A DNA stretch of 64,000 bases, from the NCBI RefSeq assembly GCF_947499845.1, contig NZ_CANMPM010000003.1:62001-126000 (forward strand). Reading direction: 5' to 3'. Positions 1 to 64,000 of this stretch are shown one piece after another. The stretch comes from an uncultured Pseudokineococcus sp. Its GTDB lineage: Bacteria > Actinomycetota > Actinomycetes > Actinomycetales > Quadrisphaeraceae. Position numbers and translations under genes: made by a program. Each line of letters starts with the position of its first letter. The first letter of the stretch is position 1. The notes beneath the pieces were generated by a model, which saw nothing but the letters and a program-made list of their open reading frames with translations, was not told where the DNA came from and ran no database searches.

Positions 1-148
1 GGGTGGTCTCGCGCCCGGGCCACCGCGGACGCCTCCCGGCGGCCGCAGGGTCGGGGGCGGGTCCGCCGGGCCGGCGACGGCTTGACCGGCACGGGCGAGC
101 GGCACGGGACGAGTGGCAGGCGCGGGCGGGGGCGCCCATGGTCGAGGG

Positions 149-1372
149 GTGACCCTCTCGCCCCCGCGCGCCCCCGCACTGCCCGACCCGACCGCCGACC
201 GGGCCGAGGTGCTCGTCGTGGGCGGCGGCAACGCCGGGATCTCCCTGGCCGCCCGCCTGCGGCGGGACGGGTGGCGCGACGTCGTCCTCGTCGAGCCCTC
301 GCCCGTGCACCGCTACCGGCCCCTGCTCAACTACGTGGGCGCGGGCGAGGCGTCGATGCGCTCGCTCGAGAAGCCCATGGGCCGCGTCGTCCCAGACGGC
401 GTCCGCTGGGTGCGGGACGCGGTGGCCTCCGTCGACCCCGCGGCGAAGGTCGTGACGACCGGCCGCGGCCGTCGCCTGCGGTACACGACGCTCGTCGTCT
501 GCCCCGGCACGCAGGAGGACTGGGAGGACACCCCGGGCCTGCAGTCGGCGTACACGGCCGGCTGGGCCACCTCGACGTACGTCCCGAGCGCGGCCCCCCT
601 CGTCTGGCCGGCCCTGCGCGGCGTGCGCTCCGGCACCGTGCTCTTCACCGTCCCGCCCGAGCCGGCGCCCTGCGCGGCCACCGCGCTGAAGCCCCTGCTC
701 ATGGCGTGCGACGCGTGGCGGCGTGCGGGAGTCCTCGACGACCTCGACGTCGTCCTCGCCCTGCCGGGCGAGCACGTGACCGAGGTGCCGATGGCCGACG
801 CCCGCCTCGAGCGGGCCTTCGAGCGGTACGGCGTCCGCGTCCTGCGCGGCACCCGGGTGGCCCGCGTCGACCCGGTCCTGCGGTCCGTCGAGCTGACGAC
901 GTCCACGGGGACGGTGCGGCTCGACGACCTCGCCCACGCGCACGTCGTCCCCCACTACCGGGGGCCGCGCTGGGTGTCCGACGCCGGGCTCGGGACGCCC
1001 GCCGGGCAGGTCGACGTCGACCCGGAGACCCTGCGCTCCCGCGCGTCGGACGCCGTGTGGGCCATCGGCGACGTCGCCGCCATGGCCACGAGCTCCTCGG
1101 GCGGTGGGCTGCGCAAGCAGGTCGACGTCCTCGCGAAGAACCTCACGGCGGTGGCGAAGGGGAGGAAGCTCCACCACTACGACGGCTTCACCGTCATGCC
1201 GGTGACGACGAGCCACCGGCGGCTCGTGCTCGTGGAGCGGGACCGGAAAGGCCCGCGGCCCCGGCACCTGCCGGTCCTGCGCCGCTTCCGCCCCCGGCGG
1301 CTCACCTGGCTGTTCGACCGGTACGGGCTGCCGGTCCTCTACTGGCACCGCATCCTTCGCGGGAAGGTCTGA
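149..1372 (+). CDS. SQR-like FAD-dependent oxidoreductase
   Basis: A two-dinucleotide-binding flavoprotein resembling sulfide:quinone oxidoreductases, which pass electrons from sulfide or a similar reductant to membrane quinones. Seen: an FAD-binding GGGNAG motif near the N-terminus followed by [16 protein letters not shown], a cysteine in the [15 protein letters not shown] segment where SQRs read KCAGAPQK, and a late AIGDVAA FAD-binding motif. About 407 residues is usual for SQR-like proteins. The GTG at 149 was chosen because the HTH-free Rossmann core starts about 22 residues later; an in-frame start at 113 is also open. It is followed after 59 bases by an aldo-keto reductase. The substrate is unknown; the generic call is surer than sulfide oxidation. 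Confidence 0.75.
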
Positions 1373-1431
1373 CGGCCTCGCTCGACACCTCTCGCCGAGC
1401 CGTGCCGCCCGCCGAGGCGCACGCTGGTGGC

Positions 1432-2436
1432 ATGGCAGACACCATCCCGACCCGCACGCTCGGCAGCGCCGCGAACGGCACGGAGCTGACCGTCTCGTCC
1501 CTCGGCCTCGGCTGCATGGGCATGAGCGCCTTCTACGGCGCCCTCGACGAGGACGAGTCGACCGCGACGGTCCACGCGGCGCTCGACGCCGGCGTCACCC
1601 TCCTCGACACCGCCGACATGTACGGCCCGTTCACGAACGAGGAGCTCGTCGGCCGGGCGATCGCCTCGCGCCGCGACGAGGTCGTCCTCGCCACGAAGTT
1701 CGGCAACGAGGCCCTGCCCGACGGCGGGTTCCGCGTCAACGGGCGCCCCGAGTACGTGCGGTCGGCGTGCGACGCCAGCCTGCAGCGGCTCGGCGTCGAC
1801 GTCATCGACCTCTACTACCAGCACCGCGTCGACACCTCCGTGCCCGTGGAGGACACGTGGGGCGCCATGGCCGAGCTCGTCCGGGCGGGCAAGGTGCGCC
1901 ACCTCGGCATCAGCGAGGCGGCGCCCGAGAGCATCCGGCGGGCCCACGCGACGCACCCCGTCACCGCGCTGCAGACCGAGTGGTCGCTGTGGACCCGCGA
2001 CGTCGAGGAGGACGGCGTCCTCGCGACGACGCGCGAGCTGGGCATCGGCTTCGTGCCCTACTCCCCGCTCGGCCGGGGCTTCCTCTCCGGGGCGATCCGC
2101 AGCACCGACGACCTGGCCGAGGACGACTTCCGCCGCGCCAACCCGCGCTTCCAGGGCGAGAACATGACGCGCAACCTCCAGCTCGTCGACGAGGTGCGGG
2201 CGCTCGCGGACGCGAAGGGCGCGACGGCGGGCCAGGTGGCCCTGGCCTGGCTGCTGGCGAAGGGGCCCGACGTCGTCCCGATCCCGGGCACGAAGCGCCG
2301 CAGCTACCTCGCGGAGAACGTGGCGGCCGTCGACGTCGAGCTCACGCGCGAGGAGCTCGACCGGCTCGAGGCCGTGCTGCCCGTCGGCGCGAGCGCCGGC
2401 GACCGCTACCCGGACATGAGCACCGTCCGGCGCTGA
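1432..2436 (+). CDS. Aldo/keto reductase
   Basis: An NADPH-dependent aldo-keto reductase of the soluble (beta/alpha)8-barrel type, 334 residues. The catalytic tetrad is visible as D59 and Y64 (LLDTADMYG), K89 (LATKFG) and H131 (YYQHRVD), with the C-terminal cofactor motif [14 protein letters not shown]. The start at 1432 gives the usual N-terminus (TRTLG...GLGCMGMS). The same frame stays open back to 82, but that part is the out-of-frame shadow of the preceding flavoprotein. The gene ends before a 48-base palindrome that probably terminates it. It resembles the YajO/perakine-reductase-like subgroup; the substrate cannot be told. Confidence 0.9.
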
Positions 2437-2459
2437 CGCCGCCGGCGGCGGAGGGAGAC

Positions 2460-2507
2460 CAGCGGTGGAGCGACGGCGCGCCTGATGGCGCCGTGGCTCC
2501 ACCGCTG
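2460..2507. terminator. Long palindrome, family A (likely terminator)
   Basis: Twelve-base outer arms (2460-2471 and 2496-2507) and seven-base inner arms (2473-2479 and 2488-2494) around an 8-base loop, with one mismatch between them. It starts 24 bases after the aldo-keto reductase stop. There is no T-run. The outer arm CAGCGGTGGA and the loop-side CGCGCCTGA recur in the palindrome at 59396-59443. Confidence 0.6.
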
Positions 2508-2626
2508 CGCCGGGGAGGGGCCGTGGGGCGAGCCGACCGCGCGCGGGGCGATGAGTCCCGGCGGCCCCGCCGGTCCTCCCCTCACCAGCGCCCGCGCCGG
2601 ACGGGCGCGACGGCCGGGAGGTCCCC

Positions 2627-3226
2627 GTGGCGATCGTCGTCTCGACCCTGTTCTCCGCCCTCGACGGTGTCGTGGAGGTCGACCCTGCCTGGCACTTCCC
2701 CTACTTCGACGACGCCGTGGGGGCGGCGGTGGACGAGGACTACGAGGACGTCGACGTCCTCGTCCTCGGTCGCGTGACCTACGAGAGCTTCGCCGGCGCC
2801 TGGCCCGACCGCGAGGCCGCCGGCGGGGAGGACGCCGACTTCGCCCGGCAGCTCGGCGACGTCCGCAAGGTCGTCGCGACGCGGGGCGCGCACGACCTGG
2901 GGTGGCGGAACGCGGAGGCGGCGCCCGACGTCGTCGCCGCGGTGCGGGCCCTGCGGGAGGACGCGTCGGTGGGGAAGGTGCTCGTCGCGGGGTCCCCCTC
3001 GGTGGTGCGCCAGCTCCTCGCCGCCGGGGTGCTCGACGAGCTGCGCCTGCTCGTGCACCCGGTGGCCGCCCGCCGCGGCGGGCGGCTCTTCGACGAGGGC
3101 GACGAGCTGCAGCCCCTGCGGCTGCTGACCTCCCAGGCGCTGCCGACCGGGGTGCTCCGGCTCGTCTACGCGCCGGCCGAGCTGCCGGCGGCGCAGGCGT
3201 CCGAGGACGTCGCCGGGCCGGTGTGA
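2627..3226 (+). CDS. Dihydrofolate reductase-family (RibD C-terminal-like) protein
   Basis: A 199-residue protein of the DHFR/RibD C-terminal fold, common in actinobacteria as an uncharacterised NADPH-dependent reductase. Seen: the start SxFSALDGVVE, the core DVLVLGRVTYESF, the glycine-rich VLVAGSPSVVRQLLAAGVLDEL cofactor segment, and LRLLVHPV near the end, in family order. It uses a GTG start with GGGAGG at 2616-2621. A substrate other than folate is likely because the DHFR active-site acid pattern is not evident. It converges with the NmrA-like gene, and a long palindrome lies between the two. Confidence 0.85.
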   Translation: MAIVVSTLFSALDGVVEVDPAWHFPYFDDAVGAAVDEDYEDVDVLVLGRVTYESFAGAWPDREAAGGEDADFARQLGDVRKVVATRGAHDLGWRNAEAAPDVVAAVRALREDASVGKVLVAGSPSVVRQLLAAGVLDELRLLVHPVAARRGGRLFDEGDELQPLRLLTSQALPTGVLRLVYAPAELPAAQASEDVAGPV

Positions 3227-3230
3227 GCCC

Positions 3231-3280
3231 GGGGCCGTCCACGAGCGTGACCGTGCGCGGTCGTGCTCGTGGACGGCCCC
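3231..3280. terminator. Long palindrome, family B (bidirectional terminator)
   Basis: Perfect 16-base arms (3231-3246 and 3265-3280) lie between two convergent genes. The inner GTGACCG/CGGTC stretch extends the pairing. The right arm sequence is partly repeated directly at 3288-3302. The half-sequence GTCCACGAGCGTGACCGTGC also occurs in the palindrome at 5050-5093. Confidence 0.65.
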
Positions 3281-3322
3281 GCCGTCGGTGCTCGTGGACG
3301 GCTCCGTCCGGACGGGGGCTGG

Positions 3323-4195
3323 TCAGGCGCCGGCGGGTGCGGCGACGCCGAGCTGGGCGGCCAGCACGTCGCGCAGGCGCACCGGCTCGCGGCCGAGGAC
3401 CTCGGCGAGGGTCGGGTCGGTGACGGCGAAGTCGCCGCGGCGCCCGGCGGTGAAGAAGGTGAGCGCGAGCGGCGCGTACGCCTCCGGCGTGCCACCCGCC
3501 ACGAGCTCCGCGAGGAAGTCCTCGTCCGACACGGTGGTCCGCCGCAGCGGGCGGCCCGTCAGCTCGGCGACGACGTCGGCGACCTCGTCCATGTCGAGCA
3601 GCTCGGAGCCCGTGAGCGGGGGCGTGGTGCCCGACAGGCGCTCCGGCGCGGTGAGGGCGACGGCGGCGGCGACGCCGAGGTCGTCCTGCGCCGTCCAGCA
3701 GACGGGCCCGCCCTCGGGCAGGCGCAGCTCGCCCGTCTCGACGCCGCGGCCCAGCATGTGCAGCGCGCTGGTGGCGTGGAAGCCGTCGCGCAGGGCCGTG
3801 GACGCGACGCCGCTGCGCTCGAGGTGGCGCTCGGTCTCGGCGTGGCCGACGGCCGGCATGAAGACCGGCGCCGGGGTCGCGCCGGCGGCCATGTGCGAGG
3901 TGTAGACGACGCGCCGGGCGCCGGCGGCGACGGCGGCGTCGACCGCCGCGACGTGCGACTCCGCGCCCGTCGGGCCGGAGACGAGCAGCACCTGCGTCGC
4001 GCCCTCGAAGGCGGCGGCCAGGGTCGACGGCTCGGTGAAGTCGCCGCGGCGGACGCGGACGCCGCGGTCGGCGAGGTCCTGGGCCCGCTCCGGGTGGCGG
4101 ACGCTGACCCCCACCTCGGAGGCGGGGACGCGCTCGAGCAGGTGCTCGACGCTGGCGCGGCCGAGCTGGCCGGTGGCTCCGGTGACGATGATCAC
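3323..4195 (-). CDS. NmrA/QorB-like NAD(P)H-binding reductase
   Basis: A 290-residue atypical short-chain dehydrogenase of the NmrA/QorB group, whose members are NADPH:quinone reductases or redox sensors. Seen: the N-terminal VTGATGQLG dinucleotide-binding motif, VLLVSG after the third strand, and VVYTSHMAAG in place of a classical SDR tyrosine motif. It is divergent from a TetR gene 89 bases away, the usual arrangement for a regulator and its target, so repression by that TetR protein is likely. A paralogue lies at 34524-35384. The substrate is unknown. Confidence 0.85.
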   Translation of the reverse strand: MIIVTGATGQLGRASVEHLLERVPASEVGVSVRHPERAQDLADRGVRVRRGDFTEPSTLAAAFEGATQVLLVSGPTGAESHVAAVDAAVAAGARRVVYTSHMAAGATPAPVFMPAVGHAETERHLERSGVASTALRDGFHATSALHMLGRGVETGELRLPEGGPVCWTAQDDLGVAAAVALTAPERLSGTTPPLTGSELLDMDEVADVVAELTGRPLRRTTVSDEDFLAELVAGGTPEAYAPLALTFFTAGRRGDFAVTDPTLAEVLGREPVRLRDVLAAQLGVAAPAGA

Positions 4196-4284
4196 GGTGT
4201 TCTCCCTCTCGTGCTTCCGTCGATAACGTCACGACCGTAAGCGCCGGTGTCCGTCGTTAGCAAGCGCGAGTTACCATCGGAACC
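4196..4284. promoter_or_regulatory. Divergent NmrA/TetR promoter region
   Basis: The gap between the two divergent genes is one of the few AT-containing stretches nearby. TAACG (4224-4228) and CGTTA (4255-4259) form a weak inverted repeat that could be a TetR operator. No strong -35/-10 pair stands out. Confidence 0.3.
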
Positions 4285-5028
4285 ATGAGCCAGGACGTCG
4301 GAGAGGGACCAGCGGTCGCCGAGGCGGGCCGGGGGCGCCTGCGCGACGACGTCGTCCGCGCGACGCTCGACCTGCTCGCCGAGGGCGGTCGGGACGCGGT
4401 CTCGACCCGGGCGGTCGCGGCCGCCGCGGGGACGCAGGCGCCGACGATCTACCGCCTCTTCGGCGACAAGGCGGGCCTGCTCGCCGCCGTCGCCGAGCAC
4501 GGGTACGCGACCTACCTCGCCGCGAAGCCACCTGCGCGGGGCGGTGACCCGGTGGCCGAGCTCCGCGCGGGCTGGGACCTCCACGTGGGCTTCGGCCTCG
4601 CCAACCCCGCGCTGTTCTCGCTCATGTACGGCGACCCGGTCCCGGGGCGGCGGCCCGAGGCGGCGTCGCGGGCGCTCGGCGTGCTGCGCTCCCGGATGAC
4701 GGCGATCGCCGCTGCGGGGCGCCTGCGCGTCGACGTGCAGCTCGCCGCCGACATGGTGCACGCGGCCGCCTGCGGCGTCGTCCTCACGCTCCTCGGGCTC
4801 GAGGAGGGGGAGCGCGACGCCGCGCTGTCGCGCAGCACCTTCGACGCCGTCATGGCCGCCGTCACGACCGACGCCGTCGAGCGCCCGGCGGCGGGCGCCG
4901 TGCCCGCGGCCAACGCCCTGCGCGCCGAGCTCCCGGGGCTCGACGAGCTCAGCCCGGCGGAGCGGGCGCTGCTGCGGGAGTGGCTGGACCGCGTGACCGG
5001 GCCGTCGCGCCCGTCACGGGGGGCGTGA
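4285..5028 (+). CDS. TetR/AcrR-family transcriptional regulator
   Basis: A 247-residue repressor. The N-terminal helix-turn-helix lies at about residues 20-65 (ATLDLLAEGG...STRAVAAAAG...TIYRLFGDKAGLL), the standard TetR_N pattern. The ligand-binding part contains GWDLHVGFGLANPALFSLMYG, typical of the TetR_C_33-like domain. It is divergent from the NmrA-like reductase and is likely to control it and itself. The effector is not predictable. The gene ends 21 bases before a 44-base palindrome. Confidence 0.9.
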   Translation: MSQDVGEGPAVAEAGRGRLRDDVVRATLDLLAEGGRDAVSTRAVAAAAGTQAPTIYRLFGDKAGLLAAVAEHGYATYLAAKPPARGGDPVAELRAGWDLHVGFGLANPALFSLMYGDPVPGRRPEAASRALGVLRSRMTAIAAAGRLRVDVQLAADMVHAAACGVVLTLLGLEEGERDAALSRSTFDAVMAAVTTDAVERPAAGAVPAANALRAELPGLDELSPAERALLREWLDRVTGPSRPSRGA

Positions 5029-5049
5029 GCGGTCGCCCCTGCAGCCGAC

Positions 5050-5093
5050 GACGTCCACGAGCGTGACCGTGCACGGTCACGCCCGTGGACGTC
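5050..5093. terminator. Long palindrome, family B
   Basis: A 44-base palindrome with a single mismatched pair (positions 5060 and 5083) and no loop. It follows the TetR stop and precedes the cupin gene. It shares the half-sequence GTCCACGAGCGTGACCGTGC with the palindrome at 3231-3280. It has no T-run. A terminator is the simplest reading, but the lack of a loop would also suit a protein-binding site. Confidence 0.55.
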
Positions 5094-5168
5094 CTCGCCG
5101 CCGCTCCTAGTGAACCGCTCCTGCGGCCGCGGCTCGCTGCCGCCGCGGGGCGGCCGTAGCGTCGCGGC

Positions 5169-5519
5169 ATGGGTGACACGACGATCATCAAGGTCGACAG
5201 CGCGCACTCCCCGCGCGGCGCCATGGGGCAGGTGCACCTCGCCAGCGGGGCGACGACGAGCATGCGGATGTGGCGCGAGCAGCCGCCCGGGGACCCGGAG
5301 CCCGAGGTGGCCCGCGAGTACGAGACGGTCGGCTACGTCATCGCCGGCCGCGCCGAGCTGCGCAGCGAGGGCCAGGTCGTGGTCCTCGAGGCCGGCGACT
5401 CGTGGGTCGTGCCGAAGGGCGCCGTGCACGCCTACGCGATCCTCGAGCCCTTCACCGCCGTCGAGGCCACCCACCCGCCCGCGCAGGTGCACGACCGGGA
5501 CCAGCCGGCGAGCGCCTGA
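5169..5519 (+). CDS. Cupin-domain protein
   Basis: A 116-residue single-domain cupin. The beta-barrel core runs from about residue 50 (YETVGYVIAGRAEL) to 95 (EAGDSWVVPKGAVHAY). The second cupin motif PKGAVH is intact, but the first lacks the usual metal-binding HxH, so metal binding is doubtful. The downstream neighbour, an isochorismatase-like hydrolase, is convergent with it. The function is unknown; such small cupins act as isomerases, dioxygenase relatives or sugar-binding proteins. Confidence 0.75.
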   Translation: MGDTTIIKVDSAHSPRGAMGQVHLASGATTSMRMWREQPPGDPEPEVAREYETVGYVIAGRAELRSEGQVVVLEAGDSWVVPKGAVHAYAILEPFTAVEATHPPAQVHDRDQPASA

Positions 5520-5536
5520 CCCCGGCCGCCCGCAGC

Positions 5537-6091
5537 TCAGCCGTCGAGGCGCACCTCCTCGGCCGTGACCACGCGGGCCGTGCGCCCCGGCGCCGTCTGG
5601 CGCTGCCAGTAGAGGTTCGTGTGGGCGACGACGGCCGCCGGCGGCGGGGCGCCGTGGGCGCTGAGGTCCTCCGTGGTGTGGGCGTCGCCGACGAGCGTGA
5701 CGTCGTAGCCACGGGTGAAGGCGCCGTGGACGGTGGAGCGGATGCACGCGTCGGTCTGCGCGCCGGCGACGACGAGGTGCCCGGCGCCCACCGAGGCCAG
5801 CACCTCCTCGAGGTCGGTGCCCTCGAAGGAGTCGCCGTGCTCCTTGGGCACCAGGGCCTCGTGGTCGCCCCGCGCGAGCTCGGGCACCAGCTGCCACCCC
5901 GGGCTGCCGCTCACCAGCCCGGCGTCGGAGTGCTGGACCCAGACGACGGGCACGTCCGCCGCGCGGGCCCTCTCCACCAGGCGGGCGACGCGGCCCACCA
6001 CGGCGTCGCGGTCGTGCGCGCCGGCGACGACGTCCACCTGGACGTCGACGACGGGCAGCGCCGTGCCCCTGCGGCCCTCGAGCGTGGTCAT
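5537..6091 (-). CDS. Isochorismatase-family cysteine hydrolase
   Basis: A 184-residue cytosolic hydrolase of the isochorismatase/nicotinamidase superfamily. The Asp-Lys-Cys triad is visible as D16 (VVDVQVD), K83 (VPKEHGDSF) and C116 (GAQTDACIRST). The Thr/Gln residues around the cysteine match the cysteine-hydrolase subgroup rather than true isochorismatases. ATG at 6091 is preceded by GGGAGAGG on the minus strand, which decides the start over the longer open frame upstream. Substrates in this family include nicotinamide, carbamoylated amines and biuret; none is indicated here. Confidence 0.88.
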   Translation of the reverse strand: MTTLEGRRGTALPVVDVQVDVVAGAHDRDAVVGRVARLVERARAADVPVVWVQHSDAGLVSGSPGWQLVPELARGDHEALVPKEHGDSFEGTDLEEVLASVGAGHLVVAGAQTDACIRSTVHGAFTRGYDVTLVGDAHTTEDLSAHGAPPPAAVVAHTNLYWQRQTAPGRTARVVTAEEVRLDG

Positions 6092-6235
6092 GGCCTCTCC
6101 CTGACCCGGTCGCGGCCGCCGTCGGCCGCGGTGCGGGGACGTTAGCGCGGACCACCGACAGCGGGCTCCGGCGCGGCGGCCCCTCGGCGGCGCGTCCAGC
6201 ACGACCGTGCCCCCCGCTGCGCCGCTGCCCGGGGG

Positions 6236-7315
6236 ATGCTCGCGGGCGTGACGTGGCTGGAGGACCTGGAGGAGCGGGCGCGCGCCGTGCTGCCCGCGCA
6301 CGTGGCGGGCTACTACGCCGCCGGCGCCGGCGCCGGCGAGTGCCTGGCGGAGGAGCTGGCGGGGTGGCAGGCGCTGCGGTGGCGGCCGCGCGTGCTCACG
6401 GACACGAGCGCCGTCGACCTCTCGACGACCGTCCTCGGCACCCAGCTCCGCACCCCCGTCCTCGTCGCGCCCATGGCGCAGCAGGTGGCGGCCCACCCCG
6501 AGGGCGAGGCGGCCACCGGCCGCGCCGTCGCGGCGGCGGGCTCGCTGCTCGGCGTCTCGACCAACACCGCCGTGCCCTTCGACGCCGTCACGGCCACGGG
6601 GGCGCCCTGGTGGTACCAGGTCTACGTCATGCGGGACCGGGGGCTGACCCGCCTGCTCGTGGAGCGCGCCGCCGCCGCGGGTGCCCGGGCGCTGGTGCTC
6701 ACGCTCGACACGACGGCGCTCGCCTCGACCGTCCCCGGGGTCGAGCCGACCGAGTGGCCGCCCGGGCCGGCCCGGGAGCGGGCGACGGCCCTGACGGCCG
6801 AGGACCTCGCCGACCGCGAGGAGGGGGCGACGGGCACGGCTCGCGACCTCGACGCCGGGACCGTCGGCTGGTTGCGCGAGCTCTCCGGCCTGCCCGTCCT
6901 CGTCAAGGGCGTCCTGCGCGGCGACGACGCGGCGCGCTGCGTCGACGCCGGGGCCGCGGGGGTCGTCGTGTCCACCCACGGCGGGCGGCGGCTCGGCACG
7001 TCGGTCACGGCGCTGCGCGCGCTGCCGGAGGTGGTCGCCGCGGTGGGGGACCGCGCCGAGGTCCTCGTCGACAGCGGCCTGCGCTCCGGCGGCCACGTGG
7101 CGGCGGCGCTCGCGCTCGGCGCGCGCGCCGCCTTCGTCGGCCGCCCGGCGATGTGGGGGCTGGCGGCCGACGGGGAGGCGGGCGTCGCCGACGTCCTGCG
7201 GCGGCTCACCGACGAGCTGGCCCTCGTGCTGCAGCAGGTCGGCGCGCCGCGCGCGGTCGATCTCTCGCCCGACCTCCTCGCCCAGGACGCCCCACCACCA
7301 CGCCGCGACGGCTGA
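6236..7315 (+). CDS. FMN-dependent alpha-hydroxy-acid oxidase/dehydrogenase
   Basis: A 359-residue (beta/alpha)8 flavoprotein of the glycolate oxidase, lactate dehydrogenase and mandelate dehydrogenase family, which oxidises 2-hydroxy acids to 2-oxo acids. Seen: VLVAPMAQQ for FMN binding, WYQVYV, VKGVL with the conserved Lys, and the catalytic His/Arg in STHGGRRLG, then DSGLRSGGHVAAALALGA. The usual SNHGGRQLD motif is changed at the Asn, Gln and Asp positions, so substrate or activity may differ. GTG at 6248 is an alternative start with GGGGG in a better position. It is divergent from the cysteine hydrolase. Confidence 0.85.
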   Translation: MLAGVTWLEDLEERARAVLPAHVAGYYAAGAGAGECLAEELAGWQALRWRPRVLTDTSAVDLSTTVLGTQLRTPVLVAPMAQQVAAHPEGEAATGRAVAAAGSLLGVSTNTAVPFDAVTATGAPWWYQVYVMRDRGLTRLLVERAAAAGARALVLTLDTTALASTVPGVEPTEWPPGPARERATALTAEDLADREEGATGTARDLDAGTVGWLRELSGLPVLVKGVLRGDDAARCVDAGAAGVVVSTHGGRRLGTSVTALRALPEVVAAVGDRAEVLVDSGLRSGGHVAAALALGARAAFVGRPAMWGLAADGEAGVADVLRRLTDELALVLQQVGAPRAVDLSPDLLAQDAPPPRRDG

Positions 7316-7347
7316 GGTCGGACCCGGGCGTGCCAGACTCGCGGCCC

Positions 7348-8991
7348 ATGCGCGAGGCACCAGGACAAGGGCCCGGGGACCGCCCGGGCGAGGGACCCGG
7401 GTCGCTGCCGAGACTGCAGCGCTCCGGGGACGCCACCCAGCTGGTCGTCGACGGTGCGCCCTTCCTCGTCCGCGGCGGTGAGCTGGGGAACTCGAGCGCC
7501 GAACGCGCGCACCTGCGCAGCTCCTGGCCGAAGCTCGAGGCGCTCGGGCTCAACACGGTCGTGGCGCCGGTGCGTTGGGACCTGGTGGAGCCGGTGGAGG
7601 GCACCTTCGACTGGAGCAGCGTCGACGAACTCGTCGAAGACGTGCAGGAGCACCGGATGCGGCTGGTGGTCCTCTGGTTCGGCACCTGGAAGAACAGCAT
7701 GTCCTGCTACGCGCCGGACTGGGTGAAGAGCGACGTCGACCGCTTCCCGCGGTGCCGGACCTCGACCGGCGAGCCGCTGGAGATGCTCACCCCCTTCAGC
7801 ACCGCCAACCGCGACGCCGACGCGAGGGTCTTCGCCGCTCTGATGAGGCACCTGCGCGAGCACGACCGGCGACACACGGTCGTCCTCGTGCAGGTCGAGA
7901 ACGAGATCGGCATGATCCCCGAGGCGCGCGACCGGTCCCCGGAGGCAGAGGCGGCCTTCACGTCCTCGGTGCCGGCGGAGCTGCTCGCCCACGTACGGGA
8001 GCACGGCGGGCGCCTGGCGCCGGAGCTGGCCCCGGCGTGGGAGGCCCTGGCCTCGACCGGGGGCGGCAGCTGGGCCGATGCACTGGGAGAGGGCCCCGCC
8101 ACCGATGAGCTCTTCATGGCCTGGCACTTCGCCCGCTACGTGCAGGCGGTCGTCGAGGCGGGCAAGGCCGAGCTGGACCTGCCCATGTACACGAACGCGG
8201 CGCTCGTCCGACCTGGGGCGCTGCCCGGTCAGTACCCCAGCGCAGGCCCGCTGCCCCACCTGGTGGACGTCTGGCGCGCGGGCGCGCCGTCCCTGGACTT
8301 CATCGCCCCCGACATCTACTTCCCCGACTTCGCGGGCTGGGCCGGCAGGTACGCGCGCACCGGTGACCCGCTCTTCGTCCCGGAGGCCCTCCGCAGCGTC
8401 GACGCGGCCGCCAACGCCCTCTACGCCTACGGCGCCCACTCGGCGATCGGCTTCTCGCCCTTCGGCATCGAGTCGATCGAGGGTGACGCGGCGGAGCTGC
8501 TCGCCGCAGCCAACGACGTCGTGCGCCAGCTGACGCCGCTGATGACGGCCCACGCGGGAGACGGTCGCATGACCGGCTTGCTGCCGCCGGCCGACGACAT
8601 GCGCACGCCGCACCGGGTGCGAGTCGGTGAGGTGGTCCTCGACGTGACCTACGAACGTCAGTCCGCGCCCAGCCTCGCGGACGGCGTGATCAACGAGGCC
8701 GGTGACCGGTCGACGGACGGCCGGCGACTGCCGGCGGGCGCCGTCGTCGTCCGGACGGGCCAGGACGAGCTGGTGGTCGGCGGGATCGGGGTGACGATCA
8801 CCTTCTCGCCGACGCAGCTCGGCCAGGAGCGCGTCGGCATCCTCAGCTGCGAAGAAGGTCGCTTCGACGAGGACGGGGCCTGGCGGCACCTGCGCTGGCT
8901 GAACGGCGACGAGACCCACCAGGGACGGCACGTCCGGCTGCCGCCCGGACGCATGACCGTCCAGCGGGTCCGGTTGTACCGCTACCGCTGA
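7348..8991 (+). CDS. GH35-like beta-galactosidase family glycoside hydrolase
   Basis: A 547-residue protein with the (beta/alpha)8 barrel of clan A glycosidases, closest in pattern to GH35/DUF5597 beta-galactosidases. Seen: FLVRGGELGNSSA at the first strand, LNTVVAPVRWDLVEP, the acid/base motif QVENE with E186, and the probable nucleophile E346 in LFVPEAL. The C-terminal 130 residues look like the beta-sandwich of DUF5597. No signal peptide is seen, so it would act inside the cell on imported oligosaccharides. There is no clear ribosome-binding site before ATG 7348. It converges with the SGNH esterase and begins the carbohydrate island. Confidence 0.8.
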   Translation: MREAPGQGPGDRPGEGPGSLPRLQRSGDATQLVVDGAPFLVRGGELGNSSAERAHLRSSWPKLEALGLNTVVAPVRWDLVEPVEGTFDWSSVDELVEDVQEHRMRLVVLWFGTWKNSMSCYAPDWVKSDVDRFPRCRTSTGEPLEMLTPFSTANRDADARVFAALMRHLREHDRRHTVVLVQVENEIGMIPEARDRSPEAEAAFTSSVPAELLAHVREHGGRLAPELAPAWEALASTGGGSWADALGEGPATDELFMAWHFARYVQAVVEAGKAELDLPMYTNAALVRPGALPGQYPSAGPLPHLVDVWRAGAPSLDFIAPDIYFPDFAGWAGRYARTGDPLFVPEALRSVDAAANALYAYGAHSAIGFSPFGIESIEGDAAELLAAANDVVRQLTPLMTAHAGDGRMTGLLPPADDMRTPHRVRVGEVVLDVTYERQSAPSLADGVINEAGDRSTDGRRLPAGAVVVRTGQDELVVGGIGVTITFSPTQLGQERVGILSCEEGRFDEDGAWRHLRWLNGDETHQGRHVRLPPGRMTVQRVRLYRYR

Positions 8992-9032
8992 CCCGCGCGG
9001 CCTCGTGCGACGCCACCGACCAGGAGGACCTG

Positions 9033-10223
9033 TCAGGCCGGCTCCGGCGGCTCGAACAGGTCCAGCGGCACGGCCGCGGCCAGAGCGGCGTAGCCGGCGG
9101 GGCCCAGGTGCAGGTGGTCCCCGCCGTCGAGGGCCGGCCGGAGGCGGCCGGGCCGGGCCGGGTCGCGCGCGGCGCGGTCGAGGTCGACGACGGCGTCGAA
9201 GCATCCGCTCGTGCGCACCCACTCGTTGACCACGCCGCGGCTGCCCTCCCGCTGCCCTTCCGGGTCGTCGTAGTCGACGTGGCCCCCGAAGGGGAGCAGC
9301 GTGGCGCCGAGGGTCCGCAGCCCCCGGGCCCGCGCACGGACGACGAGCTGCTCGTAGCCGCGCACGAGATCCTCGGCGACCTCCCGCTGGGCTTCCGCCG
9401 TCGGGGCAGCGGTCCCCAGGTCGTTGACCCCGGCCAGCACGAGGAGCCAGGCGGCACCGCTGACGGCGAGGACGTCCCGGTCCAAGCGCGCCAGGGCGCT
9501 CGGCCCGAGGCCGTCGGCCAGCACGCGGCCACCTCCGCCCGCCGCGTTGACGACGGCCACATCGGTGCGGCCCGCCGCCTGGAGCCGCGCGACGAGCAGG
9601 TCCGGCCACCGGTCGTCGCCGTCGGTGGTCGAGCCCCTCCCGTCGCTGAGCGAGTCGCCGAGGACGACGACGACCCGGGTGGGCCTCTCGGGGACGACCT
9701 CCATCCCCGCCAGGCAGTACCAGTGCTCGACGGGCGCAGCGCCGGGCAGGTCCTCGTCACCGGCGCGGTCGCCCGCCAGCACGTGCGACGTCGTGCGGGA
9801 TCCCGGGTGGCTCGTGAGCCCCCACCGGGACGCCTCGCCGAGCAGGTGCGTGGTGAGCGTGAGTGCCGACCTCGCCGACGTGACGACGTCGACGGGGTCG
9901 GAGACGACCAGGGCTCCCACGGGCACGCGCACGTCGGGGCGTCCTCCGAAGGTCAGCGGGAGCGGGGACCTCGGTTCGACGGCGCTCGCGCCCGACCGGT
10001 CCCCGACGGGGCGGGCGATGACGGCGCGTGCCACCCGCAGCTCCTCGTCGCCGAAGGCGTTCGACAGGCGCACGCGCAGGCGCCGCCCTCCCACGGACGT
10101 GCGGACGGTCTGCCGGAGGGTCGTGCCCGAGCCGTCGCCCGGGGGGGTCGGGGGGAGGTCCGACGCCTCGCTCCGCCGGGGCGTGCACGCCCAGGTGTGC
10201 ACCCAGGACTCCGCCTGCCTCAT
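9033..10223 (-). CDS. SGNH/GDSL-family esterase
   Basis: A 396-residue SGNH hydrolase, probably deacetylating carbohydrate. An N-terminal beta-rich domain (WVHTWACTP...RQTVRTSVGG...RLSNAFG) of about 170 residues precedes the catalytic domain. Block I is VVVLGDSLSDG, block III has GVND and block V is DHLHLGPAGY with the catalytic Asp and His. No signal peptide is seen, which suits intracellular trimming of imported acetylated oligosaccharides. Its ATG overlaps the stop of the LacI gene by four bases (ATGA), so the two are translationally coupled and share regulation. Confidence 0.85.
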   Translation of the reverse strand: MRQAESWVHTWACTPRRSEASDLPPTPPGDGSGTTLRQTVRTSVGGRRLRVRLSNAFGDEELRVARAVIARPVGDRSGASAVEPRSPLPLTFGGRPDVRVPVGALVVSDPVDVVTSARSALTLTTHLLGEASRWGLTSHPGSRTTSHVLAGDRAGDEDLPGAAPVEHWYCLAGMEVVPERPTRVVVVLGDSLSDGRGSTTDGDDRWPDLLVARLQAAGRTDVAVVNAAGGGGRVLADGLGPSALARLDRDVLAVSGAAWLLVLAGVNDLGTAAPTAEAQREVAEDLVRGYEQLVVRARARGLRTLGATLLPFGGHVDYDDPEGQREGSRGVVNEWVRTSGCFDAVVDLDRAARDPARPGRLRPALDGGDHLHLGPAGYAALAAAVPLDLFEPPEPA

Positions 10224-11242
10224 CGGTGCACCGGGCTGGGCGGCGCCGTGCTCTCGCGGACGACGAGCTCGGTGGCGAGGTCGATGCGCGGCGTGGCCAG
10301 ACGTTCGCCGCGGGCCAGGTCGAGCACCATGCGCGTCGCCGTGCCGGCCATCTCCTGCAGGGGCTGGCGGACGGTCGTCAGCGCCGGACCGATCCACCGC
10401 GCCACGGGCAGGTCGTCGTACCCGACGACCGAGACGTCCTCGGGCACACGGAGCCCCAGCTCGCGCGCCGCCCGCAGCACCCCGAGGGCCTGGTAGTCGC
10501 TGCCGGCGAAGACGGCGGTCGGCCGGTCCGGTCGCGACAGCAGCTGGGAGCCGTGGGTGTACCCGCCCTCGACGTGGAAGTTGCCGTACCGCACCAGGGA
10601 GGGGTCGAGGTCGAGGCCGGCCTCGGCGAGCCCCGTCCGGCAGCCGTCGAGCCGCGCCCTGCTGCAGAGGACGTCGGCGGGGCCGGTGACCACCGCCAGG
10701 CGGCGGTGCCCGAGCTCGATCAGGTGGCGCGTCGCCGCCAGCGCGCCGTTCCAGTTGGTCGACCCCACCGTGGGCACCTCGGGAGGCGGTTCGCCCGCCG
10801 TGTCGACGACGACGAAGGGGATGGATCGCGCCCGCAGCTGGCGGCGCTGGTCCGGGCTCACCTCGGAGAGGACGAACACCACGCCCATCGGGCGTCGCGC
10901 CAGGCAGTCGTCGAGCCACTCCTGGGGGGGTCTGTGCACCCCGCCGAGCTCGGTCAGCACGAGCGCCACGCGCTCCGGGCCGGCCACCGACTCGACGCCG
11001 CGGATGATCTCCTCGCCCCAGGTCGAGAGCTCGTGGAAGACCAGCTCGAGGAGACGCGGCCCGCCCGTCGTCCGGGAGGGGCGCCGCTGGTAGCTCAGGC
11101 GTTCGATCGTCTCCTCCACCCGCGCGCGGGTGGAGAGGGCGACGTCCGACCTGCCGTTGAGGACCTTCGACACCGTCGCCACGGAGACGCCCACGTCTGC
11201 GGCGATGGCGGCGAGGGTCGGCCGCGCGCTGTCCGTCGTCAT
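10220..11242 (-). CDS. LacI-family transcriptional regulator
   Basis: A 340-residue repressor. The LacI helix-turn-helix occupies residues 9-35 (TLAAIAADVGVSVATVSKVLNG), and a periplasmic-binding-protein-like ligand domain follows, ending with SVVGYDDLPVARWIGPALTTV. It is divergent from the LplB/YtcP/LplA transporter operon and coupled to an SGNH esterase. Two matching boxes, TCGAAATTTGCGA at 11261-11273 and TCGAAACTTTCGA at 11433-11445, flank the divergent promoters and are good operator candidates. The inducer is probably a xylan- or pectin-derived oligosaccharide (inference from context). Confidence 0.92.
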   Translation of the reverse strand: MTTDSARPTLAAIAADVGVSVATVSKVLNGRSDVALSTRARVEETIERLSYQRRPSRTTGGPRLLELVFHELSTWGEEIIRGVESVAGPERVALVLTELGGVHRPPQEWLDDCLARRPMGVVFVLSEVSPDQRRQLRARSIPFVVVDTAGEPPPEVPTVGSTNWNGALAATRHLIELGHRRLAVVTGPADVLCSRARLDGCRTGLAEAGLDLDPSLVRYGNFHVEGGYTHGSQLLSRPDRPTAVFAGSDYQALGVLRAARELGLRVPEDVSVVGYDDLPVARWIGPALTTVRQPLQEMAGTATRMVLDLARGERLATPRIDLATELVVRESTAPPSPVHR

Positions 11243-11260
11243 GCTTGTCCTGTGCTCGGC

Positions 11261-11273
11261 TCGAAATTTGCGA
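11261..11273. promoter_or_regulatory. Candidate LacI operator 1
   Basis: TCGAAATTTGCGA is an imperfect palindrome 18 bases upstream of the LacI start codon. It matches the box at 11433-11445 in 11 of 13 positions. It is placed for autoregulation. Confidence 0.5.
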
Positions 11274-11380
11274 GAACGCTAGCACCGTCACCACGGCACG
11301 AGAAGGACGCTCGCGCTGACTCCGTCTTCTCGTCGGCCCCACGTGTGAGGTGATGGCGGGAAGAGAGGCCGTCCTGGTGG

Positions 11381-11410
11381 TTGACCCGCCGTCGCGCAGC
11401 CGCCTACAGT
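11381..11410 (+). promoter_or_regulatory. Candidate promoter of the LplB/YtcP/LplA operon
   Basis: TTGACC (11381-11386) and TACAGT (11405-11410) are separated by 18 bases and match sigma-70-type -35 and -10 elements. Transcription would begin near 11417, leaving a leader of about 130 bases before ATG 11550. The rest of the 307-base gap (11243-11549) shows nothing else I can name apart from the two operator boxes. Confidence 0.5.
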
Positions 11411-11432
11411 GCTGCACGTATCGACAAGGTGG

Positions 11433-11445
11433 TCGAAACTTTCGA
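11433..11445. promoter_or_regulatory. Candidate LacI operator 2
   Basis: TCGAAACTTTCGA is a perfect palindrome around a central C. It lies just downstream of the predicted transcription start for the transporter operon, where bound repressor would block elongation or initiation. Confidence 0.6.
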
Positions 11446-11549
11446 CACACATGGGTGTGGGTTGGGGGCGTCGTGCGAGCAGGCGAGAGCACCGCGAGCG
11501 CAACGAAGTCGCGGCGGACGTCGCGGCCGGGGCGCCGGGACGGGGCGAC

Positions 11550-12569
11550 ATGAGCGCCCTGTCCTCGTCCGGCGGGGCGTCGGGCAGCACCGGCTCCGCC
11601 CTGGGCGGGGCGTCGGAGGCGGCTGCCGTGGCGCTGGAGGAGCAGACGCCCGTCCGACGCCCGCCGCGCAGGACGTGGCGGAGCGCGCTGAAGCGCGACT
11701 GGCGGCTCTACTCGCTGGTGCTCCTGCCCCTCCTCTTCTTCGCGGTCTTCCGCTACCTGCCCATGCTGGGCAACGTCATCGCCTTCCGGCGCTTCCGGCC
11801 CGGCGGCAGCATCTTCGGCGACGAGTGGGTGGGGCTGCGGTACTTCGAGCTCTTCGTCAACGACCCGCTCTTCTGGAACGTCTTCAAGAACACGCTCGTC
11901 CTCGGGGCGCTCACGCTGGTCGTCGTGTTCCCGATGCCGATCGTGCTGGCGTTGCTGCTCAACGAGCTGCGTTCCAAGCGCTTCAAGCGGTTCGTCCAGA
12001 CGGTGTCCTACCTGCCGCACTTCATATCGATCGTCATCGTGGCCGGCCTCGTGCTCCAGCTCACCTCGGCGCAAGGGACGATCAACCAGCTCGTCCAGCT
12101 CTTCGGCGGGGACTCGATCCCGTTCATGCAGCAGGCCGAGTGGTTTCGCACCGTCTACATCACCTCGGAGGTCTGGCAGACCGTCGGGTGGGGGACCATC
12201 CTCTACCTCGCCGCCCTCACCCAGGTGGACGAGAACCTCTACGAGGCGGCGCGCATCGACGGCGCCAACCGGTGGAAGCAGACGTGGCACGTGACGCTGC
12301 CCGGGATCCGCCCGACCATGATCACCCTGCTCGTCCTCAACATCGGCACGTTCATGGCAGTCGGTTTCGAGAAGATCTTGCTGCTGTACAACCCGCTGGT
12401 GTACCCCACCGCAGACGTCATCTCCACGTACCTCTACCGGGTGGGCATCCTCTCGAGCAACTTCTCCTACGCCGCGGCGATCGGCCTGTTCGAGGCTGTC
12501 ATCGGGCTGACGTTGATCCTGTCCGCCAACGCGATCTCGCGCCGAGCAGTGGGGACGAGCCTGTGGTGA
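11550..12569 (+). CDS. LplB-type sugar ABC transporter permease
   Basis: A 339-residue inner-membrane permease of the CUT1 subgroup that includes LplB/YtcP importers of oligosaccharides and aldouronates. Seen: about 45 cytoplasmic residues, then six hydrophobic segments, first YSLVLLPLLFFAVFRYLP, and the ATPase-docking EAA loop EAARIDGANRWKQTWHVTLP. This loop and LTQVDENLYEAARIDG are diagnostic for the family. The stop overlaps the start of the next permease. No ATPase gene accompanies the operon; a shared MsmK-like ATPase encoded elsewhere is usual for this family. Confidence 0.92.
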   Translation: MSALSSSGGASGSTGSALGGASEAAAVALEEQTPVRRPPRRTWRSALKRDWRLYSLVLLPLLFFAVFRYLPMLGNVIAFRRFRPGGSIFGDEWVGLRYFELFVNDPLFWNVFKNTLVLGALTLVVVFPMPIVLALLLNELRSKRFKRFVQTVSYLPHFISIVIVAGLVLQLTSAQGTINQLVQLFGGDSIPFMQQAEWFRTVYITSEVWQTVGWGTILYLAALTQVDENLYEAARIDGANRWKQTWHVTLPGIRPTMITLLVLNIGTFMAVGFEKILLLYNPLVYPTADVISTYLYRVGILSSNFSYAAAIGLFEAVIGLTLILSANAISRRAVGTSLW

Positions 12570-13498
12570 CCGTCGCCGATCCCGACCGCGCCACCCGCCG
12601 GGTGGCTGCCACCCCGCCGACCCGGCGGGTCAAGGACAGCCGTGGCTATCAGGTCTTCAGGGTCGTCAACGTGACCGTCCTGCTGCTCGTGGTCGGCCTG
12701 GTCCTCTACCCCTTCGTCAACATCGTGGCCCAGTCCTTCTCCTCGGAGGGGGCCATCACCTCGGGCCAGGTGAACCTGGTGCCGCGCGGGTTCAACGTGG
12801 AGACCTACCGGCTCGTCATGAGCGACTCCCTGTTCTGGGTCAACTACCGGAACACAGTCGTCTACACGGTGGTCGCCACGGCGATCGCCATGGTGCTGAC
12901 GACGACGTTCGCCTACGCGATCTCCAAGAAGGACCTCAAGGGGCGGTCGGTCCTCATCGGCGTCGCCGTCTTCACGATGTTCTTCAACGGCGGACTGATC
13001 CCCAACTACGTGCTCATCAACGAGCTGGGCATGACGAACACGCTGTGGGCCATCGTGCTGCCCAACGCCATCAGCGTCTTCAACCTGCTCGTCATGAAGG
13101 CCTTCTTCGAGAACCTGCCGGCCGAGCTGGAGGAGGCAGCCTCGATCGACGGCCTCACCACCTACGGCATCTTCTTCCGCATCGTGCTGCCGCTCAGCAA
13201 GGCGGTCATCGCGACGATGGTGCTCTTCTACGCGGTCTTCTTCTGGAACTCGTGGTTCCAGGCCTTTCTCTACCTGGACCGTGCGGAGCTGTACCCCGTC
13301 ACCGTCTACCTGCGGAACATGATCGCGGGCGCCACCACCTCGACCTCCATGGGGGCGAGCGCGGACGATGCCGCGCAGGTCGCGGCGAACATCCAGGCCG
13401 TGACGATGGTGCTCACGGTGCTGCCCATCATCTGCCTCTACCCCTTCCTCCAGAAGTACTTCGTGTCAGGCGTGATGCTCGGCTCGGTCAAGGGCTGA
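12566..13498 (+). CDS. YtcP-type sugar ABC transporter permease
   Basis: A 310-residue second permease of the same importer. Six membrane segments are visible, starting with VNVTVLLLVVGLVLYPFVN, and the EAA loop is ELEEAASIDGLTTYGIFFRI. The insert GATTSTSMGASADDAAQ before the last helix is typical of YtcP homologues. The GTG at 12566 overlaps the preceding TGA (GTGA), indicating coupling; a GTG three bases earlier is possible. It is followed after 155 bases by the binding-protein gene. Confidence 0.92.
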   Translation: MTVADPDRATRRVAATPPTRRVKDSRGYQVFRVVNVTVLLLVVGLVLYPFVNIVAQSFSSEGAITSGQVNLVPRGFNVETYRLVMSDSLFWVNYRNTVVYTVVATAIAMVLTTTFAYAISKKDLKGRSVLIGVAVFTMFFNGGLIPNYVLINELGMTNTLWAIVLPNAISVFNLLVMKAFFENLPAELEEAASIDGLTTYGIFFRIVLPLSKAVIATMVLFYAVFFWNSWFQAFLYLDRAELYPVTVYLRNMIAGATTSTSMGASADDAAQVAANIQAVTMVLTVLPIICLYPFLQKYFVSGVMLGSVKG

Positions 13499-13653
13499 GC
13501 CCCCGGCGCCGGCGCCGCACGCGGTCGGGCCCCGCGACCCCTGCCCGAGCAGCACTGCGGCCTCGACCCGCGGCCACGACTCCGCCGACCACGACCCCGA
13601 CCCCCGACCGGGTCCACCGAGGCCCAGGACCACCCACCCCGAGAAGGACGACG

Positions 13654-15294
13654 ATGAGACTCGCAACGCAGCGATCGACCGCGCTGGCCGCGGCCATGGG
13701 CCTGGCCCTCACCCTCACCTCCTGCTCCGGCGGCGACGACGACGCGGCCGTCGAAGACGTCATCGAGCAGTCCTCGGTGGGCGCCATGGAGGACTTCGGC
13801 GTCGGGGACACCTTCCAGGCGACGGAGCCGGTGTCCTTCTCGCTCCTCTACCGGGACCACCCGAACTACCCCAACGACCCGGACTGGCTCTTCTACCAGA
13901 CCCTCGAGGAGGAGCACGGCGTCACGCTGGAGACGACGCTCGCCCCGCTCAGCGACTGGGAGCAGCGTCGCAGTCTGGTCATCGGCGCTGGGGACGCGCC
14001 TGATTTCATCCCTGTCACCTACCCCGGGCAGGAGGCGCCCTACGTCGCGTCGGGGGCCATCCTGCCCGTGAGCGACTACGTCGAGCTGATGCCGAACTTC
14101 CAGGCCAAGGTCGAGGAGTGGGGGCTGGAGGAGGAGATCGACTCCCTGCGTCAGGAGGACGGCAAGTTCTACCTCCTGCCGGGCCTCCTGCAGGACCTGC
14201 GCCCCGACTACACCGTCGGCATCCGGACCGATGTCCTCGAAGAGCTCGGCCTCGAGGAGCCGACCTCCTGGGACGAGCTCCGCACGGCGTTCGAGGCGAT
14301 GAAGGAACGCGATCCCGCCTCCTACCCCTTCTCCGACCGCTGGGAGGGGGAGTCGCTGCTGAACTACGCCGCGCCGGCGTTCGGCACGATCGGAGGCTGG
14401 GGCTTCGGGGACGGTGTGGTCTGGGACGAGGAGGCCGGCGAGTACGTCTTCGCGCCGACGACCGACGAGTACCGCGAGATGGTCGAGTACTTCCGCGGGC
14501 TCGTCGAGGACGGCCTCATGGACCCGGAGAGCTTCACGCAGTCCGACGAGGACGCGCTGGCCAAGCTGGCCAACGAGCAGTCCTACGCCATCAGCACCAA
14601 CTCGCAGGAGATCCTCGGCGCGCGCACTGCCCTCGACGCCTCCGTCGGGACGGACGCGTACGCCTTGTCCAAGACGATCCTCCCCGCTGGACCGGCCGGC
14701 GACGTCGTCGGCGGGACGCGGCTGGAGAACGGCCTGATGGTCTCCTCGACTGCCGTGGAGAACGACGACTTCACGGCCATGATGCAGTTCATCGACTGGC
14801 TGTACTACTCCGACGAGGGCATGGAGTTCGCCAAGTGGGGGGTCGAGGGGGAGACCTACACCAAGACGGGTGGTGAGCGCATGCCGGCGGAGGACGTCAC
14901 CTTCACCGGCCTCAACCCGGGCGCCCAGACCGACATGCAGAGTGACTACGGCTTCTTCAACGGCGTGTACATGTTCGCCTCGGGCTCCACCCGCGACCTC
15001 GTGCTGTCGAACCTCTACGACGAGGAGGTGGCCTGGCAGGAGGAGATGCTCTCCAAGGAGTCGGTCCCGGTGCCGCCGCCCTACCCGCTGGACGAGATCG
15101 AGCGCGAGCAGGTCTCGCTCTACCAGACGGCGCTGACCGACCTGACGCGCCAGGGGACGCTCCAGTTCATCCTGGGCCAGCGCGACATCGCCGACTACGA
15201 CGCCTTCATCGGCGAGCTCGAGGCGTCCAACCTGGACGCCTACCTGCAGACCGTCAACGAGGCCCAGCAGCGGTTCGCCGAGACGAACGGCTGA
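13654..15294 (+). CDS. LplA-type extracellular solute-binding lipoprotein
   Basis: A 546-residue lipid-anchored binding protein for the preceding permeases. The signal peptide ends in the lipobox LTSC at about residue 24 (ALAAAMGLALTLTSC), followed by an acidic linker. Length and motifs (WLFYQTLEEEHGV, DWEQRRSLVIGAGDAPDFIP, FYLLPGL, FIDWLYYSDEGMEFAKWG) match LplA/YtcQ-like proteins, which are larger than ordinary sugar-binding proteins. Homologous systems in Paenibacillus take up aldouronates. ATG 13654 has GAGAAGGA upstream. A strong hairpin follows the stop. Confidence 0.92.
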   Translation: MRLATQRSTALAAAMGLALTLTSCSGGDDDAAVEDVIEQSSVGAMEDFGVGDTFQATEPVSFSLLYRDHPNYPNDPDWLFYQTLEEEHGVTLETTLAPLSDWEQRRSLVIGAGDAPDFIPVTYPGQEAPYVASGAILPVSDYVELMPNFQAKVEEWGLEEEIDSLRQEDGKFYLLPGLLQDLRPDYTVGIRTDVLEELGLEEPTSWDELRTAFEAMKERDPASYPFSDRWEGESLLNYAAPAFGTIGGWGFGDGVVWDEEAGEYVFAPTTDEYREMVEYFRGLVEDGLMDPESFTQSDEDALAKLANEQSYAISTNSQEILGARTALDASVGTDAYALSKTILPAGPAGDVVGGTRLENGLMVSSTAVENDDFTAMMQFIDWLYYSDEGMEFAKWGVEGETYTKTGGERMPAEDVTFTGLNPGAQTDMQSDYGFFNGVYMFASGSTRDLVLSNLYDEEVAWQEEMLSKESVPVPPPYPLDEIEREQVSLYQTALTDLTRQGTLQFILGQRDIADYDAFIGELEASNLDAYLQTVNEAQQRFAETNG

Positions 15295-15303
15295 GAGCCG
15301 CCT

Positions 15304-15341
15304 GCGAGGGCCCGGCTCCCCGGAGGGGGCCGGGCCCTCGC
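15304..15341. terminator. Hairpin after the binding-protein gene
   Basis: Perfect 13-base GC arms (15304-15316 and 15329-15341) around a 12-base loop begin 10 bases after the LplA-type stop. There is no T-run. It probably terminates or attenuates transcription before the DUF624 gene. Confidence 0.6.
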
Positions 15342-15419
15342 CCGTCCAGGGCCCGCGGCGACGCCCCGTGGACCGGGCCCTCCGGCGAACCACCGCCCCC
15401 AGGAGAGGACGCTGCCGCC

Positions 15420-15524
15420 ATGGACGCGACCTTCACGCCGCCCCCGACCCGGCTGGGTCCACAGATCCGCCAGGGCCCCCCGACCCGCCCGGACGGTGTG
15501 GCCCGTCGGGTGCCGCAGCGGTGA
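15420..15524 (+). CDS. Possible 34-residue leader ORF
   Basis: The ATG is preceded by AGGAGAGGA at 15410-15418, the best ribosome-binding site in this gap, although its spacing is close. The frame encodes 34 residues rich in Pro, Arg and Gly and ends in a TGA that overlaps the GTG start of the DUF624 gene by four bases (GTGA, 15521-15524). It could be a coupled leader peptide, or the true N-terminus of DUF624 displaced by a frameshift. No homology is recognised. Confidence 0.35.
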   Translation: MDATFTPPPTRLGPQIRQGPPTRPDGVARRVPQR

Positions 15525-16198
15525 GGGCCCCCGGCGAGGGCCCGTTGACCCGCTTCGCGGCGGTGGTCCACTGGTTCCTCGTGGTCGAAGTGCTCCTCGT
15601 CCTCGTCACCGCGCCCGGGCTGGTGGCCGCTCTGCTGCTGGCGCCCGTGGCGAGCAACCTCCCGCTGTACGCGCTGTGCGCCGTGCCCGTCGGGCCGGCC
15701 GTGGCGGCGGCGCTGCACGCCTGGCGGGCCTTCCTCTCCGACCGCGACGACGAACCGGCCCGCCGCTTCCTGCGCGGGTACCGGCTGGGGGTCGGCGACG
15801 CCCTCTGGACCTGGGTGCCGGCGCTCGGCGTCCTCACTGTCCTCGGGGTGTCGGTCGCCTACCGCGACGCCGTCCCGGGTGGAGGCGCGCTCGTCGTGGC
15901 CCAGGTGACCCTGGGGGTGGTGGTGCTCCTGTGGGCCCTGCGGATGCTGTCGATCACCGCCTCCTACGCCTTCCGATGGCGCGACGCCGCTCGGCTGTCC
16001 GTCCTGACCCTCGTCGTGCGCCCGGCGGCGAGCCTGGCCCTGCTGTCGCTGCTCGTGCTCGTCGCCGGCACGACGTACGTCACCTTCGACGGCGTGGTGG
16101 TACTCCTCGGCTCGGTGCTGACCTTCCTCCTCGCACGAGGGGAGCAGCCCGTGCTCCGCCAGGTGGGGGAGCAGTTCGTGGAGGCGCCCCCGGGGTGA
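15521..16198 (+). CDS. DUF624/YesL-like membrane protein
   Basis: A 225-residue integral membrane protein with about five hydrophobic segments. The first part, PLTRFAAVVHWFLVVEVLL...PVGPAVAAALHAWR, fits DUF624 (YesL), a family repeatedly found beside LplB/YtcP/LplA importers of plant oligosaccharides. Its biochemical role is unknown; assistance to the transporter is an inference from that linkage. The GTG start overlaps the stop of a 34-residue ORF that carries the better ribosome-binding site. It converges with the GH67 gene, 22 bases away. Confidence 0.75.
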   Translation: MRAPGEGPLTRFAAVVHWFLVVEVLLVLVTAPGLVAALLLAPVASNLPLYALCAVPVGPAVAAALHAWRAFLSDRDDEPARRFLRGYRLGVGDALWTWVPALGVLTVLGVSVAYRDAVPGGGALVVAQVTLGVVVLLWALRMLSITASYAFRWRDAARLSVLTLVVRPAASLALLSLLVLVAGTTYVTFDGVVVLLGSVLTFLLARGEQPVLRQVGEQFVEAPPG

Positions 16199-16220
16199 GC
16201 GCGCCCGCCGACGCGGGTGG

Positions 16221-18287
16221 TCAGTGGATCGTCCGCCCGTGGGCGTCCGGGACGCCGGACTTGCGCCAGAAGTAGGTGTTCACCTGGTCGCGCCACTCGC
16301 GCGCGGAGCGCAGCTGCTCGGCGAGGCGCTCGCGCACCCGCGCGTGCACGTCCGGCTCGACGCGACCGGCGGCGTCCTCCCAGGCGGCGACCATCTCCTC
16401 GACCCGCTCGGCGCCCCGGAAGTGCGTGTCGTAGACGTGCTGCACGACCGTCGTCCCGTCCGCGAGGCGGTGCTCGTAGGGCACGTGGTGGAAGAAGAGC
16501 AGCAGCTCGTCGGGGCAGTCGGAGAGTGACTCGTAGACGTCCCGCCAGGGCGGCGGGTACTGCCCCGTGAAGCCGGTCCCCGTGGCGCGCGTGCGGTCGA
16601 CACCGATGCCGTCGCGGTCGGCGAAGTGGTACGTCCCCCAGGGCGTGTACTCGTACCCGTCGACGTCGGGGCCGTAGTGGTGCCCGGGACGGACCATGAA
16701 GCCGACGCCGAGGGGCGCCGTGCAGTCCTCGTACGTACGCCACGAGTCGTCCATCAGCGCGTGCACCGTCGCCACCACGTCGGCGTCGTCGCCGAAGGTC
16801 AGCGAGATCCACTCGTGCAGCACCTCGAGGGGGTCCAGGCGGGGCTCCGCGGCGAGGCGGCCGAAGGCGTAGAGGTTCGCCTGGGCCAGGGGGTGGCCGG
16901 TCCAGAAGTCGTCGCGGCCGACGTTGGACACGGCCACCAGACCCGCCGCGCACCCGCCGGGCCCGCGTCCTGCCACCACGTCGGCCACGCTCGCGCCCCC
17001 GTCCCCCCACGGGAGCCAGCCGAGCACCTCCGACCACGGGACGCCGAGGTAGCAGACGTGCTGCTGCTGGCCCGTGTACTCCTGGGTGACCTGCAGCTCG
17101 ACGGCGAGCCGGGTGCGCGGCATGGCCGCGACCACGGGCGAGAGGGGCTCCCTGACCTGGAAGTCCATCGGCCCGTGCTTGACCTGGAGCACCACGGCGT
17201 CGTCGAAGTCCCCGTCGAGCGGGGCGAAGTGGTCGTGGGCCGCGCGGGCGCGGTCGGTGGAGCGGTCCCGCCAGTCCTGGTGGTGGTCGTAGACGAAGGC
17301 GCGCCAGAAGACCGTGCCTCCGTGAGGGGCGACGGCACGGGCGAGGGCGTTCGCGCCGTCGGCGTGCGTGCGGCCGTACGCGAAGGGACCCGGCTGGCCC
17401 TCGGAGTCCGCTTTGACGACGAAGCCCCCGAAGTCGGGGATGCGCGCCCACACCTGCGCGGCGCGGTCGGCCCACCAGCGCCGGACGCCCTCGTCGAGCG
17501 GGTCGGACGTGTCCATCCCCCCCACGGTGACGGGCGCCGCGAACGAGACCGAGAGCAGGACGCGGATGCCGTAGGGGCGGAAGACGTCCGCGAGGCGGAC
17601 GACGTCGTCGAGCCCGTCCATGAGCAGGCGGGCCTCGACCGCGTGCACGTTGACGTTGTTGAGCCCGACGGCGTTCACGTCGGTCGAGGCCAGGAGGCGC
17701 GCGTAGTCCCGGACCCGGGAGAGGTCCTCCCGGACCCGCCCGTCGGCCCAGAAGAGCGACGCGCCGGCGTAGCCCCGCTCGACGACGCCCATGACCGGGT
17801 GCTCGACGAGGTTGTCCCAGTGGTCCAGCACGCGCCACGGCGCGTCCGGCTCGTGCACCGCGACGCGGACGTCCTCCGCTCCGGCGGCGCGCGCCCCGGG
17901 TCGGGCGCCGGCCCGGACGACGGCGAAGAGGCCGCGCAGGAGCCCGGTCGCGGTGCGCGCGCACACGACCGTCGCGCCGCCGGCCGCGACGACGCGGCAG
18001 CCCTCGTCCGACAGGTCCGCCGCGCCGGCGGCGGCCCCCTCCGCCGCCGGGTGGCGGAGGTCCGCGAGGCCGGCGGGCGTGGCGAGGACCACGTCGGGGA
18101 CCGCATGCCCCGGCGACCACGTGGTGATGCGGCCCCCGTGGGCAGCGGCGGCCCGCTCCAGCTCGGCCCGGACGGCGCCGAGCACCGGGCCGTCCTCCAG
18201 GTCGGGGGCGAGGAGCGCCGCCCCGCCCCGTCCCAGCGGCGCGAGGACCCGGTCGGGGAGCCAGGCGGCGTGGACGTCCTCGGTCAT
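16221..18287 (-). CDS. aguA: GH67 alpha-glucuronidase
   Basis: A 688-residue GH67 enzyme that removes (4-O-methyl-)glucuronic acid from the non-reducing end of aldouronates derived from glucuronoxylan. The catalytic acid E296 (KADSEGQPGP) and the base pair D375 (KHGPMDFQVREP) and E403 (LQVTQEYTG) have the same 79- and 28-residue spacing as E285, D364 and E392 in the Geobacillus enzyme. No signal peptide is present, so it acts in the cytoplasm on imported substrate. ATG 18287 is preceded by GAGAGGTG and overlaps the GntR stop (ATGA), so the regulator and enzyme are coupled. Confidence 0.95.
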   Translation of the reverse strand: MTEDVHAAWLPDRVLAPLGRGGAALLAPDLEDGPVLGAVRAELERAAAAHGGRITTWSPGHAVPDVVLATPAGLADLRHPAAEGAAAGAADLSDEGCRVVAAGGATVVCARTATGLLRGLFAVVRAGARPGARAAGAEDVRVAVHEPDAPWRVLDHWDNLVEHPVMGVVERGYAGASLFWADGRVREDLSRVRDYARLLASTDVNAVGLNNVNVHAVEARLLMDGLDDVVRLADVFRPYGIRVLLSVSFAAPVTVGGMDTSDPLDEGVRRWWADRAAQVWARIPDFGGFVVKADSEGQPGPFAYGRTHADGANALARAVAPHGGTVFWRAFVYDHHQDWRDRSTDRARAAHDHFAPLDGDFDDAVVLQVKHGPMDFQVREPLSPVVAAMPRTRLAVELQVTQEYTGQQQHVCYLGVPWSEVLGWLPWGDGGASVADVVAGRGPGGCAAGLVAVSNVGRDDFWTGHPLAQANLYAFGRLAAEPRLDPLEVLHEWISLTFGDDADVVATVHALMDDSWRTYEDCTAPLGVGFMVRPGHHYGPDVDGYEYTPWGTYHFADRDGIGVDRTRATGTGFTGQYPPPWRDVYESLSDCPDELLLFFHHVPYEHRLADGTTVVQHVYDTHFRGAERVEEMVAAWEDAAGRVEPDVHARVRERLAEQLRSAREWRDQVNTYFWRKSGVPDAHGRTIH

Positions 18288-19114
18288 GGAGCACCTCTCT
18301 CGGGGCGGTGCGCGGTCGGCCGCGCGGGGGTCGTCGGGACTCGTCGGCCACCGGTCCGGCGGACGCGGCCCGGCCTGGACGCCCCCGGGCCGTCGTCGAA
18401 GAGCCCGGGGTGGCGGACCCGGGCGCCCTCGAGGTCCTCGAGCACCAGCCGCAGGTGCGCGCGCAGGGTCGCCTCCGCCGCCTCGGACCGTCCGTCGCGC
18501 AGGTGCCGCGCGACGAGGCGGTGCTGCGCGAGCAGGTCCTCGACGCGGTGGTCGCCCGGCAGGGACAGTCGGCGCGCCCGGTCGAGGTGGGTCTTCGCCT
18601 CGTCGACCACCGACCAGGCGCCGGCCATGCCCGCCACCTCGAGCAGCCGCGCGTGGAAGGCGTCGTCCAGCGCCATGAAGGCGTCGACGTCGCCCTCCCG
18701 GCGCGCGTGGTCCTGCCGCTCGAGGAGCTCCTCGAGGGCGCGGTGGTCGGCGGCGCCCGCCCGGGAGACGGCCAGCGCCAGGCCGGCCGTCTCGACGGCC
18801 TCGCGCACGAACTGCGCTGTGCGGACGGCCGCGACGCTGAGCCGGGAGACGCGCGTGCCCGCCTGCGGCACCACCTCCACGAGCCCCTCGTCGGCGAGCA
18901 GGATGAGCGCCTCGCGGACCGGCGTCCTCGAGACGCCCAGCTCCGCGGCCAGCTCGCTCTCCGACAACGGCGCCCCCGGTGGGAGCTCGAGGGACAGCAC
19001 GCGGCGGCGCAGGACGTCGTGGACGACCTGGCGGGCGCTTCCCCGCCGGCCGCGCGAGAGGACCGCCGGCGGAGCCCCGCCGGACCATCCGTCCGCTACC
19101 ACCACACTTCGCAA
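18284..19114 (-). CDS. GntR-family (FadR/FCD) transcriptional regulator
   Basis: A GntR regulator of up to 276 residues, with the winged helix at about residues 25-90 (QVVHDVLRRRVLSLELPPGAP...TPVREALILL) and an FCD ligand domain at 100-240 with the Asp/His metal-binding pattern (DDAFHARLLEVAG, HRLVARHL). FCD regulators such as UxuR and ExuR respond to uronate pathway intermediates, which fits its place between uxaC and aguA. The TTG at 19114 is only the longest start; GTG codons at 19105 and 19102 are equally possible. CTACC/GGTAG arms just upstream may be its own operator. The C-terminal 30 residues are Arg/Pro-rich tail. Confidence 0.88.
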   Translation of the reverse strand: MRSVVVADGWSGGAPPAVLSRGRRGSARQVVHDVLRRRVLSLELPPGAPLSESELAAELGVSRTPVREALILLADEGLVEVVPQAGTRVSRLSVAAVRTAQFVREAVETAGLALAVSRAGAADHRALEELLERQDHARREGDVDAFMALDDAFHARLLEVAGMAGAWSVVDEAKTHLDRARRLSLPGDHRVEDLLAQHRLVARHLRDGRSEAAEATLRAHLRLVLEDLEGARVRHPGLFDDGPGASRPGRVRRTGGRRVPTTPARPTAHRPERGAP

Positions 19115-19156
19115 GGTAGTGCAGGATCCGGCGATGCCTCAGGGCGGCCCGGCGTG

Positions 19157-20581
19157 TCAGAGCCGGAACGCCTCGCGCGGCTGGCGCTCCACGAGGTCGT
19201 GGAGGGTCTCGCGGGCCTCGTCCTCGTCGAGCCGGTGCTCGACGACGAGGCGGGCGAGGAAGGCCGCGTCCAACCGTCGCGCCATGTCGTGGCGGGCGGG
19301 GATCGAGAAGAACGCGCGGGTGTCGTCGACGAAACCGGCGGTCCGGTAGAAGCCGGCCGTGTCCGTGACAGCGGCGCGGAAGCGCAGGACGGCGTCCGGG
19401 GTGTCGAGGAACCACCACGGCGCACCCACGTAGACGGAGGGGTAGAAGCCCGCGAGCGGAGCGATGTCGCGGGAGAACGTCGTCTCGTCGACGGTGAAGA
19501 GCACCATCCGGAAGGTGCGCGACGTCCCGAAGCGCTCGAGCAGCGGTCGGAGCCCTCGCACGAAGTCCGTCGGCAGCGGCAGGTCGTGACCCGTGTCCGG
19601 GCCGAACCGGCGGAGCGTGGGCGTGTGGTGGCCTCGGAGGACGCCGGGGTGCAGCTGCATGACGAGGCCGTCCTCGGCCGCCATGGCGGCGCTCTCGAAG
19701 AGCATCGCCCGGCGGTAGGCGGCGGCCTCGGCCGCGCTCACCCCCTGCGTGAGCGCGGCGGCGTGCAGGCGCCGGCCCTCGGCCCGGGAGAGCGGCTCCG
19801 AGCCGGTGTCCACGGGGCCCTGGTCGGTGGCGGTGGCGCCGTGCTCGGCGAAGAAGGCTCGCCGGCGCCGCAGGGCCTCGAGCATCCCGTCCCAGGAGGC
19901 GGTGTCGACCCCGGCGGCCGCGCCCAGCGCCGCGACGTGGGCGGCCCACCCCTCCTGGCCGGGGTCGAGGTACCGGTCGGCGCGGAAGGTGGGCAGCACG
20001 CGGGCGGGGAAGGTCGGGTCCTGGGCCAGGGCGCGGTGGGCCGAGAGGTCGGAGACCGGGTCGTCGGTCGTGGCCAGCACGTCGATGCGGAAGCGCTCGA
20101 AGAGGGCTCGGGGCCGGTAGGCCGGCTCGGCCAGGCTCGCCGCGACCTGGTCGTAGATCGCATCGGCCGTCTCTTCCGAGGGGCGGGTCGTTACGCCGAA
20201 CTGCTCGGCGAGCTCGCTCTCCAGCCAGTAGCGCGACGGCGTGCCCCGCAGCGCTGGCCAGTGGTGGCACAGCAGCCGCCAGACGCGGCGCGGGTCTGGC
20301 GGCGCCGCGCCGACCGGCGCGTCCGCGTCGGTCACGCCGAGGTCTGCGAGGTCGACGCCCTGCGCGTGCAGGAGGCGCGTCACGTAGTGGTCCGGGGTGA
20401 TGAACGTCGACGCCGGGTCGGGGAACGCCTCGTCGCGCAGGACGAGCTCGGGGTCGACGTGGCCGTGCGGGGAGATGATCGGGGCGTCGACGACGGCGGC
20501 GTGCAGGCGGCGGGCCACCTCCCGGGTGCTCGGGTCGGCCGGCAGGAGCCGGTCCGGGTGCAGGCGGAGCGGGGTGGTCAC
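19157..20581 (-). CDS. uxaC: Glucuronate isomerase
   Basis: Uronate isomerase of the amidohydrolase superfamily, 474 residues, converting D-glucuronate to D-fructuronate (and galacturonate to tagaturonate). The metal-binding motif ISPHGHVDP is at residues 37-45, with RIDVLATTDDP, VMQLHPGVLRGH and the C-terminal VDDTRAFFSIPARHDM all characteristic. The start is GTG at 20581, with GAGGAGAA eight bases upstream. It lies 42 bases upstream of the GntR gene on the same strand, so uxaC-gntR-aguA may be one operon. It supplies the first cytoplasmic step after GH67. Confidence 0.95.
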   Translation of the reverse strand: MTTPLRLHPDRLLPADPSTREVARRLHAAVVDAPIISPHGHVDPELVLRDEAFPDPASTFITPDHYVTRLLHAQGVDLADLGVTDADAPVGAAPPDPRRVWRLLCHHWPALRGTPSRYWLESELAEQFGVTTRPSEETADAIYDQVAASLAEPAYRPRALFERFRIDVLATTDDPVSDLSAHRALAQDPTFPARVLPTFRADRYLDPGQEGWAAHVAALGAAAGVDTASWDGMLEALRRRRAFFAEHGATATDQGPVDTGSEPLSRAEGRRLHAAALTQGVSAAEAAAYRRAMLFESAAMAAEDGLVMQLHPGVLRGHHTPTLRRFGPDTGHDLPLPTDFVRGLRPLLERFGTSRTFRMVLFTVDETTFSRDIAPLAGFYPSVYVGAPWWFLDTPDAVLRFRAAVTDTAGFYRTAGFVDDTRAFFSIPARHDMARRLDAAFLARLVVEHRLDEDEARETLHDLVERQPREAFRL

Positions 20582-20791
20582 GCAGTTCTCCTCGAGGGTG
20601 GGGAGGCAGCCGGTCGGCCCGGGCCGGAGGTCCGAGCCCCGCGGCGGCAGGAGCCCGGCTCCTCGAGCAGCGCCGTCGCGCCCCGGAGCCGGCGACCAGG
20701 CGGTCGGCGCGGCGGCACTTCGACCGTCGACGCTAGCGCAGGACCTGCCGCGCGTAGGGTGCCCGCACGCCGTCGACGACGAGGAGGCCCC
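20582..20791. promoter_or_regulatory. Divergent uxaC / Gfo-Idh-MocA intergenic region
   Basis: This 210-base gap separates divergent genes, so it should hold both promoters. GACCGTCGACGCTAGCG near 20727-20742 is the least GC-rich stretch. I cannot identify a convincing -35/-10 pair or a clear operator. Confidence 0.3.
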
Positions 20792-21922
20792 GTGCTCACC
20801 CCGAGCGCTCCGGTCGGCGACGACCCCCGGCAGACCGCCAGCCCCGTGCGCGTCGGCGTGGTCGGCAGCGGCTTCCGGGCCGGGCTGTTCGTGGACCTCG
20901 CTCGACGGTTGCCCGGGCGCTTCGCCGTCGTGGGCGTGGTGTCCCGCTCCGCCCAGCGCCGGGACGATGTCGCTGCCCGGTGGTCCGTCCCGGTCCTCTC
21001 CAGCACGGCAGAGCTCGCCGGCGAGCGTCCCGACGTCGTGCTCACCGCTCTGCCCTGGGGGGCGAACCCGGTCGTCGTGGAGGAGCTCGTCGAGCGGGGA
21101 CTGCCCGTCCTGTCCGAGACGCCGCCCGCGCGCGACGCCGCAGGCCTGCGGGAGCTGTGGTCGCGCGTCGGGGGGAGCGGGTTGGTGCAGGTGGCGGAGC
21201 AGTACGGGCTGCAGCCGATGAGCGCGGCCCGTAGCGCGGTCCTGCGAGCCGGTCACATCGGGAGGGTGACCTCCGCGCAGGTCTCGATGACCCAGCTCTA
21301 CCACGCCGTCTCGCTGCTGCGGGGAGCTCTCGGAGCCGGGTGCGGACCGACGGAGGTCCGCGCCACGAGCACCGAGTCACTCCTCGCCGACCCCCTCTCC
21401 CGGGCCGGCTGGGCGGACCAGGTGCAGGTGCGACCGGTGACCACGACGCACGCCACGATCGACTTCGGGACCGGAGCGGGCCTGTACGACTTCACCGAGA
21501 CCCAGACGCGCAATCCGCTGCGCTCGACGCGCGTCGTGGTGCGCGGCGAGCGCGGCGAGGTGGTGGACGAGCGGGTCGTCCGTCTGCTGGGGCCGGCGAC
21601 GGTGGTGGAGTCCCGGCTCGTGCGACGGCAGACGGGCGCCCACGCGGACTTCGAGGTGCTCGACCTCGACCACGTCTCGTTCGACGGCGAGGTGGTCTAC
21701 CGCAACCCCTTCCCCGGGGCGCGGCTGTCGGACGAGGAGATCGCCATGGCGTCGGCGCTCGAGGCGACGGGTGCCTGGGCGCGGGAGGGCGGGCCCGCCC
21801 CCTACCCGCTGGCCGAGGCGTGCCAGGACCACCTCCTGGGTCTCGCGATCACCGCCGCCGCGGAGTCCGGGCGCCCCGTGACCACGGACGTCGAGCCCTG
21901 GGCGGCGGGGGAGGCCGGATGA
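20792..21922 (+). CDS. Divergent Gfo/Idh/MocA-family oxidoreductase
   Basis: A 376-residue NAD(P)-dependent oxidoreductase fold. The N-terminal Rossmann motif is VGVVGSGFRAG and the third strand ends in VLTALPWGANP. The family EKP motif, whose Lys is catalytic, reads SETPPARDA, and the usual GGG...DxGxHxxD segment is reduced to MTQLYHAVSLLRG. It may therefore be inactive as a dehydrogenase or use a different mechanism. GTG 20792 has GAGGAGG upstream. It is divergent from uxaC and is followed by a LacI gene, so a uronate- or inositol-like substrate is an inference only. Confidence 0.75.
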   Translation: MLTPSAPVGDDPRQTASPVRVGVVGSGFRAGLFVDLARRLPGRFAVVGVVSRSAQRRDDVAARWSVPVLSSTAELAGERPDVVLTALPWGANPVVVEELVERGLPVLSETPPARDAAGLRELWSRVGGSGLVQVAEQYGLQPMSAARSAVLRAGHIGRVTSAQVSMTQLYHAVSLLRGALGAGCGPTEVRATSTESLLADPLSRAGWADQVQVRPVTTTHATIDFGTGAGLYDFTETQTRNPLRSTRVVVRGERGEVVDERVVRLLGPATVVESRLVRRQTGAHADFEVLDLDHVSFDGEVVYRNPFPGARLSDEEIAMASALEATGAWAREGGPAPYPLAEACQDHLLGLAITAAAESGRPVTTDVEPWAAGEAG

Positions 21923-22007
21923 GGGGTCGGCGCGCACGTCCCGGGTCGGCGTGCTCCGGCCGCGGCCACCCGCCTCGGCCGGCCTCGCGGGTCGGAGCCG
22001 TGCGGAG

Positions 22008-23210
22008 GTGGTCCTGACGGCGTCGGAGGAGCACGGACGGGCGGTCGAGGGCCACCAGGGGAGCCAGCGGTCCCTCGGGTCGTCGCCGGACCGCCAGGCC
22101 GGTCGCGCGACCATCCACACCGTCGCCGCGCGGGCGGGCGTCTCGCACCAGACGGTCTCGCGATACCTCAAGGGCGACAGCGGCATGAAGCCCTCGACGG
22201 TCGAGGTGGTGGAGCGCGCGGTCCGGGAGCTCGACTACCGCCCCGACGCCATCGCCCGCTCGATGAGGACCCGGAGGTCCCGGCGGCTCGCGGTCCTTCT
22301 CCCCGACCTCACCCACGGCGCCCCGGTGGCCATGCTGCGCGGCGCGGCCGCCGTCGCCCACGCCGAGGGCTACGAGGTCGAGGTGGTGAGCCTGGAGGGG
22401 GGCGGCGCGCAGCGATCCCGACGCCTCCGGGACCTCCTTCGCTCGAGCCGGCTGGAGGGGGTGCTCTCCCTCGCCCCCCTCGAAGGTGTCGAACGGTCCG
22501 CCGTCGACGGCACCCCGGTGGTCGTGGCCGAGGAGTTCGACGACCGGATGCGCTCCTTCGGCGCGACGAGCACCGCCGCGGCGGCCGCCGACATCCTCGA
22601 CCACCTGGTCGACCTCGGCCACCGGCACCTGCTCCACGTCTCGGGGCCGCCGGGGTGGGTGTCGGCCCGCAACCGCCGGGACGTCTTCCTGGCCGCAGCC
22701 CGGCGACGCGGCCTGCCCGCCCCCCTGGTGCGCGAGGGGGACTGGTCCGTGACGTGCGGCTACGAGGCGGTCCTGGCGCTCCCCGCGGGCACCCCGGTCA
22801 CCGGCGTCTTCGCCGCCAACGACTTCACCGCCCTGGGCGTCCTGCGGGGCCTGCAGGCGCGAGGGCTCGGAGTCCCCGCCGACGCGAGCGTCGTCGGCTG
22901 GGACGACGAGTCCTTCGCGCCGTGGTCGGCCCCGGGGCTGACGACCGTCAGCGTCGACCGTGAGGCCCTGGGACGGCAGGCGATGACCTCGCTCGTCGAC
23001 GCGCTGCCGGCCGCCCGCCCGACCTCGCCCGGGAGGGCGACGAGGGGCGAGGACGCGCCCGACTCCCCGCTGATGCGACTCGTCCTCCGGTCCTCCACGG
23101 GCCCCGCGCCGGGACGCCGGCGCCCGCTCACGCCACCACGGGGTCCGCTGCTGCACCTCGAGCCCCAGCCCGAGCGACTGCCTGACGCCGGTCGCACGCC
23201 CCACGACTGA
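22008..23210 (+). CDS. LacI-family transcriptional regulator
   Basis: A roughly 400-residue LacI repressor. The helix-turn-helix (TIHTVAARAGVSHQTVSRYLKG) lies about 35 residues from the chosen GTG, further in than usual, so the start is uncertain; GTG 21951 is also open. The sensor domain ends with ASVVGWDDESFAPWSAPGLTTV, and after it an unusual tail of about 40 Pro/Arg-rich residues follows. It precedes, on the same strand, a promoter with a 14-bp palindrome (23280-23293) that is its probable operator, and the ABC transporter operon that it would control. Confidence 0.88.
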   Translation: MVLTASEEHGRAVEGHQGSQRSLGSSPDRQAGRATIHTVAARAGVSHQTVSRYLKGDSGMKPSTVEVVERAVRELDYRPDAIARSMRTRRSRRLAVLLPDLTHGAPVAMLRGAAAVAHAEGYEVEVVSLEGGGAQRSRRLRDLLRSSRLEGVLSLAPLEGVERSAVDGTPVVVAEEFDDRMRSFGATSTAAAAADILDHLVDLGHRHLLHVSGPPGWVSARNRRDVFLAAARRRGLPAPLVREGDWSVTCGYEAVLALPAGTPVTGVFAANDFTALGVLRGLQARGLGVPADASVVGWDDESFAPWSAPGLTTVSVDREALGRQAMTSLVDALPAARPTSPGRATRGEDAPDSPLMRLVLRSSTGPAPGRRRPLTPPRGPLLHLEPQPERLPDAGRTPHD

Positions 23211-23269
23211 GGGGCCGGACCGAGCCGGACGGGTGCCGCACGCCTGCGAGAGATCGTCGCCGAGGGGTC

Positions 23270-23298
23270 TTGTCAGAAAAGTGATCGATCACTAACGT
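23270..23298 (+). promoter_or_regulatory. Promoter with embedded operator for the PotABCD-like operon
   Basis: TTGTCA (23270-23275) and TAACGT (23293-23298) are exactly 17 bases apart, a sigma-70-type promoter. The perfect palindrome AGTGATCGATCACT (23280-23293), with the central CG usual for LacI-family sites, fills the spacer. Binding would block RNA polymerase directly. The start codon is GTG 23458, so the leader is about 150 bases. Confidence 0.7.
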
Positions 23299-23457
23299 CG
23301 GCGCAGTCATCGGGACCGCCGCGGGGACGCACCTCGCCGCCGGCCCGCCGAGCACCGACGTGGGCGCCTGGACCACCTCGCGCGACGCTCACCCCGCCGT
23401 CGTCGGAGACAGCGGCGGCACCCGACAGAGCACCACTACGCGTACGAAGGAGTACCC

Positions 23458-24661
23458 GTGCCCGGTAGTCGTCAAGCCCACGCCCTCCGCGGCGTCGCCC
23501 TCGCCTCCTCGATGCTCCTCGGCCTCGCCGCCTGCGGGGCTCCGGGCGCCCAACAGCAGGAGGAGGCGTCCGACGTGACGCCCGAGAAGCCCTCCGAGCC
23601 CATCGCCGTCACCGTCCTGGACGGCGCCGGCAACCTCGTCGGCAGCCAGCCCATGTTCGACAGCTTCGTCGAGGAGCACCCCGACCTCGTCTCCGACATC
23701 TCCTACGAGTCCGCCGCCGCGCCGGACGTGATGGGCAAGATCCGGGCGCAGCAGACGGCGGGCGAGGTGACGACGACGATCGTCATCGGCGGGCCCGACG
23801 TGCTCGGTGCCGCGCAGAGCCAGGACGCGCTCCTGGAGCTCTACCCAGCCCACGCCGACAGCCTCCCCGACCTCGACGACGTCCAGGACGAGCCCCGCGC
23901 GCTGCTCCAGGAGCTCTCGGACGGCGAGGGCGTCGTCAACCGCTTCGACTACTCCGGACCCATGCTGGCGTCGGACCCCGAGACGGTCACCGACGTCCCT
24001 GACACCCCGGAAGCGCTGCTGGAGTGGGCGGAAGCCCATCCGGGGAAGTTCGCCTACGCCCAGCCGGACAACTCCGGGCCGGGCCGCGGGTTCGTGCAGA
24101 CCCTCCCGTACCTGCTCGGCGACTCCGACCCGTCGGACCCGGTCGACGGGTGGGACAAGACCTGGGCCTACCTCGACGAGCTCAACCAGCACGTCAGCTC
24201 CTACCCGGCCAGCTCCACGATCATGAACCAGCAGTTCGGCGCCGGCCAGCTCGAGCTCGTGCCGACCATCGTCTCGATGGACATCAACAACCGCCGGGAC
24301 GGCGGCTGGAGCCCGGACACGGCCGTCACCCTCTTCGCCGACCAGCACTGGATCGAGGACGGCCACTTCATGATGGTGCCGAAGGGGGTCTCCCCGGAGG
24401 CGCTGTACGTGGCGCTCGCCATGATCAGCGACCAGCTGACACCCGAGCAGCAGGTCAAGGCCTACGACAGCGGCGCCCTCAACACGGCCAACGCCAGCAC
24501 GTCGCTGGACCAGGCCTCCGAGCAGGCCCAGGCGGACTACCAGCAGTGGGGGCGCCCCGACTTCTACCCCGCCGCCTTCTCCGAGGGGACGGTGGAGCCG
24601 CCCCTGGCGCCGGCGGACCTGACCGAGATGTTCGAGCTCTGGCAGGAGAGGATCGGCAGCA

Positions 24662-24675
<14 letters not shown>
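23458..24675 (+). CDS. ABC transporter solute-binding lipoprotein
   Basis: A 405-residue lipoprotein. The signal peptide ends in the lipobox LAAC (MLLGLAACGAPGA) at about residue 27. The body resembles PotD/FbpA-like (cluster D) binding proteins rather than the LplA type. The start is GTG with AAGGAG upstream. The stop overlaps the ATPase start by 14 bases. The ligand is unknown. Linkage to mannonate dehydratase and oxidoreductases suggests a sugar acid, but PotD-type proteins also bind polyamines, thiamine and iron. Confidence 0.82.
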
Positions 24676-25892
<1,217 letters not shown>

Positions 25893-25909
<17 letters not shown>

Positions 25910-26822
25910 GCCTCGGACCACGGCCCCCCACGAGGGTGACGCGCCCCCCGCCGGGGCCCTGCGGCGCCGGCTGGCGGAGAGGGGTGTCGACCGAGGCCTG
26001 CTGCTGCTCCTCCCGGCCGTGGTCGTCATCGGCGCGCTGTTCGTCTACCCCTTCCTGTACGGGGTGTCGATCTCCTTCCAGCCCCTCCAGGGGGGCGGTC
26101 CGCTGGCGAACTACGCCGAATTCTTCGGCAGCGCCTACCAGCGCGACTCGATCCTCAAGACCCTGCGCCTGGCCGTCCCCGTCGCGGTGGTCGCCGTCCT
26201 CCTCGCGACCCCGCTGGCGTACCAGCTGCGGCGCGACTTCCCCGGCCGCGGCGCGGTGGTGCTCGTGCTCATGCTGCCCATCACCTTCGGCAGCGTCCTC
26301 GTGGCCCAGGGCATGACGCGCGTCTTCTCCACCTACGGCTGGGTGAACCTCCTCTCCGGCGCCCTCGGCCTGGGCGAGCACCAGTACATCTACAACTACT
26401 GGGGGACCTTCATCGCCGGGGTGCTGACGACGCTGCCGCTCAGCTTCTTGCTGCTGATGGGCTTCTTCGGCGGGATCAGCCCGTCCCTGGAGCACGCGGC
26501 GGCCACGCTCGGCGCCGGCCGCGCCGCCCGCTTCTGGCGCATCACGCTGCCGCTCGCGCTGCCGGGGATCGTGACCGTCTTCACCCTCGCGCTCGTCGAG
26601 GCCTTCGCGATCTTCCCCTCGGCGATCCTGGTCGGCGAGCCGGACAACGCGACCCACGTCCTCACGCTGCCGATCTACCAGGCGGCCTCCCAGCGCTCGG
26701 ACTACCCGGCCGCGTCGGCGATCGCCGTCGTCATGACGGTGCTCGAGGTGGTGCTGCTCGTCGTCCTGTTCGCGGTGCGGGACCGCCTCTTCCGCGGCAC
26801 GAGCTCGGGGGGCAAGGGATGA
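25893..26822 (+). CDS. ABC transporter permease (PotB-like)
   Basis: A 309-residue inner-membrane permease with about six segments, starting GLLLLLPAVVVIGALFVYPF. The ATPase-docking loop is LEHAAATLGAGRAARFWRIT. The GTG start at 25893 has GGAGGAGG before it and overlaps the ATPase gene by 17 bases. Its stop overlaps the next permease (ATGA). Sequence features place it with PotB, CysU and FbpB-like permeases. Confidence 0.9.
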
Positions 26823-27721
26823 GCGCGTCGACCGGAGCACCGCCACGGACGACCACGCCCGCCGGCGACGGCGCACGACGCCGTTCGCCCGGGGGCGGGC
26901 GCCTGCAGCGCCTGCGGGGCGTGACCCTCACGGCCTTCATCACCTACGCCGCCGCGGCGGCCTTCGTCCTGCTCGTCGTCGCCGTCCTCGGGTCGGTGCT
27001 CGTCGAGTCCCTCGGCGGGTCCTGGCGCTCGGGCTGGTGGCCGGACGGAGGCACGCTGGAGTGGTACCGGCGGGCGTGGGCGACCACGGGTGTGGCCCGA
27101 GCCCTCGTCGTGACCTTCGAGGTCGGTGTCGCCGTCGTCGCCCTGTCGCTCGTGGCCGGGGTGCCGGCGGGGTACGCGCTGGCGCGCAAGAACTTCCCGG
27201 GCAAGAGCGCGCTGATGCTCGTCCTCCTGCTGCCCATCATCCTGCCGCAGATCACCTACGCCACCCAGCTGGCCGCCCTCATGTACCGGGTCGGCCTGGG
27301 GGGCAGCCTCACCGCCGTCATCCTCGTCAACGTGGTGCCGGCCCTGCCGCTGGTCATCCTCATCACGGTCCCCTACGTGGAGCAGGTGAACCCCGCCGTC
27401 GAGGACGCCGCCCGGGTCTTCGGCGCCGGCACCTGGCGGCTCTTCACGCTCGTCCTGGTGCCCCTGCTCCTGCCCGGGGTGGCGGCCGCCGGGGTGCTCA
27501 CGCTCGTGCGGGTGCTCGGCTCCTTCGAGCTGACGTTCTTCGTCTCCTCCGCCGACACCCAGACGCTCGTCGTCACCATCTTCGGCGCCCTGTCGAACCC
27601 CGGGGGGGTCGCCGCGGGGCTGACGGCCGCGATGACGGTGCACTACATGGTCGTCGCCGTCGTGGGGCTCGCCGTCAGCCTGCGTTTCGCCAACCCCGTC
27701 CAGGCCCTCAGCCGTCGGTGA
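26819..27721 (+). CDS. ABC transporter permease (PotC-like)
   Basis: A 300-residue partner permease. The first membrane segment is ITYAAAAAFVLLVVAVLGSV and the EAA loop is VEDAARVFGAGTWRLFTLVL. The ATG overlaps the TGA of the preceding gene by four bases. A 130-base gap without recognisable features follows before the first of two oxidoreductases, which probably belong to the same transcript. Confidence 0.9.
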   Translation: MSASTGAPPRTTTPAGDGARRRSPGGGRLQRLRGVTLTAFITYAAAAAFVLLVVAVLGSVLVESLGGSWRSGWWPDGGTLEWYRRAWATTGVARALVVTFEVGVAVVALSLVAGVPAGYALARKNFPGKSALMLVLLLPIILPQITYATQLAALMYRVGLGGSLTAVILVNVVPALPLVILITVPYVEQVNPAVEDAARVFGAGTWRLFTLVLVPLLLPGVAAAGVLTLVRVLGSFELTFFVSSADTQTLVVTIFGALSNPGGVAAGLTAAMTVHYMVVAVVGLAVSLRFANPVQALSRR

Positions 27722-27851
27722 CGACGCCCGAGGGCGGCGAGCCGCGACGGGTGCTGCCCTGGCGACCGGCCCCGACGAGGAGCCCGCGAGACCCCGCCCG
27801 CACGAGAGGGCCCCGCGCCCGACCCAACGACCCACCGAGAGGGAGAAGCGA

Positions 27852-29045
27852 GTGATCAGAGTCGCCGTCATCGGGACGGGCAACATCGCGCCGTCCCACA
27901 TCCGTGCCTACCAGCAGTTCCCGGACCGCTGCTCCGTCGTGGCCCTCGTCGACATGGTCCCGGAGCGGGCGGAGGCGTTGCGCCGCGAGCTCGGCCTCGA
28001 GCAGGCGAGCATCTACCCGACGCACGAGGACCTCCTCGCCGGTGAGGGGGTGGACCTCGTCAGCATCTGCACGCCGCCGGCCACGCACGAGCAGATCAGC
28101 GTCGACCTCCTCACGGCTGGCGTGCACGTGCTGTGCGAGAAGCCGATGGCTCCCTCGCTGGCCGCCTGCGACGCCATCCTGCGTGCGGAGCAGCAGAGCC
28201 GGGCGATGTTCTCGTCGGTGGCGCAGAACCGCTTCCGCGACGACGTCGTCCGGCTGAAGGCCGCCGTCGACTCGGGGCTCACCGGGCCCGTCTCGCGGGT
28301 CCAGGTGGACTCGGCCTGGTGGCGCGGCCTGCCCTACTACGACCTGTCGTGGCGCGGCACCTGGGAGCAGGAAGGTGGCGGCTGCACCCTCAACCACGCG
28401 GTGCACCACATCGACCTCCTGCTGTGGCTGCTGGGCGCGCCGCTGTCGGTGACGGCCGTGCTGGCCAACGTGGCGCACGAGAACGCCGAGGTCGAGGACC
28501 TCTCGGTCGCGGTCCTGGCCTACGAGCGTGCGCTGGCGACCGTGACCAGCTCGGTGGTGGACCACGGCGAGCGCCAGGCGGTCGTCGTCCAGGGCCGGGA
28601 GGCCAGCGTCGGTCTGGACGGCGACGTGGTGGCCTCCGTCTCCCAGCCCAACGGGTTCCCCGTCCCCGGGGGCGGCGCCGACCTGGTCGAGCGCCTGCGC
28701 GCGCTGGCGGACTCGCACGAGCCGCTGGCGCACACCGGGCACGAGGGGCAGGTCGACGACCTCCTGACCGCGATCGAGACGGGACGTCGGCCCGTCGTCG
28801 ACGGGCACGACGGCCGCCGCACGATCGAGCTCATCACGGCGATCTACCAGGCAGGGATCGAGCGTCGCGGCGTCGATCTGCCGCTGGCCCCCGACGACCC
28901 CTACGCCCTGCCGGGGACGCTGGTCGAGCGCGCACCCCGCTTCTTCACCAAGTCCGCCTCCGTCACCGAGCTCGCCGGGGCGATCAGCGTTCCCGGTGGC
29001 GCCGACGGCGCCACCCCGCGCGACCACGAGCACGAGGAGAAGTGA
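27852..29045 (+). CDS. Gfo/Idh/MocA-family oxidoreductase
   Basis: A 397-residue NAD(P)-dependent sugar or polyol dehydrogenase. Seen: VAVIGTGNIAPSHI dinucleotide-binding motif at residue 4, VSICTPPATH, the intact catalytic CEKPMAP motif, and GGGCTLNHAVHHIDLLLWLLG with the paired His residues, the active-site segment of the family. The start is GTG with GGGAGAAG upstream. TGA and the next ATG share one base (TGATG). It may oxidise or epimerise the sugar acid taken up by the upstream transporter; the substrate is not known. Confidence 0.88.
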   Translation: MIRVAVIGTGNIAPSHIRAYQQFPDRCSVVALVDMVPERAEALRRELGLEQASIYPTHEDLLAGEGVDLVSICTPPATHEQISVDLLTAGVHVLCEKPMAPSLAACDAILRAEQQSRAMFSSVAQNRFRDDVVRLKAAVDSGLTGPVSRVQVDSAWWRGLPYYDLSWRGTWEQEGGGCTLNHAVHHIDLLLWLLGAPLSVTAVLANVAHENAEVEDLSVAVLAYERALATVTSSVVDHGERQAVVVQGREASVGLDGDVVASVSQPNGFPVPGGGADLVERLRALADSHEPLAHTGHEGQVDDLLTAIETGRRPVVDGHDGRRTIELITAIYQAGIERRGVDLPLAPDDPYALPGTLVERAPRFFTKSASVTELAGAISVPGGADGATPRDHEHEEK

Positions 29046-30121
29046 TGAGCACGTCGGACGGCGGCACCTACGCGCCCGCCCCCCTGCCGGCCCCCGTCGT
29101 CGAGCCCGGGGAGTTCGTCGTCGCGGCCGTCGGCCTCGACCACGGGCACATCTACGGCATGTGCGAGGGGCTCCTCGGGGCCGGCGCCACGCTGAGGTGG
29201 GTGCACGACGGCGACCCGGAGAAGGTCGCGCGCTTCCGCGACCGCTTCCCCGACGTGCGGGTGGCGCGCAGCGAGGCGGAGGTGCTCGACGACCCCGAGG
29301 TGCACCTCGTCGCCGGGGCCGCGGTCACCAGCGAGCGGTGCGCCCTGGGGGTGCGGGTGATGGAGGCGGGCAAGGACTACTTCACCGACAAGGCCCCGCT
29401 CACCACGCTCGAGCAGCTGGCCACGGCGCGCGCCGCGGTCGCGAGGACCGGCCGCAAGTACGCCGTCTACTACTCCGAGCGCGTGCACGTGGAGACGGCG
29501 GTCTTCGCCGGTCAGCTCATCGAGCAGGGGGCGATCGGCCGGGTGCTGCAGGTCGTCGGCTTCGGTCCGCACCGGCTCAACGCCCCGAGCCGGCCGGCGT
29601 GGTTCTTCGAGAAGGAAAAGTACGGGGGCATCCTCACCGACATCGGCAGCCACAACGTCGACCAGGTCCTGCACTACACGGGTGCGACCGACGCCGAGGT
29701 CGTCAGCAGCCAGATCGCCAACTACGCCCACCCTGAGCACCCCGAGCTGGACGACTTCGGCGACGCGAACCTCGTCACCAGCACCGGGGCCACGGGGTAC
29801 TTCCGCTGCGACTGGTTCACCCCGGACGGGCTGCAGACCTGGGGTGACGGGCGCACCTTCATCCTGGGCACCGACGGCTTCATCGAGCAGCGCAAGTACA
29901 TGAACCTCGGCACCGACGACGGGCCCGCCCACCTGTTCCTCGCCAACGGCGACCAGGAGACGCACTTCCGGCTGCACGGGGAGGTGGGCTACCCGTACTT
30001 CGGCCAGCTCGTGCTCGACTGCCTCCGCCGCACGGAGGAGGCGATGACGCAGGAGCACGCCTTCACAGCCATCGAGGTGGCCCTGCGGGCGCAGGCGACG
30101 GCGCGCGACCTGACGCGGTGA
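29045..30121 (+). CDS. Gfo/Idh/MocA-family oxidoreductase
   Basis: A 358-residue family member coupled to the preceding dehydrogenase. The N-terminal motif is unusual, [13 protein letters not shown] instead of GxGxxG, the catalytic segment is [10 protein letters not shown], where Lys is kept but Glu is replaced by Asp, and [19 protein letters not shown] carries the conserved His and Asp. This subgroup is often paired with another Gfo/Idh/MocA gene. The two proteins could act in sequence, for example oxidation then re-reduction at another carbon, which is speculation from the pairing. Confidence 0.82.
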
Positions 30122-30138
30122 CGCCGGACACCGAGTCG

Positions 30139-30162
30139 GACTGCCATACTTGCATGGCAGTC
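30139..30162. promoter_or_regulatory. Inverted repeat upstream of manD
   Basis: Perfect 9-base arms (GACTGCCAT at 30139-30147 and ATGGCAGTC at 30154-30162) flank a six-base spacer in the 91-base gap before the manD operon. Size and symmetry suit an operator, possibly for the GntR/FCD regulator of the island. No similar copy was found upstream of uxaC or gntR. Confidence 0.5.
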
Positions 30163-30212
30163 GTCACGGCGCGCCGGTCACGCCGACCGGTGCACGCTCG
30201 AGGAGGAGCGCG

Positions 30213-31427
30213 TTGAAGATCACGGACGCCTCGGTCGTCGTCACGAGCCCGGGGCGCAACTTCGTCCTGCTGAAGGTCACCACGGAGGACGGCGTCGTCG
30301 GGTGGGGGGACGCGACGCTCAACGGTCGCGAGCTCGCCGTGGCGTCCTACCTGCGCGACCACGTGTGCCCGCTGCTCGTCGGCCGGGACGCCACGCGCAT
30401 CACCGACACCTGGTCCTACCTCTACAAGGGTGCCTACTGGCGGCGGGGCCCGGTGACCATGACGGCCATCGCCGCCGTGGACGTCGCGCTGTGGGACGTC
30501 GCCGGGAAGCTGGCGGGAGCACCCGTCCACCGGCTGCTCGGAGGCGCCGCGCGCGACGAGGTCACGCTCTACGGCCACGCCAGCGGCGCGACCGTCGAGG
30601 AGGCCCTCGAGGACGTGGCCGCCCACCTCGACGCCGGCTACCGCGCCGTCCGGGTGCAGGCGGCCGTACCCGGCGCTGAGGCGGGCAGCTACGGCGTCCC
30701 GCCCGCCGACGGGCGCGTGTACGAGCCCGCCTCCGGCGAGCGGCCCGCGGAGGACCGCTGGGACACGGCCGCCTACCTCGAATTCCTGCCGCAGCTCATG
30801 GCCGCGGTCCGCGAGCGCTTCGGCTACGGGTTCGCGCTGCTGCACGACGCCCACCACCGCCTCTCGCCCATCGAGGCCGGGCGGCTGGGCGCCAGCCTCG
30901 AGCCCTACCGCATGTTCTGGCTCGAGGACCCGACGCCCGCCGAGGACCAGAGCGCCTTCCGCACCATCCGCCAGCACACGACCACGCCGCTCGCGGTCGG
31001 CGAGGTGTTCAACTCGATCTGGGACTGCCAGCAGCTCATCACCGAGCGGCTCGTCGACTACATCCGCACCTCGGTCAGCCACACGGGCGGCATCACCCAC
31101 CTGCGCCGTGTCTTCTCCCTCGCCGAGCTGTACGGGGTCCGCAGCGGGTCGCACGGGGCGAGCGACCTGTCCCCCGTCTCCTTCGCGGCGGCGCTGCACG
31201 TCGACCTCGCGATCCCCAACTTCGGCATCCAGGAGCACATGGGGCACCGCGACCCGGCCGGCGAGGTCTTCCGCACCGGCTACGAGATCGCCGACGGCGT
31301 CGCGCACCCCGGGGACGCCCCCGGCCTCGGGGTCGACGTCGACGAGGAAGCCGCCGCCCGGTACCCCTACGCGCCGCGGTACCTCCCCGTGAACCGCCTG
31401 CTCGACGGGTCGGTGCACGACTGGTGA
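30213..31427 (+). CDS. manD: D-mannonate dehydratase (enolase superfamily)
   Basis: A 404-residue ManD/RspA-type enzyme dehydrating D-mannonate to 2-keto-3-deoxy-D-gluconate. Metal ligands appear in [15 protein letters not shown] and AVGEVFNS, the catalytic His in [11 protein letters not shown], and the Arg/Tyr pair of the high-activity class in [15 protein letters not shown]. The rare TTG start is favoured by AGGAGGAG at 30201 and by the family N-terminus [13 protein letters not shown]. It replaces the unrelated UxuA dehydratase found in enteric bacteria. Its GTGA overlap with the kinase shows a coupled operon. Confidence 0.93.
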
Positions 31428-32398
31428 GCAGCGCGCACGACGTCGTCGTCCTCGGGGAGGTGCTCGTCGAGGTCTCGACGGCGCTGCCCGCCGCGGCCGG
31501 GGTCGAGGCCGTGCTGTCCTTCTCCGGCGACGCCCTCAACGCCGCGGCCGCCGCGGCCGCCGCGGGAGCCCGCACGGGTCTGGTGGCGCGCGTGCCGGAC
31601 GACGAGCTCGGCGACGCGCTCGTGGACCGGGTGGCGGCCCTCGGCGTGGGGACCGACCTCCTGCGGCGGGTCCCCGGCCAGCACGGCGTGTACCTCCAGC
31701 ACAGCGACCCCGCGGGGGAGCGGCAGTTCTCCTACGCCCGCGCCGGGAGCGCGGGCTCGACGCTCGACGCCGAGGACCTGGACGACGACGTGGTCGCCGC
31801 CGCCGGCGTCGTGCTCGCGAGCGGCATCACGGCGGCCGTCTCGGCGTCGGCGCTCGCGGCGGTGCGACGGGCCGCCAGGTCCGCCCGACGGTTCGTCTTC
31901 GACCCCAACCACCGCCCCCGCCTCACCTCCGCCGCCGCGGCGCGCGCCGTGCTGGCCGAGCTGGCACCGCGCGCGGCGCTCGTGACGCCCTCCTGGCCGG
32001 GCGAGACGGGCCTCCTGCTCGACGCCGACGACCCGCGCGCCGCGGCGGCGGCGGTCCGGGCGCTGGGGGCCGCCGCCGCGGCGGTCACGTGCGGCAGCCG
32101 AGGGGTGCTGGTGTCCGGCGACGGCCCCGACACGTGGGTGCCGGCGGTGCCCGCCCCGGCGCTGGTCGACCAGACCGGTGCGGGGGACGTCCTGGCCGGG
32201 ACGACGGCGGCCCGGCTGGCGCAGGGCGACGACCTCGTCCAGGCCGTCCGGACCGGGACCGCCGCGGCCTCGCTGGCGCTCGGCGGGCGCGGCGGGACGG
32301 GCCTCGTCGCGTCGGCGGCCGACGTGCGCGCTCACCTGGCGACCGCGGGCCGACCGCCGGTCGTCCTGGACCCGACGGAGGACCCGTGGACCGCTTGA
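31424..32398 (+). CDS. kdgK: 2-keto-3-deoxygluconate kinase (PfkB family)
   Basis: A 324-residue ribokinase-like enzyme. The N-terminal GEVLVEVS and [15 protein letters not shown] segments are the substrate site, and [11 protein letters not shown] is the second PfkB signature with the catalytic Asp. Position between mannonate dehydratase and the aldolase supports phosphorylation of KDG to KDPG. GTG 31424 overlaps the manD stop by four bases and the gene overlaps uxuB by 13. Other PfkB sugars cannot be excluded from sequence alone. Confidence 0.9.
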
Positions 32399-33852
32399 GC
32401 CTCGCCAGCCTGCCCCGCCTCGCCGGCCGTCCCGTCGCCGCGCCCGGCTTCGACCCCCGCGACGTCACCCCGGGCCAGGTCCACCTCGGGCTGGGCGCCT
32501 TCCACCGGGCCCACCAGGCGCTGCTGACCGACGGGGCGATGGCGGCGTCGGGCGACCTGTCCTGGGGCATCACGGGGGTCAGCCAGAGGAGCCGCGCCGT
32601 GCTGGAGCAGCTCGCGCCGCAGGACGGCCTCTACGGCGTCCTCGTGTCCGGGCGTGGCGCGCGCGAGCTGCGCGTCGGGGGCGCCGTCCGCCGCGTCCTC
32701 GCGGCGCCGGAGCAGCCCGAGGACGTCGTGGCCGCGCTCGCGGACCCGGCGACCCGCGTCGTCACCCTGACGGTCACCGAGAAGGGCTACCGCCACGACC
32801 CGGCGACGGGGCGGCTGAGGACGGACGACGCCGAGGTGGCCGCCGACCTGGCCGGGCGCCCGCCGCGGACGGCGGTGGGCCAGCTGGGGCGTGCCCTCGT
32901 CGAGCGCGCCCGGGCGGGTGCCGGTCCGCAGACGGTCGTCTGCTGCGACAACCTGCCCGGCAACGGGAGCTTCCTGCGCGGGCTCGTGACGCAGTTCCTC
33001 GATGCTGCGGGCGCCGACGCCGCCGCGGCGCTCGGGGACGTGGCCTTCCCCTCGAGCGTCGTGGACCGCATCGTCCCGGGCACCCGCGAGGAGGACCGCG
33101 CCGCCGCGGCCGGCCTCAGCGGTCTGCGCGACGAGGGGCTCGTGGTGGCCGAGCCCTTCCTCCAGTGGGTGGTGGAGGACCGCTTCGCCGGGGAGCGCCC
33201 CGCGTGGGACGCCGTCGGGGCCCGGCTGACGGCCGACGCCGCGCCCTTCGAGCGCGCCAAGCTCCGCGTGCTCAACGCCACCCACTCGCTGCTGGCCTAC
33301 CTGGGGCTGCGCGCGGGCGCCGCCACCGTCGCGGAGGCCGTCACCGACCCAGCGATCGAGCGCGCGGCGCGAGCGCTGCTGCGTGACGACGCGCTCCCCT
33401 CGCTCGTCCCGCCGGAGGGCGTCGACCTGGCGGCGTACGGCGAGCAGGTGCTCGAGCGCTTCGCGAACTCCGCCCTGCCGGACACCACGTCGCGCGTGGC
33501 GGCCGACGGGTCGCAGAAGCTGGGGCCCCGCCTGCTCAGCACGGCGCGCGCCCGGCGGGCCGCGGGGGCGCCGGCGGACCAGGTGGCCCTGGCCGTCGCC
33601 GCCTGGTGCCTGCACGTGGCCGACCCCCTCGGCCCGGACGGTCGACCGGCCCCCCTCGACGACCCCCTGGCCGACCGGCTGCGCGAGGTGGTCGAGCGCA
33701 GCGCTGGCCGGGACGTCGTGGCTCGGCTGGTGGCCGTGCTCGACCCCGCCCTGGCCGAGGACCAGGCGTGGGTCTCGGTGGCGGACGACTGGTTCCACGC
33801 GCTGCGGACCCACGGCGTGCGCGGGGCCCTGGCCGCGGGCACGCCGTCATGA
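32386..33852 (+). CDS. uxuB: D-fructuronate reductase (mannitol dehydrogenase family)
   Basis: A 488-residue polyol-specific long-chain dehydrogenase. Seen: [13 protein letters not shown] at the N-terminus, [11 protein letters not shown] with the active-site Asn, and [10 protein letters not shown] with the catalytic Lys (K292), Asn and His. In this operon it fits reduction of fructuronate to mannonate with NADH; mannitol or arabitol dehydrogenase is the alternative by family. The GTG start with GGAGGA upstream overlaps kdgK by 13 bases, and its stop overlaps the aldolase ATG. Confidence 0.88.
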
Positions 33853-34505
33853 GCGTCCCCGGCGCGGACGGTCCCGGAGCCGCGGAGCTCCTCGCCGTCG
33901 CGCCCGTCATCCCCGTGCTCGTCCTCGACGACGCCACGACCGCCGTCCCGGTGGCGCGAGCGCTCGTCGCCGGCGGCCTTCCCGTCCTCGAGGTCACGCT
34001 GCGCACCGACGCGGCGCTGGCGGCGCTCGAGCGCGTCGCCGCCGAGGTCCCGGGCGCCGTCGTGGGGGCGGGGACGGTCCGGACGGGCGCGCAGGCCCGC
34101 GAGGCCGTGCGCGCGGGAGCGCGCTTCCTGGTCAGCCCGGGCTCGCACGCCTCCCTCGTGCGATCCATGCAGGAGACCGGCGCCGCGGTGCTCCCGGGGG
34201 TGGCGACACCCACGGAGGTGCTGGCGGTCCAGGACCTGGGGCTGTCGGAGATGAAGCTGTTCCCCGCCGAGCAGGTCGGAGGCGTCCGTCTCCTGGCGGC
34301 GCTCGCCGGCCCCTTCCCGGACGTCGCGTTCTGCCCGACGGGCGGCGTCACCGCCACCGGGGCGGTGGACTACCTGGCGCAGCCCAACGTCGCCTGCGTC
34401 GGCGGCTCGTGGCTGGCCCCGCCGGCCCTGGTGGCCGCCCGGGACTGGGAGCAGATCACGCAGCTCGCCCGCGCGGCCGCCGCGCTGCGCCCTCCACGCG
34501 CCTGA
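33849..34505 (+). CDS. eda: KDPG aldolase
   Basis: A 218-residue class I aldolase splitting 2-keto-3-deoxy-6-phosphogluconate into pyruvate and glyceraldehyde-3-phosphate. E48 and R52 (EVTLRT) and the Schiff-base K136 (EMKLFPAE) correspond to E45, R49 and K133 of the E. coli enzyme. VGAGTV, FLVSPG and CPTGGVT are the phosphate and substrate loops. ATGA overlap with uxuB. It completes the glucuronate route and is the last gene of the manD-kdgK-uxuB-eda operon. Confidence 0.95.
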
Positions 34506-34523
34506 CCGCCAGGGGCACGCGGC

Positions 34524-35384
34524 TCAGCCCGCCAGCGGGCGCAGGCCCTCGACGAGCGGGGTGCTGGGGCGCCCGGCGAGGCGCGCCAGGTCGCCGGTGA
34601 CGACGTCGAGCGCCCCCGCCGCGATGCTCTGGTCGAGCGCGACGACGAAGCCCGCCGTCTGCTCGTCCAGCCCGGCGCTGCGCAGGGCGACGCCCTGCTG
34701 CTCGGCCGACAGGCGCTGGTAGGTGACCTCGCGCCCGAGGACCTCGCCCATCGCCGCCGCGAGCTCGTCGTAGGTCCAGGCGACGTCGCCACCGAGCTCG
34801 TACGTGCGGCCGGCGTGCGCGGCGGGGTCGAGGAGGACGGCGGCCGTCGCGGCGGCGTAGTCGCGGCGGGAGGCGCTCGCGACCCGGCCGTCGCCGGCGC
34901 CCGCGGCGAGCACGCCGCTCTCGCGGGCCCGCTCGAGGTCCGCGCCGTAGTTCTCGGTGTACCAGTTGTTCCGCAGCACCGTCACCGGCACGTCGGCCGC
35001 TCGGAGCAGCTCCTCGGTCGCGGCGTGGTCGGGCGCCAGCACGAGCGGGGTGTCGTCGGCCCGCGTCGCCGACGTGTAGACGACGTGCGCGGCGCCCGCG
35101 CGCACCGCCGCGTCGACCACGGCGCGGTGCTGCTCCACCCGGGCGCCCGGGGAGGAGCCCGAGACGAGGAGGACGACGTCGCCGCTCCCGATCACGCCGT
35201 CGAGCGTCGTCGGGTCGTCGTGGTCGACCTGCGCGGTGCGGACGCCGCGCGCGGCGAGGTCCTCGAGCCGGTCCGTGCGGCGCCCCGTCGCGAGCACCTG
35301 GTCGGCGGCGGCGCCGCGCTCCAGGAGCTCCTCGACGACGTGGCGGCCCAGCTGGCCGGTGGCCCCGGTGACGACGATCGACAT
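34524..35384 (-). CDS. QorB-like NAD(P)H-binding reductase
   Basis: A 286-residue NmrA/QorB-type atypical SDR, a paralogue of the protein at 3323-4195. Seen: VTGATGQLGRHVVEELLERGA, DVVLLVSGSSPGARV, HVVYTSATRADDTPLVL and TVLRNNWYTENY, all typical of NAD(P)H:quinone reductase 2. ATG 35384 is chosen because the motif starts at residue 4 and a GGAG lies upstream; the frame is open to 35429. It converges with eda only 18 bases away. It is outside the uronate operon by strand. Confidence 0.88.
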   Translation of the reverse strand: MSIVVTGATGQLGRHVVEELLERGAAADQVLATGRRTDRLEDLAARGVRTAQVDHDDPTTLDGVIGSGDVVLLVSGSSPGARVEQHRAVVDAAVRAGAAHVVYTSATRADDTPLVLAPDHAATEELLRAADVPVTVLRNNWYTENYGADLERARESGVLAAGAGDGRVASASRRDYAAATAAVLLDPAAHAGRTYELGGDVAWTYDELAAAMGEVLGREVTYQRLSAEQQGVALRSAGLDEQTAGFVVALDQSIAAGALDVVTGDLARLAGRPSTPLVEGLRPLAG

Positions 35385-35508
35385 GGCAGCGCTCCGTCCC
35401 CGCGCCGACCGTCGGCGCGCGAGGTGCATGAACGCTTGAGCAGTGCGGCTGCTTCCCGACCCGCCTCGCCGGGCTCGGGCGGCGGTCCCGGGCGCCGGTC
35501 CGGGGTGC

Positions 35509-36363
35509 TCAGTCGTCGCGGACGGCGGTGAGGGAGAAGGTGAGCGGCAGGCGCTCGCGCCCCTCGGGCAGAGCGTGGGCGGTGCCGTGCTCCGTGGGGA
35601 CCTCGACCATGTGCGGCAGCGCCCTCCACGGCAGCGTCGTCTGCTCGCCGAGCGAGGTGACGCGCAGGCCGGCGCCGAGCAGCGCGCCGACGACCTCCGA
35701 CAGCGGGTGGTGCCACTCCCACGTCTCGCGGCTCGCGATGCGCACGTCCTGGTTCACGTAGCTGACGTCGTCGTCCCACCGCAGCGGTGGCCCGGCGAAG
35801 TACCGGCGGGTGAGGACCAGCTGGTCGTCGTCGCGCTCGTCGTCCAGGGCGGCGAGGACGGGGTGGGTGTCGCGGACGAAGAAGAGCCCGCCCGGGCGCA
35901 GGAGCGCCGCGACGGTCCGCGCCCACGCGTCGAGGTCGGGCAGCCAGCACAGCGCGCCGATGCTCGTGTGGACGACGTCGAAGGTCCGGCCCAGCACGTC
36001 CGCCGCCGCGGTGACCTCGGCCTCGAGGAAGTCGGCCGCGAGCCCGGCCCGCCGTGCGAGGTCTCGGGCCGCGGCGACGGCCGCCGGGGAGAGGTCGACG
36101 CCCGTCACGCGCGCGCCGAGGCGGGCGAAGGACAGCGTGTCGGTGCCGATGTGGCACTGCAGGTGCACGAGGTCGAGCCCCGCCACGGTGCCGCCCGGCA
36201 GGTGGGGCGCCATGAGGGCGAGGTCCTCGCGGGCCACGTCGCTCAGGCGCTCGGGGTCGGCGGCGAAGGCGTCCGCGCCGTAGCCCACGAGGTGGATCGG
36301 GACGCGCTCGTCCCAGTTGCGCCGGTTGGCCTCGAGCTCGGGCGGGAGGTCGTCGGCGTCCAC
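35509..36363 (-). CDS. Class I SAM-dependent methyltransferase
   Basis: A 284-residue methyltransferase. Motif I is [18 protein letters not shown], a variant with QCHIG in place of the usual Gly-rich loop, followed by [11 protein letters not shown], and [18 protein letters not shown] and [12 protein letters not shown] for the later strands. This subgroup is widespread in actinobacteria and its substrate is not known. The GTG start has a weak ribosome-binding site. It stands alone between the QorB-like gene and a small membrane protein. Confidence 0.85.
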
Positions 36364-36435
36364 AAGGGGACCCTAGGGACACCGGGCGCGACAGCCCAGC
36401 GCTTTGCCGGTGGACGGCCAGGGCGCTGCCGGACC

Positions 36436-36774
36436 TCAGTCCCGGCCGCTCCGGACGCCGGTGGACGGGTCCGCCCGCGGAGCGCCGACCCGCGCCTCCA
36501 CCCCCGGGCGTCCCGCCGCGAGGTGCAGCTCGAGCGCGCGCAGGAGGCGGAAGACGCCGAGGAGCACGAGGACGAGGGCGAGGGCGACGAGCGCCACCTG
36601 GACCGCCGACCAGAGCGCGGTGAGCACGTACGGCGGGTAGAGGCCCGTCTGCTCCTGCAGGAAGGGGACGAGGACCGGCAGCAGCGACGTCGTCACCAGC
36701 CACAGCGCCAGCCCGGTGACGACGGGGACCGCGAAGCCCCGCCCACGGCCCGGCTCGCTCCGCCTGACGTCCAC
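36436..36774 (-). CDS. Hypothetical two-helix membrane protein
   Basis: A 112-residue protein with two hydrophobic segments, [20 protein letters not shown] and [20 protein letters not shown], and a charged tail. GTG 36774 has GAGGGGAG upstream. No family is recognised. Its strand and spacing do not tie it clearly to a neighbour. Confidence 0.55.
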
Positions 36775-36906
36775 GGCGACTCCCCTCGGCGGCGCGGACC
36801 GGCGCCCGCCCGGTCATCATGGCGCGCGCCCACCTCGTCGCGCCGGGCTTCGCCCACGTACGCTCGCCGATGTCGACCCGCGGAGGTCCGCTGGGAGGCT
36901 CGGCGC

Positions 36907-37239
36907 ATGACGGTCCTGCGCTCGGTCCCGCTCTTCGCCCTCGCCGCGCTCGCCGAGATCGGCGGGGCGTGGCTCGTGTGGCAGGCCGTGCGCGAGGGCC
37001 GGCCGTGGTGGTGGGCCGGGCTCGGCGTCATGGCGCTCGGCGTGTACGGCTTCGTCGCCACGCTGCAGCCCGACGCCTCCTTCGGGCGAGTGCTGGCGGC
37101 CTACGGCGGGGTCTTCGTCGTCGGGTCCCTGCTGTGGGGCGTGGCCCTCGACGGCTTCCGCCCGACGACGGCCGACGTCGTCGGCGCCGCGATCTGCGTC
37201 CTCGGAGTCGGCGTGATCAAGTACGCGCCGCGCGGGTAG
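36907..37239 (+). CDS. YnfA/UPF0060-family membrane protein
   Basis: A 110-residue protein with four membrane helices, of the UPF0060 family related to small multidrug-resistance transporters. Diagnostic segments are [37 protein letters not shown] and [16 protein letters not shown] 36907 has GGGAGG upstream. Its function is unproven; export of small cations is suggested by fold. The 160-base gap that follows holds no feature that I can name. Confidence 0.9.
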
Positions 37240-37399
37240 GGCACCGCCGGGGAGGACGAAGCCCCTCCCGTCCTCGGGACCGAGCCGCTGACCTGCGACG
37301 ACGCGCGCAGCACCGGACGTCGTCCTCCTCGGCGGCGGAGACCACCGCTCGTCCGGCCCCGAGGTGCCGCCACCGGGGGCCTGTCGCAGAGTGCTGGCC

Positions 37400-37741
37400 A
37401 TGGCGAACCAGCGGGCCGAGGGCCTCGACGACGTGTGGGACGACTGGCAGGACGCGGTGAACATGACGCCGAAGCAGCTCGAAGAGTGGCTGGAGACCGA
37501 CGAGTCGAAGTCCGTGGGCGACACAGGCGGGGACGGCGAGTCGACCGGCCACCAGAGCGGGCGGCGGATCGTCGAGATCCAGCGGACCAAGAAGGACGAC
37601 CTCACCGAGGACGACGTCGCGCACATGAGGAAGGTCGTCGGCTACGTGCACCGGCACCGGGCGCAGAAGCCGAAGGACGACGTCGAGCACTCGAAGTGGC
37701 GCTACTCGCTCATGAACTGGGGCAACGACCCGCTGGCCTGA
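37400..37741 (+). CDS. DUF3140 protein
   Basis: A 113-residue, highly charged soluble protein of DUF3140, a family mainly of actinobacteria. Seen: VWDDWQDAVNMTPKQLEEWL at the N-terminus, then a Gly/Ser linker and IVEIQRTKKDDLTEDDVAHM, VVGYVHRHRAQKP and SKWRYSLMNWGNDPL. The composition suggests nucleic-acid or chromatin contact, but no function is known. No Shine-Dalgarno sequence precedes the ATG. It converges with the PAS-AraC gene. Confidence 0.82.
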   Translation: MANQRAEGLDDVWDDWQDAVNMTPKQLEEWLETDESKSVGDTGGDGESTGHQSGRRIVEIQRTKKDDLTEDDVAHMRKVVGYVHRHRAQKPKDDVEHSKWRYSLMNWGNDPLA

Positions 37742-37762
37742 GCCCGCGGCCCTCCCCGACGC

Positions 37763-38572
37763 TCAGCGCCCGCGCCGCCGGAACTGCCCGGGCGTCTCCC
37801 CGGCCAGGCGGGCGAACTGCCGGGTGAAGGACGGCTGGTCGTAGAAGCCGCAGGCGGCGGCGACGTCGGCGAGCGGGGTGTCGGTGCTCGTCAGCAGGTC
37901 GGCGGCGCGGTCGATGCGCGTCCGCAGCACGAGCTGGCGGGGCGACAGGCCGAACACGCGGCGGACGCGCCGCTCGAGCACGGGCACCGAGCAGCCGGCC
38001 GCGGCGGCGAGGTCGCTCGTGCGCGGCGGGGCGGCCACCGAGGACTGGACGAGCTCGACGACCCGTGAGAGGCCCGTGAGGGCCGGGTCCGCGTCGTCGG
38101 CCTCGCGCAGGTCCTGGCTGAGGCTCACCAGCCCGAGCACCGCGCCGTCCGTCCCGCGCACCGGCAGCTTGGTCGTGAGGTACCAGCCCGGGGCGCCCCC
38201 CTCGCGGCGGATGAGCTCGAGCTCGTGGCGCAGCGGCTCGCCCGTGCGCAGCACGCCGGCGTCCTGCTCCTCGTAGCGCTCGGCGAGGTCGGGCACGAAG
38301 AGCTCGCGCGCCGTGCGGCCGACGACGTCGCGGCGCGAGCGCTCGCCCGTGCGCCTCACGAAGGCGTCGTTGACGGCCGTGTACCGCCCGCCCGCGTCCT
38401 TCGCGCAGAACATGACGTCGGCGGTCTCGTCGAGCAGGTCGAGCAGCGCGGGCGCGAGGGCCTCCGCGGGCCACCCGCCGGGGAGGCGGCCGCCGGCGGG
38501 GAGCGGGGCGGCGACGTCGTCGACGGCGCCGAGGTCACCCTCGTCGGGGCCGTGGTCCGCGCCGCTCGTCAT
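37763..38572 (-). CDS. PAS-AraC transcriptional regulator
   Basis: A 269-residue regulator with a PAS domain at about residues 45-155 (LLDETADVMFCAKDAGGRYTAVNDAF...REGGAPGWYLTTKLP) and an AraC double helix-turn-helix at 170-268 (DLAAAAGCSVPVLERRVRRV, LADVAAACGFYDQPSFTRQF). It is divergent from putA, 53 bases away, which makes it the likely controller of proline catabolism, perhaps reading a small ligand or redox state through PAS. This bifunctional PutA lacks its own DNA-binding domain, so a separate regulator is expected. Confidence 0.9.
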   Translation of the reverse strand: MTSGADHGPDEGDLGAVDDVAAPLPAGGRLPGGWPAEALAPALLDLLDETADVMFCAKDAGGRYTAVNDAFVRRTGERSRRDVVGRTARELFVPDLAERYEEQDAGVLRTGEPLRHELELIRREGGAPGWYLTTKLPVRGTDGAVLGLVSLSQDLREADDADPALTGLSRVVELVQSSVAAPPRTSDLAAAAGCSVPVLERRVRRVFGLSPRQLVLRTRIDRAADLLTSTDTPLADVAAACGFYDQPSFTRQFARLAGETPGQFRRRGR

Positions 38573-38625
38573 GGGAGTCGGGACCGTACAAGACAGGTGC
38601 CCCCGGGCAGGCGCACCCTCGGGGC

Positions 38626-41600
38626 ATGACGCTCACCGACCCCGCCCCCGGCGCGGCGACGACGCCCGCCCCCCCGTCCGGCGCGGCCCGCAAGGGCCTC
38701 GGGCAGCAGCGCGACGCGTGGGACGCCCGGGTCGCGTCCGCCCCCGCCGCCCCCGCCGACGACGTCGTCGAGCGCTGCGTGCCCGCGGCGCTGGAGCGCG
38801 CGCAGCGCTGGGTCGAGGCGACGAAGGGCCCGCAGGCCGCCGACGAGAAGAAGGCGACCGAGCGCCTCGCCTCCCTCGTCCACGACCCCGCCGGCGTCGA
38901 CATGACGATGTTCTTCGTCGACCGCGTCGCGCGCCCGGAGGACGACGCCGTCGCCGCCCGGGCGCTCGGCGAGATGGTCGGGGACGCGCTGCCGGACTTC
39001 CTCTCGGTGCCGGACAAGGTGCTCATGGCCGCCGGCGCGCGCCTCGCGCCGCTCCTGCCGAGGGTCGCCATGCCCGCCGCCCGCCTGCGCCTGCGCCAGC
39101 TCGTCGGCCACCTCGTCGCCGACGCCGGCGACCGGCCGCTCGGCCGCCACCTGGCGAAGGCCCGGCGGGACGGCGTCCAGCTCAACCTCAACCTCCTCGG
39201 CGAGGCCGTGCTGGGCCACGAGGAGGCCGACCGCCGCCTCGACGCCGTCCGCCGGATCGTCGAGCGCGAGGACGTCGACTACGTCTCGGTCAAGGCGTCG
39301 TCGGTCGCGGCGCAGCTCGTGCCGTGGGACGTCGAGGGCAGCCGCGACCGGCTCGTCGAGCGCCTGCTGCCGCTGTACCGGACGGCGCGCTCGCGCTCGC
39401 CGCACGTCTTCCTCAACCTCGACATGGAGGAGTACAAGGACCTCCACCTCACCGTCGACGTCTTCGAGCAGCTCGTGTCCACGCCCGGGCTCGAGGACCT
39501 CGAGGCGGGCATCGTCCTGCAGGCCTACCTGCCCGACGCCCTCCCGGCGCTCGAGCGCATCACGGCCTTCGCCCGCGCCCGCGTCGAGGCCGGTGGCGCG
39601 CCGGTCAAGGTCCGCCTCGTCAAGGGCGCCAACCTCGCGATGGAGCACGTCGACGCCGAGGTGCACGACTGGCCGCAGGCGCCGTACACCTCGAAGGAGG
39701 ACGTCGACGCCAACTACGTGCGCCTCCTCGACGTCGCCCTCACGCCCGAGCGCACGCGCTGGGTGCGCATCGGCGTCGCCAGCCACAACCTGCCCGACGT
39801 GGCGCTGGCCGTGGAGGTGGCGCGGGCCCGCGGGGCCGAGGACGGTCTCGACGTCGAGATGCTCCAGGGGATGGCGCCCGCGCAGGCGCGCGCCGTGCGG
39901 GCCGACGCGGGGCGGCTCGTGCTCTACACGCCCGTCGTGCACCCCGAGGACTTCGACGTCGCCGTCTCCTACCTCGTGCGCCGCCTCGAGGAGAACGCCG
40001 CGCCGCAGAACTACCTCTACGCGCTCTTCGCGCCCGACTCCGCGGGCGGGGCGCCCCTGGCCGACCAGGAGCAGCGCTTCCGCGACTCGGTGCGCCGCCG
40101 CTTCGAGGTGCCCGCCGCGCCGCGGCGCACGCAGGACCGGCTCGCCGAGGAGGCCTCCGAGGGCGAGCAGGGCCCGGGCGAGCGCACGACCGGCAGCACC
40201 CCCGACGAGGCGCTCGCCTTCACCGGCGAGCCCGACACCGACCCGTCGCTCCCCGCCAACCGCGTCTGGGCCGAGCGGGTGCTCGCCCGCGACCCCGGCC
40301 CCGTCCGCGCGGCCGTCGTCACCGACGTCGCCGCGGTCGACGCCGCCGTCGAGCGGGCGCGCGCCGCCGGCGAGGCCTGGGCGCGCGTCCCGGCCGCCGA
40401 GCGCGCCGCCGTCCTGCGCCGCGCCGGCGACCTGCTGGCCTCCCGCCGCGGCGACCTCGTCGCCGTCATGGCGCACGAGGCCGGCAAGACGGTGGCCGAG
40501 GCCGACCCCGAGGTCTCCGAGGCCGCCGACTTCGCCCGCTACTACGCGCGCAGCGCCGTCGAGCTCGAGCGCGTCGAGGGAGCCGCCTTCGCCCCCGCGC
40601 GGGTCGTCGTCGTCACGCCGCCGTGGAACTTCCCCGTCGCCATCCCCATGGGCGGCGTGCTCGCGGGCCTCGCGGCCGGGGCGGGCGTCGTCATCAAGCC
40701 CGCGCCGCAGGTGGTGCGGTGCTCCGAGGTCGGCCTCGAGCCGATCCAGCGGGCGCTCGCCGAGGCGGGGGCGCCCGAGGGCCTCCTGCAGCTGCTGCGC
40801 ACCGACGAGGCCGACGCCGGGCGGCGCCTCGTCACCCACCCGGCCGTCGACGCCGTCGTCCTCACGGGCGCGTCCGACACGGCGCGGCTCTTCCGGTCAT
40901 GGCGGCCCGACCTGCGGCTGCTCGCCGAGACGAGCGGTAAGAACGCCCTCGTCGTCACGCCGTCGGCGGACGTCGACCTCGCGGTCGCGGACGTCGTCCG
41001 CTCCGCCTTCGGCCACGCCGGCCAGAAGTGCTCCGCCGCGAGCCTCGTGCTGGCCGTCGGGAGCGTGGCGCGCTCCGACCGCTTCCGCCGCCAGCTGGCG
41101 GACGCCGTCCGCTCGCTGCCCGTCGGGTGGGGCACGGACCTGTCCACCGTCATGGGCCCCGTCATCGAGCCGCCGAGCGGCAAGCTGCTGCGCGGCCTGA
41201 CCACGCTCGAGCCCGGCGAGCGCTGGCTCGTCGAGCCCCGCCCGCTCGACGGCTCGGGCCGCCTGTGGTCGCCGGGCGTCCGCGAGGGCGTGCGGCGCGG
41301 CTCGTGGTTCGCGACGACGGAGTGCTTCGGCCCCGTCCTCGGCGTCATGGCGGTGCGCGACCTCGAGGAGGCCGCGCAGGTGGCCGCCGAGACCGGCTAC
41401 GGCCTCACCGGCGGCATCCACACGCTCGACGACGCCGAGGTCGACGCCTGGCTCGAGCTGGCGCCCGTGGGCAACGCCTACGTGAACCGCCACATCACCG
41501 GGGCGATCGTCCAGCGGCAGTCCTTCGGCGGCTGGGACGGCTCGACCGTCGGCCCGGGCGCCAAGGCCGGCGGGCCGAACTACGTCGCCCAGCTGGGCAC

Positions 41601-42255
41601 CTGGGCCGACGCCGAGCCGCTCCCGGCGACCACGGGCGGCGACGTCGTCCCGTCCGTCGCCGCGGTGCTGGCCGCCACGACGTCCCACGTGGGCGACGAC
41701 GACGCGGCGTGGCTCCGCGCCGCCGCCGCCTCCGACGAGGGCGCCTGGGCCGCCGAGGTCGGTGTCGAGCACGACGAGACGGGTCTCGAGGTCGAGGAGA
41801 ACACCTTCCGCTACCGGCCGCTGCCGTCGCTGCGCGTGCGGTGCGGGCCCGGGACGACGCCGCGCGACGTCGCCCGCGTGCGCCTCGCCGCGGCCCGCGC
41901 CGGGACGCCGCTCGAGCTCAGCGTCCCGGCCGGCCGGGAGGACCTGCGGGCCGTCGCGGCCGCCGGGGCGGACCCGGCCCCGCGGGTGCGGGTCGTCGTC
42001 GAGGACGCCGCCGCGCTCGGCGCCCGTCTGCGCGAGGGCCGGGCGGGGGAGCGCCTGCGCGTCCTCGGCGGGCTCGAGGACGCCGTTGCCACGGCGGCCG
42101 CCGAGGCGGGCACGAGCCTCGTCCCGGGTCCCGCGCTCGCCGCGGGACGGCGCGAGCTGCTCACCGTCGTCCGCGAGCAGGCCGTGAGCCGCACGCGGCA
42201 CCGCTTCGGGCACGTGCAGCGCCCGTCGCGCTCGCTGGACGCCGCCCAGGCCTGA
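38626..42255 (+). CDS. putA: Bifunctional proline dehydrogenase / P5C dehydrogenase
   Basis: A 1209-residue PutA that oxidises proline to glutamate in two steps, with FAD and NAD+. The proline dehydrogenase barrel covers about residues 60-480, with the substrate motif YLVRRLEENAAPQNYL. The aldehyde dehydrogenase part covers 520-970, with E768 (LLAETSGKNA) and catalytic C802 (GHAGQKCSAASL). A C-terminal domain of about 230 residues matches the extra ALDH-like domain of long PutA forms. The ribbon-helix-helix domain of enteric PutA is absent. It is followed by a 46-base palindrome. Confidence 0.95.
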   Translation: MTLTDPAPGAATTPAPPSGAARKGLGQQRDAWDARVASAPAAPADDVVERCVPAALERAQRWVEATKGPQAADEKKATERLASLVHDPAGVDMTMFFVDRVARPEDDAVAARALGEMVGDALPDFLSVPDKVLMAAGARLAPLLPRVAMPAARLRLRQLVGHLVADAGDRPLGRHLAKARRDGVQLNLNLLGEAVLGHEEADRRLDAVRRIVEREDVDYVSVKASSVAAQLVPWDVEGSRDRLVERLLPLYRTARSRSPHVFLNLDMEEYKDLHLTVDVFEQLVSTPGLEDLEAGIVLQAYLPDALPALERITAFARARVEAGGAPVKVRLVKGANLAMEHVDAEVHDWPQAPYTSKEDVDANYVRLLDVALTPERTRWVRIGVASHNLPDVALAVEVARARGAEDGLDVEMLQGMAPAQARAVRADAGRLVLYTPVVHPEDFDVAVSYLVRRLEENAAPQNYLYALFAPDSAGGAPLADQEQRFRDSVRRRFEVPAAPRRTQDRLAEEASEGEQGPGERTTGSTPDEALAFTGEPDTDPSLPANRVWAERVLARDPGPVRAAVVTDVAAVDAAVERARAAGEAWARVPAAERAAVLRRAGDLLASRRGDLVAVMAHEAGKTVAEADPEVSEAADFARYYARSAVELERVEGAAFAPARVVVVTPPWNFPVAIPMGGVLAGLAAGAGVVIKPAPQVVRCSEVGLEPIQRALAEAGAPEGLLQLLRTDEADAGRRLVTHPAVDAVVLTGASDTARLFRSWRPDLRLLAETSGKNALVVTPSADVDLAVADVVRSAFGHAGQKCSAASLVLAVGSVARSDRFRRQLADAVRSLPVGWGTDLSTVMGPVIEPPSGKLLRGLTTLEPGERWLVEPRPLDGSGRLWSPGVREGVRRGSWFATTECFGPVLGVMAVRDLEEAAQVAAETGYGLTGGIHTLDDAEVDAWLELAPVGNAYVNRHITGAIVQRQSFGGWDGSTVGPGAKAGGPNYVAQLGTWADAEPLPATTGGDVVPSVAAVLAATTSHVGDDDAAWLRAAAASDEGAWAAEVGVEHDETGLEVEENTFRYRPLPSLRVRCGPGTTPRDVARVRLAAARAGTPLELSVPAGREDLRAVAAAGADPAPRVRVVVEDAAALGARLREGRAGERLRVLGGLEDAVATAAAEAGTSLVPGPALAAGRRELLTVVREQAVSRTRHRFGHVQRPSRSLDAAQA

Positions 42256-42264
42256 GACGGCCGG

Positions 42265-42310
42265 GGTGGCAGCCCCTCGTCGTGGAAGAGCACGACGAGG
42301 GGCTGCCACC
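42265..42310. terminator. Long palindrome between putA and phoD
   Basis: Perfect 20-base arms (42265-42284 and 42291-42310) with the six-base loop GAAGAG. It lies between convergent genes and would terminate in both directions. There is no T-run. The sequence is not related to the A or B families, but size and placement are alike. Confidence 0.7.
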
Positions 42311-42337
42311 TCCGGCTGGACCCCCTCCCGGCCGACC

Positions 42338-44167
42338 TCAGCGGCGCGACGCCGAGCGGAGCTCGTCGCTCCGCGGCCCCAGCTCGTCCACCGGGCCGCT
42401 GATCCTGCGGGACCCGCGCACCGAGACGAACGAGGTCTCGTACCGCGTGACGGCGTCGGGGTCGAGCCGCGGGTCGACGGCCAGGCCCGTGTCGCCGCCC
42501 GAGGCGATGAAGTGGACGTCGGCCTGGACCCGCTCCGGCGTCACGTCGAGGACGACGAAGCCGTGCCCGATCCCGTCGAGGTAGCGCACCCACGGGTTGC
42601 GCCGCTGGAACGCCGCGGTGACGGCCTGCGCCGTCGCCGCGCCCCCGAGCGACTCCTTGAACCCGTTGCTCGTGACCGACGGGCAGACGTACTCGACGCC
42701 GACGGACGTGGCGCCGGGGTCGGCGGTGTAGGCCGCGACGTCCGTCGGGAGGTCGTTGGCCCACGAGGAGTGGATGTCCCCGGTGAGCATGACGGGGTCG
42801 GCCGTGGCGTCCGCCATCGCGGCCAGGACCGCGGCCTGGTCGGCCTGGTACCCGTCCCACTGGTCGGTGTTGAAGACGGCGCCCTCGGGACCGCTCGTGC
42901 TGAGCACCCGCGCGAAGACGGTCTGGTTGCCCACCAGGTGCCACGCCTTCTCGCTGCGGCGGAGGCCCTCGGTCAGCCACGCCAGCTGCTCACGCTCGGG
43001 CAGCTGCCGCTCCGGGTCGACCAGGGCCGGGTTGACCGCGCCGTCGACGAGGGCCGGCACCTGCTGGCTGCGGTGCTGCCGCGTCTCGACCACGGAGAGG
43101 TCGGCGAGGTCGCCGAAGGAGAACCGGCGGAAGAACTGCCGCCCCTGGTGGGGCTCCAGCTGCCAGTGCTCGGGCTCGCGGATCGGCATCCACTCCAGGT
43201 ACGCCTGGAAGGCGCGCGCCCGCCGCTCGAGGAAGTCGCCCTCGGGGCGGACCCCGTCGGCCTGCCCGGGGCCGGTGTACGGCGTCCCCGGGTCGTCCTG
43301 CTCCTCGTGGTTCTCGGCGCCGGTGGCGTGGGCGTCGTTGGTGATCTCGTGGTCGTCGAAGATGACGACCCAGGGGTGGCGGGCGTGGGCGGCCTAGGCG
43401 TCCGGGTCGGACTTGTAGAGCGCGTGGCGCACCCGGTAGTCCTCGAGCGTCACCATCTCGACGGGCGGTTGGTGGTCGCGGACGCCGACGAGCTCGCGGG
43501 GGCCGTAGCGGTCCCCGGACCCGGGGACGCCGGGGACGGCGGGCTCGTTGCCGTACTCGTAGACGTAGTCGCCGAGGTGGAGCACGAGGTCGAGGTCGTC
43601 GCGCGCCGCGATGCCGCGGTAGGCCGTGAAGTAGCCGCCCGTGTAGTTGCTGCACGACGCGAAGGCCAGGCGCAGGGCGTGGGTCGTGCCCGGCTCGTCG
43701 GGCGAGGTGCGCGTGCGCCCCACCGGGGAGACGTCGCGGCGCACGCGGAAGCGGTAGAAGTACTCGGTGTAGGGCTGCAGGTCGCTGACGACGACCTTGA
43801 CGGTGTGGTCGCGCTCCGCGCTCGTCCACGTGCGCCCGCGCCGGACGACCTCGCGGAAGCCCTCGTCCGCGGCGACCTCCCAGACGACGTCGCGCGCCGG
43901 TCCGCGACCGCTGCCGGGCACCGCCGAGGGCACCGGCGTGACGCGCGTCCACAGGAGGACCTCGGTCGCGGTGGGGTCGCCGCTCGCGACGCCGAAGGCG
44001 AAGACGCCGGCGCGCGAGAGGAGGTCGCCGACGGCGGCCCGGGCGTCGGCGGGCGTCAGCCCGGCGGCACCGGCGGCCGCGGCGCCGCCGAGCAGGACGC
44101 CGCGCCGGGACACGCTCCTCGCGGAGCCCGCGTCGGTCGCCGGGGAGGTGGGGGTCTGCACGCTCAC
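42338..44167 (-). pseudogene. phoD: phoD-like alkaline phosphatase interrupted by an in-frame TAG
   Basis: A PhoD-family phosphodiesterase/phosphatase of about 609 codons, exported by Tat (SRRGVLLGG) with Ca2+/Fe3+ cofactors in the family. The N-terminal part contains FASCSNYTGG and VLHLGDYVYEYG. At codon 258 (43394-43396) the frame meets TAG, then continues in the same frame with HPWVVIFDDHEITND, the catalytic block, and on to TGDIHSSW and a normal TGA. Only one codon breaks the gene; CAG is the likely ancestor. TAG is used as a true stop in neighbours (37239, 55144), so readthrough is unlikely. A base-calling error is possible. GTG 44167 is the likely start. Confidence 0.85.
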
Positions 44168-44335
44168 GCCCGGAAGGTCCCGCCGAGAGGCGTCGGCCGC
44201 TCGGCCGGCGCGTGAACGCCGCACGGCGGGCCGCCGACGGCTGAGGAGTGCGTGCGAGACGCTCCCGCCGGACGGCGAGGACCGGCAGACTCGTGCCGTC
44301 CCGCGACGGCGGGACGAGCCACGGGGGAGGCGCCG

Positions 44336-45388
44336 GTGTCAGCTGCCACGAGGTCCCAGCGGGCGGAGATCGCCTCCGGCACCTGGTCCTGCCGCGCCGT
44401 CGGGGCGCTCGGCGCCCTCGGCGGCGCCACCGCGTGGGCGTCGGCGGTGGCGTCGACCGGCGCGGCGCGAGCGGCCGAGCTCGCGCTCGTCGAAGCGGGG
44501 GCACCGCCCGGGGGCGACCCCTGGCAGGTCGACAGCGTGGGCACCGTCGACCTCGCCCTCCACGACACCCGCCTCGGGGCGCTCGTGGTGGTGCTCCTGG
44601 CGCTGGTGCTCCTCGTCGCCCCGGCGGGCCGGGCGGCGAGCGGACCCCGCTGGCCCGTGGTGCTCGGCGGCGGTGCGGCGCTCGTCCTGGGCAACGTGCT
44701 CGTGGCCCCGTCCGTCGGGGAGGGGGCGGGGGGTGTGCTCGCGGGGACGGCCGGCCTGCTCGCGGTCGTCGTCGTGGGCTGCGCCGTCGCCGCCGGCCTC
44801 GCCGCCGCCCTGCCCGGTGCACGGCCGAGCCGCGCCGGCCGCGACCCCCTGACGCTCCGCGGCCGGCTCGTGGGCGCCGGCGCCGCAGCGGGGACCGCGG
44901 TGGCGCTGGGCGTGAACGGGCTGGAGGTCGACGGGCTGGGCGACGGCTGGGGGTACCTGCTCGTGCCGGCGGCCGCCGCCTCCGCCGCGCTGTCCGCGGC
45001 CGTGCTCGGCGTCCTCACCGTCACGTTCGTGCTGCTCGGGCCCACTCCCCGTCCCGGGCGGCGGCGGCTCGCCCTCGCCGCGGCGGCCGCGACGCCCGGG
45101 ACCGCCTCCGCGGCGGTGCTCCTCGGCGGGGGCCCGCTCGAGGAGCTCGTGGGCCTCCTGGCCGGCCCGATCCTCTTCGCGGCGCTGCCGGGTGGACTGG
45201 TGTCCCTCGTCCTCACCGCCCCGGCGGGCGCGGAGATCGGCGTCGACGGCCTGCCCTTCGTCGGCGGCGGGACGCTGGTGGGTCTCGTCGTCGGGCTCGT
45301 CCTGTCGTCGCTGGGGTCGAGCGGGGGCGAGCGCGTCCCGGCGCCCGCGGTCGGGACGGGCCCCGACGACGCCGCGGACCTAGCGTGA
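44336..45388 (+). CDS. Hypothetical polytopic membrane protein
   Basis: A 350-residue, Ala/Gly/Val/Leu-rich membrane protein with about eight hydrophobic stretches, including LGALVVVLLALVLLVAPAG and GTAGLLAVVVVGCAVAAGLA. A short loop with PWQVDSVGTVDLALHD follows the first helix. GTG 44336 has GGGGGAGG upstream; the frame also extends to 44252. No family or motif is recognised. It is divergent from the phoD pseudogene and directly upstream of an epimerase-like gene. Confidence 0.7.
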   Translation: MSAATRSQRAEIASGTWSCRAVGALGALGGATAWASAVASTGAARAAELALVEAGAPPGGDPWQVDSVGTVDLALHDTRLGALVVVLLALVLLVAPAGRAASGPRWPVVLGGGAALVLGNVLVAPSVGEGAGGVLAGTAGLLAVVVVGCAVAAGLAAALPGARPSRAGRDPLTLRGRLVGAGAAAGTAVALGVNGLEVDGLGDGWGYLLVPAAAASAALSAAVLGVLTVTFVLLGPTPRPGRRRLALAAAAATPGTASAAVLLGGGPLEELVGLLAGPILFAALPGGLVSLVLTAPAGAEIGVDGLPFVGGGTLVGLVVGLVLSSLGSSGGERVPAPAVGTGPDDAADLA

Positions 45389-45392
45389 GGCC

Positions 45393-46391
45393 ATGAGCGC
45401 CCTCAAGGTCCTGTTCATCGGCGGCAGCGGCATCATCAGCTCGGCCTGCTCCGCCCTCGCGGTCGAGCGGGGGATCGACCTCACGGTCCTCAACCGCGGC
45501 AGCACGACGACGCGGCCCCTGCCGCAGGGCGCCCGGGTGCGGCAGGCCGACGTCCGCGACCCCGCCTCCGTGCGGGAGGCGCTGGGCGACGAGGAGTTCG
45601 ACGTCGTCGTCGACTGGGTCGCCTTCACCCCGGACCACGTGCGCACCGACGTCGAGCTCTTCACCGGGCGCGCCGGGCAGTACGTCTTCATCAGCTCGGC
45701 GTCGGCGTACCAGACGCCGCCGCTGCGCGTCCCCGTCGTCGAGTCGACGCCGCTGCGCAACCCCTTCTGGCAGTACAGCCGCGACAAGATCGCCTGCGAG
45801 GAGCTGCTCACGGCGGCCTACCGCGAAGACGGCTTCCCCGTGACGGTCGTGCGCCCCTCGCACACCTACGACAAGACCCTGCTGCCCTTCGACGGCGGCT
45901 GGACGGTCGTCGACCGCATGCGCCGCGGGAAGGAGGTCGTCGTGCACGGCGACGGGACGTCGCTGTGGACCCTGACGCACCACCGCGACTTCGCCCAGGG
46001 CTTCACCGGGCTGCTGGGGAACGAGCGCGCGCTGGGCGAGGCCGTGCACATCACCTCCGACGAGGCGCTGCCGTGGGACGCGATCTACCGGACCGTCGCG
46101 GCGGCGGCCGGCGTCGAGCCGCGGATCGTCCACGTGCCGTCGGACGCCATCGCGGCGGCGGACGCGGAGTGGGGCGCCGGGCTGCTCGGCGACAAGGCCC
46201 ACTCGATGGTCTTCGACAACACGGTCCTCAAGACCCTCGTGCCGGGCTTCGCCGCGACGACCCCCTTCGCGCGGGGCGCCCGCGAGGTCGTCGAGTGGTA
46301 CGACGCGGACCCCGCGCGCCAGGTCGTCGACCCGCACATGGACGGCGTCATGGACCGGCTCGTCGAGGCCTACCGGCCGCGCGCCCTCTGA
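45393..46391 (+). CDS. NAD-dependent epimerase/dehydratase-like protein
   Basis: A 332-residue extended SDR. The N-terminal FIGGSGIISSACSALA is a variant dinucleotide-binding loop, followed by LTVLNRGSTTTRP. VFISSASAYQT and the YSRDK motif (Tyr-x3-Lys) supply the catalytic residues. The pattern resembles the reductase group that includes plastid CSP41-like and UDP-glucose epimerase relatives in actinobacteria. It starts four bases after the preceding stop. The substrate is unknown. Confidence 0.85.
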   Translation: MSALKVLFIGGSGIISSACSALAVERGIDLTVLNRGSTTTRPLPQGARVRQADVRDPASVREALGDEEFDVVVDWVAFTPDHVRTDVELFTGRAGQYVFISSASAYQTPPLRVPVVESTPLRNPFWQYSRDKIACEELLTAAYREDGFPVTVVRPSHTYDKTLLPFDGGWTVVDRMRRGKEVVVHGDGTSLWTLTHHRDFAQGFTGLLGNERALGEAVHITSDEALPWDAIYRTVAAAAGVEPRIVHVPSDAIAAADAEWGAGLLGDKAHSMVFDNTVLKTLVPGFAATTPFARGAREVVEWYDADPARQVVDPHMDGVMDRLVEAYRPRAL

Positions 46392-46492
46392 CGGCTCGCC
46401 GGACGTCCCGGCGGGCCCCCCGGACAGCCAAGGTCGAACACGCGTTCGACAGGTGGCTCGCGGCGGGGCACCATGGACCCGTGGCGGGCGGG

Positions 46493-46906
46493 ATGACGGC
46501 CGGGCGCGGGCCCCGGCGCGGCGAGCCGGTGGCGCGGACGGCGGCGGGCGGCGCGCTGCTCGGCCGGTCCGGGCCGGACGGGGGCCCGGGGGGCGCCCAC
46601 CGGCCGGGTCGCGCCGTCCCCTCGGGGCCCTCCGCGCCGCCGCCCGTCGAGGAGCACGAGGCGCCCGGTGACGACCGCCCCGCGGCGGACCCGGCGGAGC
46701 TGCGCCGGGCGCACCGCCACTGCTGGGTGCTGCCCGACGAGCCGGGGGAGGGCGGGGAGCAGGAGGAGCCCTTCGCCGGCGTCGTGGCCGAGTGGCGGCT
46801 GGGCCCGACGGGCTGGCTGGCCCGCGTCGTCTACGCCCTCGGCGACGGGGAGATGGCCACGGTCGTCGAGTCCTGGCTCGGCGCCGACCAGCTGCGGCCC
46901 GCGTGA
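46493..46906 (+). CDS. Hypothetical protein with conserved C-terminal core
   Basis: About 137 residues. The first 65 are Gly/Pro/Arg-rich and probably disordered, and the start is uncertain (ATG 46493 or GTG 46481). The last 65 look folded: HRHCWVLPDEP, GVVAEWRLGPTGWLARVVYAL and VVESWLGADQLRPA. The family is not recognised. A 14-base tandem duplication spans the stop codon. Confidence 0.5.
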   Translation: MTAGRGPRRGEPVARTAAGGALLGRSGPDGGPGGAHRPGRAVPSGPSAPPPVEEHEAPGDDRPAADPAELRRAHRHCWVLPDEPGEGGEQEEPFAGVVAEWRLGPTGWLARVVYALGDGEMATVVESWLGADQLRPA

Positions 46907-46922
46907 GCCGGCCCGCGTGAGC
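46895..46922. repeat. 14-base tandem duplication across a stop codon
   Basis: Two exact copies of CGGCCCGCGTGAGC (46895-46908 and 46909-46922). The stop codon of the preceding gene (46904-46906) is in the first copy, and the duplicated stop lies in the second. It is probably a replication-slippage event. Confidence 0.8.
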
Positions 46923-46969
46923 CCGTCTCGTAGGGCCGGGCGGGGCGCTGCGGCGGCTAGCGTCGCGCC

Positions 46970-48523
46970 GTGAGCGACGACGCCGACCAGCCCGACCGCC
47001 CCGGCGAGCGCCACGACGACGCGGACGCCCCCGGACGCCCCGCCGGGTCGGCCGAGGGCGGGTCGGCCAGCGGTGGGGCGGCCGGCAGCGGCGCGGCCCC
47101 CGTCGAGGACGAGCTGGTGACGACCCACCACGTCCTCGCCACCCCCGACGGCGAGCTGCGCTACACCGCCCGCGCGGGCCGCGTCGTCCTCTCCGGCGAC
47201 CGGGTCGAGGACGGCGTGTGGAAGGGGCGGCGGCCCCGCGCGCAGGTCGGCATCACGGCCTACACGCTCGACGGCGCCGACCCGCTCACGCGACCCGTCA
47301 CCTTCGCCTTCAACGGCGGTCCCGGCTCCTCGAGCGTCTGGCTCCACCTCGGCCTCCTCGGCCCGCGCCGCGTCGTCGCCGGCGACGCGGGGGCGCCCGA
47401 GCCGCCGCCGGGGCGCCTCGTCGACAACCCCGAGTCGCTGCTGGCCGTGAGCGACCTCGTCTTCGTCGACCCCGTCTCCACCGGCCGCTCCCGCGTCGTC
47501 GAGGGCGAGCGGGCCGGCGACTTCCACGGCTTCACCGCCGACGTCGAGTCCGTCGGGGAGGTCGTCCGGCAGTGGGTGACCGCGGAGGGGCGGTGGCTCT
47601 CGCCCAAGCTGCTCGCGGGGGAGTCCTACGGCACCACGCGCGCCGCCGCCCTCGCCGAGCACCTGCAGGGCGCGGGCCTGTACCTGTCCGGGCTCGTCCT
47701 CGTCTCGGCGGTGCTGAACTTCGGCGTCCTGCTCGCCACCCCGGGCGACGACCGCTCCTACCCGCGGTACCTGCCCTTCTACGCCGCGACGGCGCACCGC
47801 CACGGCCGCCACCCCGGCCGGGACCTGGCCGACGTCGTCGCCGAGGCCGAGGCGTACGCGGAGCAGCGCTACCCCGTCGTCCTGGCGCGCGGCTCCCGCC
47901 TCACGGCCGAGGAGCGGGCGGACGCCGTGGCGACCTTGGCCCGGCTGACCGGCCTCTCGGAGGCCTACGTCGACCGCGCCGACCTGCGCGTCGAGCACCT
48001 GCGCTTCTTCGCCGAGCTGCTGCGCGACGAGGGCCTCGTCGTCGGGCGCCTCGACTCCCGCTTCACCGGGCCCGCCGCCTCGGGCACGGCGGAGACCCTC
48101 GAGGACGACCCCGCCGTGGACGCGCTCCTCGGCGCCTACGCGGCCGCGAACCAGCACCTCCTGCGCGCCGAGCTCGGCGTGGAGGACACCGCGCCGTTCC
48201 ACGTCTTCGGCCCGGGCGTCCACGAGGCGTGGAGCTACAAGGAGTTCGAGAACGCCTCGGTCAGCGTCCTCGACCGCCTGTCGCGGGCGATGCGCCAGAA
48301 CCCGCACCTGCGCGTCCACGTCGCGCTCGGCCGCTACGACGGGGCCACGCCCTTCTCGAGCGCCGAGGACGACCTCGCGCACCTGCGCGTCCCGGCCGCG
48401 CAGCGCGAGCTCGTCGAGCACCGGTACTACGAGGCGGGCCACATGATGTACGTCCACGAGCCGAGCCGGCGGCAGCAGAGCGCCGACCTCGCCGACTTCG
48501 TGCGCCGGGCCACCGCCCGCTGA
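46970..48523 (+). CDS. S10-family serine carboxypeptidase-like protein
   Basis: A 517-residue alpha/beta-hydrolase of peptidase family S10. The oxyanion-loop motif is FNGGPGSSS, the nucleophile S219 is in GESYGTTR, D457 in GRYDGATP and H491 in YEAGHMMY. The first 50 residues are Gly/Ala/Asp-rich with no signal peptide, so a cytoplasmic protein is suggested. S10 members are mainly eukaryotic but a bacterial branch with this architecture is common in actinobacteria. Its substrate is unknown. Confidence 0.9.
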   Translation: MSDDADQPDRPGERHDDADAPGRPAGSAEGGSASGGAAGSGAAPVEDELVTTHHVLATPDGELRYTARAGRVVLSGDRVEDGVWKGRRPRAQVGITAYTLDGADPLTRPVTFAFNGGPGSSSVWLHLGLLGPRRVVAGDAGAPEPPPGRLVDNPESLLAVSDLVFVDPVSTGRSRVVEGERAGDFHGFTADVESVGEVVRQWVTAEGRWLSPKLLAGESYGTTRAAALAEHLQGAGLYLSGLVLVSAVLNFGVLLATPGDDRSYPRYLPFYAATAHRHGRHPGRDLADVVAEAEAYAEQRYPVVLARGSRLTAEERADAVATLARLTGLSEAYVDRADLRVEHLRFFAELLRDEGLVVGRLDSRFTGPAASGTAETLEDDPAVDALLGAYAAANQHLLRAELGVEDTAPFHVFGPGVHEAWSYKEFENASVSVLDRLSRAMRQNPHLRVHVALGRYDGATPFSSAEDDLAHLRVPAAQRELVEHRYYEAGHMMYVHEPSRRQQSADLADFVRRATAR

Positions 48524-48603
48524 CGCACCGGCTGACGGGTCGCCCCCCGGCGCCGTCCGGCGCGGCGTGCGACGGTGGGAGCCCGCCCGCACGAGGAGGC
48601 CCC

Positions 48604-49572
48604 ATGACCGGCACGACCCGCGCGGCCCACGCCGTCCCCGACCGCGACGCCGCGCGCGCCGCCGCCCTCCACCCGGAGCCGGGCGCCCGTCGGGAGCTGC
48701 GCCCCCGCCGGGCCCTGCGCGCGCCCGCGGCCCTGCTCGCGGCCGGGGCGCTCGCGCTGGCCGGCTGCAGCGGGGGCTCGGACGGCGGCTCCTCGGACGG
48801 CGGGAGCGCTGCCGCGACCTCCGCGCCGAGCCCGTCGGCGACCTCGACGTCGTCCTCGGGCGCCGCCGCCGCGGTGGCCCGGGCGCTCGCGGCTGGCCAG
48901 GAGGCGGGGAGCGGCTCCTTCGACTTCTCCTCCCGGACGAGCGCGGGCGGCCAGGTGGTCACGGCCACGGGCCAGGGCGCCTTCGACAGCGCGGCGCAGA
49001 CCCTCGAGGTGCGGCTGACCTCCCAGCTGCCCGGCCAGGGGGAGGTCGCCCTCGACCTGCGCCAGGTGGACGGCTCGGTCTACGTCTCCGGGCTGCCGGG
49101 CCAGCCGCCCGACCGGTGGGTGCAGGCGTCGCTGCCGGAGCTCGGCGCCTCCAGCGGCCCCCTCGGGGGCGCCGACCCCTCGCAGCAGCTGCGCCTGCTC
49201 GAGCAGGCCGGCGACGACGTCGAGGAGGTCGGCCCGGAGGACGTCGACGGCACCGCGACGACCCACTACACCGGCACGGTCGACCTCGAGGCGGCCGCCG
49301 AGCGGGCGCAGCAGGAGGGCGCCGACCCCGAGCAGCTGCGGAGCCAGTACGAGCAGCTCGGCCTCTCGAGCGTCCCCTTCGACCTCTACGTCGGCCCCGA
49401 CGGCCTGCCCGTGCGCATGGCCACGAGCGTCGAGACCAGCTCGGGAGGCCAGCAGGTCTCCTCGACGTCCACCGTCGACTTCTCCGACTGGGGCGCCGAC
49501 GTGGTCGTGGAAGCGCCCGAGGACGCCGTGCCGCTCTCGGAGATCGCCGCCTCGGCGGCCCCCACCGGCTGA
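48604..49572 (+). CDS. LppX/LprAFG-family lipoprotein
   Basis: A 322-residue lipoprotein. About 40 basic residues precede the signal peptide, which ends in the lipobox LAGC at about residue 58. A low-complexity Ser/Gly/Thr linker follows, then a mature beta domain like LppX/LprG, proteins that carry lipids across the cell envelope of mycobacteria. Segments FDSAAQTLEVRLTSQLPG and PFDLYVGPDGLPVRM fit the family. ATG 48604 has GAGGAGG upstream. Without a mycomembrane the cargo is unknown. Confidence 0.8.
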   Translation: MTGTTRAAHAVPDRDAARAAALHPEPGARRELRPRRALRAPAALLAAGALALAGCSGGSDGGSSDGGSAAATSAPSPSATSTSSSGAAAAVARALAAGQEAGSGSFDFSSRTSAGGQVVTATGQGAFDSAAQTLEVRLTSQLPGQGEVALDLRQVDGSVYVSGLPGQPPDRWVQASLPELGASSGPLGGADPSQQLRLLEQAGDDVEEVGPEDVDGTATTHYTGTVDLEAAAERAQQEGADPEQLRSQYEQLGLSSVPFDLYVGPDGLPVRMATSVETSSGGQQVSSTSTVDFSDWGADVVVEAPEDAVPLSEIAASAAPTG

Positions 49573-49665
49573 CGCCCCCACCGGCTGGTGCTCGGTCCCG
49601 GCGGGCGCCCGGCGCCCGCCGCTGCCAGGCTCGTCCGACCGTCCCGACCCCCCGAGGAGGCCCCC

Positions 49666-49872
49666 GTGCTCGTCCGCCCCCGCTCCGGCCGCGTCGTCGC
49701 CGGCGTCTGCGCCGGCCTCGCCGACCGCTTCGGCCTCAGCAGGGCCCTGGTGCGCCTGCTCTTCGTGCTCTCGTTCCTGCTCCCAGGCACCCAGCTCATC
49801 ATCTACGTCGTGCTGTGGGTGCTCGTGCCGTCCGAGGGCACCGACCGCGCCGCCCGCCGCCGCGGCCTCTGA
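49666..49872 (+). CDS. PspC-domain protein
   Basis: A 68-residue small membrane protein that is essentially one PspC domain: VVAGVCAGLADRFGLSRALVRL followed by the helix FVLSFLLPGTQLIIYVVLWVLVP. PspC proteins take part in envelope-stress sensing. The GTG at 49666 with GAGGAGG upstream is preferred over longer frames. A hairpin separates it from convergent cls. Confidence 0.88.
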   Translation: MLVRPRSGRVVAGVCAGLADRFGLSRALVRLLFVLSFLLPGTQLIIYVVLWVLVPSEGTDRAARRRGL

Positions 49873-49884
49873 CGCCGGACGACC

Positions 49885-49914
49885 CGCCCGCCGCCCGCTG
49901 ACGGGCGGCGGGCG
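49885..49914. terminator. Bidirectional hairpin between PspC and cls genes
   Basis: Perfect 13-base GC arms (49885-49897 and 49902-49914) with loop CTGA lie between convergent genes, seven bases before the cls stop. Confidence 0.65.
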
Positions 49915-49920
49915 TCGTCG

Positions 49921-51447
49921 TCACTGGACGGCGGAGGTCAGCCGGGCGAGGTCGTCGGCCAGCCGGCGCCAGAAGCCGCGGCCGGACCACGCCTCCAGCG
50001 TCAGCTCGGTGCTGCGGGAGCGGTAGTCGTCCTCCACGCGCCGCAGCTCGTCGGTGAGCTCGCGCCCGAGGACGAGCAGCGTCAGCTCGAGGTCCAGCTC
50101 GAAGGACCGGATGTCCATGTTGCTCGAGCCGACGACGGCGACGTCGTCGTCGACGGACATGTGCTTGGCGTGGAGCACGTACGGCGCCGGGTAGAGCCAG
50201 ATCCGCACCCCCGCCCGCAGCAGCGCCTCGTAGTAGGAGCGCTGGGCGTGGAAGACGAGCACCTGGTCGCCGATCGCCCCGACGAACAGCTCGACCTCCA
50301 CGCCGCGCTCGGCCGCCGTCGTCACGGCCGTGAGCAGCGACTCGTCCGGCACGAAGTACGGGCTCGTGATGGAGACGCGGCGCGAGGCGCCGTAGAGCAG
50401 CGCGTTGAAGAGCTTGAGGTTGTTCTGCCCCTCGAAGCCCGGGCCGCTCGGGACCACCTGGCAGTGCAGCCGGCGGCCCGGGTCGGGCGGCGCCAGGTGG
50501 TCGGTCGCCTGGGAGACGACCTCGTCGGTCTCGCTGTACCAGTCGGTGACGAAGAGCGCGTCGACCTCGTGGACCACCGGGCCGTGCAGGCGCACGAGGA
50601 GGTCCTGCCACAGCAGGCCCCTCTTGATGGTGGCGCGCTTGTCGTAGGTGCGGTCGATGAGGTTGAGCGACCCGACGAACGCCGTCTCGCCGTCGACGAC
50701 GACGAGCTTGCGGTGGTTGCGCAGGTCGGGGCGCTGGTAGCGCCCCTTGAGCGGCTGCACCGGCAGCATGAGGCGCCACTGCACGCCGATGCGGTCGAGC
50801 TCGCGCACCGCCCTCGTGTAGCCCGGGTAGCGCCACGAGCCGATGTGGTCGAGCAGCACCCGCACGGTGACGCCGCGGGCGACGGCGTCCTCCATCGCCG
50901 CGAAGACCGGGGCCGTCGCGTCGTCGTAGGACAGGATGTAGAACTCGACGTGGACGTAGCGCTGCGCCTTGGCCACGCCCTCCGCGAGCTCCCGCAGCTG
51001 GTCGTGGTAGTCCGCGATGATGTGGGCGTCGTTGCTCGACAGGAGCGGCATCGCGCCGAGCGCGTGGTTGAGGCGCGTGACGCCCTCCACCCACGGCGGC
51101 CAGGGGTGCTCCTCGACGACGTCGTCGGCCCCCCGCGCGGCCTCCTCGATGAGCCGGTTCATGCTCGCCTGCTTCTCCCGGCGCGCCCGCGGCAGCTTGG
51201 GGCTGCCGATGAGGAGGTAGGCGACCACGCCGAGCGACGGCACGAAGAAGATGAGGATGAGCCAGGCCATCGCCGACGACGGCCGGCGGTCGCGCGGAAC
51301 GACGGCGAGCGCGACGACGCGCAGCACGACGTCGACGACGGCGACGACGGTCGCGACGACGAGGGACGCGTCCGAGAGGTCGGAGGGCAGCGAGAGCCGC
51401 AGCGACGTGCCCGCGTCGGACGCGGGGAGGAGGACGTCGGGCGGCAT
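49921..51447 (-). CDS. cls: Cardiolipin synthase
   Basis: A 508-residue phospholipase D-superfamily enzyme joining two phosphatidylglycerol molecules into cardiolipin at the membrane. Two N-terminal helices (LVVATVVAVVDVVLRVVAL, MAWLILIFFVPSLGVVAYLL) precede two HKD motifs: NHRKLVVVDGETAFVGSLN and HAKHMSVDDDVAVVGSSNMD. Length and the C-terminal LVLGRELTDELRRVEDDYR are typical of bacterial ClsA. It is a monocistronic gene as far as can be seen. Confidence 0.95.
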   Translation of the reverse strand: MPPDVLLPASDAGTSLRLSLPSDLSDASLVVATVVAVVDVVLRVVALAVVPRDRRPSSAMAWLILIFFVPSLGVVAYLLIGSPKLPRARREKQASMNRLIEEAARGADDVVEEHPWPPWVEGVTRLNHALGAMPLLSSNDAHIIADYHDQLRELAEGVAKAQRYVHVEFYILSYDDATAPVFAAMEDAVARGVTVRVLLDHIGSWRYPGYTRAVRELDRIGVQWRLMLPVQPLKGRYQRPDLRNHRKLVVVDGETAFVGSLNLIDRTYDKRATIKRGLLWQDLLVRLHGPVVHEVDALFVTDWYSETDEVVSQATDHLAPPDPGRRLHCQVVPSGPGFEGQNNLKLFNALLYGASRRVSITSPYFVPDESLLTAVTTAAERGVEVELFVGAIGDQVLVFHAQRSYYEALLRAGVRIWLYPAPYVLHAKHMSVDDDVAVVGSSNMDIRSFELDLELTLLVLGRELTDELRRVEDDYRSRSTELTLEAWSGRGFWRRLADDLARLTSAVQ

Positions 51448-51749
51448 CGGAGCTCCTGGGCCGGGCGGCGGGCGGCCGCCCGGGCGGGGTGCTGGACGGG
51501 CGGCTGGCGGGGTCGTGACGCCGCGGGACCAGCGTACGGACGACGGCGGCGGGTCGGTGCGCGAGCACCCCCTACGGGTGCGTAGGCTTGCTCTCGTCGA
51601 CCCCGGTCGAGCCGTCCCCCCCGTCGGCTCCCGGGGTCGACGTGCGTCCGGGGCCCGACGCGCCCGACCGGCTCGTCCCAGGGCTCCCGGAAGGGCCCAC
51701 CACCGGGTCCGTCGTGCGCGCAGGGGTCCCCGAGGGCGACGATGGGCCC

Positions 51750-52091
51750 GTGACCGCTGCCGACGACCTCCCGCCCGTCGAGCCGAGCACCGGCGGGGGA
51801 GCCGTCGTCCTCGACGCGGGCGACCCGACGCTGCTGCACCTGCGCGGCGAGGTCGACCTGCACGCCGTCGAGACCGCCGGCCCCGACCTCGACGCGGGCC
51901 TGCGCCGGGTCGAGGCCGTCGACGCCGACGAGGTGACCTTCATCGACTCGATGGGCCTGCACTGCCTCATCACCGCGGCCGTCGCCGCGCGCGAGCGCGG
52001 CGCCCGCGTCCGCCTGCTGCGCCCCTCGCGCCCCGTCGTGCAGATGCTCGAGGTCACGGCGATGACCGACTTCTTCGACGTCGAGGCCTGA
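51750..52091 (+). CDS. STAS-domain anti-sigma-factor antagonist
   Basis: A 113-residue SpoIIAA/RsbV-like protein. After a short tail, LLHLRGEVDLHAVE and DEVTFIDSMGLHCLI form the STAS core; the Ser in DSMG is the residue phosphorylated by anti-sigma kinases. The GTG at 51750 yields the usual length, although the frame is open from a TTG at 51588. It may partner an HATPase such as the one at 56627. It is divergent from cls. Confidence 0.88.
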   Translation: MTAADDLPPVEPSTGGGAVVLDAGDPTLLHLRGEVDLHAVETAGPDLDAGLRRVEAVDADEVTFIDSMGLHCLITAAVAARERGARVRLLRPSRPVVQMLEVTAMTDFFDVEA

Positions 52092-52264
52092 GCCGGGCGG
52101 TCGCCTCCGGCCGCCCTCGGACGGGGCCGCTGCTCCGGCCGGGTCCGCGGACGGGGCCTCGCACGCTCCGGCACTGGCTCGGCGCTCTGCGGTCGGGGAG
52201 CGCTGGGGTCCGGGCGCCGGCCTGGCGTGCTCTCCGCGTGCACGGCCCCGCCCGCTCGTGCGCC

Positions 52265-52294
52265 GCTCGGGCCGGTCGTCCGACCGGCCCGAGC
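52265..52294. terminator. Hairpin between STAS and EAL genes
   Basis: Perfect 14-base arms (52265-52278 and 52281-52294) with a two-base loop sit immediately before the stop of the minus-strand EAL gene and in the 204-base gap after the STAS gene. The rest of the gap is GC-rich with no other signal. Confidence 0.65.
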
Positions 52295-52295
52295 G

Positions 52296-53837
52296 TCAGG
52301 GGCGCCCGGGTGCGCGGCGGGGTGCGGGCAGCACCGGGCGGCGCGAGGGGACCAGCAGGTCCCCGCCCTCGCCGCGCAGGACGAGGCCGGCCACGTCCGC
52401 GCGGCCCGCGACGGGGCCCACGTGCTCGCCCTCGACCGCGTCGCAGCCCAGGGCGACGGCGGCGCGATGGGTGGTCGCGTCGTCGACGCCCGCGGCGACG
52501 ACGCGCAGGCCGAGGCCGTGGCCGAGCCCGACGACGGCGCGCACGAGCCGGGCGTCGCCCTCGCGCCCTGAGCGCAGGCAGGCCACGAGCCGGGCGTCGA
52601 CGACGAGCTCGTCCACGGGCAGGGCGCCGAGCGTCGCGACGGACGAGCGGCTGGCGCCGAGGCCCGTCACCGACGTCGGGACCCCGAGGACGGACAGGCG
52701 GGCGAGCGCCACCGCCGCCGCCGAGGGGTCGGCGGCCACGTCGTCGTCGTCCACGAGCAGGCGCAGGCTCCCCGGGGCGGCCCCGGCCTCCTCGAGGGCG
52801 CCGGCCACGAGGTCGACGAGGCCCGGGCGGCCTAGGGCCTCGCCGGGGACGCGGACCGCCGCCTGGACCCGGACGCCGTCGGCGTGCCAGGCGACGACGG
52901 CGCGCAGGGCGCGGCGCAGCTCGAGCTGCAGCAGGTCGGGGGCGAGCGCCGTCCCGGCGGCGAGGTCGCGCGGGGCCCGGGCGTCGTCCGCCCAGACGAG
53001 GCGGGCCGTCGCCGTCGTCCAGCGCCCGGCGCGGACGTCGAAGCGCGGCTGCCACCGCAGCCGCAGGGCGTCGGAGGCCGAGCGGCCGTCCTCCTCCGCC
53101 GCGATCGCGCGGCGCAGGTCGGTCCCGAGCCGGGCGAGGTCCGCGAGGCGGGCGCCCTCCCGCTCGCCGGGGTCGACGACGGCGACGCCCGTGCCCGCGC
53201 TGCGCGCGACCTCGAGGGCGGCGTCCACCTCGGCGAGGAGGCGGTCGGCGCAGCGCGCCGCGGCCTCGGCGGGGGTGGGGCGCGGGCCGGTCGGCGCCGT
53301 CGCGCCCGCGCGGGACCCGCCGGCGCCGACGCTGGCGTCGACGTCGACGAGGGCCCCGCCGACCACCACGCCCGCCTGCAGCGCCGCGCGCACGCGCTCG
53401 CCGACCCGACGAGCGCTGCTCGCGGTGCCGCCGACGACGAGCACGGCCAGCCGGCCGCCGGGGAGGCGGACGACGACGTCGCGGTCGCGCACGGCGTCCG
53501 CGGCGCGGCCGACGACGGCGCGCAGGAGGTCCTCGGAGTCGTCCCCCACGCCGTCGCGGCCGTCCGCGGGGAGCAGGCCGACGAGCAGCAGGGCCATCGG
53601 CTCGCCGGGGTGCTGCAGCAGGAGGCCGGTGAGCAGGCGGTGCAGCGCGTCGCGGTCGGGCGCCGTCACGACGGCGGGGCCGCTGCCCGAGGGGGCGGCG
53701 CCGCGGGAGGGGGCGGCGCCGGCGCGGGAGCCGGTGGCGCGGGCTCGTGCCGCGCGGAGCGGCCGGGGCCGGAGGAGGGCCGCGACCCGCCGGAGGGCGG
53801 TCGCCGCCCGCGGGGCGGGGCTGGTCGGGGCGCTCAC
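52296..53837 (-). CDS. Degenerate GGDEF/EAL-domain protein
   Basis: A 513-residue protein with a relic GGDEF-like region (about residues 60-230) and an EAL-like domain (260-495). In the EAL part the metal-binding Glu of EAL is lost (ARLVW), the EITE position reads LVDDDD, and the DDFGTG loop reads TGLGASRSS, while the structural LPVDELVVDARLV and VVAAGVDD parts survive. Cyclic-di-GMP hydrolysis is therefore unlikely; it may be a c-di-GMP receptor or protein-interaction module. No membrane segment is seen. The GTG start has GAGG upstream. Confidence 0.8.
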   Translation of the reverse strand: MSAPTSPAPRAATALRRVAALLRPRPLRAARARATGSRAGAAPSRGAAPSGSGPAVVTAPDRDALHRLLTGLLLQHPGEPMALLLVGLLPADGRDGVGDDSEDLLRAVVGRAADAVRDRDVVVRLPGGRLAVLVVGGTASSARRVGERVRAALQAGVVVGGALVDVDASVGAGGSRAGATAPTGPRPTPAEAAARCADRLLAEVDAALEVARSAGTGVAVVDPGEREGARLADLARLGTDLRRAIAAEEDGRSASDALRLRWQPRFDVRAGRWTTATARLVWADDARAPRDLAAGTALAPDLLQLELRRALRAVVAWHADGVRVQAAVRVPGEALGRPGLVDLVAGALEEAGAAPGSLRLLVDDDDVAADPSAAAVALARLSVLGVPTSVTGLGASRSSVATLGALPVDELVVDARLVACLRSGREGDARLVRAVVGLGHGLGLRVVAAGVDDATTHRAAVALGCDAVEGEHVGPVAGRADVAGLVLRGEGGDLLVPSRRPVLPAPRRAPGRP

Positions 53838-54022
53838 GGGGTGGTCCTCGGCACGCGAGGGCCCCGCCTTGAGCGCTCCTCGGTGCGGAGGGCCCGCCCG
53901 GCGCGGGGAGGCCGCGCGGTCGGCGGCCCGTCCCGATCGCGCCGTCGCCCGAGCAGGGCCAGGCTGTGACCCGGTCCAGCCACGGGCCCCCCTGCCGCAC
54001 GCGCCCGACCGGAGGCCAGGAC

Positions 54023-55144
54023 ATGTCGCAGACCAGCGCGAAGGCGCAGGACGCGCCGCACCCGGACGACGGGCGCAAGCCCGACAGCCCCGACGACCTG
54101 GCGAAGCCGACCGCGGGCTACATCGTCAAGCGCGCGCTGCGGGAGTTCTCCAAGGACCAGGTGACCGACCTCGCGGCGGCCCTCGTCTACTTCTCCGTCC
54201 TCGCGCTCTTCCCGGCGCTCATCGCGCTCGTGTCGCTGCTCGGGCTCTTCGGGCAGAGCCAGGCGGTGACGGACGGCATCACGCAGATCGTCAGCACGCT
54301 GTCGCCGGAGTCCGACGTCTCCGAGTCGGTCAACGGCTTCGTCACCGATTTCATCGACGGCCAGAGCACCGGAGGCGCGAGCCTCGGCGTCATCGTCGGC
54401 ATCCTCGGCGCCGTCTACTCGGCGTCGAAGTACGTCGGCGCCTTCTCCCGGGCGATGAACCGCGTCTACGAGGTCGACGAGGGCCGCCCGGTCTGGAAGC
54501 TCAAGCCGGTCCAGTACCTCCTCACGCTCGGCGCCCTCGTCCTCATCGCCGTCGCGCTCGTCATCCTCGTCGTCAGCGGCCCCGTCGCCCAGGCGATCGG
54601 CGACGTGGTCGGGCTCGGCGGCACGGCCGTCACCGTCTGGTCCATCGCCAAGTGGCCGGTGCTGCTCGTCATCGTCGTCGTCATCGTGGCGGTGCTCTAC
54701 TACGCGACCCCGAACGTCCAGCAGCCGAAGTTCCGCTGGATGAGCATGGGCGCGCTCGTCGCCATCGCGGTGTGGCTGCTGGCGTCGGTCGCCTTCGCCA
54801 TCTACGTCGTGAACTTCGGCAGCTACAGCGCCACCTACGGCGCGCTCGCCGGCGCCGTCATCTTCCTGCTCTGGCTGTGGATCACGAACATCGCCCTGCT
54901 GCTCGGCGCGGAGGTCGACGCCGAGGTCGAGCGCGGCCGCCAGCTCCAGGCGGGCCTGCCCGCCGAGGACACCGTCCAGCTGCCCCCGCGCGACACCCGG
55001 GCGAGCGACAAAAAGGACGCGAAGATGCGCGAGGCCGTCGACGAGGGCTACCAGCTGCGCCTGCGCAACGGCGGCGAGTCCCGCGCCGAGCAGGAGGAGC
55101 GGGAGGAGCGGGAGCGGCGCGAGGGCGTCCGCGAGGGGCGCTAG
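54023..55144 (+). CDS. YihY/BrkB-family membrane protein
   Basis: A 373-residue inner-membrane protein of the YihY (formerly RNase BN) family. Six helices follow the family start LREFSKDQVTDLAAALVYFS; GSYSATYGALAGAVIFLLWLW is the signature near the end. The C-terminal 90 residues are highly charged and cytoplasmic. ATG 54023 has GGAGG upstream. It ends in TAG immediately before the GTG of the DUF2254 gene, so the two are probably co-transcribed. The function is unproven. Confidence 0.92.
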   Translation: MSQTSAKAQDAPHPDDGRKPDSPDDLAKPTAGYIVKRALREFSKDQVTDLAAALVYFSVLALFPALIALVSLLGLFGQSQAVTDGITQIVSTLSPESDVSESVNGFVTDFIDGQSTGGASLGVIVGILGAVYSASKYVGAFSRAMNRVYEVDEGRPVWKLKPVQYLLTLGALVLIAVALVILVVSGPVAQAIGDVVGLGGTAVTVWSIAKWPVLLVIVVVIVAVLYYATPNVQQPKFRWMSMGALVAIAVWLLASVAFAIYVVNFGSYSATYGALAGAVIFLLWLWITNIALLLGAEVDAEVERGRQLQAGLPAEDTVQLPPRDTRASDKKDAKMREAVDEGYQLRLRNGGESRAEQEEREERERREGVREGR

Positions 55145-56503
55145 GTGGCCGGCCTCCCCGGGCGGCGGTCGCTGTCCACGCTCGCCGAGACGGCGCGCGC
55201 GAGCCTGTGGCCGCTGCCCGTGGCCTTCGTCCTCCTGGCCGTGGTCGCGGGAGTCCTCCTGCCGCTGCTCGACGAGGCCGTCGACGGAGACCTGCCCCTC
55301 TTCGTCGAGACCGTCGTCTTCGGGGGCGGGTCCTCGGCCGCCCGCGACGTCCTCAAGACCGTCGCCAGCGCCTTCATGACGGTCAGCTCGCTGACCTTCT
55401 CCCTCACCGTGGTGACGCTCCAGCTGGCGAGCAGCCAGTACTCCCCGCGCCTGCTGCGCACCTTCGCCAGCGACCGGGCGGTGCAGGTCACGCTGGGCGT
55501 CTTCCTCGGCTCCTTCGCCTACTGCCTCGTGGTGCTGCGGACGGTGCGCGACTCGGACGACTCCACCGCCGAGTTCGTGCCCCGGCTCTCGGTGACCCTC
55601 GCGGTGCTCCTCGCGCTCGTCGGCGTCGTCACGCTCGTCGTCTTCCTCGCCCACCTGTCGCGGAAGATCCGCATCGAGCCGATCCTCGTCGACGTCCACG
55701 CCGAGGCCAGCGGCGTCCTCTCCCGGAGCCGGCCCGCCGAGGCGGTGCCCGCCTCCCTCCAGGGGCGCGAGGACGGCCTCGCCGTCACCTCCGAGCGCAC
55801 CGGCTTCGTGACGTCGGTCGACGAGGGCGCGCTCGTCGAGCTGGCCCGCGAGCACGACGCCGTCGTCGACGTCCTGGCCACGCCTGGCGCCGTCGCCGTG
55901 CCGGGCGCGCTGCTCGCGCGCCTCCTGCCGCAGGACCCCGTGCCGGGGCCGGGCGGCCGGTCGCCCGGCGCCGGCTCCCACGACGCCGAGGTCGAGGGGG
56001 CGGTCCGGCGGGCCGTCTCCGTGGGGGAGGAGCGGGCGGCCGACCAGGACCCCACCTTCGGCCTGCGGCAGCTCGCCGACGTCGCCATGCGCGCCGTCTC
56101 GTCCTCCCTCAACGACCCGACGACGGCCGTCCACGCCGTCACGCACCTGCGCGCCGCGGTCCCGGAGGCGCTCGCGCACGGGGTGGGCGACGCCCTCGTG
56201 CGCGACGACGACGGGGACGTGCGGGTCGTCCTGCGCCGGGACGGCGTGCCCGAGGTGCTCGACGTCGTCGTCGGCCAGCCGGCGGTCTACGGGTCGGGCG
56301 ACCCCATGGTCGTCTCGGCGCTGCTCCACCTGCTCGCCGACGTCGCCGTGGCCGTGCGCCCGGACGCCGACCACCTCACCGCGGTGCTGGCGACCCGCGA
56401 CCGCGTCCTCGCCGTCTCCGCGCCGCTGCGCGACGACCCGCGGTGGGCCTCGCTGCTCGCCGCCGCGTCGGCCCGCGTGGACGCCGCCGCCCGCGGCGCC
56501 TGA
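55145..56503 (+). CDS. DUF2254 membrane protein
   Basis: A 452-residue protein of DUF2254. Four membrane segments occupy the first 200 residues, with the diagnostic FMTVSSLTFSLTVVTLQLAS and SSQYSPRLLRTFASDRAVQV, and a soluble C-terminal domain follows (FGLRQLADVAMRAVSSSLNDP, a family hallmark). The GTG start directly abuts the upstream TAG. Its function is unknown. Confidence 0.88.
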   Translation: MAGLPGRRSLSTLAETARASLWPLPVAFVLLAVVAGVLLPLLDEAVDGDLPLFVETVVFGGGSSAARDVLKTVASAFMTVSSLTFSLTVVTLQLASSQYSPRLLRTFASDRAVQVTLGVFLGSFAYCLVVLRTVRDSDDSTAEFVPRLSVTLAVLLALVGVVTLVVFLAHLSRKIRIEPILVDVHAEASGVLSRSRPAEAVPASLQGREDGLAVTSERTGFVTSVDEGALVELAREHDAVVDVLATPGAVAVPGALLARLLPQDPVPGPGGRSPGAGSHDAEVEGAVRRAVSVGEERAADQDPTFGLRQLADVAMRAVSSSLNDPTTAVHAVTHLRAAVPEALAHGVGDALVRDDDGDVRVVLRRDGVPEVLDVVVGQPAVYGSGDPMVVSALLHLLADVAVAVRPDADHLTAVLATRDRVLAVSAPLRDDPRWASLLAAASARVDAAARGA

Positions 56504-56626
56504 GCCGCGCCCGCCCCGCGCGGGGGGACCGGGCCGGTGCGAGCGCGCGCCGAGCGGAGGTCGCACCTACCGTGGGACGGGCAGGGGCGACGACGAGCGC
56601 CGAGACGATGACCGTGGTGGTCGAGG

Positions 56627-57169
56627 GTGGGGTGGACGGTGGGCGGCAGCACCGTCTGGCCTCGGCGGCGCCCCGACGTCGAGGGCCGCCTGGTCGGCAC
56701 CTGGGTCGTCGAGACCGCCACCGACCTCACGAGCGCCCGCCGGGAGCTCGCCGCGCACGCGGCCGAGCTGCCCTCGGCCGGTGAGGGGTGGCAGGGCTCC
56801 ATCAGCTTGCCCGACACCCTGGCGCTGCTGCTCAGCGAGCTGGTCACCAACGCCCTGCGCCACGCCCGCCCGCCCGCCCAGGTGTCGGTGGTCGCGGACG
56901 AGAGCTCCTGCCTGCTCGACGTGGCGGACCCGGACGTCGACTCTCCGCCCACGCCCGAGCACGACCGCTCGCCCGGTCTCGGCGGGCACGGCCTGCCGCT
57001 CGTGGCCATGCTCGCCAGCCACCGCGGCTGGTACGTCGAGGACGGCCGCAAGCACGTCTGGGCCTGCCTGCGCACCACGGGACCCCCCGCCCAGCGCGGC
57101 GTCGAGCACCGTGCGCCGGGGCCCCTCGCCCGGCCCTCGAGCCGGGGCCCGGCGAGCCGGCAGGGCTGA
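56627..57169 (+). CDS. RsbW-like ATP-binding protein (HATPase)
   Basis: A 180-residue GHKL ATPase of the anti-sigma-factor kinase or phosphatase-partner type. The N-box is LLLSELVTNALRHA, the G1 segment DVADPD and the G2 segment GGHGLPLVAMLA, with KHVWA at the end. The substrate would be a STAS protein, perhaps that at 51750, though the genes are not adjacent. The GTG at 56627 is one of several close starts; GAGGG precedes it. Confidence 0.85.
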   Translation: MGWTVGGSTVWPRRRPDVEGRLVGTWVVETATDLTSARRELAAHAAELPSAGEGWQGSISLPDTLALLLSELVTNALRHARPPAQVSVVADESSCLLDVADPDVDSPPTPEHDRSPGLGGHGLPLVAMLASHRGWYVEDGRKHVWACLRTTGPPAQRGVEHRAPGPLARPSSRGPASRQG

Positions 57170-57189
57170 CCGCCGCCTACGGTCGCGGC

Positions 57190-59376
57190 ATGAGCACCTC
57201 CGAAGCCCCCGCCGACGGCTCGTCCGGCCCGCCCGTCGCCGCGCGCCGCCCCGTGCGCCGCGAGCACCACGGCGACGTCGTCGAGGACCCGTACGAGTGG
57301 CTGCGCGCCAAGGACGACCCGGAGGTGCGCGCGCACCTCGAGGCGGAAAACGCCCACACCCGCGCCGTCACGGCCGGCCAGGAGGGGCTGCGGACCGCCG
57401 TCTTCGGCGAGATCAAGGCGCGCACGCAGGAGACGGACCTGTCCGTGCCGAGCCGCGAGGGCGACTGGTGGTACTACGGCCGCACGGTCGAGGGCCAGCA
57501 GTACGGGCTCTCGTGCCGCGCGCCCGTGGCCGACGCCGACAGCTGGGACCCGCCCGCCGCCGGCCCCGACGGCGCGCTGCCGGGCGAGCAGGTGCTCCTC
57601 GACGCCAACGTGGAGGCCGAGGGCCACGACTTCTTCTCCCTCGGCGCCGCGTCCGTCAGCCCCGACGGGGCCCGGCTCGCCTGGTCCAGCGACACGACCG
57701 GCGACGAGCGGTACACGCTGCGGGTCCGCGACCTCGCGAGCGGCGAGGACCTCCCCGACGAAGTGCCGGGGGCCTTCTACGGGGCCACCTGGTCGGCCGA
57801 CTCGGCCGTCGTCCACTACACGGTCGTCGACGACGCCTGGCGCCCGCACGAGGTCCGCCGGCACCGCGTGGGCACCCCCGCCTCGGAGGACGACGTCCTC
57901 TTCCGCGAGGACGACGAGCGCTTCTGGGTCGGCGTCGGGCGCACGCGCAGCCGCCGCTACCTCGTCGTCGAGAGCGCGGCGAAGACGACGAGTGAGACCC
58001 ACGTCCTCGACACCCTCGACCCCGGCGCCGGGCTGCGGGTCGTGGCGCCGCGCCGACCGGGCGTGGAGTACGACGTCGAGCACGTCGCCCTGCCCCAGCC
58101 GGACGGCTCGGTGCGCGACCGCTTCCTCGTGCTCCACAACGACGGCGGCGCCGAGGACTTCCAGCTCGCCGTCGTCGACGTGGACGACCCGTCGCCGGAG
58201 CGCTGGGAGACGGTGCTGCCGCACGTGCCCGGCACCCGGCTCGAGGGCGTCGCCCCCTTCGCGGGCTTCGTCGCCCTGGCCTACCGCCGCGACGTCCTGC
58301 CGCGCCTCGCCGTCGCGCCGCTGACGCCCGAGGCGATCGGGGAGCCGCGGGAGGTCGAGGTCGACGAGGAGCTCTTCAGCGTCGGGCTCGGCGGCAACCG
58401 CGCCTTCGACCAGCCCCTCCTGCGCCTCGTGCGCACCTCGTTCGTGACGCCGCCCCGCGTCCTCGACCTCGACGTCGCGACGGGCGAGCAGGTGCTCCGC
58501 CGCGAGACGCCCGTGCTGGGCGGCTACGCCTCGGAGGACTACGTCCAGCGCCGCACGTGGGCCACGGCGCCCGACGGCGTCCGCGTGCCGGTCTCCGTGG
58601 TCGCGCGCCGGGACGTCGCCGCCGCCGTCGAGCGCGGCGAGCCCGCGCCGGCCGTGCTCTACGGCTACGGGTCCTACGAGGCGAGCATGGACCCGTCCTT
58701 CTCGATCTCGCGGCTCTCGCTCCTCGACCGCGGCGTCGTCTTCGCCGTCGCCCACGTGCGCGGCGGCGGCGAGATGGGGCGGCACTGGTACGACGACGGC
58801 AAGAAGCTGCGGAAGACCAACACCTTCACCGACTTCACGGCGTCCGCGGCGGCGCTCGTGGAGCAGGGCTGGACGACGCCGGAGCGGACCGTCGCGATGG
58901 GCGGGTCGGCCGGCGGCCTGCTCATGGGCGCGGCGCTGAACCTGGCGCCCGAGGCCTTCGCCGGGGTCCTCGCGCAGGTGCCCTTCGTCGACCCGCTGAC
59001 GTCGATCCTCGACCCCTCGCTGCCGCTGACGGTCACCGAGTGGGACGAGTGGGGCAACCCGCTCGAGGACCCGGAGGTCTACGCCTACATGAAGGCGTAC
59101 TCGCCGTACGAGAACGTCGCCGCCGTCGACCACCCGGCGGTGCTCGCGATGACGAGCCTCAACGACACGCGGGTGCTCTACGTCGAGCCCGCGAAGTGGG
59201 TGGCGCGCCTGCGCGAGGTCGGTACGGGCTCGCGGCCGGTGCTGCTCCGCACCGAGATGGACGCCGGCCACGGCGGCGCCTCGGGGCGGTACAAGAGCTG
59301 GGAGGAGCGCGCCTTCGAGTACGCGTGGGTCCTCGACGTGCTGGGCGCGCCGGCGGAGCCGCTGCCGCCGCTCTGA
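57190..59376 (+). CDS. ptrB: Oligopeptidase B (S9A)
   Basis: A 728-residue prolyl-oligopeptidase-family serine peptidase, cytoplasmic, cutting short peptides after basic residues. The N-terminal beta-propeller covers about residues 80-440, and the hydrolase domain has S573 (GGSAGGLLMG), D659 (LNDTRVLY) and H694 (DAGHGGASG). The family signature GGGEMGRHWYDDGKK is present. ATG 57190 lies 20 bases after the HATPase stop. A 48-base palindrome follows. Confidence 0.94.
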   Translation: MSTSEAPADGSSGPPVAARRPVRREHHGDVVEDPYEWLRAKDDPEVRAHLEAENAHTRAVTAGQEGLRTAVFGEIKARTQETDLSVPSREGDWWYYGRTVEGQQYGLSCRAPVADADSWDPPAAGPDGALPGEQVLLDANVEAEGHDFFSLGAASVSPDGARLAWSSDTTGDERYTLRVRDLASGEDLPDEVPGAFYGATWSADSAVVHYTVVDDAWRPHEVRRHRVGTPASEDDVLFREDDERFWVGVGRTRSRRYLVVESAAKTTSETHVLDTLDPGAGLRVVAPRRPGVEYDVEHVALPQPDGSVRDRFLVLHNDGGAEDFQLAVVDVDDPSPERWETVLPHVPGTRLEGVAPFAGFVALAYRRDVLPRLAVAPLTPEAIGEPREVEVDEELFSVGLGGNRAFDQPLLRLVRTSFVTPPRVLDLDVATGEQVLRRETPVLGGYASEDYVQRRTWATAPDGVRVPVSVVARRDVAAAVERGEPAPAVLYGYGSYEASMDPSFSISRLSLLDRGVVFAVAHVRGGGEMGRHWYDDGKKLRKTNTFTDFTASAAALVEQGWTTPERTVAMGGSAGGLLMGAALNLAPEAFAGVLAQVPFVDPLTSILDPSLPLTVTEWDEWGNPLEDPEVYAYMKAYSPYENVAAVDHPAVLAMTSLNDTRVLYVEPAKWVARLREVGTGSRPVLLRTEMDAGHGGASGRYKSWEERAFEYAWVLDVLGAPAEPLPPL

Positions 59377-59395
59377 GGCCTCTCGACCCGGACCC

Positions 59396-59443
59396 CAGCG
59401 GTGGACCCACGACGCGCCTGACCGCGTCGTGGGTCCACCGCTG
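59396..59443. terminator. Long palindrome, family A (bidirectional terminator)
   Basis: Perfect 21-base arms (59396-59416 and 59423-59443) with loop CCTGAC lie between convergent ptrB and the SDR gene. The outer ten bases CAGCGGTGGA and the central CGCGCCTGA match the palindrome at 2460-2507, 57 kb away. No T-run. Confidence 0.7.
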
Positions 59444-59470
59444 CCCCGCTTGTGTCGGACAGGTGGGGCG

Positions 59471-60226
59471 TCACCGGGCGGAGTACCCGCCGTCGACGAG
59501 GTGGTAGCTGCCGGTGATGAAGGCGGCGTCGTCGCTGGCGAGGAAGGCGACGAGGCCGGCGACCTCCTCGGGCGTGCCGAGACGGCCGACGGCGTGGGCG
59601 GCGCCGAGGGCCGAGCGGGAGCGCTCGTCGAGCGAGGCCTCGACGAGCGGCGTCGCGATGAAGGCGGGCTCGACGGCGTCGACGCGCACGCCCTGGTCGG
59701 CGTGCTCCCAGGCAGCCGTCTTCGTGAGCCCGACGACGGCGTGCTCGGCGGCGACGTAGGCGCTGGAGCCGGCGAAGCCCACGCTGCCCAGGACGGAGGC
59801 CATGGTGACGATCGACCCGCCGCCGTTCTCCGCCATGACGGGGATCTCGGCCTGCAGGCACGTGAGCACCGAGACGAGGTTCACGTCGATGACGCGGCGC
59901 CAGGCGTCGGCGGGGTGGTCGGCGGTCGTCGCGGTGGGGCCGCCGATGCCGGCGTTGTTCTCCGCGACGGGCAGGGGCGCCATCTCCTGCGCCGCCGCGA
60001 CCATCTCGGCGACGCGGGCGGCGTCGGTCACGTCGACCGTGAAGGGGCGTGCGGTGCCGCCGGCCCCCGTGACCTCGTCGGCGACCGCGCGCGCCCCCTG
60101 CTCGTCGAGGTCGGCCACGAGGACCGACGCCCCGCTGCGGGCCAGGCCGAGGGCCACGGCCCGGCCGATGCCGGAGCCCCCGCCCGTCACGACCGCGGAC
60201 CTGTCTCGGACGTCGTACTGGGCCAT
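59471..60226 (-). CDS. SDR-family oxidoreductase lacking the catalytic lysine
   Basis: A 251-residue classical SDR. The cofactor motif TGGGSGIG, DVTD, NNAG and the catalytic Ser region MASVLGSVGF are normal. The Tyr-x3-Lys motif reads Y157-V-A-A-E161: the lysine codon is GAG (plus strand CTC at 59744-59746), one base from AAG. Without Lys the enzyme should be weak or inactive, or the base is a sequencing error. It is otherwise intact, ending in GSYHLVDGGYSAR. It is convergent with ptrB. Confidence 0.88.
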   Translation of the reverse strand: MAQYDVRDRSAVVTGGGSGIGRAVALGLARSGASVLVADLDEQGARAVADEVTGAGGTARPFTVDVTDAARVAEMVAAAQEMAPLPVAENNAGIGGPTATTADHPADAWRRVIDVNLVSVLTCLQAEIPVMAENGGGSIVTMASVLGSVGFAGSSAYVAAEHAVVGLTKTAAWEHADQGVRVDAVEPAFIATPLVEASLDERSRSALGAAHAVGRLGTPEEVAGLVAFLASDDAAFITGSYHLVDGGYSAR

Positions 60227-60365
60227 CGCTGCGCTCCTGTCCTCCGACGGCGTCGCGGGTCGGCGCCGTCCGCGACGCCCGGCGGGGTGGCACCCGCGCT
60301 CGCGGCGCCACGACCAGGCCCACCACTCGTTGAGCGTTCACGCACACGCCCGCTAGGGTGCCGCC

Positions 60366-60791
60366 GTGCTGCCCGAGCCGGTCCGCGACCTCGCCCTCCT
60401 GCTGGCCCGAGTCCTCGTCGGCGTCGTCCTCGCCGTCCACGGGTGGGACAAGCTCGTCGACCAGGGCGTGCAGGGCACCGCGGGCTTCTTCGGCTCCCTC
60501 GGCGTGCCCGCCCCCGAGGTGGCCGCCGTGGCCGTCGGCGTCGTCGAGCTGCTCGGCGGGCTGCTGCTCGTCCTCGGCGCGGCGACGACGCTCGTCTCGG
60601 TGCTCGTCCTGGTGGACATGGCCGGGGCCTTCTGGTTCGTGCACCGCGGCAACGGCGTCCTCGTGGACGGCGCGGGCTGGGAGCTCGTCGGCGTGGTCGC
60701 CGCGGTGGCGCTCGCCCTCCTCGGCGCCGGCCCCGGCCGGGCGAGCCTCGACCACCTCGTCGGCGCCCGCCGCTCGCGCCCGCGCCGCTGA
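60366..60791 (+). CDS. DoxX-family membrane protein
   Basis: A 141-residue DoxX protein with four hydrophobic helices. The signature start LLLARVLVGVVLAVHGWDKL and VGVVELLGGLLLVLGAATTL are diagnostic. The GTG start is at 60366. In other actinobacteria DoxX works with oxidative-stress partners, but no such partner is adjacent. It is divergent from the SDR. Confidence 0.88.
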   Translation: MLPEPVRDLALLLARVLVGVVLAVHGWDKLVDQGVQGTAGFFGSLGVPAPEVAAVAVGVVELLGGLLLVLGAATTLVSVLVLVDMAGAFWFVHRGNGVLVDGAGWELVGVVAAVALALLGAGPGRASLDHLVGARRSRPRR

Positions 60792-60820
60792 CCCGGCCCC
60801 ACCCCGGCCCGCCCCACCCC

Positions 60821-60874
60821 GGACTTCGTAGCCCTTCTCCCCGGTGAGGCCCCGCTGCGGCGGACTTCGTAGCC
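60821..60874. repeat. Direct repeat upstream of the SPL-like gene
   Basis: GGACTTCGTAGCC occurs at 60821-60833 and again at 60862-60874, 41 bases apart centre to centre, in the gap before the radical SAM gene. The two copies could be regulator-binding sites or a duplication scar. Confidence 0.6.
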
Positions 60875-60882
60875 TTCCGTCC

Positions 60883-62016
60883 GTGACGGGGGCGGCCGAG
60901 GAGGCGCAGGGCAGGGAGGCCACGGCCGAGGACGCGCCCGTGCGGGGGACGCGCGCGCCGCGCCAGCTCCTCGCCGTCCGCACCATCTACGCCGAGCCGG
61001 CGGCGCTGGAGCTCGAGCGCGGGCGCCAGGTCGTCGAGCGGTGGCCCGGCGCCGAGGTCGTCGAGGTGCCGTCCGCCCAGCGGGTCCAGGGCGTGCACGA
61101 CGACGCCGCGTCCGTCGACCGCTGGGTGCGCACCAAGACGGAGGTGCTGGCGCTCGGCGTCCGCAAGACCCTCACCGCGCGGCGCAACGAGCGCTCCGCC
61201 AACTGGATCGCGCCGTCCACGGCCAACGGGTGCGCCATGGCGTGCGCGTACTGCTACGTGCCGCGGCACAAGGGCTACGCCAACCCCATCACCGTCTACG
61301 CCAACATCGACCAGGTCGTCGGCTACCTCCAGCGCCACGTCGCGCGCCAGGGCGCCAAGCCGGGGCCGGACCAGTGCGACCCCGCCGCGTGGGTCTACGA
61401 CATCGGCGAGAACAGCGACGCCTCCGTGGACGCCGTCGTCAGCGACAACGTCCGCGACCTCGTCACCGCCTTCCGCGGCATGCCGACGGCGAAGGCGTCC
61501 TTCGCCACCAAGCAGGTCAACCGCGACCTGCTCGACTACGACCCGCAGGGCCGCACCCGCGTGCGCTTCTCCGTCATGCCGCACCGGATGGCGCGCCTGC
61601 TCGACGTCCGCACCTCGCCGGTCGCCCAGCGCGTCGCGGCCGTCGACGACTTCGTGGCCGCCGGCTACGAGGTGCACCTCAACCTCTCGCCCGTCGTCGT
61701 GCACGAGGGCTGGCTCGAGGAGTGGGCCGAGCTGCTGGAAGAGCTCGACGACGTCCTGTCGCCGGCCGCCAAGGCGCAGGCCGCCGCGGAGGTCATCCTC
61801 CTCACCCACAACGCCGGGCTGCACGAGGTCAACCTCGGCTGGCACCCCAGGGGCGAGGAGGCCATCTGGCGCCCGGACATCCAGGAGGCCAAGCGCTCGC
61901 AGAACGGCATGGAGAACGTCCGGTACCGCGCTCGGTGGAAGAAGGTCTGGTTGCAGCGGCTGCTCGACCTCATGGCCGAGAGGACGCCGTGGCTGACCGT
62001 GCGCTACGCGTTCTGA
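60883..62016 (+). CDS. Spore-photoproduct-lyase-family radical SAM protein
   Basis: A 377-residue radical SAM enzyme of the SPL family, which in spore formers repairs the spore photoproduct in DNA. The cluster motif is C117-x3-C121-x2-C124 (CAMACAYCY); C165 may correspond to the conserved fourth cysteine of SPL, 41 residues on (inference). AWVYDIGENSD and ASFATKQVN are family segments. GTG 60883 is uncertain because no ribosome-binding site is clear; 60844 is also open. The host is not an endospore former, so the real lesion or substrate is open. Confidence 0.88.
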   Translation: MTGAAEEAQGREATAEDAPVRGTRAPRQLLAVRTIYAEPAALELERGRQVVERWPGAEVVEVPSAQRVQGVHDDAASVDRWVRTKTEVLALGVRKTLTARRNERSANWIAPSTANGCAMACAYCYVPRHKGYANPITVYANIDQVVGYLQRHVARQGAKPGPDQCDPAAWVYDIGENSDASVDAVVSDNVRDLVTAFRGMPTAKASFATKQVNRDLLDYDPQGRTRVRFSVMPHRMARLLDVRTSPVAQRVAAVDDFVAAGYEVHLNLSPVVVHEGWLEEWAELLEELDDVLSPAAKAQAAAEVILLTHNAGLHEVNLGWHPRGEEAIWRPDIQEAKRSQNGMENVRYRARWKKVWLQRLLDLMAERTPWLTVRYAF

Positions 62017-62046
62017 CCGGGCGGCCGACGGACGGGCGCCCCTCGG

Positions 62047-62113
62047 CATGTCAAGGATGCTTGACATGGGCACGCTGCGGGTGCAGGCTGCACGTGACAA
62101 GCACGCTTGACAC
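62047..62113 (+). promoter_or_regulatory. Promoter with duplicated operator for the HTH gene
   Basis: CATGTCAA-N6-TTGACATG (62047-62068) is a perfect inverted repeat, and GTGACAA-N6-TTGACAC (62094-62113) repeats it with one change. TTGACA at 62061-62066 with CAGGCT 17 bases later (62084-62089) makes a -35/-10 pair. The layout suggests autorepression by the small regulator that starts at 62125. Confidence 0.6.
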
Positions 62114-62124
62114 CGGAGGTGGCT

Positions 62125-62316
62125 GTGCGGAACGACGTCCGTGAGCTGCGGCAGGCCGAGGGCCTGTCGCAGCGCGAGCTGGGGGAGGCCCTCGGGGTCT
62201 CCCGCCAGACCGTGAACTCGCTGGAGACGGGGCGCTACGACCCCTCCCTGCCGCTCGCGATCGCCGTCGCCCGCCGCTTCCGCCGACCCGTGGAGGAGAT
62301 CTTCCATGTCGACTGA
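62125..62316 (+). CDS. Small Cro/CI-type HTH regulator
   Basis: A 63-residue single-domain helix-turn-helix protein: VRELRQAEGLSQRELGEAL, VSRQTVNSLETGRYDPS and VEEIFHVD. The YozG/YazB-like group commonly pairs with a small membrane protein, as here. GTG 62125 is favoured by GGAGG at 62115-62119. It overlaps the downstream gene by 11 bases. A pair of TGTCAA-N6-TTGACA repeats upstream are its probable operators. Confidence 0.9.
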   Translation: MRNDVRELRQAEGLSQRELGEALGVSRQTVNSLETGRYDPSLPLAIAVARRFRRPVEEIFHVD

Positions 62317-62728
62317 CCTGCGCACCGCCCGCCGCCGCTACCTCGTGGTCCTCCCCGTCGCGCTCGCCCTCGTGGTGGCGGTCGGCCTGCTGCTGCGCGA
62401 CCGCGCCCCCGGAGGCATGGGGGACGGCTTCCTCGTCGGGGGCGGGCTCGCCCTCGTGGCGTGCGCGGCCATGGCCTGGCGCACCACCCGCGGCCCCGGC
62501 CGGGCGACCACCTTCGAGCGGGGCTGGACGCAGACCGGGGACGAGCGCGACGACGCCGTCCTCACGCGCGCGCTGGCCGTCCTCGGCCTCGCGTCCCTGC
62601 CGCTGACGGGCCTCGCGGGCGTCGCCCTCGGGCTCGGGGCCCGGCCCGAGGTCGTCGTCACGCTGCTGCTCGCCGCCGAGGCCGCGGTGCTCGTGGCGGC
62701 CTTCGTCGTGCACGACCGCCGGGGCTGA
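62306..62728 (+). CDS. Small four-helix membrane protein coupled to the HTH gene
   Basis: A 140-residue membrane protein. Hydrophobic segments include YLVVLPVALALVVAVGLLL and VVVTLLLAAEAAVLVAAFVV. A short cytoplasmic loop carries GDERDDAVLTRALAVLG, a motif seen in DUF2178-like partners of small HTH regulators. It overlaps the regulator by 11 bases. The membrane protein may control the regulator, which is inference from the common pairing. Confidence 0.75.
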   Translation: MSTDLRTARRRYLVVLPVALALVVAVGLLLRDRAPGGMGDGFLVGGGLALVACAAMAWRTTRGPGRATTFERGWTQTGDERDDAVLTRALAVLGLASLPLTGLAGVALGLGARPEVVVTLLLAAEAAVLVAAFVVHDRRG

Positions 62729-62736
62729 GGCCCCCG

Positions 62737-63426
62737 TCAGGAGGTCGTGGCCGTCGACGTCGCCGCGAGGGTGCTGACCATGACGGCGGTCATGACGACC
62801 TCGTCGAGCGAGCGCTTGACCGCCGCGCCGGCCCACTCGCCCTCGGCCAGCTGCTCGAGGCGGCGGTCCGTCGCGCGGCGGTCCGCCTCGGGGAAGACCT
62901 CGCGGCGCAGACTCAGGGCCTTCACCAGTGACGCCAGCGCCGCCGTCCGGGCGTCGGGCGTCGTCCCGACGACGACGGCGTCGTGGAGCCGCCCGCGCAC
63001 CCGGTCCTCCGGCCCGCCGTCGGCCTCCGGGTAGCGGGTGCGGGGGAGGACCCACAGGACCCTGTCGTCCTCGCGGTGCAGGACCCCTCGCTCGACGAGC
63101 CGCTCCAGCGCCGCGGCGCGCACCTCCCGGCCCAGCGGGCCCAGCCACCGCTTCGGCGGTCGCGGCCGTGACGTCGCGGCGACCTCGGCGAGCGCCCCGT
63201 CGAGGACCGGCTCCCTCGTCGGGGTCGCGTCGACGACGACGAGGTCGCCGTCGACCACGTCGACGCGGCCGCGCAGCGAGAGGTCCAGCTGCACGGCGCC
63301 CCCGAGGCCCGTGTCCAGCGACGTGCTCCACGTCGTGCCCTTCTCGTCGTCGTAGACGAGGAGGAGCAGCTCCTCCGGCAGCGTCAGCTCGTGCTCGACG
63401 TCCTCCACCGGTGCGCGCTCGGCCAT
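62737..63426 (-). CDS. GPP34 (GOLPH3)-family protein
   Basis: A 229-residue protein of the GPP34/GOLPH3 fold, which binds phosphatidylinositol-4-phosphate in eukaryotes. Bacterial members are frequent in actinobacteria and unstudied. Seen: TLPEELLLLVYDDEKG, GGAVQLDLSLRGRV, VERGVLHREDDRVLWVLP, ASLVKALSLRR and the closing VKRSLDEVV. No membrane helix. It converges with the HTH pair, eight bases away. A lipid-binding role is plausible but not shown. Confidence 0.88.
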   Translation of the reverse strand: MAERAPVEDVEHELTLPEELLLLVYDDEKGTTWSTSLDTGLGGAVQLDLSLRGRVDVVDGDLVVVDATPTREPVLDGALAEVAATSRPRPPKRWLGPLGREVRAAALERLVERGVLHREDDRVLWVLPRTRYPEADGGPEDRVRGRLHDAVVVGTTPDARTAALASLVKALSLRREVFPEADRRATDRRLEQLAEGEWAGAAVKRSLDEVVMTAVMVSTLAATSTATTS

Positions 63427-63504
63427 CCCCGCACGCTAGAGGCCGTCGGGTGCTGGCGGGTCCGGACGCCCGCACCCGCGGACCGCGCCGAGCGGTGCGC
63501 CCAC

Positions 63505-63522
63505 GTCGCGGTGCACCGCGAC
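63505..63522. promoter_or_regulatory. 18-base perfect palindrome upstream of the GPP34 gene
   Basis: GTCGCGGTGCACCGCGAC (63505-63522) is a perfect palindrome in the 152-base gap between two minus-strand genes. It could be an operator for the GPP34 gene or the terminator of the TetR gene. Nothing else in the gap is recognisable. Confidence 0.4.
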
Positions 63523-63578
63523 CTCGGCGCACGGCTCCGGCTTCACGGCTCTGGGCGCCGGCTGCTGGGCGCCGGTCG

Positions 63579-64000
63579 TCAGCGCTGCCGGTCGAGGACG
63601 GGCGCCAGCGCCGCGAGCAGGTCGTCCACCGGCACCGGGCCGGCGTCGTCGGCGCCCGTGAGCGCCGACAGGTAGAGCCCGTCGCCGACGAGCTGCACGA
63701 GGCGGGCGCGCGCCGGGTCCCCGAGCTCGTCGAGCAGGGCGGCGAACCACCCCGCGTCGATCTCGGCGAAGACGGCGCGGGCGAGGTCGGCGGCCTCGTC
63801 GCCGCCCGCGATGCGCAGGGCGGCGACGTAGGTGCGGGACAGGCCGCTCTCGCCCTGCAGCGGCGGGGCGGAGCCGCGCAGCCACGTGGCGACCGCGCTG
63901 TCCGAGGCGCGCATCTCCGCGGCGTCCTCGAGGCCGCGCTGCCGCAGGCGCTCGAGGAGGCCGGTGACGAGCGCCTCCTTGCTGGGGAAGTGGTACAGCA
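63579..64000 (-). CDS. TetR-family regulator, N-terminus beyond the window
   Basis: The C-terminal 140 residues of a TetR repressor. The sequence at the right edge reads LYHFPSKEALVTGLLERLRQR, the end of the TetR_N helix-turn-helix, and the rest is a ligand-binding domain ending LLAALAPVLDRQR. The start codon and recognition helix lie outside the window. Its target and effector cannot be inferred. Confidence 0.88.
   Translation of the reverse strand, partial: LYHFPSKEALVTGLLERLRQRGLEDAAEMRASDSAVATWLRGSAPPLQGESGLSRTYVAALRIAGGDEAADLARAVFAEIDAGWFAALLDELGDPARARLVQLVGDGLYLSALTGADDAGPVPVDDLLAALAPVLDRQR

Follow-up and report, generated by a model that had tools for sequence, protein, structure and literature searches.

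The interrupted phoD frame and its neighborhood

The window, i.e., the whole 64-kb stretch of DNA that was analyzed, comes from a Pseudokineococcus genome of 3.72 Mb in 76 contigs (97.55% complete). It carries on its minus strand, a detail that the earlier note had left unstated, the reading frame of a PhoD-type phosphatase (42338-44167), which extends over 610 codons from a GTG start to a natural TGA stop. Codon 258 of this frame is TAG (43394-43396, minus strand; CTA on the plus strand), with 43396 as its first base, and translation of the frame gave no frameshift and no further internal stop. The PhoD model searched against the whole genome produced a single match spanning the stop (331.8 bits, one TAG inside), and the whole enzyme has no continuous open frame owing to the TAG at codon 258. 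The translation and the Pfam matches thus confirm the earlier description of an amber codon at this position, followed by a frame that is intact, DDHE block included, to its natural stop. The GC3 of phoD is normal (0.984/0.994). A promoter scan returned one terminator-like match, located inside phoD, and nothing resembling a promoter. Judging by titles and the opening lines of abstracts, none of the papers listed for Pseudokineococcus and phosphatases deals with this phoD.

The locus is bounded by two plus-strand genes that served as synteny anchors: the neighbor of phoD, which we take to be putA (38626-42255), and an NAD-dependent epimerase-family gene (45393-46391). A 378-aa ORF on the plus strand (44252-45388), without any Pfam match, is divergent from phoD, the two starts being 85 bases apart. 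A perfect inverted repeat with 20-bp arms and a 6-base loop (42265-42310) separates putA from the convergent phoD and is probably a terminator common to both genes.

Both the PhoD_N and the PhoD domains (PF16655 and PF09423) are present, placing the protein in the PhoD family. The piece upstream of the stop (43397-44167, minus strand, 257 codons) comprises the leader, PhoD_N (residues 59-154, 112.3 bits), and the start of the PhoD domain with Cys172 (residues 167-256, model positions 1-78, 75.8 bits), and the downstream ORF matches model positions 131-342 (168.5 bits). The leader contains SRRGVLL, presumably a twin-arginine stretch, and the intact protein would probably be a phosphatase/phosphodiesterase with predicted Tat export. 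Beyond the stop, no ATG, GTG, or TTG occurs before the ATG of codon 327; a piece restarted there (42338-43189, minus strand, 283 aa) would hold the rest of the PhoD domain and lack residues 259 to 326. The DDHEITND block (residues 271-278; 43334-43357, minus strand) lies between the stop and this first possible restart, and its DDHE (residues 271-274) is identical in the five relatives compared (5/5).

The complete frame matches PhoD of Bacillus subtilis (PDB 2yeq) over residues 56-568 (E 8.4e-84) and a second solved PhoD relative, 9uya, over residues 54-573 (E 3e-102). In the B. subtilis enzyme, Cys-180 is an Fe ligand and Asn-272 a CaB ligand, and a change of Asn to Asp at the CaB ligand occurs within the family (PMC4223295). 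We aligned our frame to 2yeq using a chain offset of 56, with which both ligand names fit the chain residues; the ligand mapping covers these two positions. Cys172 aligns with Cys-180, which places the protein in the Cys subgroup, and Asp278 aligns with Asn-272. Compared with B. subtilis PhoD, the frame described here is therefore severed between its Fe ligand and its CaB ligand: Asp278 is missing from the upstream piece, and both residues are missing from the piece restarted at codon 327. Because the stop falls between the two mapped metal ligands, neither piece should be active, and loss of PhoD activity should be the natural outcome as judged from the sequence.

The amber codon in its genomic context

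To place the stop against chance, we screened 464 kb of DNA (the 64-kb window and 400 kb of another contig), taking every stop with 50 open codons on each side and scoring codon usage against the other frames. The phoD TAG ranked first among the 273 stops of the window, with a two-sided coding score of 39.6, and outscored all 1728 stops of the 400-kb sample, where the best score (36.6) belonged to a TGA that is followed two codons later by a new ORF. We rejected the idea that in-frame TAGs cluster around phoD, as one of the two stops ranking next in the window ends a gene and the other lies in an antisense frame. The TAG at 55142-55144 ends a 392-aa ORF and is directly followed by the GTG of the next one, and the TAG at 52833 is antisense to a 513-aa minus-strand ORF (52296-53837). 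For the window's 12 other listed stops, the two-sided score is at most 10.8. Among the best 15 of the 1728 sample stops, nine lie on the plus strand, are followed 2 to 26 codons later by a start codon, and look like ordinary gene ends; the six on the minus strand have a higher-scoring opposite strand and look like antisense frames.

No other interrupted gene was recognized among the top-listed stops examined in the 464-kb screen, and none of the 88 ABC_tran matches in the whole genome contains a stop. Consequently, the assembly does not look error-rich. These two results count against the TAG being a sequencing or assembly error in a strain whose living phoD is intact, an explanation that draws its strength from the nature of the lesion itself: a lone substitution, without further damage, in a gene of normal codon composition.

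A different way of retaining PhoD would be reading through or suppressing the amber codon so that the full-length protein is still produced. The conserved downstream frame and metal-site residues would agree with it. However, a CUA anticodon was found in none of the 46 tRNA genes (45 loci read with ARAGORN), nor did the 464-kb screen or the ABC_tran matches show the many in-frame TAGs of an amber-recoded or suppressing genome. The 350 coding-like frame ends in the 464 kb divide into 318 TGA, 30 TAG (the phoD TAG among them), and 2 TAA, so that TAG terminates 29 other coding-like frames, such as the one ending at 55142-55144; the ABC_tran matches (0/88) likewise speak against readthrough. At 97.55% completeness, a missing tRNA gene is conceivable. 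Since no CUA tRNA was found and TAG ends other coding-like frames, readthrough is without support, and we regard it as very improbable. The earlier note had held suppression to be unlikely on the grounds that TAG ends other genes here, which the counts of tRNAs (0/46), TAG ends (30/350), and ABC_tran stops bear out.

The codon and the locus in relatives

Orthologues of phoD are open across the stop site in two other Pseudokineococcus genomes and one genome of the same family (G003, G001, and G007, at 84%, 78%, and 74% identity) and in Modestobacter and Blastococcus (69-71%); the single stop counted in the Blastococcus sequence (L064) sits at its C-terminal end. Within the family, just 4 of 13 genomes, including the present one, have a match with 74% identity or more. 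The column of codon 258 is open in all 20 aligned rows of relatives and reads CAG in 18 of them, or in 17 of 19 distinct genes, as two rows (L062 and L035) represent the same gene. The G007 gene likewise has CAG. The two other rows are ATG, in the G001 orthologue, and CGG, in a paralogue, which indicates that the residue is not fixed in the family. The proposal that a change from CAG to TAG would explain the stop fits this column. The CCTAGG surrounding the stop codon could, we assume, derive from a Dcm-type CCWGG site. Methylation-driven mutation as the specific cause was unsupported: a search for C5-cytosine methylases (PF00145), positive in 10 of 14 control genomes, gave no match in this genome.

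The closest relative compared is G002, whose putA, on contig C390, is 98% identical over 1116 residues; the dS of putA is 0.083 against G002 and 0.374 against G003. Query P0002 had no match in G002, and phoD is absent there between putA and the epimerase gene, on a contig (C39, 8362 bp, no N) that spans the locus. The interval is occupied by a GGDEF-EAL gene and by an ORF of 633 aa whose PQQ match stays under the family cut-off. The gene order in G003 is putA, GGDEF-EAL, phoD, epimerase; therefore, the ancestral locus probably had both phoD and the GGDEF-EAL gene, the present genome being without the GGDEF-EAL gene at the phoD site and G002 being without phoD. A stretch of about 80 nt in G002 resembles the 3' end of phoD and lies in the expected orientation beside the end of the GGDEF-EAL gene. 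When it was compared with the phoD tail of the present genome, its local score was reached by none of 436 background windows, and with the G003 tail by one of 436, but the resemblance is weak (tblastn E 0.083), and a wide DNA comparison yields equally good chance matches. From its sequence, this stretch is a possible phoD remnant.

That the nearest relative compared has no phoD at this locus suggests that the clade can dispense with the gene, and this in turn favors a real loss-of-function mutation in the genome studied here. By making a real loss plausible, it also argues against a base error, and for this reason the balance tilts toward a real pseudogene.

The interval between putA and the epimerase gene (42256-45392) is variable in Pseudokineococcus. 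In the comparison of the present genome, G002 (contig C39, L087), and G003 (L060), the GGDEF-EAL gene, phoD, the PQQ-like ORF, and the 378-aa ORF differ between species. The 378-aa ORF had no convincing match in the corresponding stretches of G001 and G002. In G003, its sole match, of 21 residues (E about 8e-4), lies between phoD and the epimerase gene and is perhaps a remnant. A near-copy of the inverted repeat persists in G002 (L087, about 267-316), though phoD is gone there.

Constraint on phoD and the meaning of its stop

Against G003, the omega of phoD is 0.358 upstream of the stop and 0.179 downstream, compared with 0.188 for putA and 0.149 for the epimerase gene. Of the columns invariant over 14 other phoD orthologues, the present gene differs at 6 of the 175 that lie downstream of the stop and at none of the 114 upstream (one-sided p 0.048); the corresponding values are 4 of 173 and 0 of 114 for the open gene of G001, with 2 and 2 changes in G003 and 3 and 3 in G007. 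Unique residues downstream of the stop number 27 in the present gene versus 11 in that of G003 when G001 is the outgroup, 18 versus 13 with G007, and 20 versus 18 with Modestobacter. For changes at codon positions 1 and 2, the 16 p values ranged from 0.004 to 0.79, varying with outgroup, comparison, and gap masking. There is no clear decay of phoD, which has neither a second stop nor a frameshift and whose downstream omega is not raised. Constraint has clearly acted on the gene over most of its history, and any relaxation is slight, its hints being weak and mixed, which indicates that the stop, if real, is recent.

Slight relaxation fits a recent stop and a base error equally well, and evolution alone cannot separate them. 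The lack of any consistent sign of relaxed selection is thus a further point for the error, which, weighed against the uninterrupted genes elsewhere in the genome and the missing phoD of G002, we consider unlikely but deserving of serious attention. The synonymous divergence of phoD between the present genome and G003 is also uneven (dS 0.32 in the 5' part and 0.55 in the 3' part), perhaps through old recombination within the gene.

The data give a hint, but no proof, that constraint differs between the two sides of the stop. One rival reading is that phoD now yields two separately expressed pieces, or that the exported piece of 257 residues has kept or gained a function. On the branch of the present gene, the share of position 1 and 2 changes is indeed smaller upstream than downstream of the stop in some comparisons (for example, 5/21 versus 26/52, p 0.066). 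However, all eight settings of the upstream-downstream comparison gave p of 0.05 or more, omega points the opposite way, and a restart at codon 327 omits residues 259-326 with the DDHE block. We consider this idea the most far-fetched of all. Hardly less remote is an older stop, with the exported N-terminal 257 residues (PhoD_N and the start of the catalytic domain) selected for a new, noncatalytic role while the rest drifts. Even taken jointly, readthrough and a functional fragment remain quite improbable.

The explanation that we prefer is that phoD is a recently inactivated, real nonsense pseudogene, to which we assign a probability of about 0.7. The earlier note had left the choice between a recent pseudogene and a sequencing error, a pair of options that the open site in relatives, the lack of a suppressor tRNA, and the single TAG support. 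In a real pseudogene, a single nonsense mutation would end translation after 257 codons, and the product, missing part of the Ca/Fe active site, would be nonfunctional. Such a loss may be tolerated, as PhoD seems dispensable in the clade and a PhoX-type phosphatase would still be encoded. The genome has an intact PhoX-family match (493.8 bits), and PhoA (PF00245) was not found in it. A second PhoD as a backup was rejected: the other PF09423 match (on C11) is not an orthologue and consists of a 739-aa ORF with DUF7800 and a partial PhoD.

In bacterial pseudogenes produced by a single nonsense mutation, one stop interrupts the frame, the orthologues of relatives are open, and a sister genome lacks the gene. 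The phoD studied here matches them in all three traits, and nothing sets it apart. The finding is thus an ordinary one; what is newly noted is the G002 locus without phoD, with only a possible remnant of about 80 nt.

For annotation, these results mean that PhoD should not be listed among the working enzymes of this strain. Should the stop prove real, one small clade of Pseudokineococcus is losing a secreted phosphatase in two ways, through point mutation and through replacement, and the present genome would have kept a PhoX-type phosphatase while losing PhoD.
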